From positions 62,001-126,000 of the forward strand of contig NZ_FQZQ01000009.1 of NCBI RefSeq assembly GCF_900142085.1: 64,000 bases of DNA. Reading direction: 5' to 3'. Below are positions 1 to 64,000 of the stretch, piece after piece. The notes under the pieces are model-generated. The model made no database searches. It saw nothing but the letters and a program-made list of their open reading frames with translations, and had not been told where the DNA came from. Numbering within the stretch: the stretch's first letter is position 1; each line of letters begins with the position of its first letter. Both the position numbers and the translations under genes were made by a program. The stretch is from Shimia gijangensis (GTDB taxonomy: Bacteria > Pseudomonadota > Alphaproteobacteria > Rhodobacterales > Rhodobacteraceae).

Positions 1-1438
1 ATTCCATGTTGAAAATCAAACGTTCATCACAGGGCGCAACCCTAAGGATATTTGTAGTTCCGGGCACATTGAACGGCAGACCAGCGGTCACCACGATCTG
101 GTCTTCGGGTCCGGCAAAGCCACCTTGGGTGGCGGCACGTGCCGCGGATACCACGGCCATCTTAAAGCGGCTGACGTCCTCGGCGATGACACAGTTTGTG
201 CCCCAACTCAGAGCCAGACGGCGTGCGGTCCCGCGCAAGGATGTCAGAGCGATGATCGGAACACGAGGCCGTTCGCGCGCGGTCAAAAGCGCAGTGGTGC
301 CTGATTCTGTAAAACAGCAGATGGCCTTGATCGGTGTGGTTTCTGCCACTTCCCGAGCGGCGGCCACTATCGCGTCAGCCACGCTGGAACGTGGTGCACT
401 CCGCGAGGCTTCGATCACCTGACGATATGTTGAATCGCGCTCTACTTCGACGGCCACGTCGTTCATTGTGGTGACCGCTTCGATGGGATAGCTCCCGGCC
501 GCAGATTCCGCAGACAACATGATGGCATCTGCACCTTCGTAAATGGCGGTGGCCACATCCGAGACTTCTGCCCGCGTGGGCATCGGGCTTTCGATCATGC
601 TTTCGAGCATTTGGGTGGCCACAATCACCGGTTTGGCCGCAAACCGACATTTGCGCACAAGGCGTTTCTGGATGGGCGGCACGCTACTGACGGGCAGTTC
701 CACACCCAAATCACCGCGAGCCACCATAATGCCATCCGACGCCGCGAGAATGGCGTCAAAGTGTTCAACGGCGGCGGGTTTCTCAATTTTGGAAAGGATC
801 GAAGCACGCCCTTGCGCCAATTCACGCGCTTCATTGACGTCTTCGGCGCGCTGCACAAAACTCAGCGCGAGCCAATCCACGCCCAAACCGCAAACAAATT
901 CCAGATCGTCCCGGTCTTTTTCCGAAAGCGCCGCAAGAGGCAGGACCACATCCGGCACGTTCACGCCCTTGCGATCGGAAATAGTGCCTCCGGCAACAAC
1001 CACACAATCCGCAAAATCGGGTCCGCAATCTTCAACCTTCAACCGAATTTTGCCGTCATTGACCAATAAAGACGATCCAACTTTCAAAGCCTGAAAAATC
1101 TCGGCATGTGGCAGGCAAACCCGGCTTGCATCGCCTTCGGCAGAATTCAGGTCCAGCCGGAACTTGGCGCCTTCTTCAAGCTCTTCGCTGTCATTGGCAA
1201 AAACACCGACACGAAGTTTTGGCCCCTGAAGGTCCGCAAGAATGGCAATCGGGCTTGCCAGATCTTTCTCGATCTGACGAATAATCCGGTGCTTTTCACG
1301 AATCTCGTCATGGCTGCCGTGGCTCATGTTCAGACGAAACACGTCCGCGCCGGCCTCGTGCAACGCGCGGATCATGTCGTAGGTTTCACTTGCCGGGCCC
1401 AAAGTGGCCACGATTTTCACATTTCTTAAACGTCTCAT
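1..1438 (-). CDS. pyk: Pyruvate kinase (3' end cut by window edge)
   Basis: Catalyses phosphoenolpyruvate + ADP to pyruvate + ATP, the last step of glycolysis and of the Entner-Doudoroff route, in the cytoplasm. Translation from the ATG at 1438 begins MRRLRNVKIVATLGPAS, followed by the substrate loop FRLNMSHG, then SKIEKPAAVEHFD (catalytic Lys region) and MVARGDLGVELP, the metal-binding signature. About 479 codons are visible with no stop before position 1. Family proteins are about 480 residues, so at most a few codons are missing. It is divergent from the N-formylglutamate amidohydrolase gene. The eda and edd genes at the other end of the window feed the same pathway. The family is certain. 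Confidence 0.95.
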   Translation of the reverse strand, partial: MRRLRNVKIVATLGPASETYDMIRALHEAGADVFRLNMSHGSHDEIREKHRIIRQIEKDLASPIAILADLQGPKLRVGVFANDSEELEEGAKFRLDLNSAEGDASRVCLPHAEIFQALKVGSSLLVNDGKIRLKVEDCGPDFADCVVVAGGTISDRKGVNVPDVVLPLAALSEKDRDDLEFVCGLGVDWLALSFVQRAEDVNEARELAQGRASILSKIEKPAAVEHFDAILAASDGIMVARGDLGVELPVSSVPPIQKRLVRKCRFAAKPVIVATQMLESMIESPMPTRAEVSDVATAIYEGADAIMLSAESAAGSYPIEAVTTMNDVAVEVERDSTYRQVIEASRSAPRSSVADAIVAAAREVAETTPIKAICCFTESGTTALLTARERPRVPIIALTSLRGTARRLALSWGTNCVIAEDVSRFKMAVVSAARAATQGGFAGPEDQIVVTAGLPFNVPGTTNILRVAPCDERLIFNME

Positions 1439-1555
1439 CAGTTTTTGCGCCCCTGCGCCAAATTGTTATCGCTAACATTGCTCGCGTCGCTTATCGGCTA
1501 TTTCCATTTCCTAAGCAACTGGCCTAAGTCTTTTGCTGAAGGATACGACACGAAT

Positions 1556-2299
1556 ATGACTTACCACCCTTTTTACATCCACGGCGCCGAACGTAAATCA
1601 CGTTGGTTGATTACCGTGGATCACGCATCAAACCATGTGCCTGTCGAAATCAACGGCGGCGATCTGGGCTTGAACCCCGCAGACATGAACCGCCACATCG
1701 CCTATGATGTCGGTGCTTTGGGCTGTTCGTTGCGTTTGGGGGAATTGCTGGATGCTCCGGTGATTGCGTCAAACTTTTCGCGTTTGGTGATTGATCCCAA
1801 CCGGGGCGAAGATGATCCGACTTTGGTGATGCATCTTTATGATGGCACTATTATTCCAGCCAACCGGCACATTGACGATGTTGAAATCGAACGCCGTAAA
1901 AATGCGTATTACCGCCCCTACCACAAGGCGTTAAGCGCCTTGGCCGGCGCCCGCGACGATGTCATCATCATCGCCATGCACAGCTTTTCACCCAAGTTGA
2001 ATGGCCGGTCGCCACGACCTTGGGAAATTGGCATTCTGCACGCCCCTCAGAATGAACGCTTTGGCGTGCCACTGGTTGAACGCCTGATGCAGGAAAGTGA
2101 CCTGACGGTCGGTGACAATGAGCCCTACGCAGGCCATTTGCCGGGTGACTCAGTGGATCAGCATGCATTTCAGGACGGGCGGCTGAACGCACTGATCGAA
2201 TTGCGACAGGACGTGATTGCAACACAAGAGGGCCAGATATCCTGGGCCGAGCGCCTTGCGCCCATTTTCACGGACGTACTTGAGACCACAGGACTATGA
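1556..2299 (+). CDS. N-formylglutamate amidohydrolase family protein
   Basis: A 247-residue FGase-family protein. Characterised members hydrolyse N-formyl-L-glutamate to glutamate and formate, as in histidine breakdown. Visible family motifs are VDHASNHVP near residue 20, FSRLVIDPNR near residue 75 and AMHSFSP near residue 140, which carry the likely metal-binding His/Asp/Glu. The frame stays open upstream to 1445, but the ATG at 1556 has GAAGGA 12 bases upstream and gives the family's usual N-terminus. No other hut genes are nearby, so the substrate may differ (other N-acyl amino acids or peptides). A tautomerase-family gene follows after 3 bases and is probably co-transcribed. Confidence 0.85.
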   Translation: MTYHPFYIHGAERKSRWLITVDHASNHVPVEINGGDLGLNPADMNRHIAYDVGALGCSLRLGELLDAPVIASNFSRLVIDPNRGEDDPTLVMHLYDGTIIPANRHIDDVEIERRKNAYYRPYHKALSALAGARDDVIIIAMHSFSPKLNGRSPRPWEIGILHAPQNERFGVPLVERLMQESDLTVGDNEPYAGHLPGDSVDQHAFQDGRLNALIELRQDVIATQEGQISWAERLAPIFTDVLETTGL

Positions 2300-2302
2300 A
2301 CG

Positions 2303-2650
2303 ATGCCCCATCTGATCCTTGAGCATTCCGCCGAGCTGGCGACTTCACATGACCTGCAGGCACTCGTCGATGATCTGTTTGAGACCGCCTGCGCGCACCC
2401 CGCCATCTCGGCCAACCCCAGTGCGGTGAAGGTGCGCAGCAATGCCTGTCAGCATCTGCGCAGTGGCGTGTCGCCCGAGACCTTTGCCCACCTTGAATTG
2501 CGCCTATTGCCTGGTCGCTCATCCGAGACCAAAGCAGACTTGGCGGGTGCTTTGCTGAAAGCTCTGGAACGTCACCTCCCGAAGGTCGGCAGCCTGAGCG
2601 TTGAACCTGTGGAAATGGACGCGGCGACTTATGTAAAGCGCACGCTCTGA
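2303..2650 (+). CDS. 5-carboxymethyl-2-hydroxymuconate isomerase-like protein
   Basis: A 115-residue tautomerase-superfamily protein beginning MPHLILEHSAEL, so the catalytic proline follows the initiator Met as expected. HpaF-type enzymes isomerise 5-carboxymethyl-2-hydroxymuconate in homoprotocatechuate degradation. The residues that support the CHMI branch are the N-terminal PHLILE and the C-terminal segment SVEPVEMDAATYVKR. No homoprotocatechuate genes are nearby, so the physiological substrate is open. It starts 3 bases after the amidohydrolase stop and is presumably in the same transcript. Confidence 0.75.
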   Translation: MPHLILEHSAELATSHDLQALVDDLFETACAHPAISANPSAVKVRSNACQHLRSGVSPETFAHLELRLLPGRSSETKADLAGALLKALERHLPKVGSLSVEPVEMDAATYVKRTL

Positions 2651-2779
2651 ACGCCCTTGAGGGACGTAACGCGGCGTCATCGGCATGGCGAACAAAGCTG
2701 CAAATTCTTGCAGCATCGCCTACGAGCCCCCATATTTCAGGCAAGCAAGACACGCTGTTTCTCAAGAAAGGAGACCGCT

Positions 2780-3022
2780 ATGACATATGAAATCCTAACC
2801 GCCTTTTTCGGCTGGATGACCGTTATCAACTTTGCTCTGCTGGCGGTCTCCGGCATCGCTGTGCTGGCAATGCGCGACTGGATAACGTCCATTCATATGC
2901 GGATGTTCAAGATGGATGAAAAGGACGTGCACAACGCCTATTTCAACTATCTCGCACAGTACAAAGTGGCGACAATCGTGTTGTCACTGGCACCCTATCT
3001 GGCGCTGCGTTTCGCAGGATAG
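2780..3022 (+). CDS. Small membrane protein (DUF6868-like)
   Basis: An 80-residue protein with two predicted membrane spans: about residues 7-30 (AFFGWMTVINFALLAVSGIA) and a C-terminal one around LSLAPYLAL. A charged segment between them carries a conserved-looking HMRMFKMDEKDVHNAYF. The ATG at 2780 is preceded by AAAGGAG seven bases upstream, so the longer open frame from 2657 is not used. From memory this matches the small DUF6868 family common in marine Proteobacteria. Function is unknown. A strong hairpin follows 20 bases after the stop. Confidence 0.75.
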   Translation: MTYEILTAFFGWMTVINFALLAVSGIAVLAMRDWITSIHMRMFKMDEKDVHNAYFNYLAQYKVATIVLSLAPYLALRFAG

Positions 3023-3042
3023 CCATAGGAATATACCGACTA

Positions 3043-3065
3043 CAAAGGCCCCCCGGGGGCCTTTG
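3043..3065 (+). terminator. Hairpin terminator after the DUF6868-like gene
   Basis: A near-perfect inverted repeat with arms CAAAGGCCCCC and GGGGGCCTTTG, followed by TCTTG. It lies 20 bases after the stop at 3022 and before the next gene at 3128. The T tract is short, so it is a likely but not ideal intrinsic terminator. Confidence 0.7.
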
Positions 3066-3127
3066 TCTTGTGGCGAATGGCTCGTCCGCACAAAACTTGG
3101 CAAAACCCATTTACCGGAGCTGACCTG

Positions 3128-3451
3128 ATGAACATCGACAAACAAACCCAGATCGAAATAGAAGCTGCGGCCTTTCGCACGTTGCGCGCCCACCTGATGG
3201 AAAAGCGCACGGACGTGCAAAACATCGACATGATGAACCTAGCCGGGTTTTGCCGCAACTGCTTGTCGCGTTGGTACCAAGAGGCCGCCAATGAACGCGG
3301 CATCGAAATGGACAAAACCCAAGCCCGCGAAATCTACTACGGCATGACCATGGACGAATGGAAGGCCACCTACCAGACCGACGCCAGTGCCGAAAAGCAG
3401 GCCGAATTCAAAGTGGCCTTTGCCGAGAACGTGGGCGAAGACAAAGGCTAA
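3128..3451 (+). CDS. DUF1244 domain protein
   Basis: A 107-residue soluble protein of the DUF1244 family, which is widespread in alpha- and gammaproteobacteria. Recognisable blocks are AAFRTLRAHL near residue 13, NIDMMNLAGFCRNCLSRWY near residues 33-52, and REIYYGMTMDEWKATYQT near residue 69. The CRNC pair could bind metal, but that is inference. The start at 3128 was chosen over the open frame from 3068 because the family begins at this point. No function is established. It stands alone between two hairpins. Confidence 0.85.
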   Translation: MNIDKQTQIEIEAAAFRTLRAHLMEKRTDVQNIDMMNLAGFCRNCLSRWYQEAANERGIEMDKTQAREIYYGMTMDEWKATYQTDASAEKQAEFKVAFAENVGEDKG

Positions 3452-3568
3452 GTCGGAGCGCTCGGAAGTATCTGCCTTTCGAGCTTTCCGGATCTTCGCT
3501 TCGATTTTCCAAACGACTATTTTCTCACATCGTGAGAGCGGTTTTGCATACCCGTCTCAAAATGGATG

Positions 3569-3591
3569 CGCCCCCGGTTTGACCGAGGGCG
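3569..3591 (-). terminator. Hairpin downstream of the fasciclin gene
   Basis: Read on the minus strand, arms CGCCCTCGGT and ACCGGGGGCG pair over ten positions with one G:U and a 3-base loop, followed by CATCCATTTTG. It lies just after the fasciclin stop at 3614. The T tract is weak. Confidence 0.5.
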
Positions 3592-3613
3592 TTTGGTGTG
3601 CATGCCAAAGGCG

Positions 3614-4135
3614 TCAGTGGCAGTTTGGACGCGCCCCAGGGATCAGCACCTTATCAATCACATGGATCACGCCATTGTCAGCTTGGATATCAGCGATGAT
3701 GACATTGGCGACATCGCCCGTGCCGTCCGCAATCGTGACACCGTCAGACGATTTGGTGATACACAGACGCTTGTCGGCCAGAACCGGTTTGAAGTAGGTC
3801 GAGCCAGACGGGATCTGTGCAGCGGGCAGGTTTCGGTCATCGACGTGGTATAGCAAGATGTTGGTGAGCTGGCCCTTGTTTTCCGGCTTGAGCAGCGTTT
3901 CGACGGTGCCTGCTGGCAGTGCGGCGAAGGCATCATTGACAGGCGCATACACTGTAAATGGGCCCGGGCCCGACAGGGTTTCGGCCAGCCCGGCTGCGCT
4001 AACTGCGGCAACAAGAGTCGAGAAGCGTTCATCTCCGGCGGCAATTTCAACGATGTTGCTGGCGTTCGCAAAGGTACCAGCAACAGAGAAAGCGGCGGCG
4101 GCGAGAGTTGTGGCGAGAGGGGTGCGGTTAAACAT
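3614..4135 (-). CDS. Secreted fasciclin (FAS1) domain protein
   Basis: A 173-residue exported protein. Residues 1-25 form a signal peptide (Ala-rich core ending near FANAS). One FAS1 domain follows: FSTLVAAVSAAGLAETLSG, then the H1-type motif FTVYAPVNDAFAALP and a C-terminal NGVIHVIDKVLIP. FAS1 domains mediate adhesion or extracellular interactions, and single-domain bacterial versions are common in marine Rhodobacteraceae. It ends in ARPNCH. Two cysteines near the C-terminus (LCIT and NCH) could form a disulfide in the periplasm. It is monocistronic and divergent from the XRE-cupin regulator gene. Confidence 0.88.
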   Translation of the reverse strand: MFNRTPLATTLAAAAFSVAGTFANASNIVEIAAGDERFSTLVAAVSAAGLAETLSGPGPFTVYAPVNDAFAALPAGTVETLLKPENKGQLTNILLYHVDDRNLPAAQIPSGSTYFKPVLADKRLCITKSSDGVTIADGTGDVANVIIADIQADNGVIHVIDKVLIPGARPNCH

Positions 4136-4301
4136 GTTTCGTCCTTTTCATGGCTATTGCATGCAGCGCATTTGCTGCTGTAATACTGTCATGAGGTGAA
4201 AAAGTTGTTCCCACAATGCAATTTTGCGCATTATGAACTATTTTTTCTTTGGGTGAAAATGCAAGCCCCGATGTTGAACCAAAAGTAAAAGTGAGGTCGA
4301 A

Positions 4302-4889
4302 ATGTTGAGTGATGTGCTTTCAGAAGGGCTGGGAATCTACCAAATCGGCCCAAAGATTCGATTCTTACGGACTGCCAAATCGCTTGGACTGGCCCAATTA
4401 GGAGACCACACCGGGCTTTCAGCAGGCATGCTGTCAAAAATTGAAAGAGGCCAGGTTACTCCGACGCTTCCGACATTGATGAAAATCGCGTTGGTTTTTG
4501 GGGTGGGTTTGGAACATTTCTTCCAGGAAAGCGAAGAACCAACGCTTGCAGTCATCCGAGCCAAGAAGCGGATCAAGCTTCCAAACACAACTGAAGTCAT
4601 GCCAAGCTACTATTTCGAGAGTTTGGATTTTGCTGTGAACGATCGACCAATCGACGCCTATCTTGTCGAGTTTATGCCCAGAACCGCCGCGACGGTTCCG
4701 CACGAGCATAGCGGCATAGAATTGGTCTACGTTTTGTCCGGCGAAGTCAAAATCACCATTCACAACGAAGTGCATGAACTGGGGGCCAGTGACTCGATGT
4801 ATTTCGATTCCCAATATCCCCACACATACAAATGCGGTGGCCAAGACAGAGCCAGCGCAATCGTCGTCGCTGCCAAAGAATGCGGTTAG
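4302..4889 (+). CDS. XRE-family regulator with C-terminal cupin domain
   Basis: A 195-residue transcription factor. Residues about 17-72 form an HTH_XRE domain (IRFLRTAKSLGLAQLGDHTGLSAGMLSKIERG). Residues about 110-190 form a cupin, with VPHEHSGIELVYVLSGEVKI and a C-terminal YFDSQYPHTYKC as putative effector or metal-binding strands. Such XRE-cupin proteins often control amino-acid or polyamine catabolism genes. It converges on the dat-dgcA-dgcN unit, so a regulatory link to D-amino-acid use is possible but is only neighbourhood inference. The upstream region has an imperfect inverted repeat AATGC/GCATT near 4215-4232 that could be its operator. Confidence 0.85.
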   Translation: MLSDVLSEGLGIYQIGPKIRFLRTAKSLGLAQLGDHTGLSAGMLSKIERGQVTPTLPTLMKIALVFGVGLEHFFQESEEPTLAVIRAKKRIKLPNTTEVMPSYYFESLDFAVNDRPIDAYLVEFMPRTAATVPHEHSGIELVYVLSGEVKITIHNEVHELGASDSMYFDSQYPHTYKCGGQDRASAIVVAAKECG

Positions 4890-4961
4890 CAGGATGCCAC
4901 AATGCCAATACGAAACGGATATCCATAGGTCAGCAGAATGTAGACGTTAATCTGGCCAGCT

Positions 4962-5825
4962 TCAGATCGCGGCCTGAAGACTCTCTTCCAGATAAATCTC
5001 GCGTAGGCGCTTTGCGATTCGGCCCGGTGTGCCGTCACCCAGTTGCACCCCGTCGATCGAGACCACCGGCATGACAAAAGCGCTGGCCGAGGTCACGAAG
5101 GCTTCGTCTGCCTCTTTTGCCTCGTCGATGGTGAACAGGCGCTCAACGATTTCCATCTGCGCCTCTTCGGCCATGCGCATGACGGCCTTACGGGTGATGC
5201 CATGCAGGATATCGTTCGACAGCGGGCGGGTGACGATCTTGCCGTCTTTCACGAAATAAGCGTTGTTTGATGTGCCTTCGGTCACATAACCATCTTCGAT
5301 CAGCCAGGCGTCATCGGCACCGGCCTTTTTGGCCATCATCTTACCCATCGATGGGTAAAGAAGTTGCGTGGTTTTGATGTCACGGCGATGCCAGCGAATG
5401 TCGGGAATCGCGATCACCGAAATGCCTTTTTGCGCTGCCGGGCTGTTGGCGAGGCCAGGTTTGTTTTGTGTGAACAATACGATGGTCGGCTTAGTCGTTT
5501 CCGGATCGGGAAATACAAAATCACGGTCACCGTCGGACCCACGCGACACCTGCAAATACACCAGACCTTCGACAATGCCATTAACTTCAACCAGCTTGCG
5601 GTGAATCTCCAGCAGCTCGTCCTTGGTGCAGGGTGCGGCCATGTCCAGCTCGTCCAGAGAGCGTTTCAAACGCACGGCGTGGCCATCAAAGTCAATCAGC
5701 TTGCCATCCAGAACCGAAGTCACTTCGTAGACAGCATCCGCCATCAAAAATCCACGGTCAAAAATGGAAACCTTGGCTTCAGTCTCGGGCAGGTATTCGC
5801 CATTTACGTAAACGGTGCGTGTCAT
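4962..5825 (-). CDS. dat: D-amino-acid aminotransferase (class IV PLP)
   Basis: A 287-residue class IV aminotransferase that transfers the amino group of D-amino acids to 2-oxo acids, typically giving D-Glu from D-Ala and 2-oxoglutarate or the reverse. Motifs are DRGFLMADAVYEVTSV near residue 23 and PDIRWHRRDIKTTQLLYP with the PLP-binding Lys at 151. EGYV is replaced by DGYVTEGTSNNAYFV near residue 180, and NDILHGITR follows. The start at 5825 was chosen over the open frame from 5882, which would overlap dgcA. It sits 10 bases downstream of dgcA, in the same operon. D-Ala transaminase is the best name; branched-chain aminotransferase is less likely because of the WHRRDIK context. Confidence 0.88.
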   Translation of the reverse strand: MTRTVYVNGEYLPETEAKVSIFDRGFLMADAVYEVTSVLDGKLIDFDGHAVRLKRSLDELDMAAPCTKDELLEIHRKLVEVNGIVEGLVYLQVSRGSDGDRDFVFPDPETTKPTIVLFTQNKPGLANSPAAQKGISVIAIPDIRWHRRDIKTTQLLYPSMGKMMAKKAGADDAWLIEDGYVTEGTSNNAYFVKDGKIVTRPLSNDILHGITRKAVMRMAEEAQMEIVERLFTIDEAKEADEAFVTSASAFVMPVVSIDGVQLGDGTPGRIAKRLREIYLEESLQAAI

Positions 5826-5835
5826 GTTGGTCTCC

Positions 5836-6798
5836 TTAGCCCCAAAGTGCGGCCACGGGCGGGTGCACTCCGGAATCGTCAAAAGTCAAAGGTTGGTCGC
5901 GGTCTTCGGCCAACAGAAGCGGCCCGTCAAGGTCTGTTACCATCGCACCCTGCGCAACCAATGTCGCCGGGGCCATAGCAAGCGATGAGCCAACCATGCA
6001 GCCGACCATCACTTTGTAGCCTTCGACAAGTGCTGCATCACGCAAGGCAAGTGCCTCGGTCAACCCGCCGGTTTTGTCGAGTTTGATGTTCACCACATCG
6101 TATTTGCCCTTGAGGTTCGGCAGGCTGGTACGGTCATGACAGCTTTCGTCAGCGCAGACAGGCACCGGACGATCCATCCCAATCAATGCCTCGTCTTCAC
6201 CGGCAGGCAAAGGTTGCTCGACCAAGGCCACGCCCAGACGCACAAGATGCGGCGCAAGGTCAGCGTAAACCTCGGCGCTCCAGCCTTCGTTGGCGTCCAC
6301 AATGATGGTCGATTTTGGCGCACCCGCACGCACCGCCTCAAGCCGCGGCATATCATCCGGCGTGCCCAGCTTGATCTTGAGCAGCGGACGGAACGCATTT
6401 TTGGCGGCCTGTGCCTGCATCGCCTCAGGCGTATCAAGTGACAGGGTATAGGCGGTGATTTCCGGCCCCGGCGCGGGCAGACCGGCCAGTTCCCAAACCC
6501 GTTTGCCAGTTTTCTTGGCCTCAAGATCCCACAAGGCACAATCCAGTGCATTGCGCGCGGCCCCGGCGGGCAAGGTGTACAACCCGGCGCGTGACACCGG
6601 ACCTTTGACACCTTCAATCAGCGCCGTCACATTCTCTAACGTCTCTCCATATCGCGCATAGGGCACACATTCGCCCCAACCGGTCACACCGTCTTCGGTG
6701 ACGCGCACAGTCAGAACCTTAGATTCGGTCCGTGAGCCTCGTGAAATGGTAAAGACCTGTGCCAGCTTAAACACATCGCGCGATACTGAAATTTCCAA
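5836..6798 (-). CDS. dgcA: Enolase-superfamily racemase, N-acetyl-D-Glu racemase / dipeptide epimerase type
   Basis: A 320-residue enolase-superfamily enzyme of the dipeptide epimerase branch. Catalytic lysines are seen at KIK (141/143) and NIKLDKTGG (239). Metal ligands are at VDANEGW (Asp168), VEQPLP (Glu194) and ADESCH (Asp217). By sequence alone it would be called L-Ala-D/L-Glu epimerase. Its placement between dat and a DgcN-type protein matches the described D-glutamate route, in which DgcN acetylates D-Glu and DgcA racemises N-acetyl-D-Glu to the L form. I therefore favour that role, on context. Confidence 0.85.
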   Translation of the reverse strand: MEISVSRDVFKLAQVFTISRGSRTESKVLTVRVTEDGVTGWGECVPYARYGETLENVTALIEGVKGPVSRAGLYTLPAGAARNALDCALWDLEAKKTGKRVWELAGLPAPGPEITAYTLSLDTPEAMQAQAAKNAFRPLLKIKLGTPDDMPRLEAVRAGAPKSTIIVDANEGWSAEVYADLAPHLVRLGVALVEQPLPAGEDEALIGMDRPVPVCADESCHDRTSLPNLKGKYDVVNIKLDKTGGLTEALALRDAALVEGYKVMVGCMVGSSLAMAPATLVAQGAMVTDLDGPLLLAEDRDQPLTFDDSGVHPPVAALWG

Positions 6799-6825
6799 AC
6801 CTCAAACCCTCATCATCTGGTCAAA

Positions 6826-6858
6826 AATATCCCGGGGGTCCGGGGGCAGCGCCCCCGG
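6826..6858. repeat. Intergenic GC-rich hairpin element, copy 1
   Basis: AATATCCCGGGG is followed by a perfect hairpin CCGGGGGC-AGC-GCCCCCGG (6840-6858). It lies in the 73-base gap between dgcN and dgcA. The two blocks AATATCCCGGGG and GGGGGCAGCGCCCC recur in reverse orientation at 28094-28152, so this is a dispersed element. It could attenuate or stabilise the transcript between dgcN and dgcA. Confidence 0.7.
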
Positions 6859-6871
6859 CCTTCCCGGCTAC

Positions 6872-7879
6872 TTACATCGCCGCCAAGGCGTCGACCAGCT
6901 TGCCTGCGCCAAACCGATAAGGATCGGTGGCAGGCAGCCCCAAGCTTTCTTCCAGCCCCGCCAGATAGGATTTCGCATCCGCTTCACCCATGTGCTGGGT
7001 GTTGACGGAAATGCCCACCACTTGCGCATCCGGGTTGGCCACTTTGGCCAAGGTCAGCGCCACGTCGCGCAACTCTGCCAGAGATGGCTGTGTATAGGTC
7101 GGCAGGCCACGCATGTGTTCGCGGGTGGGCTCGTGGCTGAGGATCAATGCATCCGGCTGGCCACCGTGGATCAACGCCATGGTCACGCCGGAATAGGACA
7201 CGTGAAACAATGATCCTTGCCCCTCGATCAGGTCCCAGTGGTCGTCATCGTTGTCCGGGGTCAGCCATTCCACCGATCCGGCCATGAAATCGGCAATCAC
7301 GGCATCCAAGGGCACGCCGTCGCCGGTGATCAGAATGCCGGTCTGGCCAGTGGCGCGGAAGGTTGATTTCAGACCGCGCTCGCGCATCTCGGCGTCCATG
7401 GCCAGCGCGGTGTACATTTTGCCCACGGAACAATCGGTCCCTACTGCCAGACAACGTTTGCCCTTGCGCTTAATGCCATTGGCGATTGGGTAATCAACTT
7501 CGGGAACACGCACGTCGTGCAGGCTGCGACCACAGGCTTCGGCGACGGCAACCAGATCAGGCTCATCGCGCAGCAGGTTATGCAAACCGGAGGCAAGATC
7601 AAAGCCCTCTTCCAGCGCCATGACCAGCTCTTTTTTCCATTCTTTGGAAATCAAACCGCCCCGGTTGGCCACACCAATCACCAGCGTTTTGGCACCTGCC
7701 GCTTTGGCGTCTTCCAAGGACATATCCGTCAACCCCAGGTCTGCTTTGCAGCCGTCCATGCGAAATTGACCCACAGCGTTTTCAGGACGCCAGTCTTTAA
7801 TTCCCTGGGCGACCTTTGCGGCCAGTTGGTCAGGCGCATCGCCCAAAAACAGCAAATACGGTGTTTCAATCATCGACAT
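6872..7879 (-). CDS. dgcN: N-acetyltransferase DgcN (DUF1611 family)
   Basis: A 335-residue DUF1611-family protein. The C-terminal half carries a P-loop-like stretch GTDCSVGKMYTALAM near residue 155, which aligns with the dethiobiotin-synthetase-like fold of this family. HGGQPDALILSHEP, GISVNTQHM and the acidic DNDDDHWDLIEGQGSLFH are further family blocks. In the D-glutamate catabolic pathway DgcN uses acetyl-CoA to N-acetylate D-Glu, and the adjacent DgcA then racemises the product. The ATG at 7879 is preceded by AAGGGG about 11 bases upstream. It is first of the dgcN-dgcA-dat set. Without that context it would only be called a DUF1611 protein. Confidence 0.85.
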   Translation of the reverse strand: MSMIETPYLLFLGDAPDQLAAKVAQGIKDWRPENAVGQFRMDGCKADLGLTDMSLEDAKAAGAKTLVIGVANRGGLISKEWKKELVMALEEGFDLASGLHNLLRDEPDLVAVAEACGRSLHDVRVPEVDYPIANGIKRKGKRCLAVGTDCSVGKMYTALAMDAEMRERGLKSTFRATGQTGILITGDGVPLDAVIADFMAGSVEWLTPDNDDDHWDLIEGQGSLFHVSYSGVTMALIHGGQPDALILSHEPTREHMRGLPTYTQPSLAELRDVALTLAKVANPDAQVVGISVNTQHMGEADAKSYLAGLEESLGLPATDPYRFGAGKLVDALAAM

Positions 7880-8023
7880 CGCGCATCATCCCCTTGAAGT
7901 GAAAATTCTGCGATAGTTTCCACTTCTTTTTGGGCAAATGCATACGAAAGGCGACGGATTCTCCATCACTGGGGGGATTTTCTTGCTCTATTTCCGAAAT
8001 ATTTCGAAGAATTTCCCAACACG

Positions 8024-9268
8024 TCAGTCAAGGTTACCTTCTTCTTCCTCGGCCAACCGGGATTCGGTCTGCAGGACCCCGGATTGCGGGGCCCCAAGCA
8101 CGGGCATGGCCTGCCAGCTGCCGGTATCCTCTGGGGCAACCTCCTGGGCACGACGTACCAGAGCGACCACAGTCACCATAAAACAAAGGACCAACAGGAA
8201 CATCACGAACCCTCTTCCGTCAGCAATGCTGACCATATTTGGCCCAATCAGAATGCCGATGAACTGTCCGACGTTCAGAATGAACAACATGGTGCCGCTC
8301 GCGGCCACAATCTGAGAGGACTTTAAGTGATCATTCGCATGCGCCGTGCAGACCGCATACATCGGCAGGCTGGCGCCTGCGAGGATGCTAAATCCAACGA
8401 TCATACTGGTTGGCGATGCATCCAGAAACATCCACAGACAGGTGACGCCGCCAATCACGCCGAGCCCCGCAAGGACAAGTCTTCGGTCCGTCTTGTCAGA
8501 AATCCAGCCCACGGGGTACTGCACCAGTGCCCCAACAATCATGGCAATCACCAAAACCCCAGAAGCCTGCGCGGTTGTCATGCCACGCGCCAGGGCAAAA
8601 AGCGGCAAGGCAATAAACCACGCGGCCACCGCCGTGGCGCTGACGAAATTGCCGACAACGGCGGTTGGAGAAATTCCATAGAGCCGCCTGACGGACATGC
8701 GATCTGGCACTTCGTAGTCCGGGGCTTTGTTGCCCGACAAAAGAAGCGGCACGATCGATAGGGATATGAGAATAGACACCAACCCGAACAGCATATTGCC
8801 AGAAGGGTCGGGGGCGGCCACAAGTGCGGTTCCAATTGCGGGCCCCGCCATCCAGATCATAAAGTAGAGCGACAGGATCTGTGCCCGGTTCTTGTTTTCG
8901 GATTTTGCGCTTAGCCAGCTTTCGGTAATCACATAAAGCCCCGGATAACACACGCCCGCCAGAAACCGCATTGCCGACCAGGTCGCAGGATCTGAGGTCA
9001 ACAAGTGCAGGATTGCCGCGATTGAAACCAAGGATGCAAGCGCTGAAAAGGCACGAATATGGCCAACCTTTTCCACCAAACGTGGCGCTATCGCCGTGCC
9101 CGCCAAAGCCCCCAGGGGATAGGCTGCCTGCATGATTGAAATGGTCAAATCTGAGAACCCGAGGCCAGCGCCACGAATTGTCAGCAAAGTGACCAACAAT
9201 CCATTGGCCACCATCAGCATGATCATGCCCAGAAACAGGGCCCAGTTGTCATAAAGCGCGTTTTTCAT
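8024..9268 (-). CDS. MFS transporter
   Basis: A 414-residue major facilitator with about twelve membrane spans, starting MKNALYDNWALFLGMIMLM. Motif A-like GWISDKTDRRLVLAGLG lies between spans 8 and 9, and RLVEKVGHIRAFS is at the first-half equivalent. The start at 9268 places the first helix at the N-terminus; the longer frame from 9385 adds non-membrane sequence. It lies 144 bases upstream of dgcN on the same strand and could be the substrate importer of that unit, which is inference. It is divergent from mcl1. Confidence 0.85.
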   Translation of the reverse strand: MKNALYDNWALFLGMIMLMVANGLLVTLLTIRGAGLGFSDLTISIMQAAYPLGALAGTAIAPRLVEKVGHIRAFSALASLVSIAAILHLLTSDPATWSAMRFLAGVCYPGLYVITESWLSAKSENKNRAQILSLYFMIWMAGPAIGTALVAAPDPSGNMLFGLVSILISLSIVPLLLSGNKAPDYEVPDRMSVRRLYGISPTAVVGNFVSATAVAAWFIALPLFALARGMTTAQASGVLVIAMIVGALVQYPVGWISDKTDRRLVLAGLGVIGGVTCLWMFLDASPTSMIVGFSILAGASLPMYAVCTAHANDHLKSSQIVAASGTMLFILNVGQFIGILIGPNMVSIADGRGFVMFLLVLCFMVTVVALVRRAQEVAPEDTGSWQAMPVLGAPQSGVLQTESRLAEEEEGNLD

Positions 9269-9442
9269 TCCATCGCCTTGCACTGTGTCGAAATCCTGTG
9301 CGCGTCTGTTTGCGGCAACAAAAACGCCGCCGCACTGCGGCACAGAATGCTGCAGTGCAAAATCTGCTTGCGCGCCGGGGCGCAATTTAATAACGCTTCA
9401 CCCAACCAGAACGTAATTTCCTTACCAAGAGGACCAATTCAT

Positions 9443-10402
9443 ATGAGCTTTCGCACGCAACCTGCCGCCCCTGCCCGTCCAAACCGCTGCCAGTTGTTTG
9501 GCCCCGGGTCGCGCACTGAATTGTTCGAAAAAATGGCCAAGTCGGCTGCGGACGTGATCAACCTTGATCTGGAAGACAGTGTTGCACCCGGTGACAAGGA
9601 TATTGCGCGTAAGAACATCATTCAGGCCACCCACGACGTAGACTGGGGCAATAAGACCCTGTCGGTGCGGATCAACGGTCTGGACACGGAACACTGGTAC
9701 AAGGATGTTGTCGAGCTGTTGGAAAACGCCTCGGACCGTCTGGACCTGATCATGCTGCCAATGGCGGGCTGCGCAGAAGACGTTTATGCGCTTGAAGCAC
9801 TGGTCGCTGCGGTTGAAAAAGCCAAAGGCCGCAAAAAACCCGTCGGTTTTGAAGCGATCATCGAAACCGCCGCTGGTATCGCCCACGTCGAAGAGATTGC
9901 CGCTGCCAGTCCACGCATGCAGGCGATCAGCCTTGGCTATGCCGACTATGCCGCGTCGATGGGCATGCAAACCACTGGCATCGGTGGCACGCAGTCCAAC
10001 TATTACATGCTGAACGAAGGCGAAAAGCATTACACCAACCCATGGCACTGGGCACAGACCGCGATTGTCGCAGCGTGTCGCACGCATGGCGTGTTGCCGG
10101 TTGATGGCCCGTTTGGTGATTTCTCGGACGACGAAGCCTTTGTGGCACAGGCACGCCGCTCGGCCACGCTTGGCATGGTTGGCAAATGGGCGATCCACCC
10201 AAAGCAAGTCAAGCTGTCGAATGAGGTCTTCACACCTTCTGCAGAAGCCGTCGCCGAAGCCCGCGAAATTCTCGCCGAGATGGACAAGGCCAATGCGGCA
10301 GGCATGGGTGCCGTGACCTATAAGGGCAAGCTGATCGATCAGGCGTCGATGAAACAGGCGCAGGTGATCGTGGATCAAGCCGAGTTGGCTGCCCAGGACT
10401 AA
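9443..10402 (+). CDS. mcl1: L-malyl-CoA/beta-methylmalyl-CoA lyase
   Basis: A 319-residue CitE-like TIM-barrel enzyme. It reversibly cleaves L-malyl-CoA to acetyl-CoA and glyoxylate, and beta-methylmalyl-CoA to propionyl-CoA and glyoxylate, as used in the ethylmalonyl-CoA pathway of Rhodobacterales. Blocks seen are QLFGPGSRTELFEKM, the Mg-site NLDLEDSVAPGDK near residue 46, GFEAIIETAAGI near residue 135 and GKWAIHPKQ near residue 250. The length equals that of known Rhodobacter Mcl1. The ATG at 9443 has AAGAGGA upstream. A hairpin terminator follows. Confidence 0.93.
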   Translation: MSFRTQPAAPARPNRCQLFGPGSRTELFEKMAKSAADVINLDLEDSVAPGDKDIARKNIIQATHDVDWGNKTLSVRINGLDTEHWYKDVVELLENASDRLDLIMLPMAGCAEDVYALEALVAAVEKAKGRKKPVGFEAIIETAAGIAHVEEIAAASPRMQAISLGYADYAASMGMQTTGIGGTQSNYYMLNEGEKHYTNPWHWAQTAIVAACRTHGVLPVDGPFGDFSDDEAFVAQARRSATLGMVGKWAIHPKQVKLSNEVFTPSAEAVAEAREILAEMDKANAAGMGAVTYKGKLIDQASMKQAQVIVDQAELAAQD

Positions 10403-10423
10403 ATCTCCTCTTTATGAGTTTCG

Positions 10424-10453
10424 AAGGGGCGGAGCCATTGGCTCTGCCCTTTT
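10424..10453 (+). terminator. Intrinsic terminator of mcl1
   Basis: AAGGGGCGGAGCC and GGCTCTGCCCTT pair around an ATT loop with one mismatch, followed directly by a T-rich stretch (TTTTCCTTTG). It lies 22 bases after the mcl1 stop. Confidence 0.75.
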
Positions 10454-10472
10454 CCTTTGTCATAACGCTGGC

Positions 10473-11099
10473 ATGACAACGATCACTCTGCTTCACACCT
10501 CGGACGCACATGTACCAACGTTCCAAGCACTACAAACACGGTTGGCGCCGGACTGCACATTGGTACAGATCGTGCGTAGTGACTGGTTGGCTCAGGCCCA
10601 ACATCACGGGCTCAGCGATCCCTTACGACAGGAAATTGCAGACATCGTCAAAGAAGCACGCGGCACAGTGATCTGCACTTGTACAACTATCGGGCCTGCT
10701 GCCGTTGACGCAGGCGCCATTCGCGTAGACGCCCCGATGATGGAAAGGGCCGCAATAACAGGTGGAACCGTGTTGCTGGCCTATGCCTTGGAAAGTACCA
10801 AGGACACGTCCACAGAGCTGTTGAAGAGCGCTCTGGCGGCTCAGGGGCAGGATCAGGACATCCGACATCTGTTTTGTGGAACACTTTGGCCGCTGTTTAC
10901 GGCTGGTGAATTCGCGGCCTTTGTTAATGGCATTGCGAAAGCTGTGGAACGGGCAATATTAGAAAACGATGTGGACTGCGTGGTTCTGGCCCAAGCCAGT
11001 ATGGCCGACGCGGCGCCTTTGCTATCTCATCTGAATGTGCCCGTTTTTGCCTCACCGGAAAGCGCGATGTTGTTTGCGCTGGAGCGAAAAACAATATGA
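10473..11099 (+). CDS. Asp/Glu racemase-superfamily-like protein
   Basis: A 208-residue protein resembling the Asp/Glu/hydantoin racemase fold. The two half-site cysteine regions would be TVICTCTTIGPAA near residue 70 and the later DCVVLAQASMADAAPLLS near residue 168, where the second catalytic Cys is replaced by Ala/Ser. HLFCGTLWPLF near residue 130 holds another Cys. It may bind a substrate without being an active two-base racemase. It overlaps the following LysE-family gene by 4 bases (ATGA), implying co-translation and perhaps a link to amino-acid handling. Function not known. Confidence 0.6.
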   Translation: MTTITLLHTSDAHVPTFQALQTRLAPDCTLVQIVRSDWLAQAQHHGLSDPLRQEIADIVKEARGTVICTCTTIGPAAVDAGAIRVDAPMMERAAITGGTVLLAYALESTKDTSTELLKSALAAQGQDQDIRHLFCGTLWPLFTAGEFAAFVNGIAKAVERAILENDVDCVVLAQASMADAAPLLSHLNVPVFASPESAMLFALERKTI

Positions 11100-11692
11100 C
11101 GTTCGATGTGTTGTCCGCGCTGGCGGCTTTCTCCTTTGTGTCCTCGATTACGCCGGGGCCGAACAACCTGATGCTGATGGCGTCCGGCGCGAATTTCGGC
11201 TTTCGCCGCACCATCCCGCATATGTTGGGCATTGGTATTGGGTTCACGATTATGGTGGTTCTGGTGGGCATCGGTCTGATGCAGGTGTTTGATCAACTGC
11301 CTGCCACCTATCTGATCCTCAAAGTGTTTAGTGTAACCTATCTTTTGTGGCTCGCCTGGAAGATTGGCAACGCGGGTGCGCCGGATCGGGCGGGTCAGGT
11401 TGGAACTCCGATGACCTTTGTTCAGGCCGCTCTGTTTCAATGGGTCAATCCCAAGGCCTGGACCATGGCGCTGACTGCGATCACGCTGTATGCGCCAGAT
11501 CGTTCCTTGACGGCGGTTCTGTTGGTGGCGGGTATTTTTGGTGCAATCAACCTGCCAAGCGTCAGCGTTTGGACACTGCTGGGGCAGCAAATGCGGCGTT
11601 TGCTCAAACGTCCCCGGCTGTTGATTGCCTTTAACTGGACCATGGCGACTTTGCTGGTTGCCTCGCTCTATCCTGTGCTTTTCACTGGCTGA
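11096..11692 (+). CDS. LysE-family amino-acid exporter
   Basis: A 198-residue inner-membrane protein with about six spans. The N-terminal block SFVSSITPGPNNLMLMASGANFGFRRTIPHMLGI is diagnostic of the LysE/RhtB family, which exports amino acids such as homoserine, threonine or lysine. The second half has FQWVNPKAWTMAL, also typical. Substrate cannot be read from sequence. It overlaps the upstream racemase-like gene by 4 bases. Confidence 0.9.
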   Translation: MTFDVLSALAAFSFVSSITPGPNNLMLMASGANFGFRRTIPHMLGIGIGFTIMVVLVGIGLMQVFDQLPATYLILKVFSVTYLLWLAWKIGNAGAPDRAGQVGTPMTFVQAALFQWVNPKAWTMALTAITLYAPDRSLTAVLLVAGIFGAINLPSVSVWTLLGQQMRRLLKRPRLLIAFNWTMATLLVASLYPVLFTG

Positions 11693-11812
11693 TTAACCGG
11701 GGGGTCTGTTGAACATGCCAGCCTCTTGGCAAAACTCCCTGCTGCACGCATTATTGCAATTACCGAACGTCACCGTCATATAGCAAAACGCAGACCTGCT
11801 CCGGAGAGAGAC

Positions 11813-12775
11813 ATGACCAACTACCTCGATTTTGAAAAACCCTTGGCGGAAATTGAAGGCAAAGCCGAAGAGTTGCGCGCATTGGCGCGACAGAATGAGG
11901 AAATGGATATCTCTGACGAAGCCGCGGCGCTGGATCGCAAGGCCGCTGAGATGCTGGAAGATCTTTACAAAGATTTGACTCCCTGGCGGAAATGTCAGGT
12001 CGCGCGGCATCCCGAACGACCACACTGCAAAGACTACATCGACGCCTTGTTCACTGAATATACGCCCCTAGCAGGGGACCGGAACTTTGCCGATGACCAT
12101 GCCGTCATGGGCGGGTTGGCACGGTTCAACGACACGCCTGTGATGGTGATTGGCCATGAGAAAGGCAACGACACCAAATCCCGGATCGAACGCAACTTTG
12201 GCATGGCACGCCCGGAAGGCTATCGCAAAGCGATCCGCCTGATGGAAATGGCTGACAAGTTTGGCTTGCCGGTCATCACGCTGGTCGACACCCCCGGCGC
12301 CTATCCCGGTAAAGGCGCCGAAGAGCGCGGCCAGTCCGAAGCGATTGCACGGGCAACCGAAAAATGCCTGCAGATCGGCGTTCCGCTGATTTCAGTGGTG
12401 ATTGGCGAAGGTGGATCCGGCGGGGCGGTGGCCTTTGCCACGGCCAACCGTGTCGCGATGCTCGAACACTCGGTTTATTCGGTGATTTCCCCCGAAGGCT
12501 GTGCGTCGATCCTTTGGAAAGACGCCGAAAAAATGCGCGAGGCAGCCGAAGCGCTGCGTCTGACTGCACAGGATTTGACCAAGCTCGGCGTGGCCGACCA
12601 GATCATCGACGAACCCAAAGGTGGTGCGCACCGCAATGCCAAGGCAGCGATCGAGTCGGTTGGCAAAGCCATCAGCAGCATGCTGAAGGAAATGGACAAT
12701 CAGGGGCCTCAACAATTGGTCAAAGCACGCCGTGATAAGTTTCTGGGGCTAGGCTCCAAAGGCTTGGCTGCCTGA
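11813..12775 (+). CDS. accA: Acetyl-CoA carboxylase carboxyltransferase subunit alpha
   Basis: A 320-residue alpha subunit of the carboxyltransferase that moves CO2 from carboxybiotin to acetyl-CoA, giving malonyl-CoA for fatty acid synthesis. Motifs are [33 protein letters not shown] near residue 64, [17 protein letters not shown] near residue 127 and the oxyanion segment [12 protein letters not shown] near residue 200. [12 protein letters not shown] follows. The ATG at 11813 is preceded by GGAGAG. The length is normal for the family and it is single-copy in this window. Confidence 0.97.
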
Positions 12776-12812
12776 TCTTTCCCTGCCCGACGGATCGCAT
12801 TAGTCTGCGGCC

Positions 12813-14144
12813 ATGTCGGGTATTCTGAGCAACACCACTTTTCGCCGTCTGTTTGCGGCACAGGTCGTGGCCCTGACGGGCACGGGCCTGCTGACGGTGG
12901 CGTTGGGCCTGCTTGCCTATGATCTCGCGGGTCAATCGGCGGGCGCGGTTCTGGGCACGGCCTATACGATCAAGATGATTGCCTATGTCGGCCTGTCGCC
13001 AGTGGCCGGGGCCATCGCGGCCCGGCTGCCGCGCAAGCAATTGCTGATCGTCATGGACCTTGTGCGGGCGGGTGTGGCCTTGTGTTTGCCGTTTGTGGAT
13101 GCGGTCTGGCAGGTCTATGTCCTGATCTTCCTGCTGCAATCCGCTTCGGCAACTTTCACGCCTGCCTTTCAGGCGGTGATTCCCGATGTTTTGCCGCACG
13201 AGGCTGACTATACGCGGGCCCTTTCGCTGTCGCGACTGGCTTATGATCTGGAAAATCTTGTGTCCCCGGCGCTTGCGGGGCTGTTGTTGTTGGTGATGGA
13301 TTTTCATTGGCTGTTTGCAGGCACAGTCGTCGGCTTCTTGTGGTCCACTTTGTTGATCCAGATCGCCGACGTACCCCCGTTAAAAACAGACATTCAAAGA
13401 CCGTTCTTTGAACGGGTGACACGTGGCAGCTGGATTTACCTCGCGACGCCACGATTGCGCGGACTTCTGGCGTTCAACTTTGCGGCGGCTTCGGCAGGCG
13501 CGTTTGTGTTGGTCAATACAGTTGTTATGGTGCGTGTGATCTATGATCTGGGAGAAAGCCATCTGGCCTATGCGATGGCCGCTTTTGGGGCGGGTTCAAT
13601 GCTGGCCGCTTTGAGCATTCCGCGCCTTCTGGACTACGTTTCCGACCGCAAAGTCATGAGCCTGTCGGCTTTTGCGCTGTCGGTTCTGACATTGTCACAC
13701 GCCATGTGGTTCCTGGTTAACGGTGCCTTGCCGTGGCACTTGTTTCTGCTGGCATGGTTGGCAGTTGGCGTTTTCTATTCGGCGATCCTGACGCCGTCAG
13801 GGCGGCTGTTACGGCGATCTGCACATTCCGAAGACCGCCCCGCAGTGTTCACTGCGCAATTTGCCCTAAGCCATGCCTGTTGGCTGGTGACCTATCCGAT
13901 GGCTGGCTGGGTCGCAAAACTGGCCTCTTTGCCAGTGGCCATGGGCGTTCTTGGCATAATGGCCCTGATCGCCACTGTGACGGGGTTACGGCTGTGGCCT
14001 CAGTCCGGGGAAAAGAATGTCGCCCATTCACACCCAGACCTGCCAGAAGACCATCCGCATCTAAAAGCCCACAACGGAGCGCGGCACCACCTACATGAGT
14101 TCGTGATTGACGATGCGCATCGGGTTTGGCCCACACAGGGTTAA
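12813..14144 (+). CDS. MFS transporter (EntS/DHA3-like)
   Basis: A 443-residue major facilitator with about twelve membrane helices. The pattern LFAAQVVALTGTGLLTVALGLLAYDLAG at the N-terminus, GAIAARLPRKQLLIVMDLVRAGVALCLP, and ALSLSRLAYDLENLVSPALAG resemble the DHA3/enterobactin-exporter-like branch. The last 45 residues are polar and His-rich (HSHPDLPEDHPHLKAHNGARHHLHEF), which suggests a cytoplasmic tail that could bind metal. The C-terminal tail is unusual for the branch. Substrate unknown. Confidence 0.85.
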   Translation: MSGILSNTTFRRLFAAQVVALTGTGLLTVALGLLAYDLAGQSAGAVLGTAYTIKMIAYVGLSPVAGAIAARLPRKQLLIVMDLVRAGVALCLPFVDAVWQVYVLIFLLQSASATFTPAFQAVIPDVLPHEADYTRALSLSRLAYDLENLVSPALAGLLLLVMDFHWLFAGTVVGFLWSTLLIQIADVPPLKTDIQRPFFERVTRGSWIYLATPRLRGLLAFNFAAASAGAFVLVNTVVMVRVIYDLGESHLAYAMAAFGAGSMLAALSIPRLLDYVSDRKVMSLSAFALSVLTLSHAMWFLVNGALPWHLFLLAWLAVGVFYSAILTPSGRLLRRSAHSEDRPAVFTAQFALSHACWLVTYPMAGWVAKLASLPVAMGVLGIMALIATVTGLRLWPQSGEKNVAHSHPDLPEDHPHLKAHNGARHHLHEFVIDDAHRVWPTQG

Positions 14145-14156
14145 TTTCAAACGGCT

Positions 14157-14807
14157 TTAGCGCGCCAACATCCGAAGACCCTGGGTCACATCAGAACGTA
14201 CGGCAAGCCGCAGTCCCGGCTCATCCCCAGCTTTAAGAGCTGCGATGATCAGGCGGTGGAAGTGCGGTGGGTCGCTTTTGCGCAAACGTCCATACAGTGC
14301 GCGCATGGTCGGGCCCAACTGAAGCCAGACAGTTTCTGCCATAGCCAGCATCGCCGGGGCCTGAGCCCGCAAATAAAGGGTGCGATGAAATTCGAGATTG
14401 GTTCGGATATAGGCCACGGCATCGCGGTTCTCGACGGCTTGGGTGACATTGCCATTGATCGTCTGCAACCGATCAATCAGCGCCATATGGGCCCGAGGCA
14501 AGGCCCGACTGGACAGTTCAACCTCAAGCAAAGCCCGCAAGGCTGCCAGTTCTTCCATGCGCTCGCTGGTCAGCTCTGGTGTCGATACCCGGCCCGAGTT
14601 GGACAGGAACAGTGCCCCCTCTGCCACCAACCGCCGCACGGCTTCGCGCGCGGGCGTCATGGACACTTCAAATTCCTTGCCAATGCCGCGCAGGGTCAAG
14701 GCCTGCCCCGGCGCAATCTCACCGTGCATAATGCGGGTCCGCAAGCGTCGGTAAACCCGGTCATGGGCGGAACTGGACAGGTCATGAGGGCGGTTTTGTG
14801 ACAGCAT
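14157..14807 (-). CDS. GntR-family regulator, FCD (FadR) subfamily
   Basis: A 216-residue regulator. Residues about 15-80 are a winged helix (AHDRVYRRLRTRIMHGEIAPGQ, MTPAREAVRRLVAEGAL). Residues 90-210 form an all-helical FCD ligand domain, including ALRALLEVELSSRAL and the segment NLEFHRTLYLRA. The ATG at 14807 lies 1 base from a perfect 24-base palindrome (14809-14832), which leaves no room for a usual ribosome-binding site and suggests a leaderless or repressor-covered start. The ligand is probably an organic acid, as in other FCD proteins, but is not determinable. Confidence 0.9.
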   Translation of the reverse strand: MLSQNRPHDLSSSAHDRVYRRLRTRIMHGEIAPGQALTLRGIGKEFEVSMTPAREAVRRLVAEGALFLSNSGRVSTPELTSERMEELAALRALLEVELSSRALPRAHMALIDRLQTINGNVTQAVENRDAVAYIRTNLEFHRTLYLRAQAPAMLAMAETVWLQLGPTMRALYGRLRKSDPPHFHRLIIAALKAGDEPGLRLAVRSDVTQGLRMLAR

Positions 14808-14808
14808 G

Positions 14809-14832
14809 CATCATTTGTGATCACAAATGATG
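14809..14832. promoter_or_regulatory. Perfect 24-base palindrome, probable GntR operator
   Basis: Each arm is CATCATTTGTGA followed immediately by its exact complement, with central TTGTGATCACAA. It fills most of the 31-base gap between the GntR start and the stop of the upstream metallopeptidase gene. Position and symmetry fit autoregulation by the FCD-type GntR protein. Confidence 0.75.
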
Positions 14833-14838
14833 TTCCCG

Positions 14839-15531
14839 TCAATCTTCAAATCGGTAACGATGTAATTCCTCGCCGCTTTTCCGAAGCCAGCGACGTTGTT
14901 CGAGGTAAGGGCCATGTATGTCTTCAACCCGCGCCCAAAAGGCGGGTGAATGGTTCATTTCTGCTAAATGAGCGACCTCGTGGGCGGCGACATACTCCAG
15001 CACACCGGCCGGTGCCATCACCAACCGCCAACTGTACATCAACGCCCCGGCCGAAGAGCACGATCCCCACCGAGACCGCGTATCGCGCAACGTGATTCGA
15101 GTGTACTTCCGACCGAGCCTTTCTGCGTATCGATCCGAAGCTGCCGCCAGTCTTTCGCGAGCGATCTGTTTCAAAAATCCCTGAACCCTTGCCGCCGTGC
15201 GATCCGCAGCACCCGGCACAAGCATTTCCCCGTCCTGAACACGAATCGAACGTCCGGTGCCGTCACGCAGGCGCAACAGGCGACCTTCAACCGGCAGATC
15301 AATGCCAAGAGCAACGCGTACCCGGTCAGGCCGCTGGTCCAGCTGGCCACGTACCCAGGCTTCTTTTTCGCGCACAAATGCGAGCCCTTCCCGCTCGGGC
15401 ACGCCTTTGGGAAGCGTCAGAGACACCCGCCCGTCAAGCCGCGACACCCGCAAGCTGATCCGACGCGCACGCGCCGATCGGCGCAATGTGATCGAAATCG
15501 GCGGATTACCGGGTAGGAAATGTTGCGTCAT
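14839..15531 (-). CDS. YgjP-like zinc metallopeptidase (DUF45/M48 type)
   Basis: A 230-residue cytosolic protein with the zinc motif HEVAH (AAHEVAHLAEMNHSP, residues about 180-195), preceded by DTRSRWGSCSSAGALMYSWRLVMAP, the other YgjP family block. The N-terminal half (LRRSARARRISLRVS) is the typical basic strand region. The start at 15531 (TGGAG upstream) gives the family N-terminus. The proteolytic substrate is unknown. It ends just before the palindrome and GntR gene. Confidence 0.9.
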   Translation of the reverse strand: MTQHFLPGNPPISITLRRSARARRISLRVSRLDGRVSLTLPKGVPEREGLAFVREKEAWVRGQLDQRPDRVRVALGIDLPVEGRLLRLRDGTGRSIRVQDGEMLVPGAADRTAARVQGFLKQIARERLAAASDRYAERLGRKYTRITLRDTRSRWGSCSSAGALMYSWRLVMAPAGVLEYVAAHEVAHLAEMNHSPAFWARVEDIHGPYLEQRRWLRKSGEELHRYRFED

Positions 15532-15641
15532 GCACGCTCCAGACTGTGAATAGGCGTTATACCCTTTGACACGCCGCAACTCTTATGGCAGTTGGCCCGA
15601 ACCGTCGACAAGACTTGAAAAGAATTTGAAGGGGATTTCTA

Positions 15642-15965
15642 ATGCCCAAGGAAGAATGGGGCGTCAAACGCATGTGCCCGACCACCGGCAAGCGTTTCTA
15701 CGACCTGAACAAGAATCCAATCGTCAGCCCGTACACCGGCGAAGCGGTTGAAATCGAAAACGGCAAAAGCCGTATGATCGCAGCTGACGCAGAGGATGCG
15801 GCAACGCTGAAAGCCAAGGCTGCTGAAGCAACTGATGGCGATGATCTGCTGGACGATGACTCGGTTGATATCGAGCTGGAAGACGACGTTCTGGATGACG
15901 ACGATGATGGAAATGTCTCGTTGGACGAAATCGCAGACGTCGCGTCGGAAGACGACGACAATTAA
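15642..15965 (+). CDS. TIGR02300 family protein (FYDLN acid domain)
   Basis: A 107-residue protein. Its N-terminal 40 residues hold GVKRMCPTTGKRFYDLNKNPIVSPYTGE, the hallmark of the TIGR02300/FYDLN_acid family of alphaproteobacteria. The rest is extremely acidic (runs of Asp/Glu), likely disordered. The family has no assigned function. A good ribosome-binding site (AAGGGG) precedes the ATG. It lies just upstream of tRNA-Ala. Confidence 0.92.
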   Translation: MPKEEWGVKRMCPTTGKRFYDLNKNPIVSPYTGEAVEIENGKSRMIAADAEDAATLKAKAAEATDGDDLLDDDSVDIELEDDVLDDDDDGNVSLDEIADVASEDDDN

Positions 15966-16050
15966 TCTTTCCGGGGCTGGATTTTTTCACTTGATCCCGC
16001 CCCGGCAAGCGCCTAAGTAAGCGCGCACAAGCAGAGATGCTTGTTGGTTT

Positions 16051-16126
16051 GGGGCCTTAGCTCAGCTGGGAGAGCGCTTCGCTGGCAGCGAAGAGGTCAG
16101 GAGTTCGATCCTCCTAGGCTCCACCA
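16051..16126 (+). tRNA. tRNA-Ala (anticodon GGC)
   Basis: A 76-base cloverleaf. The acceptor GGGGCCT pairs with AGGCTCC, with discriminator A and encoded CCA at 16124-16126. The D arm is AGCTCAGCTGGGAGAGC, the anticodon arm CTTCG-CTGGCAG-CGAAG with anticodon GGC, and the T arm carries GTTCGATCC. Confidence 0.97.
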
Positions 16127-16363
16127 AATCCTTTCAACCTTGATATAAAAATAGTGCGAATTCGACGCACGGGGTTGCTCTGCGATTTTCTGCGTTTGCG
16201 AAGGCCACCTTTTTGACGGAGCCGGTGTCGCCAAACGCGCTGGCCGTCTGTCATTTTGCGAATTGTTTTGGACAGCGCATTGCCACCAACGCAGCCATGG
16301 AGATTTCGCTAGCTGCCCATAGCTTTACTGGTATCCTGTTCCAAACTGAAAAGGATACCCGTT

Positions 16364-17095
16364 ATGAAGCGCTTGACCCTCACCTTAGTTCTATGTGCCG
16401 CCTTGCCTTGCGCAGCTGTTGCAGAAGGCCTGTGGAGTAAGGTCAAGAAAGGTGCGTCAGACACCGGTCAGGCAATTGGCAACACCGCCGGGGATGTGGG
16501 AGACGCCGTTGGTGACGCGGCCAGCAAGACAGGGGATGCAATCAGCGGAGCGGCCAAAGCCGTTGACGATGCGGTCAGTTCGACTGCCGAAATGGTCACA
16601 GATGAAGAAACCCCGGAAATGACTCGTCAGAGAATTGATGGTGTGGCGACCGAGTCTCTTGAGTTGCTGTTTACATCAAACCCCGAGGCCAGGGCGCTCT
16701 ATGAAGTCAGCTTTGGCTATGCGGTGTTTGATGCACGCCAAGTGACTTTGATCGGCGCCACAGCTGGATATGGGCGGGGTGTTGCTGTGGTCAAAGAGAC
16801 CGACGCCAGAACCTATATGAGCATGGGAACCGGCGGTGTTGGCTTGTCCCTTGGTATCGGTGGATTCGATCGAAAGATCGTGGTGCTTTTTGAACATGAA
16901 GACCTATTCAGGCAATTTGTTGACAATGGGTACGACGCCACGGCCGAAACCGGTGCGATGTTTGGGGACGACAAAGAAAGCCAGGCTGTTCGGTTCGTGA
17001 ATGGGAGGTCGATTTTTGTGCTGACAAAGAAGGGCTGGAAAGTATCGGCCTCGGCTGCTGGCACCAAGTATTGGAAAGACGCCGATCTGAACTAG
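16364..17095 (+). CDS. Secreted SYLF (Ysc84) domain protein
   Basis: A 243-residue exported protein. The signal peptide spans residues 1-20 (MKRLTLTLVLCAALPCAAVA). It is followed by an Ala/Gly/Asp-rich helical repeat of the type DTGQAIGNTAGDVGDAVGDA, then the SYLF lipid-binding domain with SFGYAVFDARQVTLIGATAGYG and SMGTGGVGLSLGIGGFD. SYLF domains bind phosphoinositides in eukaryotes; bacterial versions are periplasmic or outer-membrane associated. Given the inositol-lipid-type cluster at 35-46 kb, possible inositol-lipid binding is worth noting but is unsupported beyond family homology. Confidence 0.87.
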   Translation: MKRLTLTLVLCAALPCAAVAEGLWSKVKKGASDTGQAIGNTAGDVGDAVGDAASKTGDAISGAAKAVDDAVSSTAEMVTDEETPEMTRQRIDGVATESLELLFTSNPEARALYEVSFGYAVFDARQVTLIGATAGYGRGVAVVKETDARTYMSMGTGGVGLSLGIGGFDRKIVVLFEHEDLFRQFVDNGYDATAETGAMFGDDKESQAVRFVNGRSIFVLTKKGWKVSASAAGTKYWKDADLN

Positions 17096-17175
17096 ATAGA
17101 GCGCAACAAACACCCCTTTGCCCGTCACGGTGAAGTGCTGTAAGGAGGGGCCTTCTTAGTCTGGAAGCGCGAAAA

Positions 17176-18831
17176 ATGACTGAACACAGATCCGAATTGC
17201 TGATGCCTGCGGGCAATCTGCGCAAACTGAAAATGGCCGTTTTGTACGGGGCGGATGCCGTCTATCTGGGCACGCCGGACCTGTCACTGCGCACCAAGTC
17301 CGAATTTTCGCTGGAAGAGGTCATTGAGGGCGTCGAGTTCTGTCATGCCCACGGTAAACGCGCTTATCTGACACTGAACCTGTTTTCGCATAACAAGGAT
17401 ATTCCCAAGCTTTATGAATACCTTGAGACCGTTCGCAAGGTGAAACCAGACGGGCTTATTATCTCAGATCCCGGTGTGTTTCAGTTCGTGCGCGAACGTG
17501 CGTCCGAGATCCCTTTGCACGTGTCGACACAAGCCAATATCGCCTCGTGGCTGACGGTGAAATTCTGGGAAGGCCAAGGTGCTGATCTGGTGGTTTTGGC
17601 GCGCGAAGTCTCCTTTCCTGAACTGGAAGAGATTCGCGCCGAATGTCCGGATATTAAGCTCGAGGCCTTTGTGCATGGTGCGATGTGCATGACCTATTCA
17701 GGCCGCTGTTTGCTGTCCAACTTCATGGCGGAACGCGGTGCCAATCAGGGCAACTGCGCCAATTCCTGCCGGTGGAATTACAAGTTCCACATGCGGCTCA
17801 AGGATGGCACGGTTCAGGAGCTGATTGTTGATGAAGACAACGCCAACATGTTCGAATTCCTGCTGGAAGAAGGTGTGCGCCCCGGTGAATTCCTGCCCAT
17901 TCAGGAAGATGAGCGTGGCAGCTATATATTGAATTCCAAAGACCTTTGCCTGATGCCGAAGCTGGATGATTATTTGCGCATTGGAGTCGATAGCCTCAAG
18001 GTCGAAGGCCGTGGCAAATCCGAATACTACGCCGCCGTGGTGGCGCGGGCTTATCGCATGGCGATTGACGACTATTACGCCGATCCAGAAAGCTGGAACG
18101 CCGCGGACTACATGGAAGAATTGGAAACCGTGGGCAACCGGGGTTACACGCTGGCCTTCCACAAGGGACGGCTAACCAATCTGGCACATGGATACGAACA
18201 GACCCAAGCGATTGCCCATTGGGAGTACGCAGGGTTCGTGACCGAGTTGAAAGACGATGCATTCTTGGTTGAGGTGAAAAACAAACTTGAGCCCGGCGAT
18301 GTGATCGAGATCGTCTCGCCCGTGGCGCGCAACACAATTCTGTTGCGCGGTTATGACTATGAGATCGCCGCAACAGGTGAACGTCGGGATGTGATCCACG
18401 GGTCGACCAAGTCGGTCATTCGCTTGCCGTTTGCATTGTTTGAACACGAAGACATCAACGATCTGCGCACCAACTTCCCGCCTTTCACTGTGCTGCGCAA
18501 AGAACGCGCGCTGTCAGAAGAGCAATGGAAGCGCCTTCAGCTGGACAAGACTGCGCTGGCGATGGAAGTCAAAGACACCACCAATGAGACGGCCTATATC
18601 CGCCGTCGCGATGCATTGGTTGAGGCGATTGATGCCGACACCAACACCAAACGATTCAAAACCAATCGTGTGGGCACCGAAGGGTGTTGTGGCAAAGGCT
18701 GTAACGGCTGTCTGATCTTCTGGCAGGACGACATCTATGCCAAAGCGCGCGAAATTCTGCTCGAGCGCAAACAAGGCGCGATGTTGACCCGGGCCGAAGC
18801 CCTTGAGTTCAAACTGCCCGCCGCCGAGTAA
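17176..18831 (+). CDS. U32 family protein (tRNA/rRNA hydroxylation type) with Cys-rich C-terminus
   Basis: A 551-residue peptidase U32-family protein. Studied relatives (TrhP, RlhA) are RNA hydroxylation factors rather than proteases. The N-terminus ELLMPAGNLRKLKMAVLYGADAVYLG and the four-Cys signature C171, C178, C194, C198 (MCMTYSGRCLL, NCANSCRW) are typical. Unlike the roughly 450-residue TrhP, it has about 50 extra C-terminal residues with CCGKGCNGC (Cys 504, 505, 509, 512), resembling the small oxidoreductase-like Cys motif. It ends exactly where the convergent methyltransferase gene ends. Confidence 0.87.
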   Translation: MTEHRSELLMPAGNLRKLKMAVLYGADAVYLGTPDLSLRTKSEFSLEEVIEGVEFCHAHGKRAYLTLNLFSHNKDIPKLYEYLETVRKVKPDGLIISDPGVFQFVRERASEIPLHVSTQANIASWLTVKFWEGQGADLVVLAREVSFPELEEIRAECPDIKLEAFVHGAMCMTYSGRCLLSNFMAERGANQGNCANSCRWNYKFHMRLKDGTVQELIVDEDNANMFEFLLEEGVRPGEFLPIQEDERGSYILNSKDLCLMPKLDDYLRIGVDSLKVEGRGKSEYYAAVVARAYRMAIDDYYADPESWNAADYMEELETVGNRGYTLAFHKGRLTNLAHGYEQTQAIAHWEYAGFVTELKDDAFLVEVKNKLEPGDVIEIVSPVARNTILLRGYDYEIAATGERRDVIHGSTKSVIRLPFALFEHEDINDLRTNFPPFTVLRKERALSEEQWKRLQLDKTALAMEVKDTTNETAYIRRRDALVEAIDADTNTKRFKTNRVGTEGCCGKGCNGCLIFWQDDIYAKAREILLERKQGAMLTRAEALEFKLPAAE

Positions 18832-19308
18832 TCACGACCGGTAAAAACAATAGCGATCCGGGGCGACGGTTTCCGGGCCGCGCACCTGTTCAAAGCCCGC
18901 CAGTGGCTGACCCGAGATCAGAACACCACCGGGTGCCATACAGTCGGCGATCATCGGAGAAAGACGCGCAGCTTCAGCCACGTCTTTTTCTTTCTCACCA
19001 AATCCAAAATCATAATGTGCAAGCACGATTTTAGCACCGGAAGCGGCCAACTTTTTCAACATTTCCTCGGCTTCACCCTGTAGGAAATCCTGTTCAGGCG
19101 GCACGCAGGACGGGTGGCACTGAAGAATGCGGTCAATCACCCAGATACGGCGATCCGGGGCAATTTCGCGCAAGTGATCATAGGTGCGACCATTGCCAAG
19201 CCCCATATCAACATAGTCACCAGCCACATCGGCAACCAGTGCATGACCCCACTCCAACCCATCCCGTTGGGCCGCAAGGCGGCGCATAATGCTGTTCAGT
19301 CGGCTCAT
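18832..19308 (-). CDS. Small class I SAM-dependent methyltransferase
   Basis: A 158-residue protein with motif I VDMGLGNGRTYDHLRE near residue 32 and VLAHYDFGFGEK as the likely motif IV. It fits a short methyltransferase family (Methyltransf_17-like). It is clearly paralogous to the protein at 34251-34742, sharing MSRL at the start, GLGNGRT-DHLRE and the closing C-F-YR pattern. It is the last gene of the seven-gene glycan operon, overlapping the deacetylase gene by 4 bases. It may methylate a sugar or lipid carrier; the target is unknown. Confidence 0.8.
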   Translation of the reverse strand: MSRLNSIMRRLAAQRDGLEWGHALVADVAGDYVDMGLGNGRTYDHLREIAPDRRIWVIDRILQCHPSCVPPEQDFLQGEAEEMLKKLAASGAKIVLAHYDFGFGEKEKDVAEAARLSPMIADCMAPGGVLISGQPLAGFEQVRGPETVAPDRYCFYRS

Positions 19309-20066
19309 GCCGTGTCCTTTCTGTCATGGCGATAGAGGCGCGTTGGCCCGTCGCACATCTCATTTAAGAATTGCCGTGAGAACTCCCAGATATCGGCATC
19401 ATGCACAAGGTGGTGCGTGAGGTATCCAAAGGGTTCTGTGTTGTCGGTGATGCCGCGCCTGCGATCTTTGAGGAAAGCAACGACCTTTGCGACAAGGAGT
19501 TCGGGGTCAACCAATCCGCGCGTGCCGCGCCAAAAGATCGGGTCAATGTGGGTGTTGATCTGCGTCAGCCCTGGAACCGGTGTCGCTTCGCGGCGGGGCA
19601 AAAAGGTTGAAACCGCATCATAGCCTTGCTCGACCAGTGTCACCATCAGAGCAGGATCAATCCGGTTCCACGGAGGCACAAACATTGCCGCCAATCCGTC
19701 CCCAAACATGTCTTGCAAACGAGCGTGCGCATGTCTCATGTCATCAGCGCATTCAGATGCAGATCGAGAGGCCCCAAACTCGGCCTTTTTAACATCCGCA
19801 GGCGCATGGTTCTGGTGGGACCAGCCATGCACGACAGGGATCAGCATATCGGTAGTGGTAATCACGCTGGCCAAAGTACTGATCGCATCGCGGGGGATCA
19901 CAGCAAGATGCACGGGCACGCCGGTTTCAATGGCGAGTGCAATCAATTGATCCAACGCCGGAGTGGGCTCAATCGCATCGTCATCGCGCCACCAGAATGA
20001 AAGCTCCAGATTGTTCTCACGCCACTTTGTGAACTCGGAACGCAACGGGGACCAGTCGATGTTCAT
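19305..20066 (-). CDS. Polysaccharide deacetylase family protein
   Basis: A 253-residue NodB-like protein. SFWWRDDDAIEPTPALD near residue 23 corresponds to the metal/catalytic Asp motif, and VVHGWSHQNHAP near residue 78 to the HxxxH zinc motif. FVPPWNRIDPALM near residue 128 is the motif-3 Arg/Trp region, and YLTHHLVHD carries the late catalytic His. It has no signal peptide, so it acts in the cytoplasm on a precursor, such as an N-acetylated sugar on a lipid carrier. It overlaps both neighbours by 4 bases. Confidence 0.82.
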   Translation of the reverse strand: MNIDWSPLRSEFTKWRENNLELSFWWRDDDAIEPTPALDQLIALAIETGVPVHLAVIPRDAISTLASVITTTDMLIPVVHGWSHQNHAPADVKKAEFGASRSASECADDMRHAHARLQDMFGDGLAAMFVPPWNRIDPALMVTLVEQGYDAVSTFLPRREATPVPGLTQINTHIDPIFWRGTRGLVDPELLVAKVVAFLKDRRRGITDNTEPFGYLTHHLVHDADIWEFSRQFLNEMCDGPTRLYRHDRKDTA

Positions 20067-21202
20067 GCCTTCCCCTCCCCTAATTGTTGCGTGAGGTGAA
20101 CAGCCTTTACCGCCCCGTTCATTTGCAGGTTAACGTCCTGACGGTGGCCTTCTGCCATCACCTGATCCACCAGCGCGGCCATTCGGCTTGGGGTCATATC
20201 GGCGGCCATCAGCACATCCATTGCAGGTTGCTGCGCCAGGGAACGTGCGCGCAAGGTCTGTTCGACCTCGCCACCATCGTCAAAAGGCACCAACACAGCC
20301 GGGATGCCGGTTTGCAGCAGATCCAACGCCGTGTTGTAGCCACACATGCTGACCGAGCACGCGGCCCCATGCAGCATTTGGCGAAAGTCAGGGCGCACGG
20401 ATTCAATGGTAATGTCCAGATCGTCAGCGCGCGCTTTGAGTGCCGCAATGCGCGCATCACGATCCTTGCCACCGATCAAAAGACGCCAGTGCAGATCGCT
20501 TTGCCGCGCCGCTTCGATTGCGCATTCAAACAGAGCCTGCCCGACTGAGCCGCCGCCTGCACTGACCAGGACGTCCCCTTGCCCAACGCCATCGGGATGC
20601 GGAGTGGCCGATGGTGGAGCGACATAACCCGTGTAGCGCAGCAAGTTTTCCAGCGCAGGGCTGACCGGCCAGCTGTCTGACAGTGTGGTGATATGCGGGT
20701 CGGAATGCACCAGAACGCCATCATAATATGACTCCAAAATTGTCTGTGCCTTCTCCGCTTTTGAGGGCTTGGATGGCGGTGCAAGAATGTCCCGGATCGA
20801 ACACAGAATACGCGGGCGCGGCGTCAGGGCTTTGGCCCCTTCCAGCAGGGCCAGAAATTCCTCCGACAAAGACCGGCGGCCAAATGGGAATAGTTCGGTA
20901 ATCACCACATCCGGCTGCATGTCTTGCAGCGTGGCTAACGCCATATCGACGCGGGACTGCATATAAGCTTCATCCACAACCTGGCCGTCTGCTGTCAAAA
21001 GGCGGGTGAAATTGGTGCCATCCGAGGCGATCGCTGGCAACTGGGTCAAATGCACACCATCGTAGTCCATATGCGGTGCGGGCTGGCCGCCGGACAGAAC
21101 GGTCACTTCATGCCCTTCAAAGGCAAAAGCCCGACCCAGCGTCAAAGCCCGTGACAGATGGCCTGCTCCCAAGAGATGCGTGACGGCGATCAGAACCTTC
21201 AC
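20063..21202 (-). CDS. Glycosyltransferase, MurG/GT28-like (second copy)
   Basis: A 379-residue GT-B glycosyltransferase. The N-terminal acceptor-side loop is VTHLLGAGHLSRALTLGRAF. The donor site is in the C-terminal half: GDVLVSAGGGSVG near residue 208 and SMCGYNTALDLLQTGIPAVLVPFDDGGEVEQ near residues 292-322. It shares both regions with the protein at 24093-25319, so two related transferases work in one operon. It is 4-base overlapped on both sides. The sugar donor is unknown. Confidence 0.82.
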   Translation of the reverse strand: MKVLIAVTHLLGAGHLSRALTLGRAFAFEGHEVTVLSGGQPAPHMDYDGVHLTQLPAIASDGTNFTRLLTADGQVVDEAYMQSRVDMALATLQDMQPDVVITELFPFGRRSLSEEFLALLEGAKALTPRPRILCSIRDILAPPSKPSKAEKAQTILESYYDGVLVHSDPHITTLSDSWPVSPALENLLRYTGYVAPPSATPHPDGVGQGDVLVSAGGGSVGQALFECAIEAARQSDLHWRLLIGGKDRDARIAALKARADDLDITIESVRPDFRQMLHGAACSVSMCGYNTALDLLQTGIPAVLVPFDDGGEVEQTLRARSLAQQPAMDVLMAADMTPSRMAALVDQVMAEGHRQDVNLQMNGAVKAVHLTQQLGEGKA

Positions 21203-21783
21203 GTAGTGCTCTCCAATCGCACGATATCGGGATCAGCAACACGCACGTGGCCGTCCTCTAACTCAACAACAAACAGGCGATTGCGCTTGATCGCAAAGGG
21301 TGCGGGCCCAAGGAAATCCCAGCCATGCGCCTTGGCCAGAACCATACGCATCGTGCCAATATGACAGACCGCGATACTGTCCTGTGTCAGACTGAACAAC
21401 CAGGGCGACAATCTCGCCCAGACATCCGCCGGGCTTTCGCCTTCGGGAGGCCGATAATCCCAGCCCCAATATTCAATGTCGCGAAAGCCACTGTCTGGCT
21501 GGGCCTTAAGGTCAGCGCCTTTCAGGCCTTCCCATTTGCCCCAGTCCATTTCGATCAGGGGATCAACGGTTTGCGGGTCGCGCCCCGACACAATTTCAGC
21601 CGTTTCGCGGGCCCGTTTCAGGGGGCTCGCATAGAGGTCCGCATCCCGCCAACCTGAGGGTAGCCGATAGGCCTTAAGACTTGCGCGGGCTTCGTCGTCC
21701 AAAGGAATATCGGTGCGGCCCTGAATGCGGCCAGCCCGGTTCCAGTCTGTGTGGCCGTGGCGGATCATGGCAAAGCGGATCAT
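21199..21783 (-). CDS. Histidine phosphatase family protein
   Basis: A 194-residue phosphoglycerate-mutase-like phosphatase with the RHG motif MIRHGHTDWNRAGRIQGRTDIPLD near residue 6. The general acid region is MDWGKWEGLKGADL, and the second catalytic His lies in AVCHIGTMRMVL. It may dephosphorylate a sugar-phosphate or lipid-linked intermediate of the operon product. The ATG at 21783 overlaps the stop of the upstream GT4 gene by 4 bases, deciding the start against a longer frame from 21819. Confidence 0.87.
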   Translation of the reverse strand: MIRFAMIRHGHTDWNRAGRIQGRTDIPLDDEARASLKAYRLPSGWRDADLYASPLKRARETAEIVSGRDPQTVDPLIEMDWGKWEGLKGADLKAQPDSGFRDIEYWGWDYRPPEGESPADVWARLSPWLFSLTQDSIAVCHIGTMRMVLAKAHGWDFLGPAPFAIKRNRLFVVELEDGHVRVADPDIVRLESTT

Positions 21784-22856
21784 GTGGCGCCTTTCAAAAG
21801 CGGATCGAGAACCGACCATAGGGTTTCGCGGGCAGCCCCCAAAAGGTGGCGTTGTTTCACCAGATCGCGCGCTTGCGCAGATCGCTCCGCATTGTAGTCG
21901 GCGTCATTCAACAACCGGGACAGCGATTGTGCAAGGTGGGCTGTATCTGCAACCGAGGACAAAGCTGGCGGTGGCAACACATCACGCACACCGGGGCGGT
22001 TCTCGGCGACAACCGGAACTCCGGCGGCCTGAGCCTCAAGGTACACCATGCCAAAGGCTTCGTTCACCCCCGGCCACAAAAAGGCGCGTGCGTGGCCATA
22101 GGCCTTTTGCAAGTTCTGCTTATCCAACTGCCCCAGAAACCGAACCTTGCTGCCAAAGGGCGCAAACAACGCTTCAACCTCGGCACGAGCCGGACCATCA
22201 CCGGCAATTTCATAGGTCCAGTCACCGGTGAGATGAGTCAGAATCTCGGCAATGATCTGATAGGAAGCCAGTTTGTCGCCCTGACGCATCATGCCAACAC
22301 TCAGAAAAGCCGGAGCAGCAGGGCGATGACCGGTGGAAACATCTTCCTGCGTAAGGAAAGGGTGAAGTCGGACCTGAGGCTGGTCATCGCGTCGATACGG
22401 AGCGAGCCCTTCACCGTCCTGTTCGGTCAAATAAAAGATCGCAGATGCCGCATCACACGAGGCGTCCGCCGCACGCGCAAATCGGTCCCATGGGCCGCCC
22501 AACCGTTTGGCTGCGCGGGTGGCTTCAATCTGAATATAGGGAATGCCCATTGCCTGACTGACCACAGGGCCCAACAGGTCTGGCGCTTTGTAATAACTGT
22601 GATACGTCACCCAAGCCGACCAGCCGCCAAGCGCAATCAGGCGGGACGCTTCGGCACTGGCCTCTTGAAACAACGCATCCTGAACCGCAACGTCGCCTTT
22701 GCCATCGTAGCAGCGGAACTCGGACACCAAAGTGACGTCATATCCACGGGTGTCGTCGGACAAGGCCGTCATCACATTGCGTGCCATTTCGCGGTCACCC
22801 GACGGAACCGGGTGATTGGGGGATTTCATCGGAGCAAAAAAAGCGATGCGGGCCAT
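21780..22856 (-). CDS. GT4-type glycosyltransferase
   Basis: A 358-residue GT-B glycosyltransferase beginning MARIAFFAPMKSPNHPVPSGDREMARN, the typical loop in which the Gly-Asp-Arg region contacts the donor. The C-terminal EX7E motif is EAFGMVYLEAQAAGVP near residue 280, and LSVGMMRQGDKL starts the second Rossmann domain. The start at 22856 sits 4 bases after the stop of the upstream GT4 gene, whereas the longer frame from 22904 would overlap it. Donor and acceptor are unknown. Confidence 0.85.
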   Translation of the reverse strand: MARIAFFAPMKSPNHPVPSGDREMARNVMTALSDDTRGYDVTLVSEFRCYDGKGDVAVQDALFQEASAEASRLIALGGWSAWVTYHSYYKAPDLLGPVVSQAMGIPYIQIEATRAAKRLGGPWDRFARAADASCDAASAIFYLTEQDGEGLAPYRRDDQPQVRLHPFLTQEDVSTGHRPAAPAFLSVGMMRQGDKLASYQIIAEILTHLTGDWTYEIAGDGPARAEVEALFAPFGSKVRFLGQLDKQNLQKAYGHARAFLWPGVNEAFGMVYLEAQAAGVPVVAENRPGVRDVLPPPALSSVADTAHLAQSLSRLLNDADYNAERSAQARDLVKQRHLLGAARETLWSVLDPLLKGAT

Positions 22857-22860
22857 CTGA

Positions 22861-24096
22861 TCAGCCCTTGTGCAAAGTGGCAATACGGCGGTCCAGTTGC
22901 GCAATTCCCGGCGCCATCAGAAAATGGGAGGTGAGCCGGTCATACGCGGCCTCGGACAGCAACCGACGTTTCTCAGGGCCCTGAGCAAGGTCGGACATCG
23001 CAGCGGCCAGGGCCTCCGGCGCATCGTCCGACAAAATGCCTTGGGCGCCTGATGTGATGAATTCCGGTATCGCTGAGACCGGTGTCGACAAGATGCAAAG
23101 TTTTTGCGATGCCGCCTCCATCAGAACGTTGGGCAGCCCGTCGCGATCGCCATCGCTGGCAATCCGGCTGGGGAGTACAAACACATCTGAACGCCGCATG
23201 GCCTCGATCACCTCGGGCTGATCGCAAGCGCCATGCCAGGTGATGCGATCTGTTAATCTCAGCGCTTCTGCACGTGTTTTGAACTGATCGCCCAATCCAC
23301 CGCCGCCAATATGATCCCAATGCCAGTCCAGAGAATCTGGTAACAGCGCCAGAGCTTCGATCAGATTGTCGAAGCCTTTCTTCTCAACCAATCGCCCAAC
23401 TGACAGAAACCGAACAACACCTGTTTCTGTGCGGCTGTCAGGAGGGGCGGGAAAGCGCGCGAGATCCAAACCGTGATAAATCAGCTCAACCCGATCCGGA
23501 GTATCCGCCAGCCCTTGCAAATGTTCGGCGCCAAACCCGGTGCATGTCGCCAAGAAGGTCGCCCCGGCCGTGCTGGCCTGCAGTTTCTCGCGTTTCTCCC
23601 ACTCAGGAGAGGTCCAGATATCTTTGGCGTGGGCAGACACCCCCCAATTTAATCGCCTCATTGCAGCCGCATACCGCGTGACCGATGCAGGGGTATGCAT
23701 GAAATGGGCGTAAAGCGCACCCGTATCGTTCGGCATCTCAGCTGCCAAAACGCAAGCTTGTCCAAAACGGCGCGCACGATTGCGCGTGAAATCCCGGCGC
23801 AGGTCTTTTGCCCAAAGTCCTAACGCAGTCCAGAACCCTTTACGGCCCAGATTGCACAAAAGGCCTTTAACAACGCGCCACGGTTCCTGGTGCAGATATT
23901 CAGGCAGGTAGCGGACAGGTGCCCTTAGACGTTCATGCAAAGGATGGGTTTTTTTATCGGTGGGAAAGCGCAGCGACCAGATTTCAAGGTCGTGCCCTGC
24001 TTCTTCCAGCGCGACAAGTTCCTGCGCGATGAAAGTCTCAGACAGGCGCGGCCAGCCTTTGACCACCACGGCCAGCTTTGAACGGGCAATGGTCAT
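22861..24096 (-). CDS. GT4-type glycosyltransferase (colanic-acid WcaL-like)
   Basis: A 411-residue GT-B glycosyltransferase. The N-terminal WPRLSETFIAQELVALEEAGHDLEIWSLR is typical of the WcaL/AmsK exopolysaccharide branch. ALYAHFMHTPASVTRYAAAM, SAHAKDIW, LSVGRLVEKKGFDNLIEAL and SDGDRDGLPNVLMEA (EX7E-like) complete the family pattern. It overlaps the upstream MurG-like gene by 4 bases. It probably extends a surface glycan. Confidence 0.87.
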   Translation of the reverse strand: MTIARSKLAVVVKGWPRLSETFIAQELVALEEAGHDLEIWSLRFPTDKKTHPLHERLRAPVRYLPEYLHQEPWRVVKGLLCNLGRKGFWTALGLWAKDLRRDFTRNRARRFGQACVLAAEMPNDTGALYAHFMHTPASVTRYAAAMRRLNWGVSAHAKDIWTSPEWEKREKLQASTAGATFLATCTGFGAEHLQGLADTPDRVELIYHGLDLARFPAPPDSRTETGVVRFLSVGRLVEKKGFDNLIEALALLPDSLDWHWDHIGGGGLGDQFKTRAEALRLTDRITWHGACDQPEVIEAMRRSDVFVLPSRIASDGDRDGLPNVLMEAASQKLCILSTPVSAIPEFITSGAQGILSDDAPEALAAAMSDLAQGPEKRRLLSEAAYDRLTSHFLMAPGIAQLDRRIATLHKG

Positions 24097-25319
24097 GCGA
24101 CCCCTTGTGCATCCTGTCGAAGTCCAAGCAATTCCAGTGACCGGCTTGACACAAAATCCAAACCGTCCAGCAGACCCGGCACAAAGGCGTGCGAGGGTTT
24201 ATTCTGGCTGGGCAAGCTGCGAATGGCGTCGATCATAGCCGTAACGGTCAGCCCGTCACGATATTCGTCCAAAACGCGCACCAGCCCCAGTTCCTCGGCG
24301 CGATGCGCGCGGATATATTGTTCCAGCCGTGGTTTCGTGCGTGGGACGATCACTGCGGGTTTGTCAAAAGACAGCACTTCGCAAAACGTGTTGTACCCAC
24401 CCATCGACACAATGCCCTTCGCCCCGGCAATCAGGTTCTCAATGCGGCTTTCGAACCCAATGGATTCCACGCGTCCATTGAGCGCCGCGACTCTTGTTTC
24501 GAATTCGGCCCGCTTTTCACCCGACAGAAACGGTCCATAGACCAGTTTGGCATTGGGTTGCAGAGTGGGGTCTTGTTCGTAGGCGGACAGAACAAGGTTC
24601 ACCATGCTTTCGCCATCACCGCCACCACCGGGGGTGATCAGTATATAATTCTCGTGAGGCACGATGCCTTCATTCAGCTCTTCGCGGTGCAGATAGCCCG
24701 TGTATTTCATCCGGCTGCGGAAGGACGGGGATAAATCCAGACCAGCAGTAGGGTCATAGATCGAACGCAGGCCATAGACCCATGCTTCGTCATAATATTT
24801 CTCTGCGGCCTCAACCGCACCCTTGCGGGCCCATTCTGTGGCCAGAACTTCCGGTTCATCCAGGACGTCACGCAATCCCAGCACGATGCGCGCCTGGCTT
24901 TGGCTGCGCAGCCAGTCCAGGGCCGGGATCAACTCACCGCGAAAGCCCGTAGGCTCTTTGTCGACGATCAGAATGTCGGGCTTGAAATGCATGGCCGCCG
25001 ATTTGATCAGGCCGGCCCGCAGATCAGTGGTCTCGTCAATATCCAGACCCAGAGTCTCTGACGCATAAGACCCGTCGGGATTCTTGGTCACACCGGGCAG
25101 GCGGATATGGTCCACATGCCGGGGAAAGGTAAAGCGCCCGGCCACTGGAGAACCGGTCAGGATGATCGCAGAAATCCGCTCGTCCGCGCCAGTGATCGCG
25201 CTGGCGAGGGCCCTGGAGCGGCGCAAATGGCCAAGACCAAAGGTATCGTGACTGTAAAACAGAACACGAGGCGAGGCCGATGCTGCCCCTTGTCCCGGAT
25301 TGTGTGTCACGTCAGGCAA
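24093..25319 (-). CDS. Glycosyltransferase, MurG/GT28-like (first gene of operon)
   Basis: A 408-residue GT-B protein. The N-terminal FYSHDTFGLGHLRRSRALASAI and C-terminal SMGGYNTFCEVLSFDKPAVIVPRTKPRLEQ define a GT28-like family in which the GGYNT segment binds the nucleotide-sugar. ILITPGGGGDGESMV near residue 228 starts the donor domain. It is the first gene of a seven-gene run in which five of six junctions are 4-base overlaps. No clear promoter is evident in the 25320-25721 region, which instead holds the remnant of a nucleotide-sugar dehydrogenase gene. Confidence 0.83.
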   Translation of the reverse strand: MPDVTHNPGQGAASASPRVLFYSHDTFGLGHLRRSRALASAITGADERISAIILTGSPVAGRFTFPRHVDHIRLPGVTKNPDGSYASETLGLDIDETTDLRAGLIKSAAMHFKPDILIVDKEPTGFRGELIPALDWLRSQSQARIVLGLRDVLDEPEVLATEWARKGAVEAAEKYYDEAWVYGLRSIYDPTAGLDLSPSFRSRMKYTGYLHREELNEGIVPHENYILITPGGGGDGESMVNLVLSAYEQDPTLQPNAKLVYGPFLSGEKRAEFETRVAALNGRVESIGFESRIENLIAGAKGIVSMGGYNTFCEVLSFDKPAVIVPRTKPRLEQYIRAHRAEELGLVRVLDEYRDGLTVTAMIDAIRSLPSQNKPSHAFVPGLLDGLDFVSSRSLELLGLRQDAQGVA

Positions 25320-25343
25320 CTCCCCGCCCCCTTTGATGCGACT

Positions 25344-25616
25344 CTACAAATGCAAATCCGACTCGGATCTAGCCAGCACATCCTTGATATCGTAAAGCAA
25401 AAAGTCTGGCTTTCCGAGTGCTCTTATTGCGCCACTTCTTACTGAGGTAAACTGCGAATGCGTCATGGCAAGAAGAATCCCGGCAAGAAAACCCTCAAAG
25501 TATGAGATAACCGTTAGAAAGGGCCCCAACTCTCGGCTGATCCAACACTCCCGGGTTTGCTATTCCAAACCATTGCGCCACATGTCCTCAGCAACATCGA
25601 CGACTTGTGAGTTGCG
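25344..25616 (-). pseudogene. 3' remnant of a nucleotide-sugar 6-dehydrogenase gene
   Basis: Reading one minus-strand frame from 25616 gives RNSQVVDVAEDMWRNGLE, then an in-frame TAG at 25560-25562. It continues with ISRELGPFLTVISYFEG, GILLAMTHSQF, IRALGKPDFLLYDIK and DVLARSESDLHL, ending at TAG 25344. This matches, in order, the C-terminal third of UDP-sugar 6-dehydrogenases of the TviB/WbpO kind (DxRNS-VVDV, AVAH-xF, LYDIK-VL, D-RL). The rest of the gene is absent and the DP-WxD region is scrambled. The remnant lies 24 bases upstream of the glycosyltransferase operon on the same strand, so it is probably a lost operon member. Nothing else is seen in the 25320-25721 gap. Confidence 0.65.
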
Positions 25617-25721
25617 TGTGCTGGTGATCTCTGTGCACAATTTGATCGCAATGTTGTGCATTTGCCCGCCCAATTGCGTTGGTCTAAACCTGTAAAGAAT
25701 GATTTTTCCGAAAGAATCTCC

Positions 25722-28085
25722 ATGTACCTGACCCGCCTGATCGCCACGCTCGTTTTTGTTACGACTCTGTTTCTGTCTCCTTTACAAGGAATTGCGCAAG
25801 ACGACGGTGCGGCATCAACCGAGACCTTCGCGGAGATAATGAAAGAAGCCGCACAAAGCGGTGTAAGCGTCATCGTTATGGACCCCGGTGGAAACGTGCT
25901 TGGAGCAGCGCAGGGCAACCAGCCACCCGAAGAGATTTTGGAACCAGAGGCCGCCAGCGAACGCATGTCGTCCCTGATGAAAGTGCAAACCAAGATCGAC
26001 GGCTTTCGCCAAATCCTGCAACAGCGGCTGGATGCGCTTCCCGCGGCCATTAATGAAGTAGAATTCATCCTGAGGGCGTCCAGTCCGACAGGTCAGATCA
26101 GCGCCTTTTTCAAAACATTGCTGTGGACGCTTGGGCTGCTAGCTGTGGGGCATTTGTTCGAGCGTGAAATTTTTGGCAAACGATTTGCGCGCAACTACGT
26201 CGTCTCGAGGGTCAAGGAAAACCCACAAGGGTATTCGGAAAAACTACCATTTCTGGCGTTTCGGTTTGTCGCTGGCACCGTTGGCATTTGCATATCGATC
26301 CTGGTGGCGATCATCATCAGTGCCATGCTGTTTGGCATCTCGGATGATACAGCAATCGAATTCACCTATTACACGATCACAACGGCCTATTTTGCGGTCA
26401 GAATGGTGTCGCTTGTCTGGCGTATGATCCTGTCGCCATATCTTGAACAATACCGTATCCCTGCATTTTCAACCCCAGATGCCAAGCGGCTGCACAACTG
26501 GCTATTCTTTGTGGCCACCCTTGATGTCTGCACCGCCATGTTCGGCACATGGCTGAACGAACTTGGCCTGAATTACGATGTCTATGCAGTTATGGTCGTG
26601 GCTCTGACGACTTTGTTTGCCATGCTCAATATTGCCATGGTTCTTGTAAATCGTCGGTCAATCTCTGCGGCTATTCGCAAAGGCAGAGAAGTTACACAAG
26701 TCACTTTGGCAACCCGTCTGGCCAGCCAGCTTTGGGCGCCCGTCATGATCGTTTACATGATCTTTGGCTGGATGCAGATGAGTTATCAGTTGATGATGAA
26801 CGTGCCCGCCACCATTCCGCTGATTGCCGGTGCATATATCATCTTCACATCAATCATCGTGGTGTACGCGACAATCAACTTTGGCATCGAAAGATACTTT
26901 GACCGGGCGCGTTCAATCCAGGAAATGAATGACGCCGCCGAGGAGGCCGCGCAGGCTTTGGCCGCCGGGCATGAGATCACAGATGAAGAAGCCAGTGTTT
27001 TGGGTGAGGTTCTGGACGAAAGCTCGGCAAGACGCTTGAACACCTTCGAAGATCTTGCGCGGCGTATCTCCGGTATTCTGGCAATGGTGGCAGGTCTGTT
27101 CGCTTGCATGCGCATCTGGGGTGGCGAAGGTATGCTAACCAGCGATGGCTTCATCGGCCGGGGTCAGGATGTCATTGTGATCATGTTCATCGGATACATT
27201 TTCTACAATGCTTTCCGCATCTGGATTGACAGTAAAATCCGCGAAGAACAGGGTGAGATGTCCGGGGAAGAAGGCGAGTTGGGCGATGAAGGCGGGGCCA
27301 ATGGGGCCAGTCGTCTGGCGACACTATTGCCGTTGTTCCGCAATTTTATCCTGATCATTATTCTGGTCACCATTGGGCTGATTGTCCTGTTGGAAATGGG
27401 TGTCAACGTGAGCCCCTTGTTTGCCGGTGCCGGTGTTGTTGGTCTGGCCATTGGCTTTGGTGCGCAAACGTTGGTGCGTGATATTTTCTCCGGAGCGTTC
27501 TTTTTGTTCGATGATGCATTCCGCAAAGGCGAATACATCGACATTGGCGGGGTTAAAGGAACCGTTGAGAAAATCTCGGTTCGGTCATTTCAGCTGCGTC
27601 ACCATCTTGGGCCACTTCACACGGTTCCATTTGGGGAAATTCAGTTCCTGACCAACTATTCACGCGACTGGGTGATCATGAAACTGCCCTTGCGGGTGAC
27701 CTATGACACCGATGTCGAAAAGGTACGCAAGCTGATCAAAAAGCTGGGCGTGGAACTATTGGATGATCCGGTGATCGGTGACAACTTTATCCAGCCTTTA
27801 AAATCACAGGGTGTCATCCAGATGGAAGATTCTGCGATGATCATTCGGGTGAAGTTCATGACCAAGCCCGGCGATCAATGGCTGGTGCGTAAAAAGGTCT
27901 TCGAAGAAATCCGATCGTTGTTTGAACGTGAAGACATCCACTTTGCACACCGCCAGGTCACTGTACGGCTGGCTGATGAGGACTCTGACAAACTGACACC
28001 GAAACAACGAGAAGCCGTCGCTGGGGCCGTTCTGGGGGCCATCGAAGAAGAGATGGAAGACGAAGGCGGTGGCGACGACCGATAG
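25722..28085 (+). CDS. MscS-family mechanosensitive channel with large N-terminal region
   Basis: A 787-residue inner-membrane protein. Residues 1-25 form a signal peptide (ending GIAQ), followed by a periplasmic segment to about residue 130 with a coiled-coil stretch. About nine membrane spans follow. The MscS core is near residues 540-720: pore helix GAGVVGLAIGFGAQTLVRDIFSGAFFLFDDAFRKGEYIDIGG, then a beta domain with TVPFGEIQFLTNYSRDWV. The C-terminus is acidic. It resembles large MscK/YbdG-type channels that protect against hypo-osmotic shock. The start at 25722 was chosen for its signal peptide. Confidence 0.88.
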   Translation: MYLTRLIATLVFVTTLFLSPLQGIAQDDGAASTETFAEIMKEAAQSGVSVIVMDPGGNVLGAAQGNQPPEEILEPEAASERMSSLMKVQTKIDGFRQILQQRLDALPAAINEVEFILRASSPTGQISAFFKTLLWTLGLLAVGHLFEREIFGKRFARNYVVSRVKENPQGYSEKLPFLAFRFVAGTVGICISILVAIIISAMLFGISDDTAIEFTYYTITTAYFAVRMVSLVWRMILSPYLEQYRIPAFSTPDAKRLHNWLFFVATLDVCTAMFGTWLNELGLNYDVYAVMVVALTTLFAMLNIAMVLVNRRSISAAIRKGREVTQVTLATRLASQLWAPVMIVYMIFGWMQMSYQLMMNVPATIPLIAGAYIIFTSIIVVYATINFGIERYFDRARSIQEMNDAAEEAAQALAAGHEITDEEASVLGEVLDESSARRLNTFEDLARRISGILAMVAGLFACMRIWGGEGMLTSDGFIGRGQDVIVIMFIGYIFYNAFRIWIDSKIREEQGEMSGEEGELGDEGGANGASRLATLLPLFRNFILIIILVTIGLIVLLEMGVNVSPLFAGAGVVGLAIGFGAQTLVRDIFSGAFFLFDDAFRKGEYIDIGGVKGTVEKISVRSFQLRHHLGPLHTVPFGEIQFLTNYSRDWVIMKLPLRVTYDTDVEKVRKLIKKLGVELLDDPVIGDNFIQPLKSQGVIQMEDSAMIIRVKFMTKPGDQWLVRKKVFEEIRSLFEREDIHFAHRQVTVRLADEDSDKLTPKQREAVAGAVLGAIEEEMEDEGGGDDR

Positions 28086-28093
28086 GTCGGCAA

Positions 28094-28152
28094 GGGGCGC
28101 TGCCCCCCACGCCGTCTTTGAAATGCAAAGACACTGCTCACCCCGGGATATT
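28094..28152. repeat. Intergenic GC-rich hairpin element, copy 2
   Basis: On the minus strand AATATCCCGGGG (28152-28141) is followed by a roughly 33-base insertion and then GGGGGCAGCGCCCC (28107-28094). Both blocks match the element at 6826-6858. It sits between convergent stop codons (28085 and 28173) and may act as a bidirectional terminator. Confidence 0.65.
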
Positions 28153-28172
28153 ATTATCCATTTGGTAGACGA

Positions 28173-29324
28173 TCAGGCCCGGTTGGGGTCTAGTGCATCG
28201 CGCAACCCATCGCCAAAAAAGTTAAAAGCCAAAACCACAATTACGATGGGCAGCATGGGGATGGCCGTCCACGGGTAAATTTCAATTGAGGCCAGATTCT
28301 GGGCATCATTCAGCATCACGCCCCAGCTGACGGCAGGGGCACGTAGACCAAGGCCCAAGAACGACAATGCCGTTTCACCAAGGATCATCGCCGGGATAGA
28401 CAAGGTCGCGCTGGCAATCAGATGGCTGAGAAAGTTCGGCAACAAATGCTTGCGGATCACACGAGAGGGCTTGGCCCCCATCATTTCAGCCGCACGCACA
28501 AATTCCTCTTCGCGCAACGACAGGAATTTGGATCGCACCGCCCGGGCGAGTCCGGGCCAGTCGAGTATCCCCAAAATTATCGATATGATGAAAAACACCG
28601 ACACGGGCCCCCAATGTGAGGGCACTGCCGCCGAGAGCGCAAGCCAAAGAGGCAGTTCAGGCAGGCTGCGCAAAATTTCAATCACCCGGTTGATGATCCA
28701 ATCCAGGAAGCCCCCGAAATACCCTGCGATACTGCCTAAAACGATGCCGATCAGGAAAGAAACCGAGATGCCGACAAGTCCAACTGTCAAAGACAGTTGT
28801 GCGCCATAAAGGATGCGCGAGAACACGTCGCGCCCAAGTCGATCTGCCCCGAGCAGGAAGATCGTGGCGCCTTCGGGGGCGCACACCAAGTGGCGATTGG
28901 TTTTGATGAAACCTGCGAGCTTGTAGTACGAGCCCTCGCAGAAGAAATTCAGCCTGGCCGGATTTTCGTAATCCGGTGTGTATTCCCAGCTGAAGGTTTC
29001 CAGATTCACTTCCGCCGAAATCGGGTACACATATGGCCCGATCAGCTTGCCTTCGTGGAACATGTGAATGCCCTGAGGTGACGCATAAAGGTGATCCGGT
29101 GCGCGTTCATTGGCGGTATAGGGCGAAATGAATCCAGCAAAAGGCAGCATTACATAAGATATCAGCAAGAACAGGCCAGAGATCAGGCCAAGTTTGTGTT
29201 CCCTGAACCGCCGCCAGACCAGCATCCAGTTGGGCATGTCCAGTTCGGCATGGCGCGCCTCGGCCCCTGTATCGGGTTCGTAGGGTTTTGGATCGATGTA
29301 GCGTCCGTCAGGTAAGGTCGTCAT
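28173..29324 (-). CDS. Peptide-type ABC transporter permease (second)
   Basis: A 383-residue permease of the DppC/OppC/YejE family, with about six membrane spans and a periplasmic insertion (residues 70-165) after the first span. The EAA loop is EEFVRAAEMMGAKPSRVIRKHLLPN, followed by ETALSFLGLGLRAPAVSWGVML, typical of peptide importers. LLGADRLGRDVFSRILYGAQLSL precedes the core. Its ATG overlaps the stop of the first permease by 4 bases. The long insertion is typical of YejE-like members. Confidence 0.9.
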   Translation of the reverse strand: MTTLPDGRYIDPKPYEPDTGAEARHAELDMPNWMLVWRRFREHKLGLISGLFLLISYVMLPFAGFISPYTANERAPDHLYASPQGIHMFHEGKLIGPYVYPISAEVNLETFSWEYTPDYENPARLNFFCEGSYYKLAGFIKTNRHLVCAPEGATIFLLGADRLGRDVFSRILYGAQLSLTVGLVGISVSFLIGIVLGSIAGYFGGFLDWIINRVIEILRSLPELPLWLALSAAVPSHWGPVSVFFIISIILGILDWPGLARAVRSKFLSLREEEFVRAAEMMGAKPSRVIRKHLLPNFLSHLIASATLSIPAMILGETALSFLGLGLRAPAVSWGVMLNDAQNLASIEIYPWTAIPMLPIVIVVLAFNFFGDGLRDALDPNRA

Positions 29325-30349
29325 GCAGAACGTCCTCCAAAGCGGATGCGCGGATCAAGCAGCGCCAGTAACAGGTCAGAGATTAGCGTACCAACCAAGG
29401 TCAGCATGGCCACAAACATCAGAACGAAAGCCGACAGGAACAAATCCTGCGATTTGAGCGCGGTGAGAAGGAACGGGCCAATGGTTTGCAGGCCCAGTAC
29501 AACCGACACCAGAACCGAGCCGGAGACCATCGCAGGCAATAGCGTTCCTATGTCGGCGACAAAGGGGTTGAAGGCTACACGCAAAGGGTATTTGACCAGC
29601 ATACGTGTCTCGCTCATGCCTTTGGCGCGGGCGGTCTCCACATAAGGTTTACCCAACTCATCCAGCAAATTGGCACGAAGGCGTTGCATCATCGCGGCGG
29701 CACCTGAGGTGCCAATGACAAATGTCGGGATAATCAGGTGCACCAGAACCGACTTCATCTTTTCATAACTCATCGGTTCGCCTTCGAATTTCGGATCCAT
29801 AAGGCCGCCGATGGGCAGGTTCAGATAGCGATTGCCATAGTAAAACAAAATCAACGCCAGCAAAAAGTTTGGTGTTGCGAGACCTAAGTAACCGACAAAG
29901 GCCGATGTGTAATCGATCCATGTTTTGGACCGCGCCGCGGCGATCACCCCCAGCGGTAAGGCGACCATATAGACGAACAAAATGGCTGCCATATTGACCA
30001 GAACCGTGAGCCACAAAGCCCCGCCCACAATGTCCGCGACAGGGCGGTCAAATTCGAATGACCAGCCAAATTCGCCTTGGATCATGCCGGAAAACCCATG
30101 TGGGCCCGGGGCAAAGCCCATCCAGATCAGGTATTGTTCCCACAAAGGCCGGTCCAATGCATATTCCGTGCGCAGGAATTCCGCCTTGGCGACGCCAGAA
30201 GATTGCCCGGTGGCCCGCAGTTCGTTGATTTGGTTGGACAGGTAGTCGCCCGGGGGCAGGTTGATGATGGCGAAAATCATCACTGATACCACCACCAAAG
30301 TGGCGAGCATTGTAATAAACCTGAAGACTGCAAATCGCAGTATTGCCAT
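29321..30349 (-). CDS. Peptide-type ABC transporter permease (first)
   Basis: A 342-residue permease of the DppB/YejB family. The N-terminal FRFITMLATLVVVSVMIFAIINLPPGDYL is the usual first span, and the EAA loop is PYVETARAKGMSETRMLVKYPLRVAFNP. It forms the channel with the protein encoded immediately downstream (4-base overlap). The substrate-binding protein gene ends 12 bases upstream. Confidence 0.9.
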   Translation of the reverse strand: MAILRFAVFRFITMLATLVVVSVMIFAIINLPPGDYLSNQINELRATGQSSGVAKAEFLRTEYALDRPLWEQYLIWMGFAPGPHGFSGMIQGEFGWSFEFDRPVADIVGGALWLTVLVNMAAILFVYMVALPLGVIAAARSKTWIDYTSAFVGYLGLATPNFLLALILFYYGNRYLNLPIGGLMDPKFEGEPMSYEKMKSVLVHLIIPTFVIGTSGAAAMMQRLRANLLDELGKPYVETARAKGMSETRMLVKYPLRVAFNPFVADIGTLLPAMVSGSVLVSVVLGLQTIGPFLLTALKSQDLFLSAFVLMFVAMLTLVGTLISDLLLALLDPRIRFGGRSA

Positions 30350-30361
30350 GAGGTCTGCTCC

Positions 30362-32251
30362 TTACCGGTCGAACCAGAATTCGTCGGGGCGATGGATTCC
30401 GAAATGCGCACCCGGCGACCAGGCCCAGATGCCGGTCTCTGGTACATTCATAAGATCGTTGTTCACCACCACAGGCTGACGCGCGCCGGACAAAAGCCCA
30501 ATTGCAAAGACCTGATCTGCGTGAATATCCACTATTTCCTGCCAGATGGTGGCGCGTTCCCGATCGGATGACGACCGGCGCCAAGCCTCCGCCAACTCAA
30601 TCAATCGCATGGCTTCGGGCATGTCCGGGGCTTCGCCAGCGTCCCCATGGGTCTGGTAATATTGCCCCCATTTGGGCCAGGCAAAAAACTCTTGCTGCTG
30701 CGGGGTAGCGTAGGTGGGAGGTGTAAACGGTTGCGCCAATCCATTGTCCCAACCAAACCAGACCGCCGCCTGAGTTTGCCCGGAATAAACCCGGTTGCGC
30801 AGGATATCCCTCTCCAGCGGACGCATAATCAGCTTCACGCCCACGGCCCGCCAATTGTCGACGATGATTTGCAGGGCATTTTCGACTTCTTGGCGTTCTC
30901 CGGCAGTTTCAACAACAACCCAAAGAGGGCGCCCATCCGGCAACAGGCGGTGCCCGTCCTTGTTGCGTTCTGTCAGGCCGATCTCGTCCAGAAGAGCATT
31001 GGCAGCATCCACGTCATACTGTGACCAAGCCCTAAGGTTCTCCTCTTTGAAAAACGGGCTTTCCGGAAGCATTGTCATCGCGCCTTCGTCAGCGAGACCA
31101 AAGTAAAGCACCTTATTTATGATCTCACGATCAATCGCCATTGAAAGCGCACGTCGAAACCGAACGTCACGCATCAAGTTGCGCCAACCTTCGTCATTAT
31201 AGTTAAGATTCAGATAGATAGCGATCTGAGATGCGGTCCCATTTCCCCACAACAGAGTGTGGTAGCCACCCTGTTTCTCACCCTTTTTCAAGATGGCTAT
31301 ATCTTTGAAATCAAGTCCGCGTGCTTGAAGGTCTACTTCGCCTGCATTGGCCTTGGCGGCGACAAGCCCACCGCTCACCACATTCATTTCAACAATATCG
31401 AGATAGGGAAGTTGAGTGCCCGCCGTGTCGACGCGATGAAAGAAGGGATTGCGCACAAACAGGAACCGGCTTTTGCCATCTTTGGTTGCCAGCATCCATG
31501 GCTGAAGCGTCGGCAGAGACGCATTATCGAATTTATACAGATTGTCTGACTTGTTGTGTAACGCGGCCCAACTGCGCACCCGTTTTTCACGTAATGCCGC
31601 CCGAAGCGATTCTTCGTCTGCGTACTTATTATGCAGAGGTTTCAGGAAATGGGCCGGACGGTAGATAAACGGCGGGCGCGCTTCGGCGAGTTCCTGAATG
31701 AACTGCGGATTAGGCTTGGACCACTCATAGATCACCGTGGTCTCATTGGGGAAGGTCACCTTGGGCAGTTCGCCTTCAACACGTAAGAATTCCAGCGGGC
31801 CTGACGGAGACAGCTGTTCATTGTTGGCCACGTCTTCCCACCAGTAGCGGAAATCTTCGGACGTGAAGGGCGCGCCATCTGACCATTTGTGGCCCGGACG
31901 CAAACGCAGCGTGAACTTCCGGCTTTCTTCATTCTCCAGCGCCAACAAAAGATCAGGAACAATTTCGTATTCGTGGTTGTACCCCACCAGCCGGGTGTAC
32001 CCATAAACCACCATCTGGCGCACATCTTTGGTGCGGGTCACCAAGGTGCGCAGTGTTCCGCCCTGTTTGCCGGTTGCGCGATCCTTGGCCTCAAGATCAA
32101 CAACCAGCGGTGCGAACGGCATGCGTTCGGCTACAGGTGGCAAGTTTCCGGCGTCTACTTCCGCCTTCCAGAAACTGCTTTCACCCAATTCCGCAAGGGC
32201 AGAGGTGGCCAGAATCAAGGCCGAAAAGGTTACGGCAACACGCTTAAACAT
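30362..32251 (-). CDS. Family 5 ABC transporter solute-binding protein
   Basis: A 629-residue periplasmic binding protein. The signal peptide spans residues 1-20 ([20 protein letters not shown]). SBP family 5 features are GGTLRTLV, YNHEYEIVPDLLLALE and the block FTLRLRPGHKWSDGAPFTSEDFRYWWED near residue 115, then VRFRRALSMAIDREIINKVLYFGLA near residue 365. It is longer than most oligopeptide binders (about 530). The substrate could be a peptide or another oligomer. It overlaps the ATPase gene by 8 bases. Confidence 0.9.
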   Translation of the reverse strand: MFKRVAVTFSALILATSALAELGESSFWKAEVDAGNLPPVAERMPFAPLVVDLEAKDRATGKQGGTLRTLVTRTKDVRQMVVYGYTRLVGYNHEYEIVPDLLLALENEESRKFTLRLRPGHKWSDGAPFTSEDFRYWWEDVANNEQLSPSGPLEFLRVEGELPKVTFPNETTVIYEWSKPNPQFIQELAEARPPFIYRPAHFLKPLHNKYADEESLRAALREKRVRSWAALHNKSDNLYKFDNASLPTLQPWMLATKDGKSRFLFVRNPFFHRVDTAGTQLPYLDIVEMNVVSGGLVAAKANAGEVDLQARGLDFKDIAILKKGEKQGGYHTLLWGNGTASQIAIYLNLNYNDEGWRNLMRDVRFRRALSMAIDREIINKVLYFGLADEGAMTMLPESPFFKEENLRAWSQYDVDAANALLDEIGLTERNKDGHRLLPDGRPLWVVVETAGERQEVENALQIIVDNWRAVGVKLIMRPLERDILRNRVYSGQTQAAVWFGWDNGLAQPFTPPTYATPQQQEFFAWPKWGQYYQTHGDAGEAPDMPEAMRLIELAEAWRRSSSDRERATIWQEIVDIHADQVFAIGLLSGARQPVVVNNDLMNVPETGIWAWSPGAHFGIHRPDEFWFDR

Positions 32252-34016
32252 GGCAGCGTACCTTGTGACCGGGGCTGGTTTCCAACAAGGGTGGGATCGT
32301 CACGTCATCAAACCGAAACGCCTCGGGCCATGTTGTGGGCTTGCCAGCGCCCTGGCTGACGGTCTGGAGGTCAATCGGGCGATTGATATCCGGTTCCGGC
32401 TGCGCGGCAAGCAGGGCCTTTGTGTAAGGGTGCTGCGGTGAATAGAACAATGCCTCGGGCGGGCCTTGCTCGATTACCAGACCTTCGCGCATCACGGCGA
32501 CTTCATCAGCAATCCGGGCAACAACGGCAAGATCGTGACTGATGAACATGTAAGACAGGTTCAAACGGTCGCGGATTTCTTCGAGCAATTGCAAAACCTG
32601 CTCTTGCACGGACACATCCAGCGCTGAGGTCGGTTCATCACACACAAGAAACATTGGTCCCAACATCAAGGCCCGCGCGATTGACAAACGTTGGCGTTGG
32701 CCCCCAGAAAACGCATGCGGATACCGGGTCAGCATATTTTCACTTAACCCCACCCAACGCAACATCTCTGTGGCGCGTTCTATTCGTTCGCCGTGGGTTC
32801 CCAGCCCGTGAATCTCCATAGGTTCGCACAATGCATCTTTGACCCTCATGCGCGGGTTCAGCGTGGAATACGGGTCTTGAAACACCATTTGCGCTTTGCG
32901 CTGAAAGGCGAGGCGGTCGGCAGAGCCCAACTCCTGAAGGTTCACTGCCTCAGCGCCTTTTTCCGGCTTGAACAGGATTTCCGCACCGGGGTCCGCCCAT
33001 TCTGCACCCAGCGCCATATGGGCACAGGTGGTTTTGCCCGAACCCGACTCGCCCACAACCGCAAGCGTTTTGCCGCGTTCCACTCCAAATTCAATGCCGC
33101 GCACCGCATAAACATGTTCTTTAGGGTGCCAGGGCGCTTTGCCCTTCAATGTGTAGGTCTTGGAGACATTGCGCATCTCAAGAATATAATCGCGCCCGTC
33201 GTCCTTGGCCTTTTGCTCACTGGATTCTGGAATCATTGGTGCGGCGGCGAAAAGTTCTTTGGTGTAGCCATGTTGTGGACTGCCCAAAACCAACGGTGCT
33301 GGCCCGGCCTCCATCACACGGCCCCGGTTCATCACAGTCACACTGTCGGCCATGTTCGCAACGACGCCAAGATCGTGAGTCACCAGGATCATCGCCATGC
33401 CAGTTTCGTGCTGAATCTCTTTGATCAGCCCAAGAACCTGCGCCTGAGTAGTCACATCCAGAGCTGTGGTCGGCTCGTCCGCGATCAGCAAATCAGGCTT
33501 GCCGACAATGGCCATTGCAATCATTGCCCGCTGGCGCATGCCACCCGAAAGCTCAAACGGATATGAACCATAGATACGTTCCGGGTCTTTAAACCCGACA
33601 CGTTCAAAGGTTTCCAAAACACGTTTGCGAGCGCCCTGCCCTTTGGCTGTGCCATGCAAGCGCAGCACCTCGATCACCTGATTGCCGATGCGATGCAGCG
33701 GCGACAGTGACCGCATAGGCTCCTGAAAAATCATCGAAACACGGTTGCCGCGAACATAACACATCTGGCGCTCTGTGAGCCCCATCAGATCACAGGGTCC
33801 ATCCGGGCCATCAAGCATAACCGCGCCGCCACGGACCTGCGCCACGGCTGGCAAAATGCGCAATGCAGCCCGACAGCTTAGAGTTTTTCCTGAGCCACTT
33901 TCGCCGACCAAAGCCAGAGTTTCCCCCGGATCCACCGAAAAACTGACGTCATCCACGACAGGAGCGGCATTGCCGAAACCAATGGTTAGCCCCTCAACCT
34001 TCAATAGTGCCGTCAC
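32244..34016 (-). CDS. Dual ATP-binding protein of a peptide-type ABC importer
   Basis: A 590-residue protein with two fused nucleotide-binding domains, as in YejF/GsiA, energising the permease pair downstream. Domain 1 has Walker [11 protein letters not shown] near residue 36, signature [15 protein letters not shown] and Walker [14 protein letters not shown]. Domain 2 has [15 protein letters not shown] near residue 313, [15 protein letters not shown] and [13 protein letters not shown]. Both are intact. It is the first gene of a four-gene minus-strand operon (ATPase, binding protein, two permeases). Confidence 0.95.
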
Positions 34017-34250
34017 GCGATCTCCCCTGGCTCTGTTTTTTTTGCATTCGCGGTACTTGAGTAATTATGTTCCGGCGACGCCACATGAGCTCTGTCCGAG
34101 TGAAGCACGTTTTGTCGCAATCGGGCAAGCCGGTTCACAGGAAGTTTTGCAGTCAGACGCCCAACCGGCTCACAATCTTATGGCAGGGTTGTATTTGGTG
34201 CGATAATTCGTCTAGGACGAAGACGGATTTACCCACTGCGAGGACACCCA

Positions 34251-34742
34251 ATGAGCCGTCTGGACGTTTTCATAAACCGCATGGTTTCCCAGCGCGCCTG
34301 TCTGGATTATGCCATTGACGCAACCACAGGCATGGGCGGACCCGTGTTTGAACTTGGATTGGGCAACGGCCGTACATTTGACCACCTGCGTGAAAGAATG
34401 CCCGAGCGCGAAATCTACGTCTTTGAACGCAAGGTCGAATCAAACCCTGCATCGACCCCTGATGAAGACATGACCATTCTGGGCGATGTCCGCGAAACGC
34501 TCCCGCAGGCTTTGAAACGGTTTGGCCCCACGGCGCAGCTCGTCCATGCAGATCTGGGGGGACACAATCTGGAAAAGAATGTTCTTTTTGCCAAAACCAT
34601 TTCACCACTCATTGAACCAATGTTGGCAGTTGGCGGGTTGATGGTCTCAAGCGATCGAATGTTTTTTGAAAACTTGACCGAACAGCCTATCCCGGACACG
34701 GCCATTCAAGGACGTTGCTTCATCTACCGGCGAGACATTTAA
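34251..34742 (+). CDS. Small class I SAM-dependent methyltransferase (paralogue)
   Basis: A 163-residue methyltransferase with motif I FELGLGNGRTFDHLRERMPEREIYVFER near residue 31. QLVHADLGGHNLEKN near residue 104 is the likely motif IV. It is paralogous to the protein at 18832-19308. A GAGGA ribosome-binding site precedes the ATG at 34251. It stands 142 bases upstream of the alpha-oxoamine synthase gene on the same strand and may belong to that cluster, perhaps modifying the lipid or its head group, but it could also be independent. Confidence 0.8.
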   Translation: MSRLDVFINRMVSQRACLDYAIDATTGMGGPVFELGLGNGRTFDHLRERMPEREIYVFERKVESNPASTPDEDMTILGDVRETLPQALKRFGPTAQLVHADLGGHNLEKNVLFAKTISPLIEPMLAVGGLMVSSDRMFFENLTEQPIPDTAIQGRCFIYRRDI

Positions 34743-34884
34743 GGTTCCGCAACCAGATTTGCACCGGAGACCCCGCAACAGTTTGGAAATTCACAAAAAA
34801 GCTCCCCGATGGCCAAACTTTGCGGTAACATCGGAACATTGCAAAACTCACCCTATTCTGACTGAATATTGATCGGAGAAATTC

Positions 34885-36111
34885 ATGCCGCCGGAAAACA
34901 AAAGTTTCCTGACCTATGCTGAGCGGAGATTCCGGCTGAGCGGCAAAGCTCTCATTGAAAATGGGCATCCGTATTTTGTACCAACAGATACGTTAGAAGA
35001 CTCGTCTGCTCAATGGCCGGACGGCTATCTCAGCATGTCGCACTACGACTATCTTGGCTTGATGCAAGACCCTGAAACAACCGGAGCCGCAAAGCTGGCT
35101 ATTGATCGCCATGGCACAGGTGTTGGCGGGTCTCGCTTGGTGGGCGGCGAGCGTTCAGAGCACCGGGCTTTCGAAAATGCGATGGCTGAATTTCTGGGCG
35201 TGGGTGGCGTCTTAACCATTATTTCCGGGTATTTGACCAATTTCTCTCTGATTGGCCATGTGTTGGGTTCAAAGGATTTGGTGATCGCGGATGAGCTTTC
35301 ACACAACTCGATCATCATGGGCTGCAAAGCAGGTCGCTTCGATTTTCAGACCTATCCGCACAATGATCTTGACACGCTGGATGCCTTTTTGACCGAAAAT
35401 CGGGAAAAATATGCCCGAGTTCTGATCGCGACAGATGGCTTGTTTTCGATGGATGGCGATCTGACGGATCTTCCGCGTTTGCTGGAAGTAAAAGAACGCC
35501 ACGATGCCTGGCTTTTGTTGGACGAAGCGCATTCTTATGGTGTTCTGGGACCTACCGGCAGAGGATTGTGTGAACATTTTGACCTGGACCCAAAACGCGT
35601 AGAGCTGACCGTGGGCACGCTGTCAAAAAGTTTTGCGTCGTCAGGTGGTTTCATCGCCGCCGAAGGTGAAGTGATTGAATGGTTGCGGTTCACTCTGCCC
35701 GGATTCGTATTCTCGGTTGGATTGCCACCGGCAACAATCGCAAGCGCCCATACGGCGCTGGACAAGCTACAATCTGAACCATGGCGTGTGACCAGATTGC
35801 GCAACAACTCGCGTCACTTCATGCAAGCCGCTCAGGCCGCTGGTCTCGACACCGGTACCGCCATTGGCGAAGCCGTAGTGCCCATTCTGTTTGAAACTCC
35901 GGAAGAATGCGTTTTTGTCGCCGAATCTCTGATGGACTCCGGAATTTACGCACCGCCAGTCGTTCACGTCGGAATTCCCAAAGATCAGCCTCGAATTAGG
36001 TTTTTCATTTCGGCATCTCATACAGAAAACGATCTGAATCGTGTTGTTGCGGCAGTCACTGAGGCTTTGGAAACGTGCCGTTCAGGCGTAGCTCGGATCA
36101 GTGCCGAGTAA
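34885..36111 (+). CDS. Alpha-oxoamine synthase, probable serine palmitoyltransferase
   Basis: A 408-residue PLP enzyme of the family containing serine palmitoyltransferase, KBL, BioF and ALAS. Seen are TGVGGSRLVGGERSEHRAFE, the PLP-stacking His140 in ELSHNS, ATDGLFSMDGDLTDLP, LLDEAHSYGVLG (Asp213, His216) and the PLP lysine K248 in GTLSKSFASSGGF. BioF is possible from sequence alone, but no bio genes are here. The KDSR-like reductase, inositol phosphate synthase and CDP-lipid genes argue for condensation of an acyl-CoA with serine to a 3-keto sphingoid base. CGGAGAA precedes the ATG, and the stop overlaps the next start (TAATG). Confidence 0.85.
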   Translation: MPPENKSFLTYAERRFRLSGKALIENGHPYFVPTDTLEDSSAQWPDGYLSMSHYDYLGLMQDPETTGAAKLAIDRHGTGVGGSRLVGGERSEHRAFENAMAEFLGVGGVLTIISGYLTNFSLIGHVLGSKDLVIADELSHNSIIMGCKAGRFDFQTYPHNDLDTLDAFLTENREKYARVLIATDGLFSMDGDLTDLPRLLEVKERHDAWLLLDEAHSYGVLGPTGRGLCEHFDLDPKRVELTVGTLSKSFASSGGFIAAEGEVIEWLRFTLPGFVFSVGLPPATIASAHTALDKLQSEPWRVTRLRNNSRHFMQAAQAAGLDTGTAIGEAVVPILFETPEECVFVAESLMDSGIYAPPVVHVGIPKDQPRIRFFISASHTENDLNRVVAAVTEALETCRSGVARISAE

Positions 36112-36740
36112 TGACGTCACCGCAAATACCGAAACGTCGCGCCCTGATCGGTGCCATTTTGGCTGCGTGTCTTGCATGTATTTTGCCAAACTCGTCTCCC
36201 GCCGACCCAAGTCTGAATCTGACTCGGTCAGAGACCTCTGCCAGCTTGCCCAAAATTCAGCCAACCTGGAAGACGCCAAGCGATCAGAACATGGTGTTTT
36301 ATCTTCAGCGGTCGATGAACCGGAACACAGTTGTCTATACCACACAGTACGACCCGAAAGGGGCGCTGAAAAAAGTCCCCATCAAAGCGTATTGGCGACG
36401 CTACGCCGAACAGGGTCAAACACGCGCGCTGAAGTGGATCGAACGCAAGTTCGCCTATGGTGTAAAATCCCGGCAAAACCAAAATGATAAGATCTGGGCT
36501 GTTCGCTTCGCGGCTTTGTCGAATCTGCCATTGGAATTGCGTCATACCGGGCCAAATTCAGCTGCATTGTGGGCACGCATAAACAACCGTGACTATAGGC
36601 TGATTTATGGCTATCTAGACCTTGACGAAAGTGGATTGATTACACGAGTTGTGCAACTGCGCCTCGTCACGTTTGATCCAACTTTGAATAAATACGTAAC
36701 ACATCTAATTTCTGTTTCCGATGGGGACATCCGCGAATGA
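36111..36740 (+). CDS. DUF4833-like exported protein
   Basis: A 209-residue protein. Residues 1-30 look like an export signal, with LAAC at 17-20 that could be a lipobox, so it may be a lipoprotein. The mature part contains MNRNTVVYTTQYDP, VPIKAYWRRYAEQGQTRALKWIERKFAYGV and DYRLIYGYLDLDESG. From memory this matches DUF4833, a family with no assigned activity. It overlaps the upstream gene by 1 base and the inositol phosphate synthase by 4 bases, so it is certainly co-translated with the lipid genes. It may act on the lipid or its precursor in the periplasm; that is inference. Confidence 0.7.
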   Translation: MTSPQIPKRRALIGAILAACLACILPNSSPADPSLNLTRSETSASLPKIQPTWKTPSDQNMVFYLQRSMNRNTVVYTTQYDPKGALKKVPIKAYWRRYAEQGQTRALKWIERKFAYGVKSRQNQNDKIWAVRFAALSNLPLELRHTGPNSAALWARINNRDYRLIYGYLDLDESGLITRVVQLRLVTFDPTLNKYVTHLISVSDGDIRE

Positions 36741-37837
36741 CAAACAACAATAAAATCCGCACGGCGATTGTAGGTGTTGGCAACTGTGCCAGCTCTTTGA
36801 TCCAAGGAGTTTCTTACTGCCGTGCTCTTGGTGCCAATGCGATTGGCGTTAGCTTTCCAGAATTGGATGGCTATACGCCAGCTGATGTTGAGCTGGTGGC
36901 TGGCTTTGATGTCGATGCCCGCAAAGTTGGCTTAACCTTGGGGGAAGCCGCTTTTGCAGCGCCAAATTGCACCGAGCAGTTTCACACTGACCTGGCCGAG
37001 CAATCAGCGATCGTCCACCGCGGACCTGATCTGGACGGAGTTGCGGCTCATATGCTGACAAAACCCGAGGATCGCAGTTTTAGGCTCTCCAAAACACCGG
37101 CACTCAACAAAGAGGGTGTGGTTCGGGTTCTGCGTGAAAGCGGCGCAGAAGTGATGATCATCTTCCTGCCTGTTGGGTCTCAGAAGGCTTGCGAATTTTA
37201 CACAGAATGTGCGATCGAGGCTGGCGTTGCCTTGGTCAATGGCATTCCAGTGTTCATTGCGTCAAACCCGGTTTGGGCTGCCAAGTTCGAAGCGGCTGGC
37301 CTCCCGGTTCTTGGGGATGATTTCAAGGCACAGCTGGGCGCAACCATTGTTCACCGTACATTGGCAAATCTGGCGGATATGCGCGGCGTTGAGATTGACC
37401 GCACATATCAGTTGAACGTCGGTGGCAACACAGATTTTCTGAACATGTCCGAACATGGCCGTCTGGAACTCAAACGTGAATCCAAGACCGAAGCGGTTCA
37501 GGCCGCCATGGAAGAACGGCTTGAAGAAACAGACATTCGCATTGGCCCATCGGATTATGTGCCATGGTTGAACGACCGAAAAGTCGCTTATGTCCGCCTT
37601 GAAGGGCGTTTGTTTGGTGGCGCACGCACCAATATCGAAGTGCGGCTGGACGTCGAAGACAGCCCCAATGCGGCCGCAGAAGCGCTGACCGCGATTCGAT
37701 GCGCAAGAATTGCCCGCGACCGTGGCCTTTCCGGACCTGTGAACGCAGCAAGTGCGTTTTTGTTCAAGCATCCTCCGGCGCAGGTTGAAGACACAGACGC
37801 GCACGATCTGTTGCTCGGCTTTGCCAACGGATCCTAA
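36737..37837 (+). CDS. Inositol-3-phosphate synthase (MIPS)
   Basis: A 366-residue NAD-dependent enzyme converting glucose 6-phosphate to 1L-myo-inositol 1-phosphate in the cytoplasm. GVGNCASSLIQG (residues 13-24) is the NAD-binding loop of the short actinobacterial/archaeal-type MIPS. VNGIPVFIASNPVWAAKF, GDDFKAQLGATIVHR and NVGGNTDFLNM are family blocks, and the active-site lysine region ESKTEAV is followed by GPSDYVPWLNDRKVAYV. The length equals the mycobacterial enzyme. MIPS is unusual in Rhodobacteraceae, and here it supplies inositol phosphate inside a lipid gene cluster. Start overlaps the upstream stop (ATGA). Confidence 0.95.
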   Translation: MTNNNKIRTAIVGVGNCASSLIQGVSYCRALGANAIGVSFPELDGYTPADVELVAGFDVDARKVGLTLGEAAFAAPNCTEQFHTDLAEQSAIVHRGPDLDGVAAHMLTKPEDRSFRLSKTPALNKEGVVRVLRESGAEVMIIFLPVGSQKACEFYTECAIEAGVALVNGIPVFIASNPVWAAKFEAAGLPVLGDDFKAQLGATIVHRTLANLADMRGVEIDRTYQLNVGGNTDFLNMSEHGRLELKRESKTEAVQAAMEERLEETDIRIGPSDYVPWLNDRKVAYVRLEGRLFGGARTNIEVRLDVEDSPNAAAEALTAIRCARIARDRGLSGPVNAASAFLFKHPPAQVEDTDAHDLLLGFANGS

Positions 37838-37841
37838 GCAG

Positions 37842-38636
37842 ATGAAGCCGGGGTTTGTCACCGGCGGCTCTAGCGGTATCGGCTTAGCCGCCGCACGTCT
37901 GATGGCGGAGTCAGGACGCGACATCGCGCTGTTTGCGCGGGACGAAAAACGGCTTGCGGACGCCAAACAGGACATCCTGTTTGCCTCGCCCGGCGTAACT
38001 GTCTGCACCTATCCTGTGGATGTCAGTGATCGAGTAGCCATTTTTCAGGCGGTAGACGCGGCCATCGCAGAACTGGGAACGCCCGGACTGGCCATCGCCA
38101 GCGCAGGTATTGCCACGCCGGGGCTTTTTACCGAACAGCCTTTGGATTTGCATGAAGAACATATGGCCATCAATTATTTTGGAGCGCTGTATTTCACACA
38201 TGCGGTCACCGGGCCCATGAAGACAGCTGAGGCCGGGCAGATCGGATTGATTTCTTCCGGCGCGGCATTTTTTGGAATCTATGGTTACGGTGCTTACGCG
38301 CCGTCAAAATTTGCCCTGCGCGGTTTGGCCGAAGTCTTGCAGGTTGAGCTGGATCCCATGGGCATTGGCATTACGCTTTGCTATCCGCCAGACACGGACA
38401 CGCCACAGTTTGTAGCTGAAAAACGCACCAAGCCCAGAGCGACACAAAAAATCACCGAGGGTGGCGGGCTTTGGAGTGCTGATGGCGTGGCCAAGGCTTT
38501 GTTGGATGGCATGGAAAGAAATCAATTCATTGTCGCCCCGGGTGTCCAGATGAAGGCACTAAACCGTCTGACCAGCCTGATTGCCCCCGTGTTGCGATGG
38601 CATCAGCGACGGATCATCCGCAAGGAAGCACTATGA
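37842..38636 (+). CDS. SDR, 3-ketodihydrosphingosine reductase-like
   Basis: A 264-residue short-chain dehydrogenase. The NADPH motif TGGSSGIG is at residues 7-14, catalytic Ser138/139, Tyr152 and Lys156 (YAPSKFALRGLAEVLQ). PPDTDTPQF (182-190) and EKRTKPRATQKITE match the eukaryotic KDSR (FVT-1) signature PPDTDTP-x-E-x-TKP-T-x-I. The likely reaction is reduction of the 3-keto sphingoid base to dihydrosphingosine. It differs from the epimerase-like CerR reductase of Caulobacter. The C-terminal basic helix could tie it to the membrane. It starts 4 bases after the MIPS stop. Confidence 0.85.
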   Translation: MKPGFVTGGSSGIGLAAARLMAESGRDIALFARDEKRLADAKQDILFASPGVTVCTYPVDVSDRVAIFQAVDAAIAELGTPGLAIASAGIATPGLFTEQPLDLHEEHMAINYFGALYFTHAVTGPMKTAEAGQIGLISSGAAFFGIYGYGAYAPSKFALRGLAEVLQVELDPMGIGITLCYPPDTDTPQFVAEKRTKPRATQKITEGGGLWSADGVAKALLDGMERNQFIVAPGVQMKALNRLTSLIAPVLRWHQRRIIRKEAL

Positions 38637-39517
38637 ACGCTCTTTCCGTCAACGACGTCGTGCTAACCACCGCCATTTTGCTGGTGATTGGTGTAGGAAT
38701 GGTGTCTTCACTGCTGCTCGTTCCGGGTAAGCGCGAAGCGGCGCGCGATACGTTTCAGGCCATGCTAAGCATGCTGATTGTTGCGGGCACCATTCTGATG
38801 ATGTTTTGGGGCGGAGCCCTAACGCTTGTGCCATTTCTGCTGATTTTGGCTTTTCGGACAGGATATGAGGCAACCCATGTCCGGCTGGGTGCCCCCGCAG
38901 CGGTCAAAGTTGGTGTTGGCGCCGCAGTGGCGGCAGCAATGGCAATGTTATCGCCTATCCTGACAATTGGACTGGCCGGTCTGTGGCTTTTGATTTTTTC
39001 CCGACGGGTGTTTGTGCCAAACCCTTCGACTGGCAGGTTGCACGCATTGGCCGAAGTGGCCCTGTTTCCCGTAATCCCGATGGCAATTCTAGCATTCTCC
39101 GCCCTGAACCCTGACCTGCGGCCGCTGGTCCTGATCATCTATGTTCTGGTCGAGCTGTTTGACAGCTGCGCCTATGCAGTGGGTAAGTTTCTTGGTCGCA
39201 CTCCGGCCTTTCCTGTGCTCAGCCCACGCAAAACTGTTGAAGGGCTGATCGGAGGGGCATTGTGCCTGATGGTTGTGGTCGCGGGTGTCACCTTTTGGGC
39301 AAATCTGCCGGTTTGGCCCGCGATCTTGCTGACCGCTGCGGCCTGCGGCTTTGGGGTCGCCGGAGATTTGGGAGGATCGCGGCTGAAACGGGCCGGCGGG
39401 GTCAAGGATTTCCCGGCCGTTCTGAAAAAACAAGGCGGGGCTTTGGATATTTTTGATTCCTGGATTGCCGCCGGTGCCGCAATTTCATTGCTTATCACCC
39501 TGCAGAACCTGCTTTGA
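38633..39517 (+). CDS. CdsA-like phosphatidate cytidylyltransferase
   Basis: A 294-residue membrane protein with about seven or eight spans. The CdsA pattern ELFDSCAYAVGKFLGRTPAFP and SPRKTVEGLIGGAL is clear (residues 174-210), as is GDLGGSRLKRAGGVKDFP (245-261). In the C-terminal signature, the usual HGG-x-x-DR-x-D is QGGALDIFD (His to Gln267, Arg to Ile273). CdsA makes CDP-diacylglycerol from phosphatidic acid and CTP, so this may be a specialised paralogue for another phospholipid acceptor. Start overlaps the SDR stop by 4 bases. Confidence 0.82.
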   Translation: MNALSVNDVVLTTAILLVIGVGMVSSLLLVPGKREAARDTFQAMLSMLIVAGTILMMFWGGALTLVPFLLILAFRTGYEATHVRLGAPAAVKVGVGAAVAAAMAMLSPILTIGLAGLWLLIFSRRVFVPNPSTGRLHALAEVALFPVIPMAILAFSALNPDLRPLVLIIYVLVELFDSCAYAVGKFLGRTPAFPVLSPRKTVEGLIGGALCLMVVVAGVTFWANLPVWPAILLTAAACGFGVAGDLGGSRLKRAGGVKDFPAVLKKQGGALDIFDSWIAAGAAISLLITLQNLL

Positions 39518-39557
39518 AGCTCTTGCCACAGCGGTCCGGCAATAGGAAACTCTGGGC

Positions 39558-40667
39558 ATGATCCGTTTTGGCCCTGTCTTTCGCATTCTTGCTATTCCGA
39601 CGCTGGCACGTCTGGCATTGCTTCTGGCACTTGTCGTCGCAGTGTTTATGGCCGAAAGCTTTACCTCGCTTTTAGAAGAAGCGCTGCGCAACGACGCTGA
39701 GAGCAGCGATGTGCTGTGGCTGCTAACTCTGGAAGCACCTGAGATCATGGACCTGGCGCTGGCGTTGGGCGTTCTGATTGCCGTCTATTTTGCAGTTCTG
39801 GACTCGCGGAACCGTGGCGAATTAGTCATTCTGTCAGTCGCTGGAGTTCGCTGGACCAAAGTGGTGAGTTTTGCCCTGCTTTTTGGGCTGGTTGGCGGGG
39901 TCTTATCGATCTGCATCGCGGGATATCTCGTGCCCCAAGCCCGTTACATCGAACGGATTTCGATGACGAAGCTCAAGGCCGACTTCATACTTCGCCAAAT
40001 CACCACTCCCGAAGGACACAGCTCACGGCTGACCATTCTGGACACCACATTCATTGCAACGTCTCCGACCTCTGACAAACAAGAGCGTGGCCAGCTTTTC
40101 GTGTTTCAACCGGGCATCGCCGACACTTGGAGAGTGAGCCAATCTCATGACTGGACCGTCGTCGGACCCGATCTGAATGGAAGCCACAATATCAGACTGG
40201 AGTCTTTGCGCGCCTATGATGGCAGCTTTGGAGCAGACCCGCCCCGTGCGGTCAGTGCTTTTGGGGTTAACAGTGGCGAAATGGCGTTTCGCCTAAGCGA
40301 TGTGGTTCACGACCCGGATTATTCGATCCAAGAGGATGAGAGGCTATTAAATTTCTCGCCAGAAGAGATGAAACATGCCGCCAGTGTTGGAGCGCGGGCG
40401 CTTTTGGTGCCTATGGCCGCATTGCTGGCTTTGGTGGCCGTACTGGCAGGTGGGGCGGGTTTCGCGCGGTTTCTAACTCTGCCCCTTGCCTCGATCATTT
40501 TGCTGTTCTGCGATGTTGCCGGGCGCAGTTTGATTGCTGAAGCCAGTCTGTCCCTGTCGCCATGGGTGCTTTCGGTTTTGGCGGTGTTTGCGTATCTTGG
40601 CCCCCCGCTTGGCTATGTTCTGTGGCGCGGAGAGGCCATCATGAAACCCGTAAAGGCAAGCACATGA
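39558..40667 (+). CDS. LptF/LptG-family permease (first of pair)
   Basis: A 369-residue permease with three N-terminal membrane spans (about 16-37, 62-84, 100-124), a periplasmic jellyroll-like region (residues 130-275) and three C-terminal spans. ELVILSVAGVRWTKVV is the cytoplasmic coupling helix that contacts the ATPase in LptF/G. Conventional LptF/G export lipopolysaccharide with LptB. This pair is followed by no LptA or pepA neighbours, but by lipid biosynthesis genes, suggesting a lipid other than LPS. It overlaps the second permease gene by 4 bases. Confidence 0.83.
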   Translation: MIRFGPVFRILAIPTLARLALLLALVVAVFMAESFTSLLEEALRNDAESSDVLWLLTLEAPEIMDLALALGVLIAVYFAVLDSRNRGELVILSVAGVRWTKVVSFALLFGLVGGVLSICIAGYLVPQARYIERISMTKLKADFILRQITTPEGHSSRLTILDTTFIATSPTSDKQERGQLFVFQPGIADTWRVSQSHDWTVVGPDLNGSHNIRLESLRAYDGSFGADPPRAVSAFGVNSGEMAFRLSDVVHDPDYSIQEDERLLNFSPEEMKHAASVGARALLVPMAALLALVAVLAGGAGFARFLTLPLASIILLFCDVAGRSLIAEASLSLSPWVLSVLAVFAYLGPPLGYVLWRGEAIMKPVKAST

Positions 40668-41794
40668 ACGCCCGTGTTTTCACCGGCATAGCCTCTCGCA
40701 ATATTGCGGCCACCCACCTCAAATCAATTGCTTTTGTGACATTTGTGCTGCTGACAGTGGCTATTGCTATCGATCTTGCACAAACTATCGAAGACATCCG
40801 TACTAAGGCCGCTGATGAAAACATCTCATTGCTGCCACTGATGCTGGAGTATTTGCTTTACCGATCGGCCGATATTCTGGCGCGCCTTCTGCCGATGGCC
40901 TGTCTCGCAGGGAGTTTCATCGCAGAGCTGCTGCGTCACCAACGTATGGAAAACGTCATCCTGGGCGCGGCAGGAGCACCTCCGACATTGATCTTTGCGG
41001 CTCTTGTGGGTGTTGGCGCGGTAACAGGAACTTTGCAGGCCACATTAGAAGGCTGGGTACGTCCTGCCGCTGTCTTTGCTCAAGTGGATTTGCAGATTGG
41101 GACCTATGCCAAACGCTTTCGACAAGGCGAGCTTGGAACCCAGTGGATCCTGGAGGGTGACCGCGCGATACAAGCGCGCATTCTACGCAGTGACGATCCG
41201 AAATTACACGATCTGCGCGTGTTCGAAGGTGTGGGAGATGTAGACCTTCGCCGGATCATATCAGCTTCGCGCGCAGAGCCTGCTGAGGCCGACGGGCAGT
41301 GGACTTTGTTTGATGTAACCGTCTGGCAAGGGTCAGAAGGAAACACCATGTTCCCGACGCAATATGAACAGTTGTCGTTGCCTCTGGCGCTCACAAAAAC
41401 ACACCTGCAGTATTTTGGAATTCTGGGATTTTATCTGCCCAACGCACCATTGCACCAGATTGCCGCCGTGAAAGGCGCAGAACAAACTCCAGATGCAGAG
41501 ACAGCCGTCATGCGCCGTTTGGTGGCCTGGATATTACCCGGTGTGTTTGCCTTTCTTGGTGCAAGCCTTGCGCAAGCCGGGCACAATGGCCGTTTCTTTG
41601 CTTGGTGGCGCCTGCTGTCGCTTGGGGCGTTTGGATACATCTGCCTGGTGTCTGTGAAATCCTTCTGGGCGCTGGGGGAGTTCGGAGTTCTATCGCCGCT
41701 CGCCGCGACAACGACGCCGCTGATTTTTGCAATGCTCGCGGGCATCCTGATCCAGCTGAGATTGAATGGCGCGCCCCGTCGGCAGAAGCCTTAG
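40664..41794 (+). CDS. LptF/LptG-family permease (second of pair)
   Basis: A 376-residue permease of the same architecture as the gene before it. TM1-3 lie around residues 20-42, 65-90 and 100-125, then a periplasmic domain, then three C-terminal spans. HQRMENVILGAAGAPPTL is the coupling helix. No ATPase is encoded nearby, so it would rely on the housekeeping LptB or another ATPase. Its stop overlaps the convergent nucleotidyltransferase gene by 4 bases. Together with the preceding gene it forms a heterodimeric half-transporter. Confidence 0.83.
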   Translation: MNARVFTGIASRNIAATHLKSIAFVTFVLLTVAIAIDLAQTIEDIRTKAADENISLLPLMLEYLLYRSADILARLLPMACLAGSFIAELLRHQRMENVILGAAGAPPTLIFAALVGVGAVTGTLQATLEGWVRPAAVFAQVDLQIGTYAKRFRQGELGTQWILEGDRAIQARILRSDDPKLHDLRVFEGVGDVDLRRIISASRAEPAEADGQWTLFDVTVWQGSEGNTMFPTQYEQLSLPLALTKTHLQYFGILGFYLPNAPLHQIAAVKGAEQTPDAETAVMRRLVAWILPGVFAFLGASLAQAGHNGRFFAWWRLLSLGAFGYICLVSVKSFWALGEFGVLSPLAATTTPLIFAMLAGILIQLRLNGAPRRQKP

Positions 41795-42540
41795 CACCGA
41801 CCATCACGCTTTTGAATAAGCGGCCAGATATCATCGGTTGCATGGGCATACATCACTTCGTCATCAATCTCGGTCCACACCAGATCCGGAATGAGGTGGC
41901 AATCCACGTCATGATCTTTAGACAACCGGATCATAGCCAATTCATATTCAGATTTGGGATTGGCCGACAGGCAAGCTTCGGCAATGCTTTTTAGCGCCTC
42001 GGTTCCTTCAGGAGAATAGCAGCTCAGCCCCACAAATTCGCCATAGTGGTCCCGATCGTGCGCCGCGGCGTCTTTGGACATCGTATCGAGTACGGGGTTG
42101 CCTGCCTCTGAAGAGCGGGCCCAAGTATAATATTCGTCCCCTGTATCGGTTGGGCCGGAAACCCAAATGCGCGAATGATGTGCTACCACGGGATCAAGCG
42201 CCGCGCGCTCATAGATCAAATCAGATTCCAGAAGAAGAAAAGGTCCTTGCAAGTCTTCCAGCCCCGTCATCAGAGATCGCAAACTACCCGTGGTCGCGTA
42301 CAGCGGATTATGCACCAGCTCAACGCCGTCAACATCTTCAAAGGCAGCGTTGTACTGGTCGGCTAAATGGCCTGTCACAATTCGTACTGACTGAATGCCG
42401 CGCTCCTGCAATAATCGCACTGATCTTTGTACAAGTGGCGTACCAGCAACGCTGATGAGCCCCTTGGGCGTAAGTTCGCCTCGGGGCCCCATACGGATGC
42501 CGCGCCCGGCGGCGATAATCAGGGCTTTCAACTCAGTCAT
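41791..42540 (-). CDS. NTP transferase, phosphocholine/inositol-phosphate cytidylyltransferase-like
   Basis: A 249-residue nucleotidyltransferase. ALIIAAGRGIRMGPRGELTPKGLISVAGTPLVQRS near residue 5 is the nucleotide loop with catalytic Lys. NPLYATTGSLRSLMTGLED near residue 78 and FLLLESDLIYE near residue 101 recall LicC and similar choline/AEP/inositol-phosphate cytidylyltransferases. The substrate is unproven. In context, activation of inositol 1-phosphate or another alcohol phosphate as a CDP derivative would feed the CDP-alcohol transferase at 45388. It is the only minus-strand gene within the cluster and diverges from the PimA-like gene. Confidence 0.75.
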   Translation of the reverse strand: MTELKALIIAAGRGIRMGPRGELTPKGLISVAGTPLVQRSVRLLQERGIQSVRIVTGHLADQYNAAFEDVDGVELVHNPLYATTGSLRSLMTGLEDLQGPFLLLESDLIYERAALDPVVAHHSRIWVSGPTDTGDEYYTWARSSEAGNPVLDTMSKDAAAHDRDHYGEFVGLSCYSPEGTEALKSIAEACLSANPKSEYELAMIRLSKDHDVDCHLIPDLVWTEIDDEVMYAHATDDIWPLIQKRDGRC

Positions 42541-42630
42541 TTGATGAACTTATCCAAATCTGCTCGAATACGAGGGCGAGCCTATGGTAGGGCTTGGTTA
42601 ACCTCAAGCTTCACGCAACTCAATTCGTAT

Positions 42631-43752
42631 ATGAAGATAGTTCAGATCAGCCCCTATGCCATGGACCGCCCCGGTGGGGTTCAAACGCATGTGCGTGATT
42701 TGTCGTCCTGGCTGCGCCGACAGGGTCATGAAGTGCGTATTATCGCACCCTCCGGTCATTGCGAAGAAGATGACATAACGCAGCTTGGATCCTTCCGGTC
42801 CATGGCTCTTCATGGCACGGCCTTTGAGATTAGCCGAGCCTCGCGTGCAGAGCTGAAGGATTGCACCCGCTCTTTGCAGGATTGGGGCGCCGAGGTCGTG
42901 CATTTGCATACGCCGTGGACACCTATGATGGCCTGGCAACTGTGGCGCCAGCTAAAGCTACCTTCGATTGCAATGTTTCATGCCACCCTGCCAGACGACA
43001 CGGGTTTTGATCCATTCACATGGTATATTCGCCGGGCCGCCCGCTATTTCCACAAGCGGCTCGATTGTGTGACTGTGCCCTCGCTCGCTCCACAAGCGCA
43101 ATGGCAGCAACTACAGGTGCCCACAGTCCCGGAAATCCTGCCACCTACAATCGATTTGTCCCGGTGGCACGCTGCGCGCACACCTCGATCCGGCCCTCTG
43201 CATGTTCTCTATATGGGCCGACTGGAAGAGCGCAAAGGTGTGCGCGTTCTGCTAGAAGCCTGGCCGAAGATCGCTGCAGTCTTGGAAGGTGCCCGATTGA
43301 CGATTGCAGGGGGAGGGGAACAGGAAGCCCAATTGCGCGCTCTTGTAAGTTCTCAGGCGATACCCCGCGTGACTTTCTTGCCTCCGCCATCAAACGCCCA
43401 GGCCCCTGCCCTGATGGCCAGCGCCGACGTGTTCGCCGCACCGGCAACGGAAGGCGAGAGCTTTGGCTTGGTTCTGATCGAAGCGATGGCGGCAGGGGCG
43501 TTGCCGATTGCCGCTGCCAATGCCGGGTTCACTACTGTGCTGACGGGCGCAGGAAGTGATCTTTTGGTGCCTCCGGGCGATGCAGGCGCTTTTGCCAAAA
43601 AGATATTGTCCATCGCGAGTGACAAAGAACGTCGTAAGGGATTGCAATTCTGGGCAAAAACTCACGCCAGTGCCTTTGATGTCGGCACCTGTGGCCCCGC
43701 ATTCCTCAGCCTGTACCAAACCGCTCGGCAAAGGGCCCTGACCCACCGCTAG
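42631..43752 (+). CDS. GT4 glycosyltransferase, PimA-like
   Basis: A 373-residue GT-B enzyme. The N-terminus KIVQISPYAMDRPGGVQTHVRDL, the segment WLRRQGHEVRIIAPSG and the EX7E motif ESFGLVLIEAMAAGALPIAAANAG follow mycobacterial PimA (phosphatidylinositol mannosyltransferase) closely in order and spacing. VLYMGRLEERKGVRVLLEAWP is the second domain. In mycobacteria PimA adds mannose from GDP-mannose to inositol on phosphatidylinositol at the inner leaflet. Next to MIPS and a CDP-alcohol transferase, glycosylation of an inositol lipid is likely, but the donor is unknown. Start by analogy; its ribosome-binding site is weak. Confidence 0.78.
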   Translation: MKIVQISPYAMDRPGGVQTHVRDLSSWLRRQGHEVRIIAPSGHCEEDDITQLGSFRSMALHGTAFEISRASRAELKDCTRSLQDWGAEVVHLHTPWTPMMAWQLWRQLKLPSIAMFHATLPDDTGFDPFTWYIRRAARYFHKRLDCVTVPSLAPQAQWQQLQVPTVPEILPPTIDLSRWHAARTPRSGPLHVLYMGRLEERKGVRVLLEAWPKIAAVLEGARLTIAGGGEQEAQLRALVSSQAIPRVTFLPPPSNAQAPALMASADVFAAPATEGESFGLVLIEAMAAGALPIAAANAGFTTVLTGAGSDLLVPPGDAGAFAKKILSIASDKERRKGLQFWAKTHASAFDVGTCGPAFLSLYQTARQRALTHR

Positions 43753-43834
43753 TTTCGGTTTTTAAACCGCCTGATTGGTTGCGCTCGCGGCCATTATTGT
43801 GCCAGCTTGCAGCGAGCCAACAAAGGGGACTGGC

Positions 43835-45376
43835 GTGCAACACGGCGATCTTGTGATCACTGCTGATTTTGGCACTTCGGCTGTAAAAGTCGGGGTGGTT
43901 GATGGCGATCTGACGCTGCTTTCCAAGGCAACTGAAGCCTATCCACTAAATCTTGCTCCCGGAGGCATTGCCGAGCAAAATCCGGCTGATCTTTGGGCTG
44001 CGCTGGCGCGCGCATTGTCGCACCTTCGACACGACATCCCGAACCTTAAAGAGCGGGCAACGACTCTGGTGTTCAGCAGCCAGATATGCGGGCTGATTTG
44101 CGCGGATGTTAATGGGCGACCTTTGATGCCCTGCATGACGTGGTTGGACAAAAGAGCAGCCCAAACCGGGCGCGACCTGATAGGGGGGTTCCCTTCTGCC
44201 CATGGATACCAGATTGGCAAACTGCTGCGCTGGTTGCGGATTGCCAATGGCGCCCCGGCGAAAAATGGGATGGACCCAATTGCCAAGATACTGTGGGTCG
44301 CCAAACACAAACCTGATATTTCCGCTCAGACCCGTTGGTTTCTGGATGTCAAAGACTGGTTGGTGCACCGCGCCACTGGGCGTTTCACGTCATCAGCCGA
44401 AAGCGCGAATGTAACATGGCTGTTGGATTCGCGCCCCGGCCGCGAGGGATGGTCTAAAACTCTGTCGAAAATGACGGGGATTCCTTTCGAAAAACTACCC
44501 GAGATTGTTGATGCAACGGACGTTGTTGAAACTCTCACGGCTGAGGCCGCGGGTGAGTTGGGGTTGAGCAAAGACGCCATTGTTTTGGGTGGCACATCTG
44601 ACGTGACCGCAGCGGCCTTAGGATCGGGAGAGGTTGACGACGGTGCTTTGCATATCTGCGCGTCAACAAGCTGTTGGATATCCGGCTTTATGAGCGGTCG
44701 GCGGCTGAACGTGCCCAATTCTTACGCCACGATTTCAAGCAGCCTGAGCTTTCGTCCTCTTTTGGTGGCCTCTCAGGAAAACGCGGGCTCTGCGATGGAA
44801 TGGGCCGTTCGGATCAGCGGAGGGCAAACTGAAGGTGAGAACCTGGCCAATGCGTTTGACGACATGGGCACTCCATTGCCGGATGACCCCTACTTTGTGC
44901 CCTGGCTTGCCGGAGAGCGCGTTCCGATCGACAACGATCTTGTGCGCGGAGCATTTCATGGGCTGGCGCTGCACCACGATCCGCGCGCGATGCGGCGGGC
45001 AACGGTAGAAGGCGTGGCGCTCAACATGCTGTGGTCCTACTCAAAGGTGACGCGTGAAAAGGGTATTCGCATGGACGGACCTTTGTCGATGGTGGGCGGC
45101 GTTGCCGCAAACCCCGATTTTGCGCAGACCGTTGCGGACGCTTTTGATCGCGAGATCCGTGTTGGAGAAGCCCGTCATGCCGGTGTTTTGGGCACAGCAA
45201 CTCTTGCCGCGAAAGTGCAAGGCTGGGCGGCTGACCCGTTTGAGGCCGCAGCCCGTTTGCGCACACACACGACTGCGCACTATGTTCCAAATCCTGACCG
45301 TGTCGAAGCGCTGGCAATGCGAAACACACGGCTTGAAAAAATCCGGCGGGACCTGATCCGCAGTTATCGCCCTTAA
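43835..45376 (+). CDS. FGGY-family carbohydrate kinase
   Basis: A 513-residue kinase with N-terminal ATP site ITADFGTSAVKVGVVDGDL and the FGGY signature region LSMVGGVAANPDFAQTVADAFDREI near the C-terminus. TWLDKRAAQ and ICGLICADVNGRPL precede the sugar-site Asp/Glu. It is xylulokinase-like, but the substrate cannot be read. The start is the GTG at 43835 with AAGGGG eight bases upstream. The longer TTG-initiated frame from 43775 adds no family sequence. It sits between the PimA-like gene and the CDP-alcohol transferase, so it may phosphorylate a sugar, polyol or inositol in lipid synthesis. Confidence 0.8.
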   Translation: MQHGDLVITADFGTSAVKVGVVDGDLTLLSKATEAYPLNLAPGGIAEQNPADLWAALARALSHLRHDIPNLKERATTLVFSSQICGLICADVNGRPLMPCMTWLDKRAAQTGRDLIGGFPSAHGYQIGKLLRWLRIANGAPAKNGMDPIAKILWVAKHKPDISAQTRWFLDVKDWLVHRATGRFTSSAESANVTWLLDSRPGREGWSKTLSKMTGIPFEKLPEIVDATDVVETLTAEAAGELGLSKDAIVLGGTSDVTAAALGSGEVDDGALHICASTSCWISGFMSGRRLNVPNSYATISSSLSFRPLLVASQENAGSAMEWAVRISGGQTEGENLANAFDDMGTPLPDDPYFVPWLAGERVPIDNDLVRGAFHGLALHHDPRAMRRATVEGVALNMLWSYSKVTREKGIRMDGPLSMVGGVAANPDFAQTVADAFDREIRVGEARHAGVLGTATLAAKVQGWAADPFEAAARLRTHTTAHYVPNPDRVEALAMRNTRLEKIRRDLIRSYRP

Positions 45377-45387
45377 AGGAGAGCGCT

Positions 45388-46005
45388 ATGATCGACGGTC
45401 TAATCAAGGACAAGATTGACCCTCTGTGGGAAGCCATGGCAACCCCGTTGGTCAAGGCCGGATGGTCCCCAAATCAGGTCACTTTTGCAGGCTTGGTTTT
45501 AGTCGTCTTGGTCTCTTTGGGTTATGTTTGGCACGGTTCACCGTTGATATATGGGCTCGCTTTGGGGGTCGCTTTTGCCTTTGACGCTCTGGACGGCGCG
45601 GTGGCACGTCGGCGCGACATGCGATCCCTGTCGGGTGGTTATTTCGATGCAGTGGTGGACCGGTATCAAGAGCTTGCTGTGCTGGGAACACTTGCATACG
45701 TCCACGATGTCTGGATTTTGGCGTTGCTGGCCTTTTCTGGCAGTGTTCTGACCAGCTATGCCAAGGCGCGTGCAGCCATCGAAATGCCCGTCAGCAACGA
45801 AAACTGGCCGGATTTCTTTGAACGCATGGAACGCGTGATCTATCTGTGTCTGGTGTTGGTTTTGGCGGGTCTGCTGCCTGCGTACAAAGACGGAATTGTG
45901 GTTGCTGGGCTTGCTGGATTTGCTTTGCTCTCACATGCCACCGCTTTGCAACGGGCAAGGCGTGCCTGGGGAATGCTGAAAGTCGAAGATCAATCGCGCA
46001 AATAG
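45388..46005 (+). CDS. CDP-alcohol phosphatidyltransferase
   Basis: A 205-residue membrane protein with the full CDP-alcohol signature: D66, D69, G70, A73, R74, G83, D87, D91 (DALDGAVARR through GGYFDAVVDR). SPNQVTFAGL near residue 27 is typical of archaetidyl/phosphatidyl-inositol-phosphate synthases. The reaction would join inositol phosphate to a CDP-lipid, or CDP-inositol to a lipid alcohol, releasing CMP. A ribosome-binding site (AGGAG) precedes the ATG. The 3' end overlaps the convergent membrane-protein gene by 16 bases. Confidence 0.88.
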   Translation: MIDGLIKDKIDPLWEAMATPLVKAGWSPNQVTFAGLVLVVLVSLGYVWHGSPLIYGLALGVAFAFDALDGAVARRRDMRSLSGGYFDAVVDRYQELAVLGTLAYVHDVWILALLAFSGSVLTSYAKARAAIEMPVSNENWPDFFERMERVIYLCLVLVLAGLLPAYKDGIVVAGLAGFALLSHATALQRARRAWGMLKVEDQSRK

Positions 46006-46751
46006 CTGCGAAGACCGCTCCAAAGATCAAAGTGATAGGCCAGAACATACCCTAGAAACGATGAAATAAGCAGAGGCTCTGTGATTGTATAGGCAATGTA
46101 GAGACCTTCGTTGATCGCACCCAAGTCAAAGCCTTTCAGGACAAAAAGCGCAAGATAGGCCACACCAAGTATGATCGGCACCCAAACGTATAGCCTTCTG
46201 AACCGGGCCATCCGGGCTGTAACCAGCGACCATTGCCGGGGTTGAGCCGCAAGTCTGCGCCCCAGAAGCTCACCGAAGACCACCACAAAAGCCTGCGAAA
46301 AAAAGAACAGATAGCTGCCTGCCATATGCATTTCGTCAAAATCCGGAAACCGATAATGGCTAAGGAGAACCATTCCAATTGAGGCAAGCCCCTGCAAACT
46401 TACAATAATCAGGCATAAAGCTGTGACGATCCGGTAGTCTCTGCGCGGAATGGCTTGACCGCCTCGTCGCAGTTCCCGCCATGCAACAATGGCCAATGCT
46501 GCAACTCCAACAAATAGGACAGGCGCGCATATCGCCATCCATTCAGCAAAAGGCTCTCCAACGATCGGATCAGAAATGGCGCGACTAATGGTTGGAGGTT
46601 CCACCGCAATGTAGTCGGGGTTGTTCTGTCCAAAGACAATCCGTGCGCGATAAATAAGGATGTTTACAGCCACGATGACGAAGCCCGTGAATGCCAAACA
46701 CAGGGTCATCAATGCGGCACTTGAGCGGGTTGGAACAAACCTGGTGGTCAT
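45990..46751 (-). CDS. Six-span membrane protein (possibly Frag1/DRAM/Sfk1-like)
   Basis: A 253-residue polytopic protein with about six spans. PPTISRAISDPIVGEPFAEWM after the first span and DEMHMAGSYLFFFSQ later recall the conserved P-IS and H-A-FF patterns of the Frag1/DRAM/Sfk1 family, members of which act in GPI lipid remodelling and lipid asymmetry. I am not certain of this. Its ATG overlaps the ABC exporter stop by 4 bases, so the two are translated together. It converges on the lipid cluster. Confidence 0.55.
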   Translation of the reverse strand: MTTRFVPTRSSAALMTLCLAFTGFVIVAVNILIYRARIVFGQNNPDYIAVEPPTISRAISDPIVGEPFAEWMAICAPVLFVGVAALAIVAWRELRRGGQAIPRRDYRIVTALCLIIVSLQGLASIGMVLLSHYRFPDFDEMHMAGSYLFFFSQAFVVVFGELLGRRLAAQPRQWSLVTARMARFRRLYVWVPIILGVAYLALFVLKGFDLGAINEGLYIAYTITEPLLISSFLGYVLAYHFDLWSGLRSYLRD

Positions 46752-48463
46752 GGCGTTTTCGCAAGTGTTCCGCGGGATTGCGGTTCATCAGAAACGATTT
46801 TTCCGGCTTCCATTTTGATCAGGCGGTCGCATTTTCCAAACTGGTGGTCATCATGGGTTACGGCAATCACCAATTGTCCGCTTGCTGCCAATTCCGGTAC
46901 CAGAACGTCGTAAAAATACGCTCTGTTGGCCGGATCCTGATCTGCCGCGAACTCATCCAGAATAATAATAGGTCGGCTCTCAGCCAGCGCGACAGCGAGC
47001 GCCAAACGCCGCCTTTGCCCGGCAGACAAGGTCAGTGTCGAAAACCGATCCTCGTGCAGGCTTACTCGGTCCGACAGTTTGAGTTCAGCAATGCGTTCCT
47101 TGAGCAGAGACACCTCTTGGTCGGTCATGCCAAACGTGCGGTCAAACAGGTGAAAACCACTGAATACTCCGGAGAACAGCTCGCGAAAACCCGCCTTGGT
47201 TTCTGGGTCCATCGATGCGCCGTCCAACAGAATTTCACCACTGTCAGGATTGCGCAGCCCTGTGATCAACCCCAAAAGCGTGGTCTTACCAGACCCGTTG
47301 CCCCCACAAATGAAAATTGTTTCCCCGGGTTTGAAAGTCAAATTGACCGGCCCCAAAACAAAGGGATCTGAATCACGGTTGCCAGCCTCGGAAACGGTGG
47401 CCATCACGTTGCGCAACTCCAGACTTTGGAAGCTTCCTCGCGGCACAATTTCACCTTGAAGGCCAGGAGATTGCATGCGCAACAATTCGGCTTCGACAAC
47501 CTGGATCCGGAAATAGGCATTTTCGGCCCGCGACATACGAGGAAATGCGTTGAACAAAAGCTCGATCGGCCCACTGGTCAGGAACAGCACAGTCAAAATC
47601 TGAAACATGACTGCAGTGTTTCCTCCGGGTAAGAGCGGAACCACAACAACAACAAAGCACAGCATAAGAACAACAGCCGCCTGACCAAAAGCTGTACTCA
47701 TAGAATACAGTTCTTCAGCGCGGTTGGCGCTCGCACCAAATTTTTGGATCACGCGCTGGGTTTCAACTTCGATGGCGTGGCGGCGCGTGTCACGTAGGCG
47801 GACTTCTTTCCAACCCGCCAGCATATCACTCACCCGGTCACAGAATTCTGCTCGGGCACGCGAGGTTATCACCATCTCTTTTCGGGCCGGGCGATCAAAG
47901 ATCAAGTATCCCAACCCGCCAAGAACCATGGCGCCAGAGGTGACGAGCGCAGCACTTGGAGAAATCCAGAACAGATATGGAACCGCGATACACACGATCA
48001 CAACCGCCTCAATGGATTCAATGACATTGATGATCGCGCCGGAAACTTCGTCAACTTCCGAGGTCATTGCTGAAAAAACCTGCCCGTGCGAACTGGACAA
48101 AAGAAAATCAATGTTGGCGCGCAAAAGGGCCCGGGACATACGCAAGCGCATGGCTTCTTTGACACGAACAATCAAACGGTGCACCCGGACCCGGGTTAGA
48201 TATCCACAAGCCAGCATCGTAATCGCCGACACCACCAACAAAACAACTGACCATCCCATACCATCGCTGGCTGTGCGCGCTGTTTCGTTTATCGCAAACA
48301 TCATAGCCGCGCGGCTAAGGCTGTTTAGAAACGTCAGAATGATGACCGGATCCCGCACAACTCCGCTCGTGACAAGCAAAGCCCGCAGGACAATCATTCG
48401 CCGGTTAATTAACTTGCGAAATCCAGCCTCATCGGGGCTGATAGCTGCATTGGAATTGTTCAA
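46748..48463 (-). CDS. ABC exporter, fused membrane and ATPase domains
   Basis: A 571-residue ABC half-exporter resembling the SyrD/PvdE type. About six membrane spans fill residues 25-310. The ATPase follows: Walker A GGNGSGKTTLLGLITGL, signature LTLSAGQRRRLALAVALA and Walker B IIILDEFAADQDP, with H-loop THDDHQFGKC. The Q-loop to signature region is intact. Members of this type export cyclic peptides or siderophores across the inner membrane. Here the substrate could be a lipid or glycan product of the neighbouring genes, but nothing demonstrates that. Confidence 0.85.
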   Translation of the reverse strand: MNNSNAAISPDEAGFRKLINRRMIVLRALLVTSGVVRDPVIILTFLNSLSRAAMMFAINETARTASDGMGWSVVLLVVSAITMLACGYLTRVRVHRLIVRVKEAMRLRMSRALLRANIDFLLSSSHGQVFSAMTSEVDEVSGAIINVIESIEAVVIVCIAVPYLFWISPSAALVTSGAMVLGGLGYLIFDRPARKEMVITSRARAEFCDRVSDMLAGWKEVRLRDTRRHAIEVETQRVIQKFGASANRAEELYSMSTAFGQAAVVLMLCFVVVVVPLLPGGNTAVMFQILTVLFLTSGPIELLFNAFPRMSRAENAYFRIQVVEAELLRMQSPGLQGEIVPRGSFQSLELRNVMATVSEAGNRDSDPFVLGPVNLTFKPGETIFICGGNGSGKTTLLGLITGLRNPDSGEILLDGASMDPETKAGFRELFSGVFSGFHLFDRTFGMTDQEVSLLKERIAELKLSDRVSLHEDRFSTLTLSAGQRRRLALAVALAESRPIIILDEFAADQDPANRAYFYDVLVPELAASGQLVIAVTHDDHQFGKCDRLIKMEAGKIVSDEPQSRGTLAKTP

Positions 48464-48519
48464 TTTTGCTCACTCGTCTTGGTCGGCATACGCTAGTGGC
48501 TTTACCCAAAGTATGCGAG

Positions 48520-49476
48520 TCATTGCAAGTTGTTCCCGCCAACCCGCCATAGGTCACGGAAGTGTTGGATGGCTTTGGTATTGTTACGGCTTTCCAAGTC
48601 TCCGTCACCCCGGTTCAAATGTGCCAGTGCAGACTCTGTGTATTGACGGCGCCGCCTGAGCGGCAAGAAGCTCAGGCATCGTATGGGGACCACGAATTTG
48701 GCAACACGGCACAGCGCGCTGGTTCGAACATCATCCACCAGAAATGCAGCTCTTGGAGTGTCAGAAAAATCGGTCAACCTGCCGAGGTCGAAAAATCGGG
48801 GGCGCAGTGCATAGCCGAACACCCCCAGAAGCACATCAATCTCAACAGGCTTGCGCGTACGGTGGCCTCGAATTGGCGCCGGAGGCTGCTTTAGCAAGTT
48901 GGAAAGTATCGTTGTTGGGCGATCCAAGAAGTCTTTTGGAACCACCCAACCCGCACATCCCAGCGCCTTGTCAGGATGCGACGCGGCCTGCTGTTCAATC
49001 GCTGCAAGAGTGTTGCGTGGATAAATTCTGTCGTCATCCACCACCATAATCAACTGATCCGCATCTTCGGCCAAAAGTGTCGGAATGACCTTGGTGGCAG
49101 GCCCCCAATCTTCGCAACGCCGAACCACAAGGCTTGACAGATTGGTCAGGTGCTCTGGCACTTCGTAAACGCAATTCTCACGTTTAGACCATTCCGGCAC
49201 ATTGAGATAAATTCGTTTTGGTGGCCGGGATTGATCCATTAATCCCTTGAGCGCTGTATCGACAACCCCCATTCGACTGGGAATTGTCGTCAGGCTGACA
49301 ACAACATCGGATTTGCTGGTGCTGTGCTGCCACTCCCGATCCCACTCGTTAAGAGATCTCCGCCCAAGGCGCCATTCACGCCATAGGTTTCGCAAAAGGC
49401 TTTCACCCTCGAACGTATAATGAATCCAAAGCGCAAGGCCGACGCCAATTGCGACCAGAGCAAGCAACCAGTTCAT
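48520..49476 (-). CDS. Membrane-anchored GT-A glycosyltransferase-like protein
   Basis: A 318-residue protein. A single N-terminal membrane helix (residues 2-20) is followed by a GT-A-type domain: VVVSLTTIPSRMG near residue 58, a DxD-like MVVDDDRIYP near residue 143, and ALGCAGWVV. The DDD motif would bind a metal-nucleotide-sugar. The ATG at 49476 has AAAAGGAA upstream, which favours it over the longer frame from 49524. It is upstream of the ABC exporter gene with a 56-base gap and may contribute to the same product. Confidence 0.65.
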   Translation of the reverse strand: MNWLLALVAIGVGLALWIHYTFEGESLLRNLWREWRLGRRSLNEWDREWQHSTSKSDVVVSLTTIPSRMGVVDTALKGLMDQSRPPKRIYLNVPEWSKRENCVYEVPEHLTNLSSLVVRRCEDWGPATKVIPTLLAEDADQLIMVVDDDRIYPRNTLAAIEQQAASHPDKALGCAGWVVPKDFLDRPTTILSNLLKQPPAPIRGHRTRKPVEIDVLLGVFGYALRPRFFDLGRLTDFSDTPRAAFLVDDVRTSALCRVAKFVVPIRCLSFLPLRRRRQYTESALAHLNRGDGDLESRNNTKAIQHFRDLWRVGGNNLQ

Positions 49477-49577
49477 TTGCGTTCCTTTTAATGTCAGCCA
49501 AAAAGTACCAGTACGCATTGGCAAGGGCTACAATTGAGTTGCTGGGCTGATAAACAAATTCGACTTAAGAGCCTCAC

Positions 49578-50693
49578 TCAGGGCAAAGGGTTCGTGCGAA
49601 ACAATTTCACTTTGAGCCCACCGTGCGCGACTACCGGTCCCGGCGGCAGCAGGGGTAAACCCGTGGCACGCGCAAGCCCCGCATCCGTCGTAATAATCCC
49701 GACCCGCCATCCGCTGAAACGCTCTTTTAACGTCTTTCCTAACGCTCCATACAGACCAAACAACGCCTTTTTGTCGCCGATCCGAGCCCCATAAGGCGGA
49801 TTCACAATGACCAGCCCCTTGGGTCCCTTTGGTGGGTGGAGATCGCTTAGCGCCTGATTGGTGAATTCGGTCAGATCGCTGACCCCTGCCCGTGTGGCGT
49901 TTGCAACCGCTCCCTGAATGGCACCTGCATCGCGATCAAATCCTCTGAAAACCTGATCCACAGGTTCACGGACTACGGGCCGCCGCATTCCTGAAAAAGC
50001 CTCGGCATCAAAAGTTGCTAGCTGTTCAAAAGCAAAACTGCGATCCCGTCCCGGCTGAAACCCGGCAGCAATCTCGGCAGCCTCAATTATGAATGTACCG
50101 GAGCCACACATCGGATCAATCACCGGCTCGGTACCATCAAAGTCGCTTTCCCGCAGGAACAATGCCGCCAGCGTTTCGCGCATCGGCGCCTTGCCGGTGA
50201 ATGTCTTGTGACCGCGTTTGTGCAAGGACTCGCCGGAGGTATCGATACTCAAAACACAGCGGTTCTCTTCGATGCGTGCTTTTATACCAACCTCTGCATC
50301 CTTGGATATCGGCGCGCCCAGTTCTTCGGTTATGGCCGTTTCAATACGTTGGGCGGCGGCCCCTGCGTGATAAATCTTGGATTTTCGGCAGGTCACATCA
50401 ACCTTCACTGCAATATCCGGGCGCAAAACCTTTGCCCACTGGAATTCACGGGCACGTTTGTCCAGCTGCGCAAGGTGGGAGACACTAAAGGCACCGATAC
50501 GCGCCAAAACACGGGTCGCGCCGCGCAGTTCGAGATTTGCACGCCACACGTCTGACCAATCCCCGCGAAACGAAACGCCACCGACCAGATTGCTGGATTT
50601 TTCAAAACCCTTTTCACGGACTTCCTGGCCCAGGAACTTTTCCATCCCCGGAGCTGCAACAAGAAAGATTTCGAATGTGTTTTTCCGTCTCAT
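49578..50693 (-). CDS. THUMP-domain class I RNA methyltransferase (RlmL-N/Trm14-like)
   Basis: A 371-residue protein. An N-terminal THUMP-like region (FLVAAPGMEKFLGQEVRE, ARVLARIGAFSVSHL, RCVLSIDTSG) is followed by a methyltransferase with DPMCGSGTFIIEAAEIAAG near residue 193 and the catalytic NPPYGARIG near residue 297. The E. coli relative RlmL makes m2G2445 in 23S rRNA. This version lacks the second RlmK half, so the guanine N2 target is inferred. It is a housekeeping gene, unrelated to its lipid-cluster neighbours. Confidence 0.88.
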   Translation of the reverse strand: MRRKNTFEIFLVAAPGMEKFLGQEVREKGFEKSSNLVGGVSFRGDWSDVWRANLELRGATRVLARIGAFSVSHLAQLDKRAREFQWAKVLRPDIAVKVDVTCRKSKIYHAGAAAQRIETAITEELGAPISKDAEVGIKARIEENRCVLSIDTSGESLHKRGHKTFTGKAPMRETLAALFLRESDFDGTEPVIDPMCGSGTFIIEAAEIAAGFQPGRDRSFAFEQLATFDAEAFSGMRRPVVREPVDQVFRGFDRDAGAIQGAVANATRAGVSDLTEFTNQALSDLHPPKGPKGLVIVNPPYGARIGDKKALFGLYGALGKTLKERFSGWRVGIITTDAGLARATGLPLLPPGPVVAHGGLKVKLFRTNPLP

Positions 50694-50747
50694 GCGGCCT
50701 GCATAGCGAGAATGCCGCGATGCTGCGAGCCTAAAACGTGCGCGGAC

Positions 50748-51266
50748 TCAGGCTGCTTTGGCAGAGGCCAATTCACTAAGAGCCCATTGCAAGAGGCGAT
50801 CAGGTTCCGCCGGGAGAGGCTCGGCAATGCCACCACAGAATTCGACCAAGGCATCAACATTCAATTTGTTGGCACCAACCAGCACTGGCACGCCCAGCTC
50901 TAAGGCTCGCGCAATCGTGTTGCGAAATCCGCGGCCATCTGCTTCGTGTTTGCCAAATTTGTTAACAATCAGAAGGTCTGTGCCTTCATCCAGAGCCTTT
51001 TCAGCCAAGGCAACGGCCTGCTCCAAAGCATCCGGATCCAAACGGCACCCGCGCGCGTTTTTGCCCAGTGACTGAGAAATGCGGATCGTTGGGCCGTCTG
51101 GCAGAACTCGGACGTCCATGTCGCATTTTTCGTTCACATCCCGGTCGATATCGATCTGTACTGTGCCGCACAACCGCACACCTTGCGCCTGCAGTGTCTG
51201 CACCAGATCTGCGACCAAAATGTTGGTTTCGCCGCGTCCGGAAGCCAAAGTATATGCAATTCTCAT
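50748..51266 (-). CDS. DUF2478 family protein
   Basis: A 172-residue protein with a P-loop-like start (MRIAYTLASGRGETNILVADLVQTLQAQGVRLCGTVQ), LLIVNKFGKHEADGRGFRN near residue 98 and VPVLVGANKLNVDAL. This is DUF2478, found beside molybdenum-related genes in several alphaproteobacteria (known context), and it fits with the neighbouring molybdoenzyme operon. It follows the nap terminator on the same strand. The activity is not known; a nucleotide-binding role is plausible. Confidence 0.75.
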   Translation of the reverse strand: MRIAYTLASGRGETNILVADLVQTLQAQGVRLCGTVQIDIDRDVNEKCDMDVRVLPDGPTIRISQSLGKNARGCRLDPDALEQAVALAEKALDEGTDLLIVNKFGKHEADGRGFRNTIARALELGVPVLVGANKLNVDALVEFCGGIAEPLPAEPDRLLQWALSELASAKAA

Positions 51267-51306
51267 GGTCAGCTCCGGATTGTGAGAAGTGTCAAAAAAG
51301 TAAGAA

Positions 51307-51334
51307 TTTCAAGCCCCGTCAAAGGGGCTTGAAA
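51307..51334 (-). terminator. Intrinsic terminator of the nap operon
   Basis: A perfect 11-base stem (TTTCAAGCCCC with its complement) and a 6-base loop, followed on the minus strand by TTCTTACTTTTTT. It lies 28 bases after the napC stop at 51362 and should end the nap transcript before the DUF2478 gene. Confidence 0.9.
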
Positions 51335-51361
51335 CGTAGTGCTTGGAAGCAACAGGCAACC

Positions 51362-51994
51362 TTAATGGTCGTCCGAAACTTTCTTGTAGGCGTCCAGATA
51401 TCCTTCGGGCAGTTTGTGCGCGATGCCCTGGTGACAGTCGATACAGGTTTTACCTGTGTCCAGTGCCTTCTGGTGGTTCTCGGCCGCGCGATTTTCCTGC
51501 TGTGTAAAGTCCATATAGTCGAACTTATGGCAGTTGCGGCATTCACGCGAGTCGGTTTCCTTCATCGCGGTCCAGACACGTGATGCTAAATACAGACGAT
51601 GATCCTCGAACTTTTCAGGTGTGTCGATCACGCCGGTAATGAAGTGACCGTAAAGCTCTTTGGAAGCCTGGATCTTGCGGATCACTTTAGGACCCCATTC
51701 TTTGGGCACGTGGCAATCCGGGCAGGTCGCGCGCACACCGGACGAGTTGTTCTGGTGAACGGTGCCTTGGTATTCGGCGTAGACGTTGTCCTTCATCTCG
51801 TGACACGAGACGCAGAACTTTTCTGTATTGGTCATTTCCATGGCCCAGTGGAAACCGCCCCAAAAGACGACGCCGACCACAAATGACACCACCAAAGCGA
51901 AGCCAAGGCTGACAGCGCCAATTGGGGTGCGGAACCACTTGAACAGGCGACGAATGGCGCCGGGACGTGGTTCTTGAGAGTTGTTATCTGTCAT
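51362..51994 (-). CDS. napC: NapC tetraheme cytochrome c, quinol oxidase subunit
   Basis: A 210-residue membrane-anchored cytochrome of the NapC/NirT family. An N-terminal membrane helix (residues about 25-50) is followed by four CxxCH heme sites: CVSCH, CPDCH, CRNCH and CIDCH. It passes electrons from the quinol pool to NapB and NapA in the periplasm. The late position, after napB, follows the usual order. Confidence 0.96.
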   Translation of the reverse strand: MTDNNSQEPRPGAIRRLFKWFRTPIGAVSLGFALVVSFVVGVVFWGGFHWAMEMTNTEKFCVSCHEMKDNVYAEYQGTVHQNNSSGVRATCPDCHVPKEWGPKVIRKIQASKELYGHFITGVIDTPEKFEDHRLYLASRVWTAMKETDSRECRNCHKFDYMDFTQQENRAAENHQKALDTGKTCIDCHQGIAHKLPEGYLDAYKKVSDDH

Positions 51995-52026
51995 ATTCCC
52001 ATTCCTCGTTTTCAGTCAGCCACAGC

Positions 52027-52464
52027 TTAGTTGCCCGAGGACTTGAACGTGTTATCGACCAATGCTGGTGCATCGGCTTGCGGTACGTGGCACTGGTTAC
52101 AGAACCAACGGGTGCCGGCGACGCGGTCCAACTGATTGCCGTCGCGATCCATATAGTGGGTCATCGACAGGGTCGGCGCGTTGCGCTCGCCTGCGGTTGT
52201 CCAGTCATGGCAGCTTAGACAACGGTTGGCCTTGAGGTCGATCTGATACTGCTCAATTGTGTGCGGGATCAATGGCGGTTGCTGGCGATAGTTCCGCGTG
52301 AACCGCTGTTTATCCTGGTGAAAGACATCTTCCACACCAATTGGTTCATCAACGTCGGCACCGCGCAAGGTTTGGACGTCAGACGCCGATTGCGCGATGG
52401 CAAAGCTGGCGACAGCGATCATGGCCGATGCGGCGATGGCGCTGATAAGGGCTTGCTTCTTCAT
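52027..52464 (-). CDS. napB: NapB diheme cytochrome c subunit of periplasmic nitrate reductase
   Basis: A 145-residue periplasmic protein with a signal peptide (residues 1-24) and two CxxCH heme motifs, CLSCH and CNQCH. The segment PPLIPHTIEQYQI before the first heme is a NapB block. It is the electron-transfer partner of NapA. The start at 52464 is set by the signal peptide; the frame stays open upstream to 52617 into napH. Confidence 0.95.
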   Translation of the reverse strand: MKKQALISAIAASAMIAVASFAIAQSASDVQTLRGADVDEPIGVEDVFHQDKQRFTRNYRQQPPLIPHTIEQYQIDLKANRCLSCHDWTTAGERNAPTLSMTHYMDRDGNQLDRVAGTRWFCNQCHVPQADAPALVDNTFKSSGN

Positions 52465-52486
52465 GGGTTTATACTCCGTTGCTTGC

Positions 52487-53410
52487 TCAGGCGGCTTTGC
52501 TGGCCCCGGTTGCAGGTTGAGTTCTGGTTCGTTGGACACGTCCAGGAGCGGGCGTATCATCGAAACGGTGAGTGAATTTGAAGACGTCCATGGCACAGAC
52601 GTCGATGCATCGACCACAATTGGTGCAGTCGGGTGAAAGGATCAGGGCTGTGTCTTCGTCCTTGCCGCGAAGCGCGGGCGAAATCACGTGCATTTCGGGG
52701 CAGACTGCAAAACAGTCCATACAGTCATCGCATTCCGACCGTTTCACGGCAGAAATACGCACAACCGATTTCGTTCCCAAAAGGCCATAGAAAGTGCCAA
52801 CTGGGCAGAGATGTCCACACCAGCCACGGCGCGAAACAAAAATATCAAACAGGAACACGGCGACTACAAAGGCCCAGGCAAAGCCCATGCCAAAGATCAG
52901 GCCACGGTGCAGCATTGAGATCGGGTTCACAAACTCCCACGCGATGGTGCCGGTGGCGGCAGAAACCGCGACCACCATAGCCAGGATCCAGTAGCGGGTG
53001 TTGTGTTTGGGCTGCCAGCCTTTTTGCATGCCCAGCTTTTCGTGAATCCAATGGGCGCCATCCGTCACAGGGTTGATCGGGCACACCCAAGAGCAATACA
53101 CCCGCCCACCGATCAGGGCATAGATCACGCCCACAATCACAGCGCCAATCAAAGCGGTGGTTTCCGGCCAATGCAGAGCGGCAAAGGATTGAACCGTGAT
53201 GAAGGGGTCATTCAGCGGCAGGAAGTTAAAAGTCATCGACCCGGACAGGTTGCCCTTGAACCACCAGATGCCGAACCAAGGTCCTAGTAGGAAAATGGCA
53301 AGGAAGAAAAATTGTGTCGCGCGCCGCAACAGCAAGAACCGATGCGCATACATCCAGCCGAATTCTTCAATCGCCTCTTGGCCGACGGGGAGTTTGGTCT
53401 TGTTACTCAT
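52487..53410 (-). CDS. napH: NapH iron-sulfur membrane protein
   Basis: A 307-residue inner-membrane quinol-interacting protein with about four or five spans, two cysteine-proline motifs (CSWVCPINPV, CGHLCPVG) and two [4Fe-4S] ferredoxin motifs near the C-terminus (CDDCMDCFAVCPE, CTNCGRCIDVC). With NapG it delivers electrons from ubiquinol to NapAB. Its ATG shares 1 base with the napG stop (TGATG), implying translational coupling. Confidence 0.95.
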   Translation of the reverse strand: MSNKTKLPVGQEAIEEFGWMYAHRFLLLRRATQFFFLAIFLLGPWFGIWWFKGNLSGSMTFNFLPLNDPFITVQSFAALHWPETTALIGAVIVGVIYALIGGRVYCSWVCPINPVTDGAHWIHEKLGMQKGWQPKHNTRYWILAMVVAVSAATGTIAWEFVNPISMLHRGLIFGMGFAWAFVVAVFLFDIFVSRRGWCGHLCPVGTFYGLLGTKSVVRISAVKRSECDDCMDCFAVCPEMHVISPALRGKDEDTALILSPDCTNCGRCIDVCAMDVFKFTHRFDDTPAPGRVQRTRTQPATGASKAA

Positions 53411-54276
53411 CAGTTCGACCCTCCCGTTCCAGGCAATTTCAGGCCCGGATTAAACCCGCCGTCCATGCTGGCCTCAGGAATGCCTTCGGTAGCGGGCAAA
53501 TACCCACCGGGGGCCACAAGATTGTCGGTTCCGGGTCCGGGAAGACGGTCGGGCAGATCGATCAAATCATCCACCAATGGGTTTCGATCTTCCCAGCCAA
53601 GTTTATAGTGATCGGCAGCGTCTGCCCGCGCAATCCGGCGCGGCAAAACTTTGATGGCCGCCTCATTCGGCAACACGCAGGATTTCTCGCATTTGCCACA
53701 ACCGGTGCATTTATCCGCATGCACGGTAGGCATGAAAATCGCGTGGTGGCCCGAGCGTTCGTTGTGACTGCGTTCCAGTGTGATGGCTTCGTCAATCACT
53801 GGGCAAACGCGGTAACAAACATCACACCGCAGGCCCAGCGCATTCAGACAGGTTTCTTCGTCAATCAAAACCGCAACACCCATATCGGCGTCGTCAATAT
53901 TGGTCAGGTCTTTGTCGAGCGCACCTGTCGGGCAGGCGGCGACACAAGGAATGTCTTCACACATCTCGCAGGGGATATCGCGGGCGGTGAAATACGGCGT
54001 GCCCGTGGCAGCACCATCTTCGCCAAGCTCAGCCAATACCAGAGTGTCATAGGGACAATCTCGCACGCAAAGGCCACAGCGAATACAGGCAGCAAGAAAA
54101 TCGGGCTCGGATAAGGCTCCGGGCGGGCGCAGCGCCTGCGCAGGCAACGCGCGGGCATCTGAGATAAAATAGGCAAGTCCCATGCCCGCCACCGCGCACC
54201 CCGTCAGGCCGCGCGCCGAATCCTGTAGGAAACGGCGTCGATCCATCGACGAAGTGTTGCGGATATGGGCGGACAT
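53410..54276 (-). CDS. napG: NapG ferredoxin-type protein
   Basis: A 288-residue Tat-exported protein ([19 protein letters not shown] near the start) with four iron-sulfur cluster motifs: [35 protein letters not shown] and [11 protein letters not shown]. It mediates electron flow between NapH and the nitrate reductase. The Tat twin-arginine lies at about residues 13-14. It lies between napA and napH in the operon. Confidence 0.95.
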
Positions 54277-54300
54277 GGTTTTTTCTTTCCTTACAGCAAG

Positions 54301-56802
54301 TTAAGCGCGTTCAATCTTCACTGCACATTTCTTGAAGTCGGTCTCTTTCGAGATCGGGCAGGTCGCATCCAAGGTCAACTTGTTGGTCAGTTGGCCTTCA
54401 TCGAACCATGGCATGAACACTACGCCGCGAGGCATTTTGTTCCGGCCACGAGTTTCGACACGGCTGAGGACAGAGCCCCGGCGCGACGAGACTTCGATTT
54501 CCTGACCACGACGCAGACCACGATCCTTGGCATCGTCAGGGTGCATATAGACCACTGCCGATGGGAACGACCGGTGCAGCTCGGGCACACGACGGGTCAT
54601 CGACCCCGAGTGCCAGTGCTCAAGCACACGACCCGTTACGAACCACAGGTCATATTCTGCATCAGGCTCTTCTGCGGCGGGCTCATAGGGGGCGAAAATG
54701 ATGTTCGCCTTGCCATCGGGCTTGCCGTAGAACTGAACGCCTTTGCCTTTTTCGACATAGGGGTCATAGCCTTCGCGGAAGCGATAGAGGGTTTCTTTGC
54801 CGTCCACGACGGGCCAACGCAGGCCACGTGCTTTGTGGTAGACATCGAACTCGGCCAGATCGTGGGCCTTGCCGCGACCAAAGTCAGCGTACTCTTCGAA
54901 CAGACCTTTTTGAACGTAGTAGCCAAAGTGATTGGATTCTTCGTTGTTAAAGCCTTCTGCAGTTTCCGACAGTGGGTATTTGTTAACCTTACCGTTTTCA
55001 TACAGAATTTCGTACAGGGTCTTACCGCGATACTCTGGCTTCTGCGCGATCAGCTCTTCTGGCCACACATCTTCGACCTTAAAGCGTTTCGAAAACTCCA
55101 TGACCTGCCAGACGTCAGACTTGGACACACCAGGTGCATCGACCTGCTGACGCCAGAACTGTGTACGACGCTCCGCGTTACCATAGGCACCTTCTTTTTC
55201 CACCCACATTGCAGTGGGCAAGATCAGGTCAGCAGCCATGGCTGTCACTGTTGGATAGGGATCCGACACCGTGATGAAGTTTTCCGGGTTACGATAACCG
55301 GGATAACCTTCTTCGTTAATGTTCGGAGCCGCCTGAAGGTTGTTTGTACACTGAACCCAGTGACAATTCAGGTCGCCGTCTTTCAGTTTGCGGTGCTGAA
55401 GCACAGCGTGGAAGCCGGGTTTGCCAGGAATAGTGCCTTTTGGCAGGCCCCATTTGTCTTCGGCAAAATCACGGTGCGCTTCTTTCATGACCACCATGTC
55501 GGCAGGCAGACGGTGCGCAAAGGTGCCCACTTCGCGAGCGGTACCACAAGCAGATGGCTGACCTGTCAGCGAGAAAGGCGAGTTGCCCGGCTCAGCGATT
55601 TTGCCAACCAGAAGGTGCACGTTGTACATCAGCGAGTTAACCCAGGACCCACGTGTGTGCTGGTTAAAGCCCATGGTCCAGAGAGACATCACCTTGCGAT
55701 CTGGGTGCGCATATTGCTTGGCCAGGCGTTCAAGTTGCGCCGCTGGAACACCAGAGATTTCCGAAGCTTTTTCAACAGTATATTCCGCAACCGCTGCCGC
55801 ATACTCTTCAAAGGTAATCTTGGTGAGTTTACCGTGCTTACCCTCGTGTGATGGATTTTCGGCAGCTTGCTCAAGCTCATGCGTTGGGCGCAGACCATAA
55901 CCAATATCGGTGGCGGTTTTCGTAATGTTGACGTGGTTGTTCACGAACTCTTCGTTCACAGCACCAGTTTGAATGATGTAGTTCGCGATGTAGTTCAGGA
56001 TCGCCAAATCTGTTTGTGGCGCAAAGATCATACCGTTGTCAGCCAATTCAAACGAGCGATGCTCGAATGTCGACAGAACGTGCACTTCGCAGCCCGGCTT
56101 GGTCAGGCGGGTGTCGGTCAGACGCGACCACAAGATCGGGTGCATCTCGGCCATGTTTGATCCCCAGAGCACAAAGGTGTCCGCGTGCTCAAGATCGTCA
56201 TAACAGCCCATTGGTTCGTCGATACCGAATGTCCGGATGAACGATGCCACAGCCGACGCCATACAGTGACGGGCGTTGGGGTCGATGTTGTTGGAACGCA
56301 GGCCGGCCTTCATGAATTTGGCGGCGGCGTAGCCTTCCCAGATGGTCCATTGGCCAGAGCCGAACATGGACACGGCTGTCGGGCCTTTTTTCTTGATGGT
56401 CTCTTTCCACTTGTCGGCCATCACGTCAAAGGCTTCGTCCCAGGACACAGCCTCGAACTCGCCTTCTTTGTCATAGACGCCATTGGTTTTACGCAGCAGC
56501 GGTGTTGTCAGACGGTCCTGTCCGTACATGATCTTGGACAGGAAATAGCCTTTGATGCAGTTCAAACCGCGGTTCACAGGGGCTTCTGGATCGCCTTGTG
56601 TGGCGACCACTTTTCCGTCTTTAACGCCGACCAGAACCGAGCAGCCTGTTCCGCAGAAGCGGCAGGCGGCTTTGTCCCAGCGAATGTCGGAACCGTTAAG
56701 CTGCGCCGCGGCAGCATTAGGAAGCGTGATCCCAGCAGCCGACGCTGTTGCAGCAGCGGCGGTTGCTTTCAGGAACGTGCGGCGGGAAGTTGGCAAAGTC
56801 AT
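54301..56802 (-). CDS. napA: NapA catalytic subunit of periplasmic nitrate reductase
   Basis: An 833-residue molybdoenzyme reducing nitrate to nitrite in the periplasm. The Tat signal [15 protein letters not shown] is at residues 6-20. The [4Fe-4S] cysteines are C47, C50, C54 and C82 ([20 protein letters not shown]). The bis-MGD ligand is in the [12 protein letters not shown] segment, and the C-terminus holds the usual MGD-binding and WxTGRV-like [12 protein letters not shown]. Length is normal (about 830). It is the third gene of the operon. Confidence 0.97.
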
Positions 56803-56816
56803 GGGCTATCTCCCGT

Positions 56817-57086
56817 TCAGTGTGTTGGTTGGTCGAGGTTTGGGGCAGATGCGCCCATCTCCTCGAAATGGTGGTAGGTAAGGGTTACGGTCAAAACGCC
56901 CGGGATCTGGTGCATGTCCATGATCTGTTCCGAAGCGCGCTGGGTTTCAGTGTCTTCGACGGTCACGACAATGCGTCCGTCTTCCTGAGCGTGAACCTCG
57001 CCGCCCTCGATCTCGTTGATCGCGGCAATCACGCTGTCCGTCATTTCGGGCATCGTGTGAACAAGGCATCCGCAAATATTCAGCAT
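56817..57086 (-). CDS. napD: NapD, NapA signal-peptide chaperone
   Basis: An 89-residue protein beginning MLNICGCLVH, ending in an extended tail after VTLTYHHFEE. NapD binds the Tat signal of NapA and delays export until the cofactor is loaded. Its ATG at 57086 overlaps the napF stop by 7 bases; the frame remains open to 57173 but that would lie inside napF. Confidence 0.9.
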   Translation of the reverse strand: MLNICGCLVHTMPEMTDSVIAAINEIEGGEVHAQEDGRIVVTVEDTETQRASEQIMDMHQIPGVLTVTLTYHHFEEMGASAPNLDQPTH

Positions 57087-57583
57087 CGGCTGGCCTCCGT
57101 TGAAGGGGTGAATTGGGTAAGTGAAATCGCATTGACCGGACAAGGCGCGACGCAATAGCCGCAACCGGTACAAAGCGAGGAATTGAGTTCTAGTTTTTCG
57201 CGCCCACCGGGCACGAGTTGAAAGCGTATGGCGCGTTCGTCACAGTGATCCTGGCAGGTGCGGCACTGCACGCCTTTTTCGGACAAGCAGGTGCTGGCAA
57301 TTGACGCAGACCACAACCACGGTTGATCGGCAACCAAAGCACCTGTCTCGCAGGCCTCAATGCAGTCGCCGCAGAAGGTACACCCATCTTGCGAAAAATT
57401 GACGTAAGGCAGCCCACCTTCACCTTTGAACAGAATCGATTCCGGGCAAGCCGACACGCAATCCCCGCAGCTGGTGCAGGTATTGTGAAATGTCTGCTCT
57501 GCGATGGCACCAAACGGGCGCATCACAGCAGGCGCTTCAAAGCGTCCTCTGAGAAAGGCTCGTCTTGATGGCACTGAAGTCAT
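57080..57583 (-). CDS. napF: NapF ferredoxin-type protein
   Basis: A 167-residue cytoplasmic iron-sulfur protein with four cysteine clusters: CTSCGDCVSACP, CTFCGDCIEAC, CRTCQDHC and CTGCGYCVAPCP. It assists maturation of NapA. The start at 57583 follows the RRAFLRGRF-containing N-terminus. It is the first gene of the operon napFDAGHBC; no napE is present. Confidence 0.93.
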   Translation of the reverse strand: MTSVPSRRAFLRGRFEAPAVMRPFGAIAEQTFHNTCTSCGDCVSACPESILFKGEGGLPYVNFSQDGCTFCGDCIEACETGALVADQPWLWSASIASTCLSEKGVQCRTCQDHCDERAIRFQLVPGGREKLELNSSLCTGCGYCVAPCPVNAISLTQFTPSTEASRC

Positions 57584-58101
57584 TTTCGCGTCTCCGGAAC
57601 TCGGTATTCGAATTCTCTGTTCGACGCGTATCTTAGCCATTTCGGCGAGAAAAATTCTTGATCTAGATCATGGTTTTGCTGGATTTCCGCAAATGCCGAT
57701 CCAACGTAAGCATCTGTAATTTTGAATACTTTTTGAGAAATCCACGTAAAACAGGCCCTTCCACTCAAAAAGGTAACTCTAAAATGCTTATTTTTGACGA
57801 GCCATGGCCTCGCCAGTATTTTTGCACCTATCCAAGATTTGACATGAGTTGGTCCTAAAAGCCGGGCCAGAAATTGGCGTTTAGCTCTCCCGTCATTTTG
57901 CCTTTGGTTCGCTAAGCTGACATCTATGGATGCCATTTTGCCCAGATCCTATCCAAATGGCTCCGTGAATGCGGGGGCCGTAAACGCAGCACGCAAGTGC
58001 GCCTTATCCACGCGGTCGTGGTTGCGGCTATTGTGCGTGTTTTCATATAGCGGTAATCAACAAAACCAAGTTTGCGCTTTCACAAAGTTCGTAGGTTTTT
58101 G
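57584..58101. other. Intergenic region between nap operon and Crp/Fnr gene
   Basis: A 518-base divergent intergenic region. It holds the FNR-like box at 57658-57671, about 75 bases upstream of napF. The 57926-58062 stretch opens as a short frame but has no recognisable protein content. No other features were found. Confidence 0.6.
57658..57671. promoter_or_regulatory. FNR/NNR-like binding box upstream of napF
   Basis: TTGATCTAGATCAT matches the FNR/Dnr-type consensus TTGAT-N4-ATCAA with one mismatch. It lies 75 bases upstream of the napF start in the napF-Crp/Fnr intergenic gap, a usual activator position. Confidence 0.75.
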
Positions 58102-58797
58102 GTGAACAAGCTGGACAAATCATTGCTGAATTCTTTGTCGTCATTTCGACGGCTGGAGGATGACCAGCTCAGAGAAGTGCTGGACCTTGCCAGATTGCGT
58201 CGGGTCCCCACCGGTAAGCCAATCTTTGAAGAGGCTGAGGACGCCAAGCAATTCTTCCTTTTGCTGGACGGGCATGTACGTGTTGAGCGTTTGAACGCGG
58301 AAGGAGACAAGGTCATTTCCCTACATATCCCTCCGGGTCAGCTTTTTGGAATCGCCCGGGCTTTGGGGCGCGACACCTACCCGGCAAGCGCGATGGCGGC
58401 AGTTGAATGCATCGTTCTGATTTGGCCAATGTCGCTGTGGGATGACTTTGCCGGGCGCTACGAAGGTTTCGCGGCAGAGGCGTATAAAACAGTCGGTCAA
58501 CGTGTCTCAGAAATGAATAACCAGATCATGGAACTGGCCACGCAACACGTTGAACAACGCGTTGCCCGAGCCGTTCTGCGGTTGATGAAGCAGCATGGCC
58601 GCAACACCGACTCGGGTGTGCAAATTGCTTTTCCCGTCACCCGCAAAATCATATCGGAAATGACCGGGAGCACCCTACACACTGTCAGCCGTCTTTTATC
58701 ACGTTGGGAACGGCAACGAATTCTGCGCAGTGCCCATCGTCATATTCACGTGCTGGACGCATCCCGCCTCGAGGAATTAACCCGACAGGATGCCTGA
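58102..58797 (+). CDS. Crp/Fnr-family transcriptional regulator
   Basis: A 231-residue regulator with a cyclic-nucleotide-type sensor domain (FFLLLDGHVRVERLNAEGDKVISLHIPPGQLFGI) and a C-terminal HTH (VTRKIISEMTGSTLHTVSRLLSRWERQ). It lacks the N-terminal cysteines of FNR, so it is closer to Dnr/NnrR proteins that sense NO or redox via other means. It is divergent from napF, whose promoter has an FNR-like box, so it is the likely nap regulator (context inference). The GTG at 58102 is chosen; TTG at 58072 is an alternative. Confidence 0.8.
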   Translation: MNKLDKSLLNSLSSFRRLEDDQLREVLDLARLRRVPTGKPIFEEAEDAKQFFLLLDGHVRVERLNAEGDKVISLHIPPGQLFGIARALGRDTYPASAMAAVECIVLIWPMSLWDDFAGRYEGFAAEAYKTVGQRVSEMNNQIMELATQHVEQRVARAVLRLMKQHGRNTDSGVQIAFPVTRKIISEMTGSTLHTVSRLLSRWERQRILRSAHRHIHVLDASRLEELTRQDA

Positions 58798-58818
58798 CAT
58801 TCAGGTATTTGACCCGGG

Positions 58819-60489
58819 CTATCTGGTGAAAGTCACTTCGCCACCGCAGATCGTAGTGATTGCCTGCGCGTTGGCCAGTTGCTCCGCTGACGTATTCATC
58901 AAGTCACGATCCATTATCGCTATGTCAGCCATGTAGCCCTGTTTCAGCAGACCTTTGCGATGCTCATTGAACTCTACCCAAGCGTTATCGCGCGTGTAAG
59001 ACGACAATGTGGCCTCCAGGTTCTGCCGGTTATCCGCCCAAGGCGCCGGCAATTGGGTTCCTTGCACTGCCCCCGCAACAGTCATCATGACATCCACCGG
59101 CACGACGGGCCAATCTGTTGAAAAACAGGTCTTTGCCCCACTTTCGCGAATCTTACGCCAAGCAAATGCAAAAGGGATTTGAGACTCTGTCAGAATGTCG
59201 TCGACGTCATATGGCTCGAACAACCCGCCCTCAGGAGAGTGCAATGGCTGCAACGAGGCTACCGCTCCCAGCGCTGCAAGACGTGGAATATCCTGAGGGT
59301 CGATCAGTTCAATGTGCTCGACCCGGTGACGCGAGTCGCGCACGCCATTGACCTTGCGCGCAGCCTCATAGCCATCCAGCGTCCGCCGCACAGCGCCATC
59401 ACCAATTGCATGCACACTGATTTGCAACCCCATCGCATCGGCCCGAATACAGGCCTCGTTGAAATGGTCTGCTTCGAATACGGCGTCGCCAGTGCTTTTG
59501 GGTTTGCCGGGGTATGGTTTCAGCATCAGTGCAGTGTAGCTATCCAGAACACCATCCATGAACATCTTGACCCGGCCCGACCACACCTTGTCCGATTTGA
59601 ATTGGCGGCGCATTTCGTCGGCTTCAGCAAGCCGGTCCAGCGGGTCATAGTTTTTCAGATGCATTGGCACCTGAACCCGCGCAGGCAAGCGACCTTCGCC
59701 CTCAAGTTCACTCAGCAGGTCCAGCTGGTAAAAGTTGCCATCCATATTATGCAGCCCGGTGATGCCATGGCTGGCACAGTGGTTCAGCCCCCGCAGGAGC
59801 ACTTCTTTGTCAAACTCTCGTTCCTTGGCGGTGGCTGGGGGTTCAGGGTCCGCCCCCGTCACATACCCCAAAAGGTCGCGCCCCCCTAAAATGGACAGAC
59901 TCAACACCGGACCAAAAGCGCCGGTCTCATTCAGTTGACCCTGCGCTGTACCATCTTTGGCCATGACAATTTCGGACCCTTCGGGCACATAACCGCCGTG
60001 CAAGATACCTGCCTGTTCCAGGGCAATTGTGTTGGCCCAAACCGTGTGGTGATCCGCTGCCATCAGGGCAACAGGGCGATCCGGCAATATCCGATCTAAA
60101 TCGTGCCGTGTAGTGACATGCCCCGCTCCGATAATGTCATAGTCCGCGGATACGCCCATAATAAGCGGATCATCTGGCCGGCCCGCTGCATAGGCCCGAA
60201 TAGCAGCATTCAATGCATCAAACCCACGCACATCCCGCAAATCCAGCATATCCAGTTCTGCGGCGCCCCCGAATAGGTGTACATGGCTGTCGATAAATCC
60301 CGGTAGAACAGTACCGCCCGCAGCATCGATAATCTTTGTCTTAGAACTTGCCAATGCGCGGATATCAGCCGTTGTGCCAACTGCGGTTATCACACCTCCC
60401 GACGCTGCAAGTGCTTGCGCCGCAGGTTTACTTTTGTCGAAGGTTAGCAAATTGCCGTTTACGACAATCAAATCAGGAATTGGAGACAT
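58819..60489 (-). CDS. Amidohydrolase family protein (YtcJ-like)
   Basis: A 556-residue metal-dependent hydrolase of the amidohydrolase 3/YtcJ branch. LPGFIDSHVHLFGG near residue 62 holds the metal-binding HxH, SVHAIGDGAVRRTLDGYEAA near residue 355 the later His, and CFSTDWPVVPVD the catalytic Asp region. ATG at 60489 follows AAAGGA. The natural substrate is not known; related proteins hydrolyse N-acyl or cyclic amides. It is separated from nap genes by the Crp/Fnr gene. Confidence 0.85.
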   Translation of the reverse strand: MSPIPDLIVVNGNLLTFDKSKPAAQALAASGGVITAVGTTADIRALASSKTKIIDAAGGTVLPGFIDSHVHLFGGAAELDMLDLRDVRGFDALNAAIRAYAAGRPDDPLIMGVSADYDIIGAGHVTTRHDLDRILPDRPVALMAADHHTVWANTIALEQAGILHGGYVPEGSEIVMAKDGTAQGQLNETGAFGPVLSLSILGGRDLLGYVTGADPEPPATAKEREFDKEVLLRGLNHCASHGITGLHNMDGNFYQLDLLSELEGEGRLPARVQVPMHLKNYDPLDRLAEADEMRRQFKSDKVWSGRVKMFMDGVLDSYTALMLKPYPGKPKSTGDAVFEADHFNEACIRADAMGLQISVHAIGDGAVRRTLDGYEAARKVNGVRDSRHRVEHIELIDPQDIPRLAALGAVASLQPLHSPEGGLFEPYDVDDILTESQIPFAFAWRKIRESGAKTCFSTDWPVVPVDVMMTVAGAVQGTQLPAPWADNRQNLEATLSSYTRDNAWVEFNEHRKGLLKQGYMADIAIMDRDLMNTSAEQLANAQAITTICGGEVTFTR

Positions 60490-60655
60490 CAACGTTTGTC
60501 CTTTGGCAGCTCATGTTCATCCGCAGTCATGAGGGCCGACAAATTTGAAATGCCCACATGCGATGCTTGCAGGCACTCTGACTCTGCAAGCAGACATTGG
60601 CAACATACCCAAGCATGGGGCCACGTGAGTTTTAGCTAAGCCAAAAGCTCAAATG

Positions 60656-61306
60656 TCAGATCTTTCCAAGCTGAGAGGCGGCTTTGGCCAATGCTTCAAT
60701 GTCGCCCCAGCGTCCGGCCTTGACCATTTCTTTTGGTGCGACCCAACTTCCACCAGCACAAAGCACATTATTGAGCTTTAGATAGGTTTCAGCGTTTTGC
60801 GGGCTAACTCCGCCCGTTGGGCAGAACGTGATCTGAGGCAACGGCGCGCCAATAGCTTTGAGCGCAGGCGCGCCACCTGAAGCTTCGGCCGGAAAGAATT
60901 TTATCATGTCAAAGCCCTGCGCCAAGAGACGCATGGCTTCGCTGGCTGTGGCCGCACCTGGCAACAGCGGTAGATTTTCCTTAGCGCAGGCCGCCAGCAA
61001 TTCGTCCGTTGCACCCGGAGAGACACCAAAGGTTGCGCCTGCCGCTTTGGCCGCGCGCACGTCTTCCGGTGTCACAAGTGTTCCAGCTCCGACATAGCCA
61101 CCCGGTACAGTGCTCATCTCGCGAATGGCATCCAAAGCGGTAGGCGTGCGCAGTGTCACTTCAAGAACCGGCAGGCCACCAGCAACAAGGGCCTCGGCCA
61201 AGGGTCTGGCAGAAGCCACATCGTCGACAACCAAAACCGGAACAATCGGCGCCAGTGCACAAAGTTCACGCGTTCGGCGACTGGCCTCGATAGGAGCAAG
61301 TGTCAT
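60656..61306 (-). CDS. eda: KDPG aldolase (2-keto-3-deoxy-6-phosphogluconate aldolase)
   Basis: A 216-residue class I aldolase splitting KDPG into pyruvate and glyceraldehyde 3-phosphate, the final Entner-Doudoroff step. PVLVVDDVASARPLAEALVAGGLPVLEVTLRT holds the catalytic Glu near residue 49, and DMIKFFPAE contains the Schiff-base Lys. TGGVSPQNAETYL is the phosphate-binding strand. It starts 3 bases after the edd stop. Confidence 0.95.
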   Translation of the reverse strand: MTLAPIEASRRTRELCALAPIVPVLVVDDVASARPLAEALVAGGLPVLEVTLRTPTALDAIREMSTVPGGYVGAGTLVTPEDVRAAKAAGATFGVSPGATDELLAACAKENLPLLPGAATASEAMRLLAQGFDMIKFFPAEASGGAPALKAIGAPLPQITFCPTGGVSPQNAETYLKLNNVLCAGGSWVAPKEMVKAGRWGDIEALAKAASQLGKI

Positions 61307-61309
61307 GAG

Positions 61310-63118
61310 TTATCCCTCAAAAATAGTCGCGCCGGTATTGGCGGTGCCGACAGTATTGCGAAACGCCGAGAAAAGCTCGCGGCCCATACCAAACTGATTT
61401 TCAGACAGGTCTGAAACCGCGGCGGGCCGCTCAAATACACCTGCCGTGAGAATATCAAGCGTTCCTTTGACGGCATCGACCCGCAGAATATCGCCGTCCA
61501 TTAAGCGTGCAATTGGGCCTGCATCGACAGCTTCGGGACAAACATGAATGGCTGCAGGTACTTTGCCCGAGGCCCCGGACATACGCCCATCAGTGACCAG
61601 CGCAACTTTTTGCCCCCGGCCCTGAAGAATTGACAACAAGGGTGTTAGGCTATGCAACTCTGGCATTCCGTTCGCTTTGGGACCTTGAAAGCGCACGACA
61701 ACCACAAGGTCACCGGTCAACTCACCTGCCTTGAACGCGGTTTTAACATCGTCCTGCGTATGAAAAACCCGTACCGGCGCTTCGACAATGCGATGTTCTG
61801 GTGCCACGGCGGACACCTTCATTACGGCGGTGCCCAATGATCCCGTGAGCTTGGACAATCCACCCGTTGACTGAAAAGGATCAGACGCCGGGCGCAATAT
61901 TTTTTCATTTAGGCTTTGGGGAGCTCCGTCTTGCCAAACCAATTCATCATCCTGCAAAAGCGGCTCTTGCGTGTAACTCTGCAACCCAACGCCTGCGACG
62001 GTCTTGGTATCCGGGTGCAATAGGCCATTTTCAAGAAGGCTTCCGATCATATAGCCCAATCCACCTGCTGCGTGAAAATGGTTCACGTCGGCCAATCCAT
62101 TGGGGTAGACACGCGCCATCAGCGGAGTCACTTCGGACAGGTCCGAGAAGTCCTGCCAATCCAGAATGATCCCACCTGCACGCGCCATCGCAACAAGATG
62201 GATAAGCAAATTGGTTGACCCACCCGTTGCATTCAATCCGACAATCCCGTTTACAAATGCTTTCTCATCAAGAATGTCGCAAACCGGTGTATAGCTGTTG
62301 CCCAGATTGCTCAACGAAAGTGCCCGTTTTGCGCCTTCGCGGGTCAGGGCATCACGTAACGGAGTGTTTGGGCTGACAAAGCTGGAGCCGGGCAGGTGCA
62401 GCCCCATGAACTCCATCAACATCTGGTTGGTGTTGGCAGTGCCATAAAAGGTGCATGTTCCGGGCCCGTGATAGGCGGCCATTTCTGCCTGCATCAAGGC
62501 ATCGCGACCCACCTCACCCAGTGCAAATTTTTGGCGCACTTTGGCTTTTTCATCGTTCGCTAGACCACTTGTCATGGGTCCGGCAGGCAAGAACACCGCT
62601 GGCAAATGGCCAAAGGCTTGTGCGGCGATCACCAAGCCGGGCACGATCTTGTCGCAAACACCCAGAAAAACAGCAGCATCAAATGTGTTGTGGCTAAGGC
62701 CGACGGACGCGGCCAGCGCAATAACATCACGAGAAAAGAGGCTAAGTTCCATGCCAGCTTCGCCCTGGGTCACACCATCACACATGGCGGGAACGCCGCC
62801 CGCGACCTGCGCCGTGCCACCAGCCTGACGCGCTGCATCCCTGATCAGATTTGGGTAATGCTCGAACGGTTGGTGGGCGGACAGCATATCATTGTAGGTC
62901 GTGATGATGCCAAGGTTGCCGGCATCCCCCTGACACAGCAAAGCCTTGTCAGACCCAGACGCAGCATAGGCATGGGCCTGTCCACTGCAGGATAGATGCG
63001 CACGCGCCGGGCCTTTGGAGCGGGCAGCCCTCATGCGCTCTAGATGCGCCGAACGGGTGGGCGCGCTGCGCTCAATGATGGCTTGGGTCACGCGTTCCAG
63101 TTTGGGGTTCAAAGTCAT
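61310..63118 (-). CDS. edd: Phosphogluconate dehydratase
   Basis: A 602-residue dehydratase converting 6-phosphogluconate to KDPG. It is an iron-sulfur enzyme of the IlvD/Edd family, with [25 protein letters not shown] near residue 108, [15 protein letters not shown] and [22 protein letters not shown] near residue 513. Length is normal. The eda start lies 3 bases downstream and zwf ends 34 bases upstream, so zwf-edd-eda are one unit. Confidence 0.96.
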
Positions 63119-63152
63119 GTTCTGGTCAATCCTTCAAATTTCCTGTGCGTCG

Positions 63153-64000
63153 TCATTCGATTTCACGCCAGCGACGTCCGTCGCGGTGCAACAACATCAG
63201 GGCGTCTTCTGGCCCTGAACTACCAGCGTCGTAAGGCGCAGGCCTCAAGGCGGCGCCTTCCCAGCCAGCGATCATCGGGTCCGCCCATTCCCAGGCGGCC
63301 TCGACTTCGTCACCGCGCATAAACAGTGTCTGGTCGCCGCGGATTACATCCATAATCAGTCGCTCATAGGCATCCTGCGCCTGGGCCTGTTCACCCAAGG
63401 CTTCTGCAAAGGTCATATCCAGCGTTACTTCGGCCAACCGCATGCCTCCCGGGCCTGGTTCCTTGATCGTGGTGCGCAGGGTGATGCCTTCGTCAGGCTG
63501 CAATCGGATAATCAGTGCATTCCCGCGCCGACCTTCCATTTTGGGGAAAATCATGTGGGGTGGATCACGAAACACAATCGCAATTTCCGAGCTGCGGGCT
63601 CTCAATTTCTTGCCCGTGCGCAGATAAAAAGGCGTCCCGGCCCAGCGCCAGTTGCCGATATTGATCTTCATCGCAATGAAGCTTTCGGTCAGGCTGTTGG
63701 GATCACCTGCATGCTCGACATAACTGTCTTTGCCACTCACTGCGCGGTACTGGCCCCGAACAATGTCACTCTGAGGCACTGGTTCCAGTGCTTCAATGAC
63801 TTTAACCTTTTCATCGCGCACGGCGTTTGATGCCAGCTTTGACGGGGGCTCCATCGCGGTCAGGCACAGAAGTTGTACAAGGTGATTTTGCACCATGTCG
63901 CGCATTGCACCTGAGCGATTGTAGTACTCACCGCGCCCTTCAACCCCAAGACTTTCGGACACGGTGATTTGTACGTGATCCACATGAGTAGAGTTCCACA
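63153..64000 (-). CDS. zwf: Glucose-6-phosphate dehydrogenase (5' end cut by window edge)
   Basis: About 282 C-terminal residues of Zwf. Glucose 6-phosphate is oxidised to 6-phosphogluconolactone, feeding edd/eda. The reading frame starts inside the protein at WNSTHVDHVQITVSESLGVEGRGEYY, the well-known substrate-binding segment, continues with MRDMVQNHLVQLLCLTAMEPP and FYLRTGKKL, and stops at 63153. The frame is open to the right edge of the window, where a further roughly 200 residues are expected. Confidence 0.95.
   Translation of the reverse strand, partial: WNSTHVDHVQITVSESLGVEGRGEYYNRSGAMRDMVQNHLVQLLCLTAMEPPSKLASNAVRDEKVKVIEALEPVPQSDIVRGQYRAVSGKDSYVEHAGDPNSLTESFIAMKINIGNWRWAGTPFYLRTGKKLRARSSEIAIVFRDPPHMIFPKMEGRRGNALIIRLQPDEGITLRTTIKEPGPGGMRLAEVTLDMTFAEALGEQAQAQDAYERLIMDVIRGDQTLFMRGDEVEAAWEWADPMIAGWEGAALRPAPYDAGSSGPEDALMLLHRDGRRWREIE

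Follow-up and report, generated by a model that had tools for sequence, protein, structure and literature searches.

A conserved gene unit of Shimia gijangensis that may direct the synthesis and outer-membrane delivery of a glycosylated inositol-phospho-sphingolipid

Gene content and conserved order of the unit

The window considered here is a stretch of 64,000 nucleotides from Shimia gijangensis, to which all positions refer. An initial annotation had described consecutive, often overlapping genes from 34885 to 46005, and all of the genes that it named proved to be open frames of the coordinates and families given below. In domain searches, A matched Aminotran_1_2, D adh_short, E CTP_transf_1, both F and G LptF_LptG, the opposite-strand gene H NTP_transf_3, I Glycos_transf_1, J FGGY, and K CDP-OH_P_transf, and every frame and domain was confirmed. 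Under the start codons chosen, A and B overlap by 1 base and the pairs B/C, D/E, and F/G by 4 bases each. The end given for the cluster, 46005, is too early, because the Frag1/DRAM/Sfk1-type gene and the ABC exporter also belong to the conserved unit, which reaches 48463. The genes of the unit 34885-48463, labeled A-K where lettered, are as follows.

34885..36111, + strand: A, alpha-oxoamine synthase, serine palmitoyltransferase-like, of a clade apart from the Caulobacter-type enzyme (PDB 8guh; tree)
36111..36740, + strand: B, DUF4833 protein, beta-rich, with one N-terminal hydrophobic segment, thought periplasmic (PF16117, 4.9e-26; hydropathy)
36737..37837, + strand: C, inositol-3-phosphate synthase, mycothiol-type INO1 being the nearest model (PF01658, 3.6e-34; TIGR03450)
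37842..38636, + strand: D, 3-ketodihydrosphingosine reductase-like SDR (PDB TSC10)
38633..39517, + strand: E, CdsA-like CTP:phospholipid cytidylyltransferase (PDB CdsA, profile A5)
39558..40667, + strand: F, divergent LptF-type permease (PF03739, 1e-11)
40664..41794, + strand: G, divergent LptG-type permease (PF03739, 6.4e-30)
41791..42540, - strand: H, PntC/LicC-type cytidylyltransferase, proposed substrate of phosphono- or phosphoethanolamine type (PDB PntC, profile A3)
42631..43752, + strand: I, PimA-like GT4 glycosyltransferase (PDB PimA)
43835..45376, + strand: J, FGGY-family kinase adjoining K, start codon uncertain (PF00370, PF02782; adjacency)
45388..46005, + strand: K, CDP-alcohol phosphotransferase of the lipid inositol-phosphate synthase type (curated models; PDB DIPPS/PIPS)
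45990..46751, - strand: Frag1/DRAM/Sfk1-type membrane protein, conserved beside K (PF10277, 2.8e-11)
46748..48463, - strand: ABC exporter, candidate flippase (TIGR01194, 1.4e-84)

Of 80 fetched loci, 19 carry an orthologous oxoamine synthase (56% or more; the T1 loci). The order A-G is kept in 18 of these 19 and is beyond chance. In one T1 locus (L076) A and B lie about 1.8 kb apart, and in the nineteenth (L055) A stands alone, the remaining genes being found at two other places in its assembly. An ABC exporter (39-67% alike) is present near J/K in all eight loci that reach far enough, out of 12 loci given. A search of 19 cluster genomes found gene K in all of them, and among 248 genomes of the family it was present in all eight with an A orthologue versus two of the 240 without it (hypergeometric 1.4e-13, uncorrected for descent); its presence in just 10 of the 248 excludes a general housekeeping gene.

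Predicted enzymes for the sphingoid base and the inositol head group

The closest solved relatives of A are serine palmitoyltransferases (SPT), and catalysis of this kind is predicted from its sequence. Its best PDB match was the Sphingobacterium-type SPT 8guh (5.7e-64), with a narrow margin of about 12 bits over KBL (219.6 versus 207.9 bits). The context of the catalytic Lys, GT-SKS-GGF, which we take to mark SPT, aligned to SPT ungapped and to KBL with a gap. A falls below every curated NCBIfam SPT cut-off (274.4 of 640, 266.9 of 500, and 210 of 670 bits), and its top NCBIfam score, likewise below cut-off, is to bioF (319 of 426 bits). In a phylogenetic tree, A and its nearest relatives outside the cluster (the 18 T2 loci) formed one clade (SH-aLRT 98), separate from the Caulobacter-type SPT. 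A homologue of the ceramide-synthase-like GNAT occurs at 15 of these 18 loci and a related desaturase at seven, the two scanned (L063 and L065) matching Lipid_DES. The synthase of another, L064, is the sister of T1 in the tree; here MIPS adjoins A, and GNAT, ACP, CDP-alcohol transferase, and LptF/G homologues are also carried. The T3 relatives, of which three loci were scanned, were dropped as equal evidence for SPT because the synthase of L100 follows a polyketide synthase and L111 encodes its synthase as a fusion with an AMP-ligase and ACP. At the T3 locus L099, the ORF picked gave no family.

For D, TSC10 (8jat, 3.8e-26) was the sole PDB match at E<=1e-18, and in NCBIfam only general SDR models were matched, those shown all below cut-off. 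The desaturase of T1 loci (Y) was set aside; it matched FA_desaturase but neither Lipid_DES nor any PDB entry at E<=0.1. The ceramide-synthase-like GNAT was found in none of eight cluster genomes, including the window genome, and at none of the 19 T1 loci; in genomes with a Caulobacter-type SPT (eight found) it was present in five of five tested, at most 10 kb from the SPT.

Among the head-group genes, C matched TIGR03450 at 2.9e-114 (382 bits, the cut-off of 638 not being reached), and E matched the PDB CdsA 4q2g by profile (5.5e-16), with the KR..KD..GG..D segment conserved. K resembles inositol-phosphate lipid synthases, an activity predicted from its similarity to the curated models for archaetidylinositol-P synthase (3.3e-35), PIP synthase (8.5e-21), and BT1523 (3.7e-19), although all specific cut-offs exceed its scores (121.7/180, 74.5/170, 69.4/350, and 50.7/580 bits), and from PDB matches of profile A4 to DIPPS (5.4e-11) and PIPS (1.8e-10). 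It also holds DxxDGxxAR-x8-GxxxDxxxD, which we take to be the CDP-alcohol phosphotransferase motif, its residues D66, D69, G70, A73, R74, G83, D87, and D91 being invariant in all three aligned sequences. A similar motif is quoted in a passage of PMC9246714. I matched PDB PimA over residues 1-365 of 373 (1.5e-40, 142.6 bits), ahead of PimB, MshA, and GlgA, the next-best protein scoring 5.8e-13 (51.8 bits); it reaches no NCBIfam cut-off. The sphinganine branch proposed initially (A SPT-like, D TSC10-like), the inositol-phosphate lipid branch (C, E, and K), the PimA-like glycosyltransferase, and the LptF/LptG-type permeases are all supported, within one conserved unit.

Transport genes, proposed product and alternatives

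The permeases are divergent, F scoring 68.5 of 230 bits on the LptF model and G 91.3 of 240 on that of LptG, both far under the equivalog cut-offs, and they are far from the pair found beside a Caulobacter-type SPT. No dedicated LptC, LptA, or LptB partners were seen among the genes of the unit. The family of B occurs in two of 289 genomes of the class, and a literature search found no mention of DUF4833. Its structure model, of fair confidence (pLDDT 77.7), had no PDB fold match at E<=0.001, and no function was drawn from the best match, Ups1/Mdm35 (E 0.015, TM 0.13-0.15). The good model of the Frag1-type protein (pLDDT 87.2) likewise had no match at this threshold, the matches listed being mostly rhodopsins and receptors, and the comparison gave no support to this protein as the absent N-acyltransferase. 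The ABC exporter scored 284.7 bits on TIGR01194, just below the cut-off of 286.2.

Gene families, conserved order, and co-occurrence are what the data show directly. On this basis we favor the reading, to which we give about an even chance, that the unit makes a glycosylated inositol-phospho-sphingolipid that is sent to the outer membrane; what each enzyme acts on, which sugar donor is used, that sphingoid base and inositol head become one molecule, and how each transport step proceeds are inferred. A would condense serine with an acyl thioester to 3-ketosphinganine, which D would reduce to sphinganine in the cytoplasm, N-acylation, if any, falling to an enzyme other than those identified. C would provide inositol phosphate and E a CDP-activated lipid, which K would join to give a lipid phosphoinositol(-phosphate). 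I would then attach a sugar, in the manner of PimA acting on phosphatidylinositol, and an ethanolamine-phospho(no)-type cap may come from H together with a CDP-alcohol transferase of X type, whose gene lies elsewhere in the window genome. Once the ABC exporter has flipped the lipid, its extraction towards the outer membrane would fall to the F/G permeases, for which B may be a periplasmic partner. This reading is favored by the SPT match of A, the T2 clade with its GNAT and desaturase context, the matches of D to TSC10, I to PimA, and K to inositol synthases, the order A-G, the co-occurrence of K and A, and the L064 locus. It is weakened by the scores of A under the SPT cut-offs, its bioF top score and the small SPT-KBL margin, by the GNAT not being found, by the divergence of F/G, and by there being no phosphatase for a PIP intermediate among the genes of the unit. 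With a threshold of E<=1e-5, the window genome and seven of ten unit-bearing genomes showed no DAGK-type lipid kinase (one was present in two of ten family genomes without the unit), which also weakens the reading, as E would need a phosphorylated sphingoid lipid.

The main rival, possible though doubtful, is that two products are made: C, E, K, and I a mannosylated, PIM-like phosphatidylinositol on diacylglycerol, and A and D a separate sphingoid lipid, the permeases carrying one of them. The lack of a lipid kinase and the closeness of I to PimA, whose substrate is phosphatidylinositol, agree with this, as does the genome G246, which keeps B, C, E, F, G, I, J, K, Frag1, and ABC while A and D were not found and which also counts against the favored reading; its assembly may miss regions, as it has no oxoamine synthase whatever at E<=1e-20. 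However, A and D lie inside one tight gene run in the T1 loci, K and A co-occur, and the CdsA model fits E poorly (68.9 of 385 bits), as expected if its lipid substrate differs. A further genome (G095), which retains the rest of the unit, has another synthase and reductase pair on a different contig, where a KDSR-like gene (47%) adjoins a T3 synthase, and this also speaks for the single product. The initial annotation had proposed one inositol phosphosphingolipid; its two branches stand, and their joining is the part that neither a GNAT nor a DAGK-type kinase in the window genome backs.

Alternatively, and improbably in our view, A could act on alanine, glycine, or a serine analogue bearing a phosphate or sulfonate group in place of serine itself, giving a base other than sphinganine. 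The bioF score and a cysteate fatty acyltransferase among the PDB relatives of A (28eh, 2.6e-38) fit such a role, and a phosphorylated substrate might explain the absent lipid kinase. The best PDB match is nevertheless SPT, the unit includes a TSC10-like reductase, and the T2 relatives at L063, L064, and L065 also score best on bioF, yet lie near the ceramide-synthase-like GNAT and, at L063 and L065, DES-type genes.

The opposite-strand cytidylyltransferase-like gene of the initial annotation is present, and H resembles the aminoethylphosphonate enzyme PntC, not an inositol enzyme; its substrate is predicted from profile matches to PntC (1.5e-53), LicC (1.7e-18), and an inositol-1-P enzyme (4.8e-9). 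Its R16, K26, E105, and E200, invariant in six of six sequences, are equivalents of PntC Arg15, Lys25, Glu104, and Glu196, so that both amine-contacting Glu are kept. PEP mutase passed its cut-off in 10 of 19 cluster genomes and fell below it in the window genome (best 2e-13, 50.6 of 319.55 bits); despite this, phosphonate uptake or another substrate for H is possible. That H makes CDP-inositol for a CDP-alcohol transferase, K having another role, as proposed in part of Heaver et al. (PMC9246714) for an NTP transferase and a CDP-alcohol transferase in the alternative cluster of Bacteroides vulgatus, is very unlikely despite a weak IPCT match, given bit scores of 185 on PntC versus 39.5 on IPCT, the retained Glu residues, the inositol-type character of K, and six loci (L029, L047-L050, and L052) that have C and K and no H at the locus, where alone it was sought.

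Significance and comparison with known systems

One conserved unit here combines genes for synthesis with a candidate flippase and a pair of divergent permeases, and it also lends genomic context to the unnamed family DUF4833. A literature search found, among the matches listed, no description of an inositol sphingolipid in Rhodobacteraceae. According to a passage of a 2024 paper, its authors had not yet identified a flippase or lipid transporter for bacterial sphingolipids (PMC11087976), and a 2020 survey states, in the part cited, that alphaproteobacterial sphingolipids appear restricted to Sphingomonadales (PMC7179689). Since that survey, Caulobacter has joined the sphingolipid-bearing Alphaproteobacteria; the unit predicts sphingolipids in Rhodobacteraceae as well and, judging by the T2 relatives, in several Rhizobiales. 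As cultured strains exist in genera that carry the unit (Shimia, Pseudooceanicola, and Stappia), the question of sphingolipid transport can be tested by deletion.

The initial annotation held a permease pair of its own beside such genes to be undescribed, which is wrong in part: the Caulobacter crescentus SPT region (CC_1168-CC_1152) holds LptC2/LptF2/LptG2, for which the section cited proposes sphingolipid transport without testing it (PMC11324152). As described there, that region shares with the Shimia unit an SPT, a CdsA-like protein, a CDP-alcohol transferase, nucleotidyltransferases, and the LptF/LptG pair. Unlike it, Shimia has an SPT of another clade, no GNAT ceramide synthase or DAGK-type kinase found in the window genome, much more divergent F/G, and instead an inositol synthase, a PimA-like transferase, a TSC10-like reductase, and DUF4833. 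The Caulobacter-type (Rhodobacteria) system is defined, in the passage cited, by the joint presence of AcpR, AasR, bCerS, and an SPT belonging to that clade (PMC9386255). By its sequences the SPT-like set of the window genome appears to lie outside this definition in its clade, in having no match to the model NF047603 at E<=1e-150, in the bCerS-like GNAT, and in the lack of an ACP or acyl-AMP ligase domain within the unit.

Bacteroides thetaiotaomicron BT_1522-BT_1526 and the alternative cluster of B. vulgatus, as far as described in the part cited, pair an inositol phosphate synthase with a CDP-alcohol transferase, as here (PMC9246714), and the BT1523 model matches K weakly. In contrast to these clusters, the genes of the Shimia unit include no AUR1-type or PgpA-type domain, and SPT, reductase, glycosyltransferase, and permeases share one unit. 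The mycobacterial phosphatidylinositol mannoside pathway employs PIPS and PimA. K and I resemble these two enzymes, but in Shimia their genes share a unit with those for LptF/G-type permeases and for SPT-like and ketosphinganine-reductase-like proteins. Fungi, plants, and protozoa have glycosyl inositol phosphorylceramides, and the predicted product is of the same class, although the Shimia enzymes are bacterial and the unit has no AUR1-type synthase. We tentatively suggest, as a bolder proposal that we would not yet call probable, that the unit makes a bacterial counterpart of these eukaryotic lipids, aminoethylphosphonate-capped in some strains, with a base that comes from an SPT clade other than the Caulobacter type and is formed without known ceramide synthase or lipid kinase (e.g., charged as the 1-phosphate or left un-acylated), and that this lipid reaches the outer membrane along an LptF2/LptG2-DUF4833-ABC route of its own.

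Composition and distribution of the unit

The gene list of the initial annotation was borne out, by open frames and family matches, for each gene from A to K: an oxoamine synthase (A), a DUF4833 protein (B), an inositol-phosphate synthase (C), an SDR (D), a CdsA-like protein (E), two LptF/LptG-type permeases (F, G), a cytidylyltransferase on the opposite strand (H), a glycosyltransferase (I), an FGGY kinase (J) and a CDP-alcohol transferase (K). From A to G, adjoining genes overlap or almost abut. A Frag1/DRAM/Sfk1 gene and an ABC exporter, both on the minus strand, are further members of the unit; of 12 loci given to a test of the flank past J/K, eight (L034, L185-L191) were long enough; the search found the ABC gene in all eight (39-67% alike) and missed the Frag1 gene only in L187. 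An ORF of 334 aa at 48520-49524 of the window (minus strand) has no Pfam match and a 59% alike counterpart in L034.

Among 248 family genomes, A gave matches at E<=1e-80 in 18: eight hold an orthologue (at least 60% alike, in one case split in two) and the other 10 a T3-type synthase (37-45%). All 8 orthologue genomes have K, as do two others, 10 of the 248 in total; K was also found in all 19 cluster genomes searched (these 8 and 11 genomes of named T1 loci). The named loci, the best 80 of a longer list, were classed by likeness to A as T1 (orthologues, 19), T2 (18) and T3 (43). The order A-G occurs in 18 of the 19 T1 loci among these best 80, and some T1 loci carry an extra desaturase (Y) or Stealth protein (Z). 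Of 289 class genomes, DUF4833 was detected in two, which carry the cluster and belong to one genus, and none of 14 controls gave a match; a homologue (33%) in the rearranged T2 locus L078 indicates that this family is not confined to T1. In L078, DUF4833 and an LptG homologue lie near the synthase, as does MIPS in L063 and L064, which are likewise rearranged and outside T1; other glycosyltransferases accompany these genes, and L063 adds capsule-export and deacetylase genes.

Two genomes carry part of the unit. In G095, the genes B, C, E to G and I to K share a locus, and a T3 synthase lies at another place beside a D-like reductase (47%); there (L045:7703-10540) an ORF with a polyketide-synthase-like ACP domain precedes this synthase and the KDSR-like gene. 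G246 has a similar locus, and neither A nor D was found in that genome (best D-like match 30%, 3.9e-16); as no oxoamine synthase at all was matched there at E<=1e-20, regions are probably missing from the assembly.

Relationship of A to serine palmitoyltransferases

A reaches no curated NCBIfam cut-off, its scores being all low with bioF at the top; against solved structures, serine palmitoyltransferase (SPT) ranks first and KBL 12 bits lower. In an oxoamine synthase tree constructed by a quick method (106 rows, 103 different; three T1 pairs are each one gene sampled twice), the 25 T1 rows (56-100% alike to A) and 18 T2 rows (48-54%) formed one clade (SH-aLRT 98). Eight Caulobacter-type SPTs, two of them above the NF047603 cut-off, formed a clade apart from it with support of 100. 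Of the T3 synthases, one lies after a fully reducing type I polyketide synthase (L100:2184-11167, Roseibium) and another is fused to an AMP-ligase and ACP (L111:7817-11197, Planctomycetes), suggesting acyl-ACP-fed enzymes.

A GNAT gene beside the T2 relative of A in Methylocella served as a further query. Because homologues co-occur with the Caulobacter-type SPT in 5/5 tested genomes of the eight, 4-10 kb away, we read it, on co-occurrence rather than a curated model, as a bacterial ceramide synthase. Homologues occur at 15 of 18 T2 loci, 0 of 19 T1 loci and two of 43 T3 loci; the stretches available for L056 and L079 are short. The desaturases of L063 and L065 match the sphingolipid Delta4-desaturase model, and related ones occur in 7/18 T2 loci. 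This context assigns close relatives of A to ceramide synthesis. In the group to which the window belongs the GNAT acylation gene is lacking, a genome search finding it in none of the 8 cluster genomes.

Other enzymes and a possible phosphonate cap

The sole match of D at E<=1e-18 among 177635 distinct PDB sequences was TSC10, a 3-ketodihydrosphingosine reductase. I matched PimA across almost its full length (1.5e-40; runner-up 5.8e-13 in the PDB search). At E<=1e-5, K has four NCBIfam matches, every one to an inositol-phosphate transferase model and short of its cut-off; the CDP-alcohol motif of K is complete, and E retains a CdsA-like segment.

The H profile matched PntC (1.5e-53) ahead of LicC (1.7e-18) and an inositol-1-phosphate enzyme (4.8e-9). 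According to PMC6697681, PntC Glu104 and Glu196 touch the amine of aminoethylphosphonate, and LicC has Asp instead; their counterparts E105 and E200 are invariant in all six H sequences. X, a second CDP-alcohol transferase, gave a clear match (E<=1e-50) in nine of the 14 genomes examined, and four of these nine had supplied the query; weaker matches in the others land on K or further transferases. The nine include the window genome:

G000:C36:285996-286658, X of the window genome, on a separate contig from the unit (match at E<=1e-50)

Every one of the nine has H at its cluster locus; among the five lacking X, H is absent from the locus in four and present in G491 (L046). The T1 loci L059-L062 (added ORFs grouped by likeness, one representative per group domain-scanned) also carry an upstream PEP-mutase/NTP-transferase gene together with a TPP enzyme and a class V aminotransferase, consistent with H and X adding a phosphonate cap. 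PEP mutase above cut-off was found in 10 of 19 cluster genomes and not in the window genome. The PEP mutase frame of G488, the genome of L060 (L151, G488:C45:95951-96760), has one internal TAG. X of the window genome (L206:7654-8853) adjoins a caspase-domain (Peptidase_C14) gene; by eye, a like ORF lies beside X in L208.

The predicted lipid and known systems

Our best explanation is a glycosylated inositol-phospho-sphingolipid. At E<=1e-5 no DAGK-type kinase was found in the window genome or in 7 of 10 unit-bearing genomes (one lies inside the SPT locus of the Caulobacter-type genomes G412 and G285), and the unit holds no phosphatase that would finish a PIP intermediate. With these and the GNAT missing, we place moderate confidence in the joining of sphingoid base and inositol head group in one lipid, and a separate mannosylated phosphatidylinositol is kept as the first rival.

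Among the open-licence papers listed, for most queries the top-ranked ones, we found no account of sphingolipids in Rhodobacteraceae, nor of a unit uniting SPT, a TSC10-like reductase, inositol synthesis, PimA-like transfer and permeases. Inositol sphingolipids are reported from Bacteroides (PMC9246714). Caulobacter has an extra LptF/LptG pair adjoining its SPT genes (PMC11324152), and the initial annotation's view of an undescribed unit is in part wrong for the permease pair.
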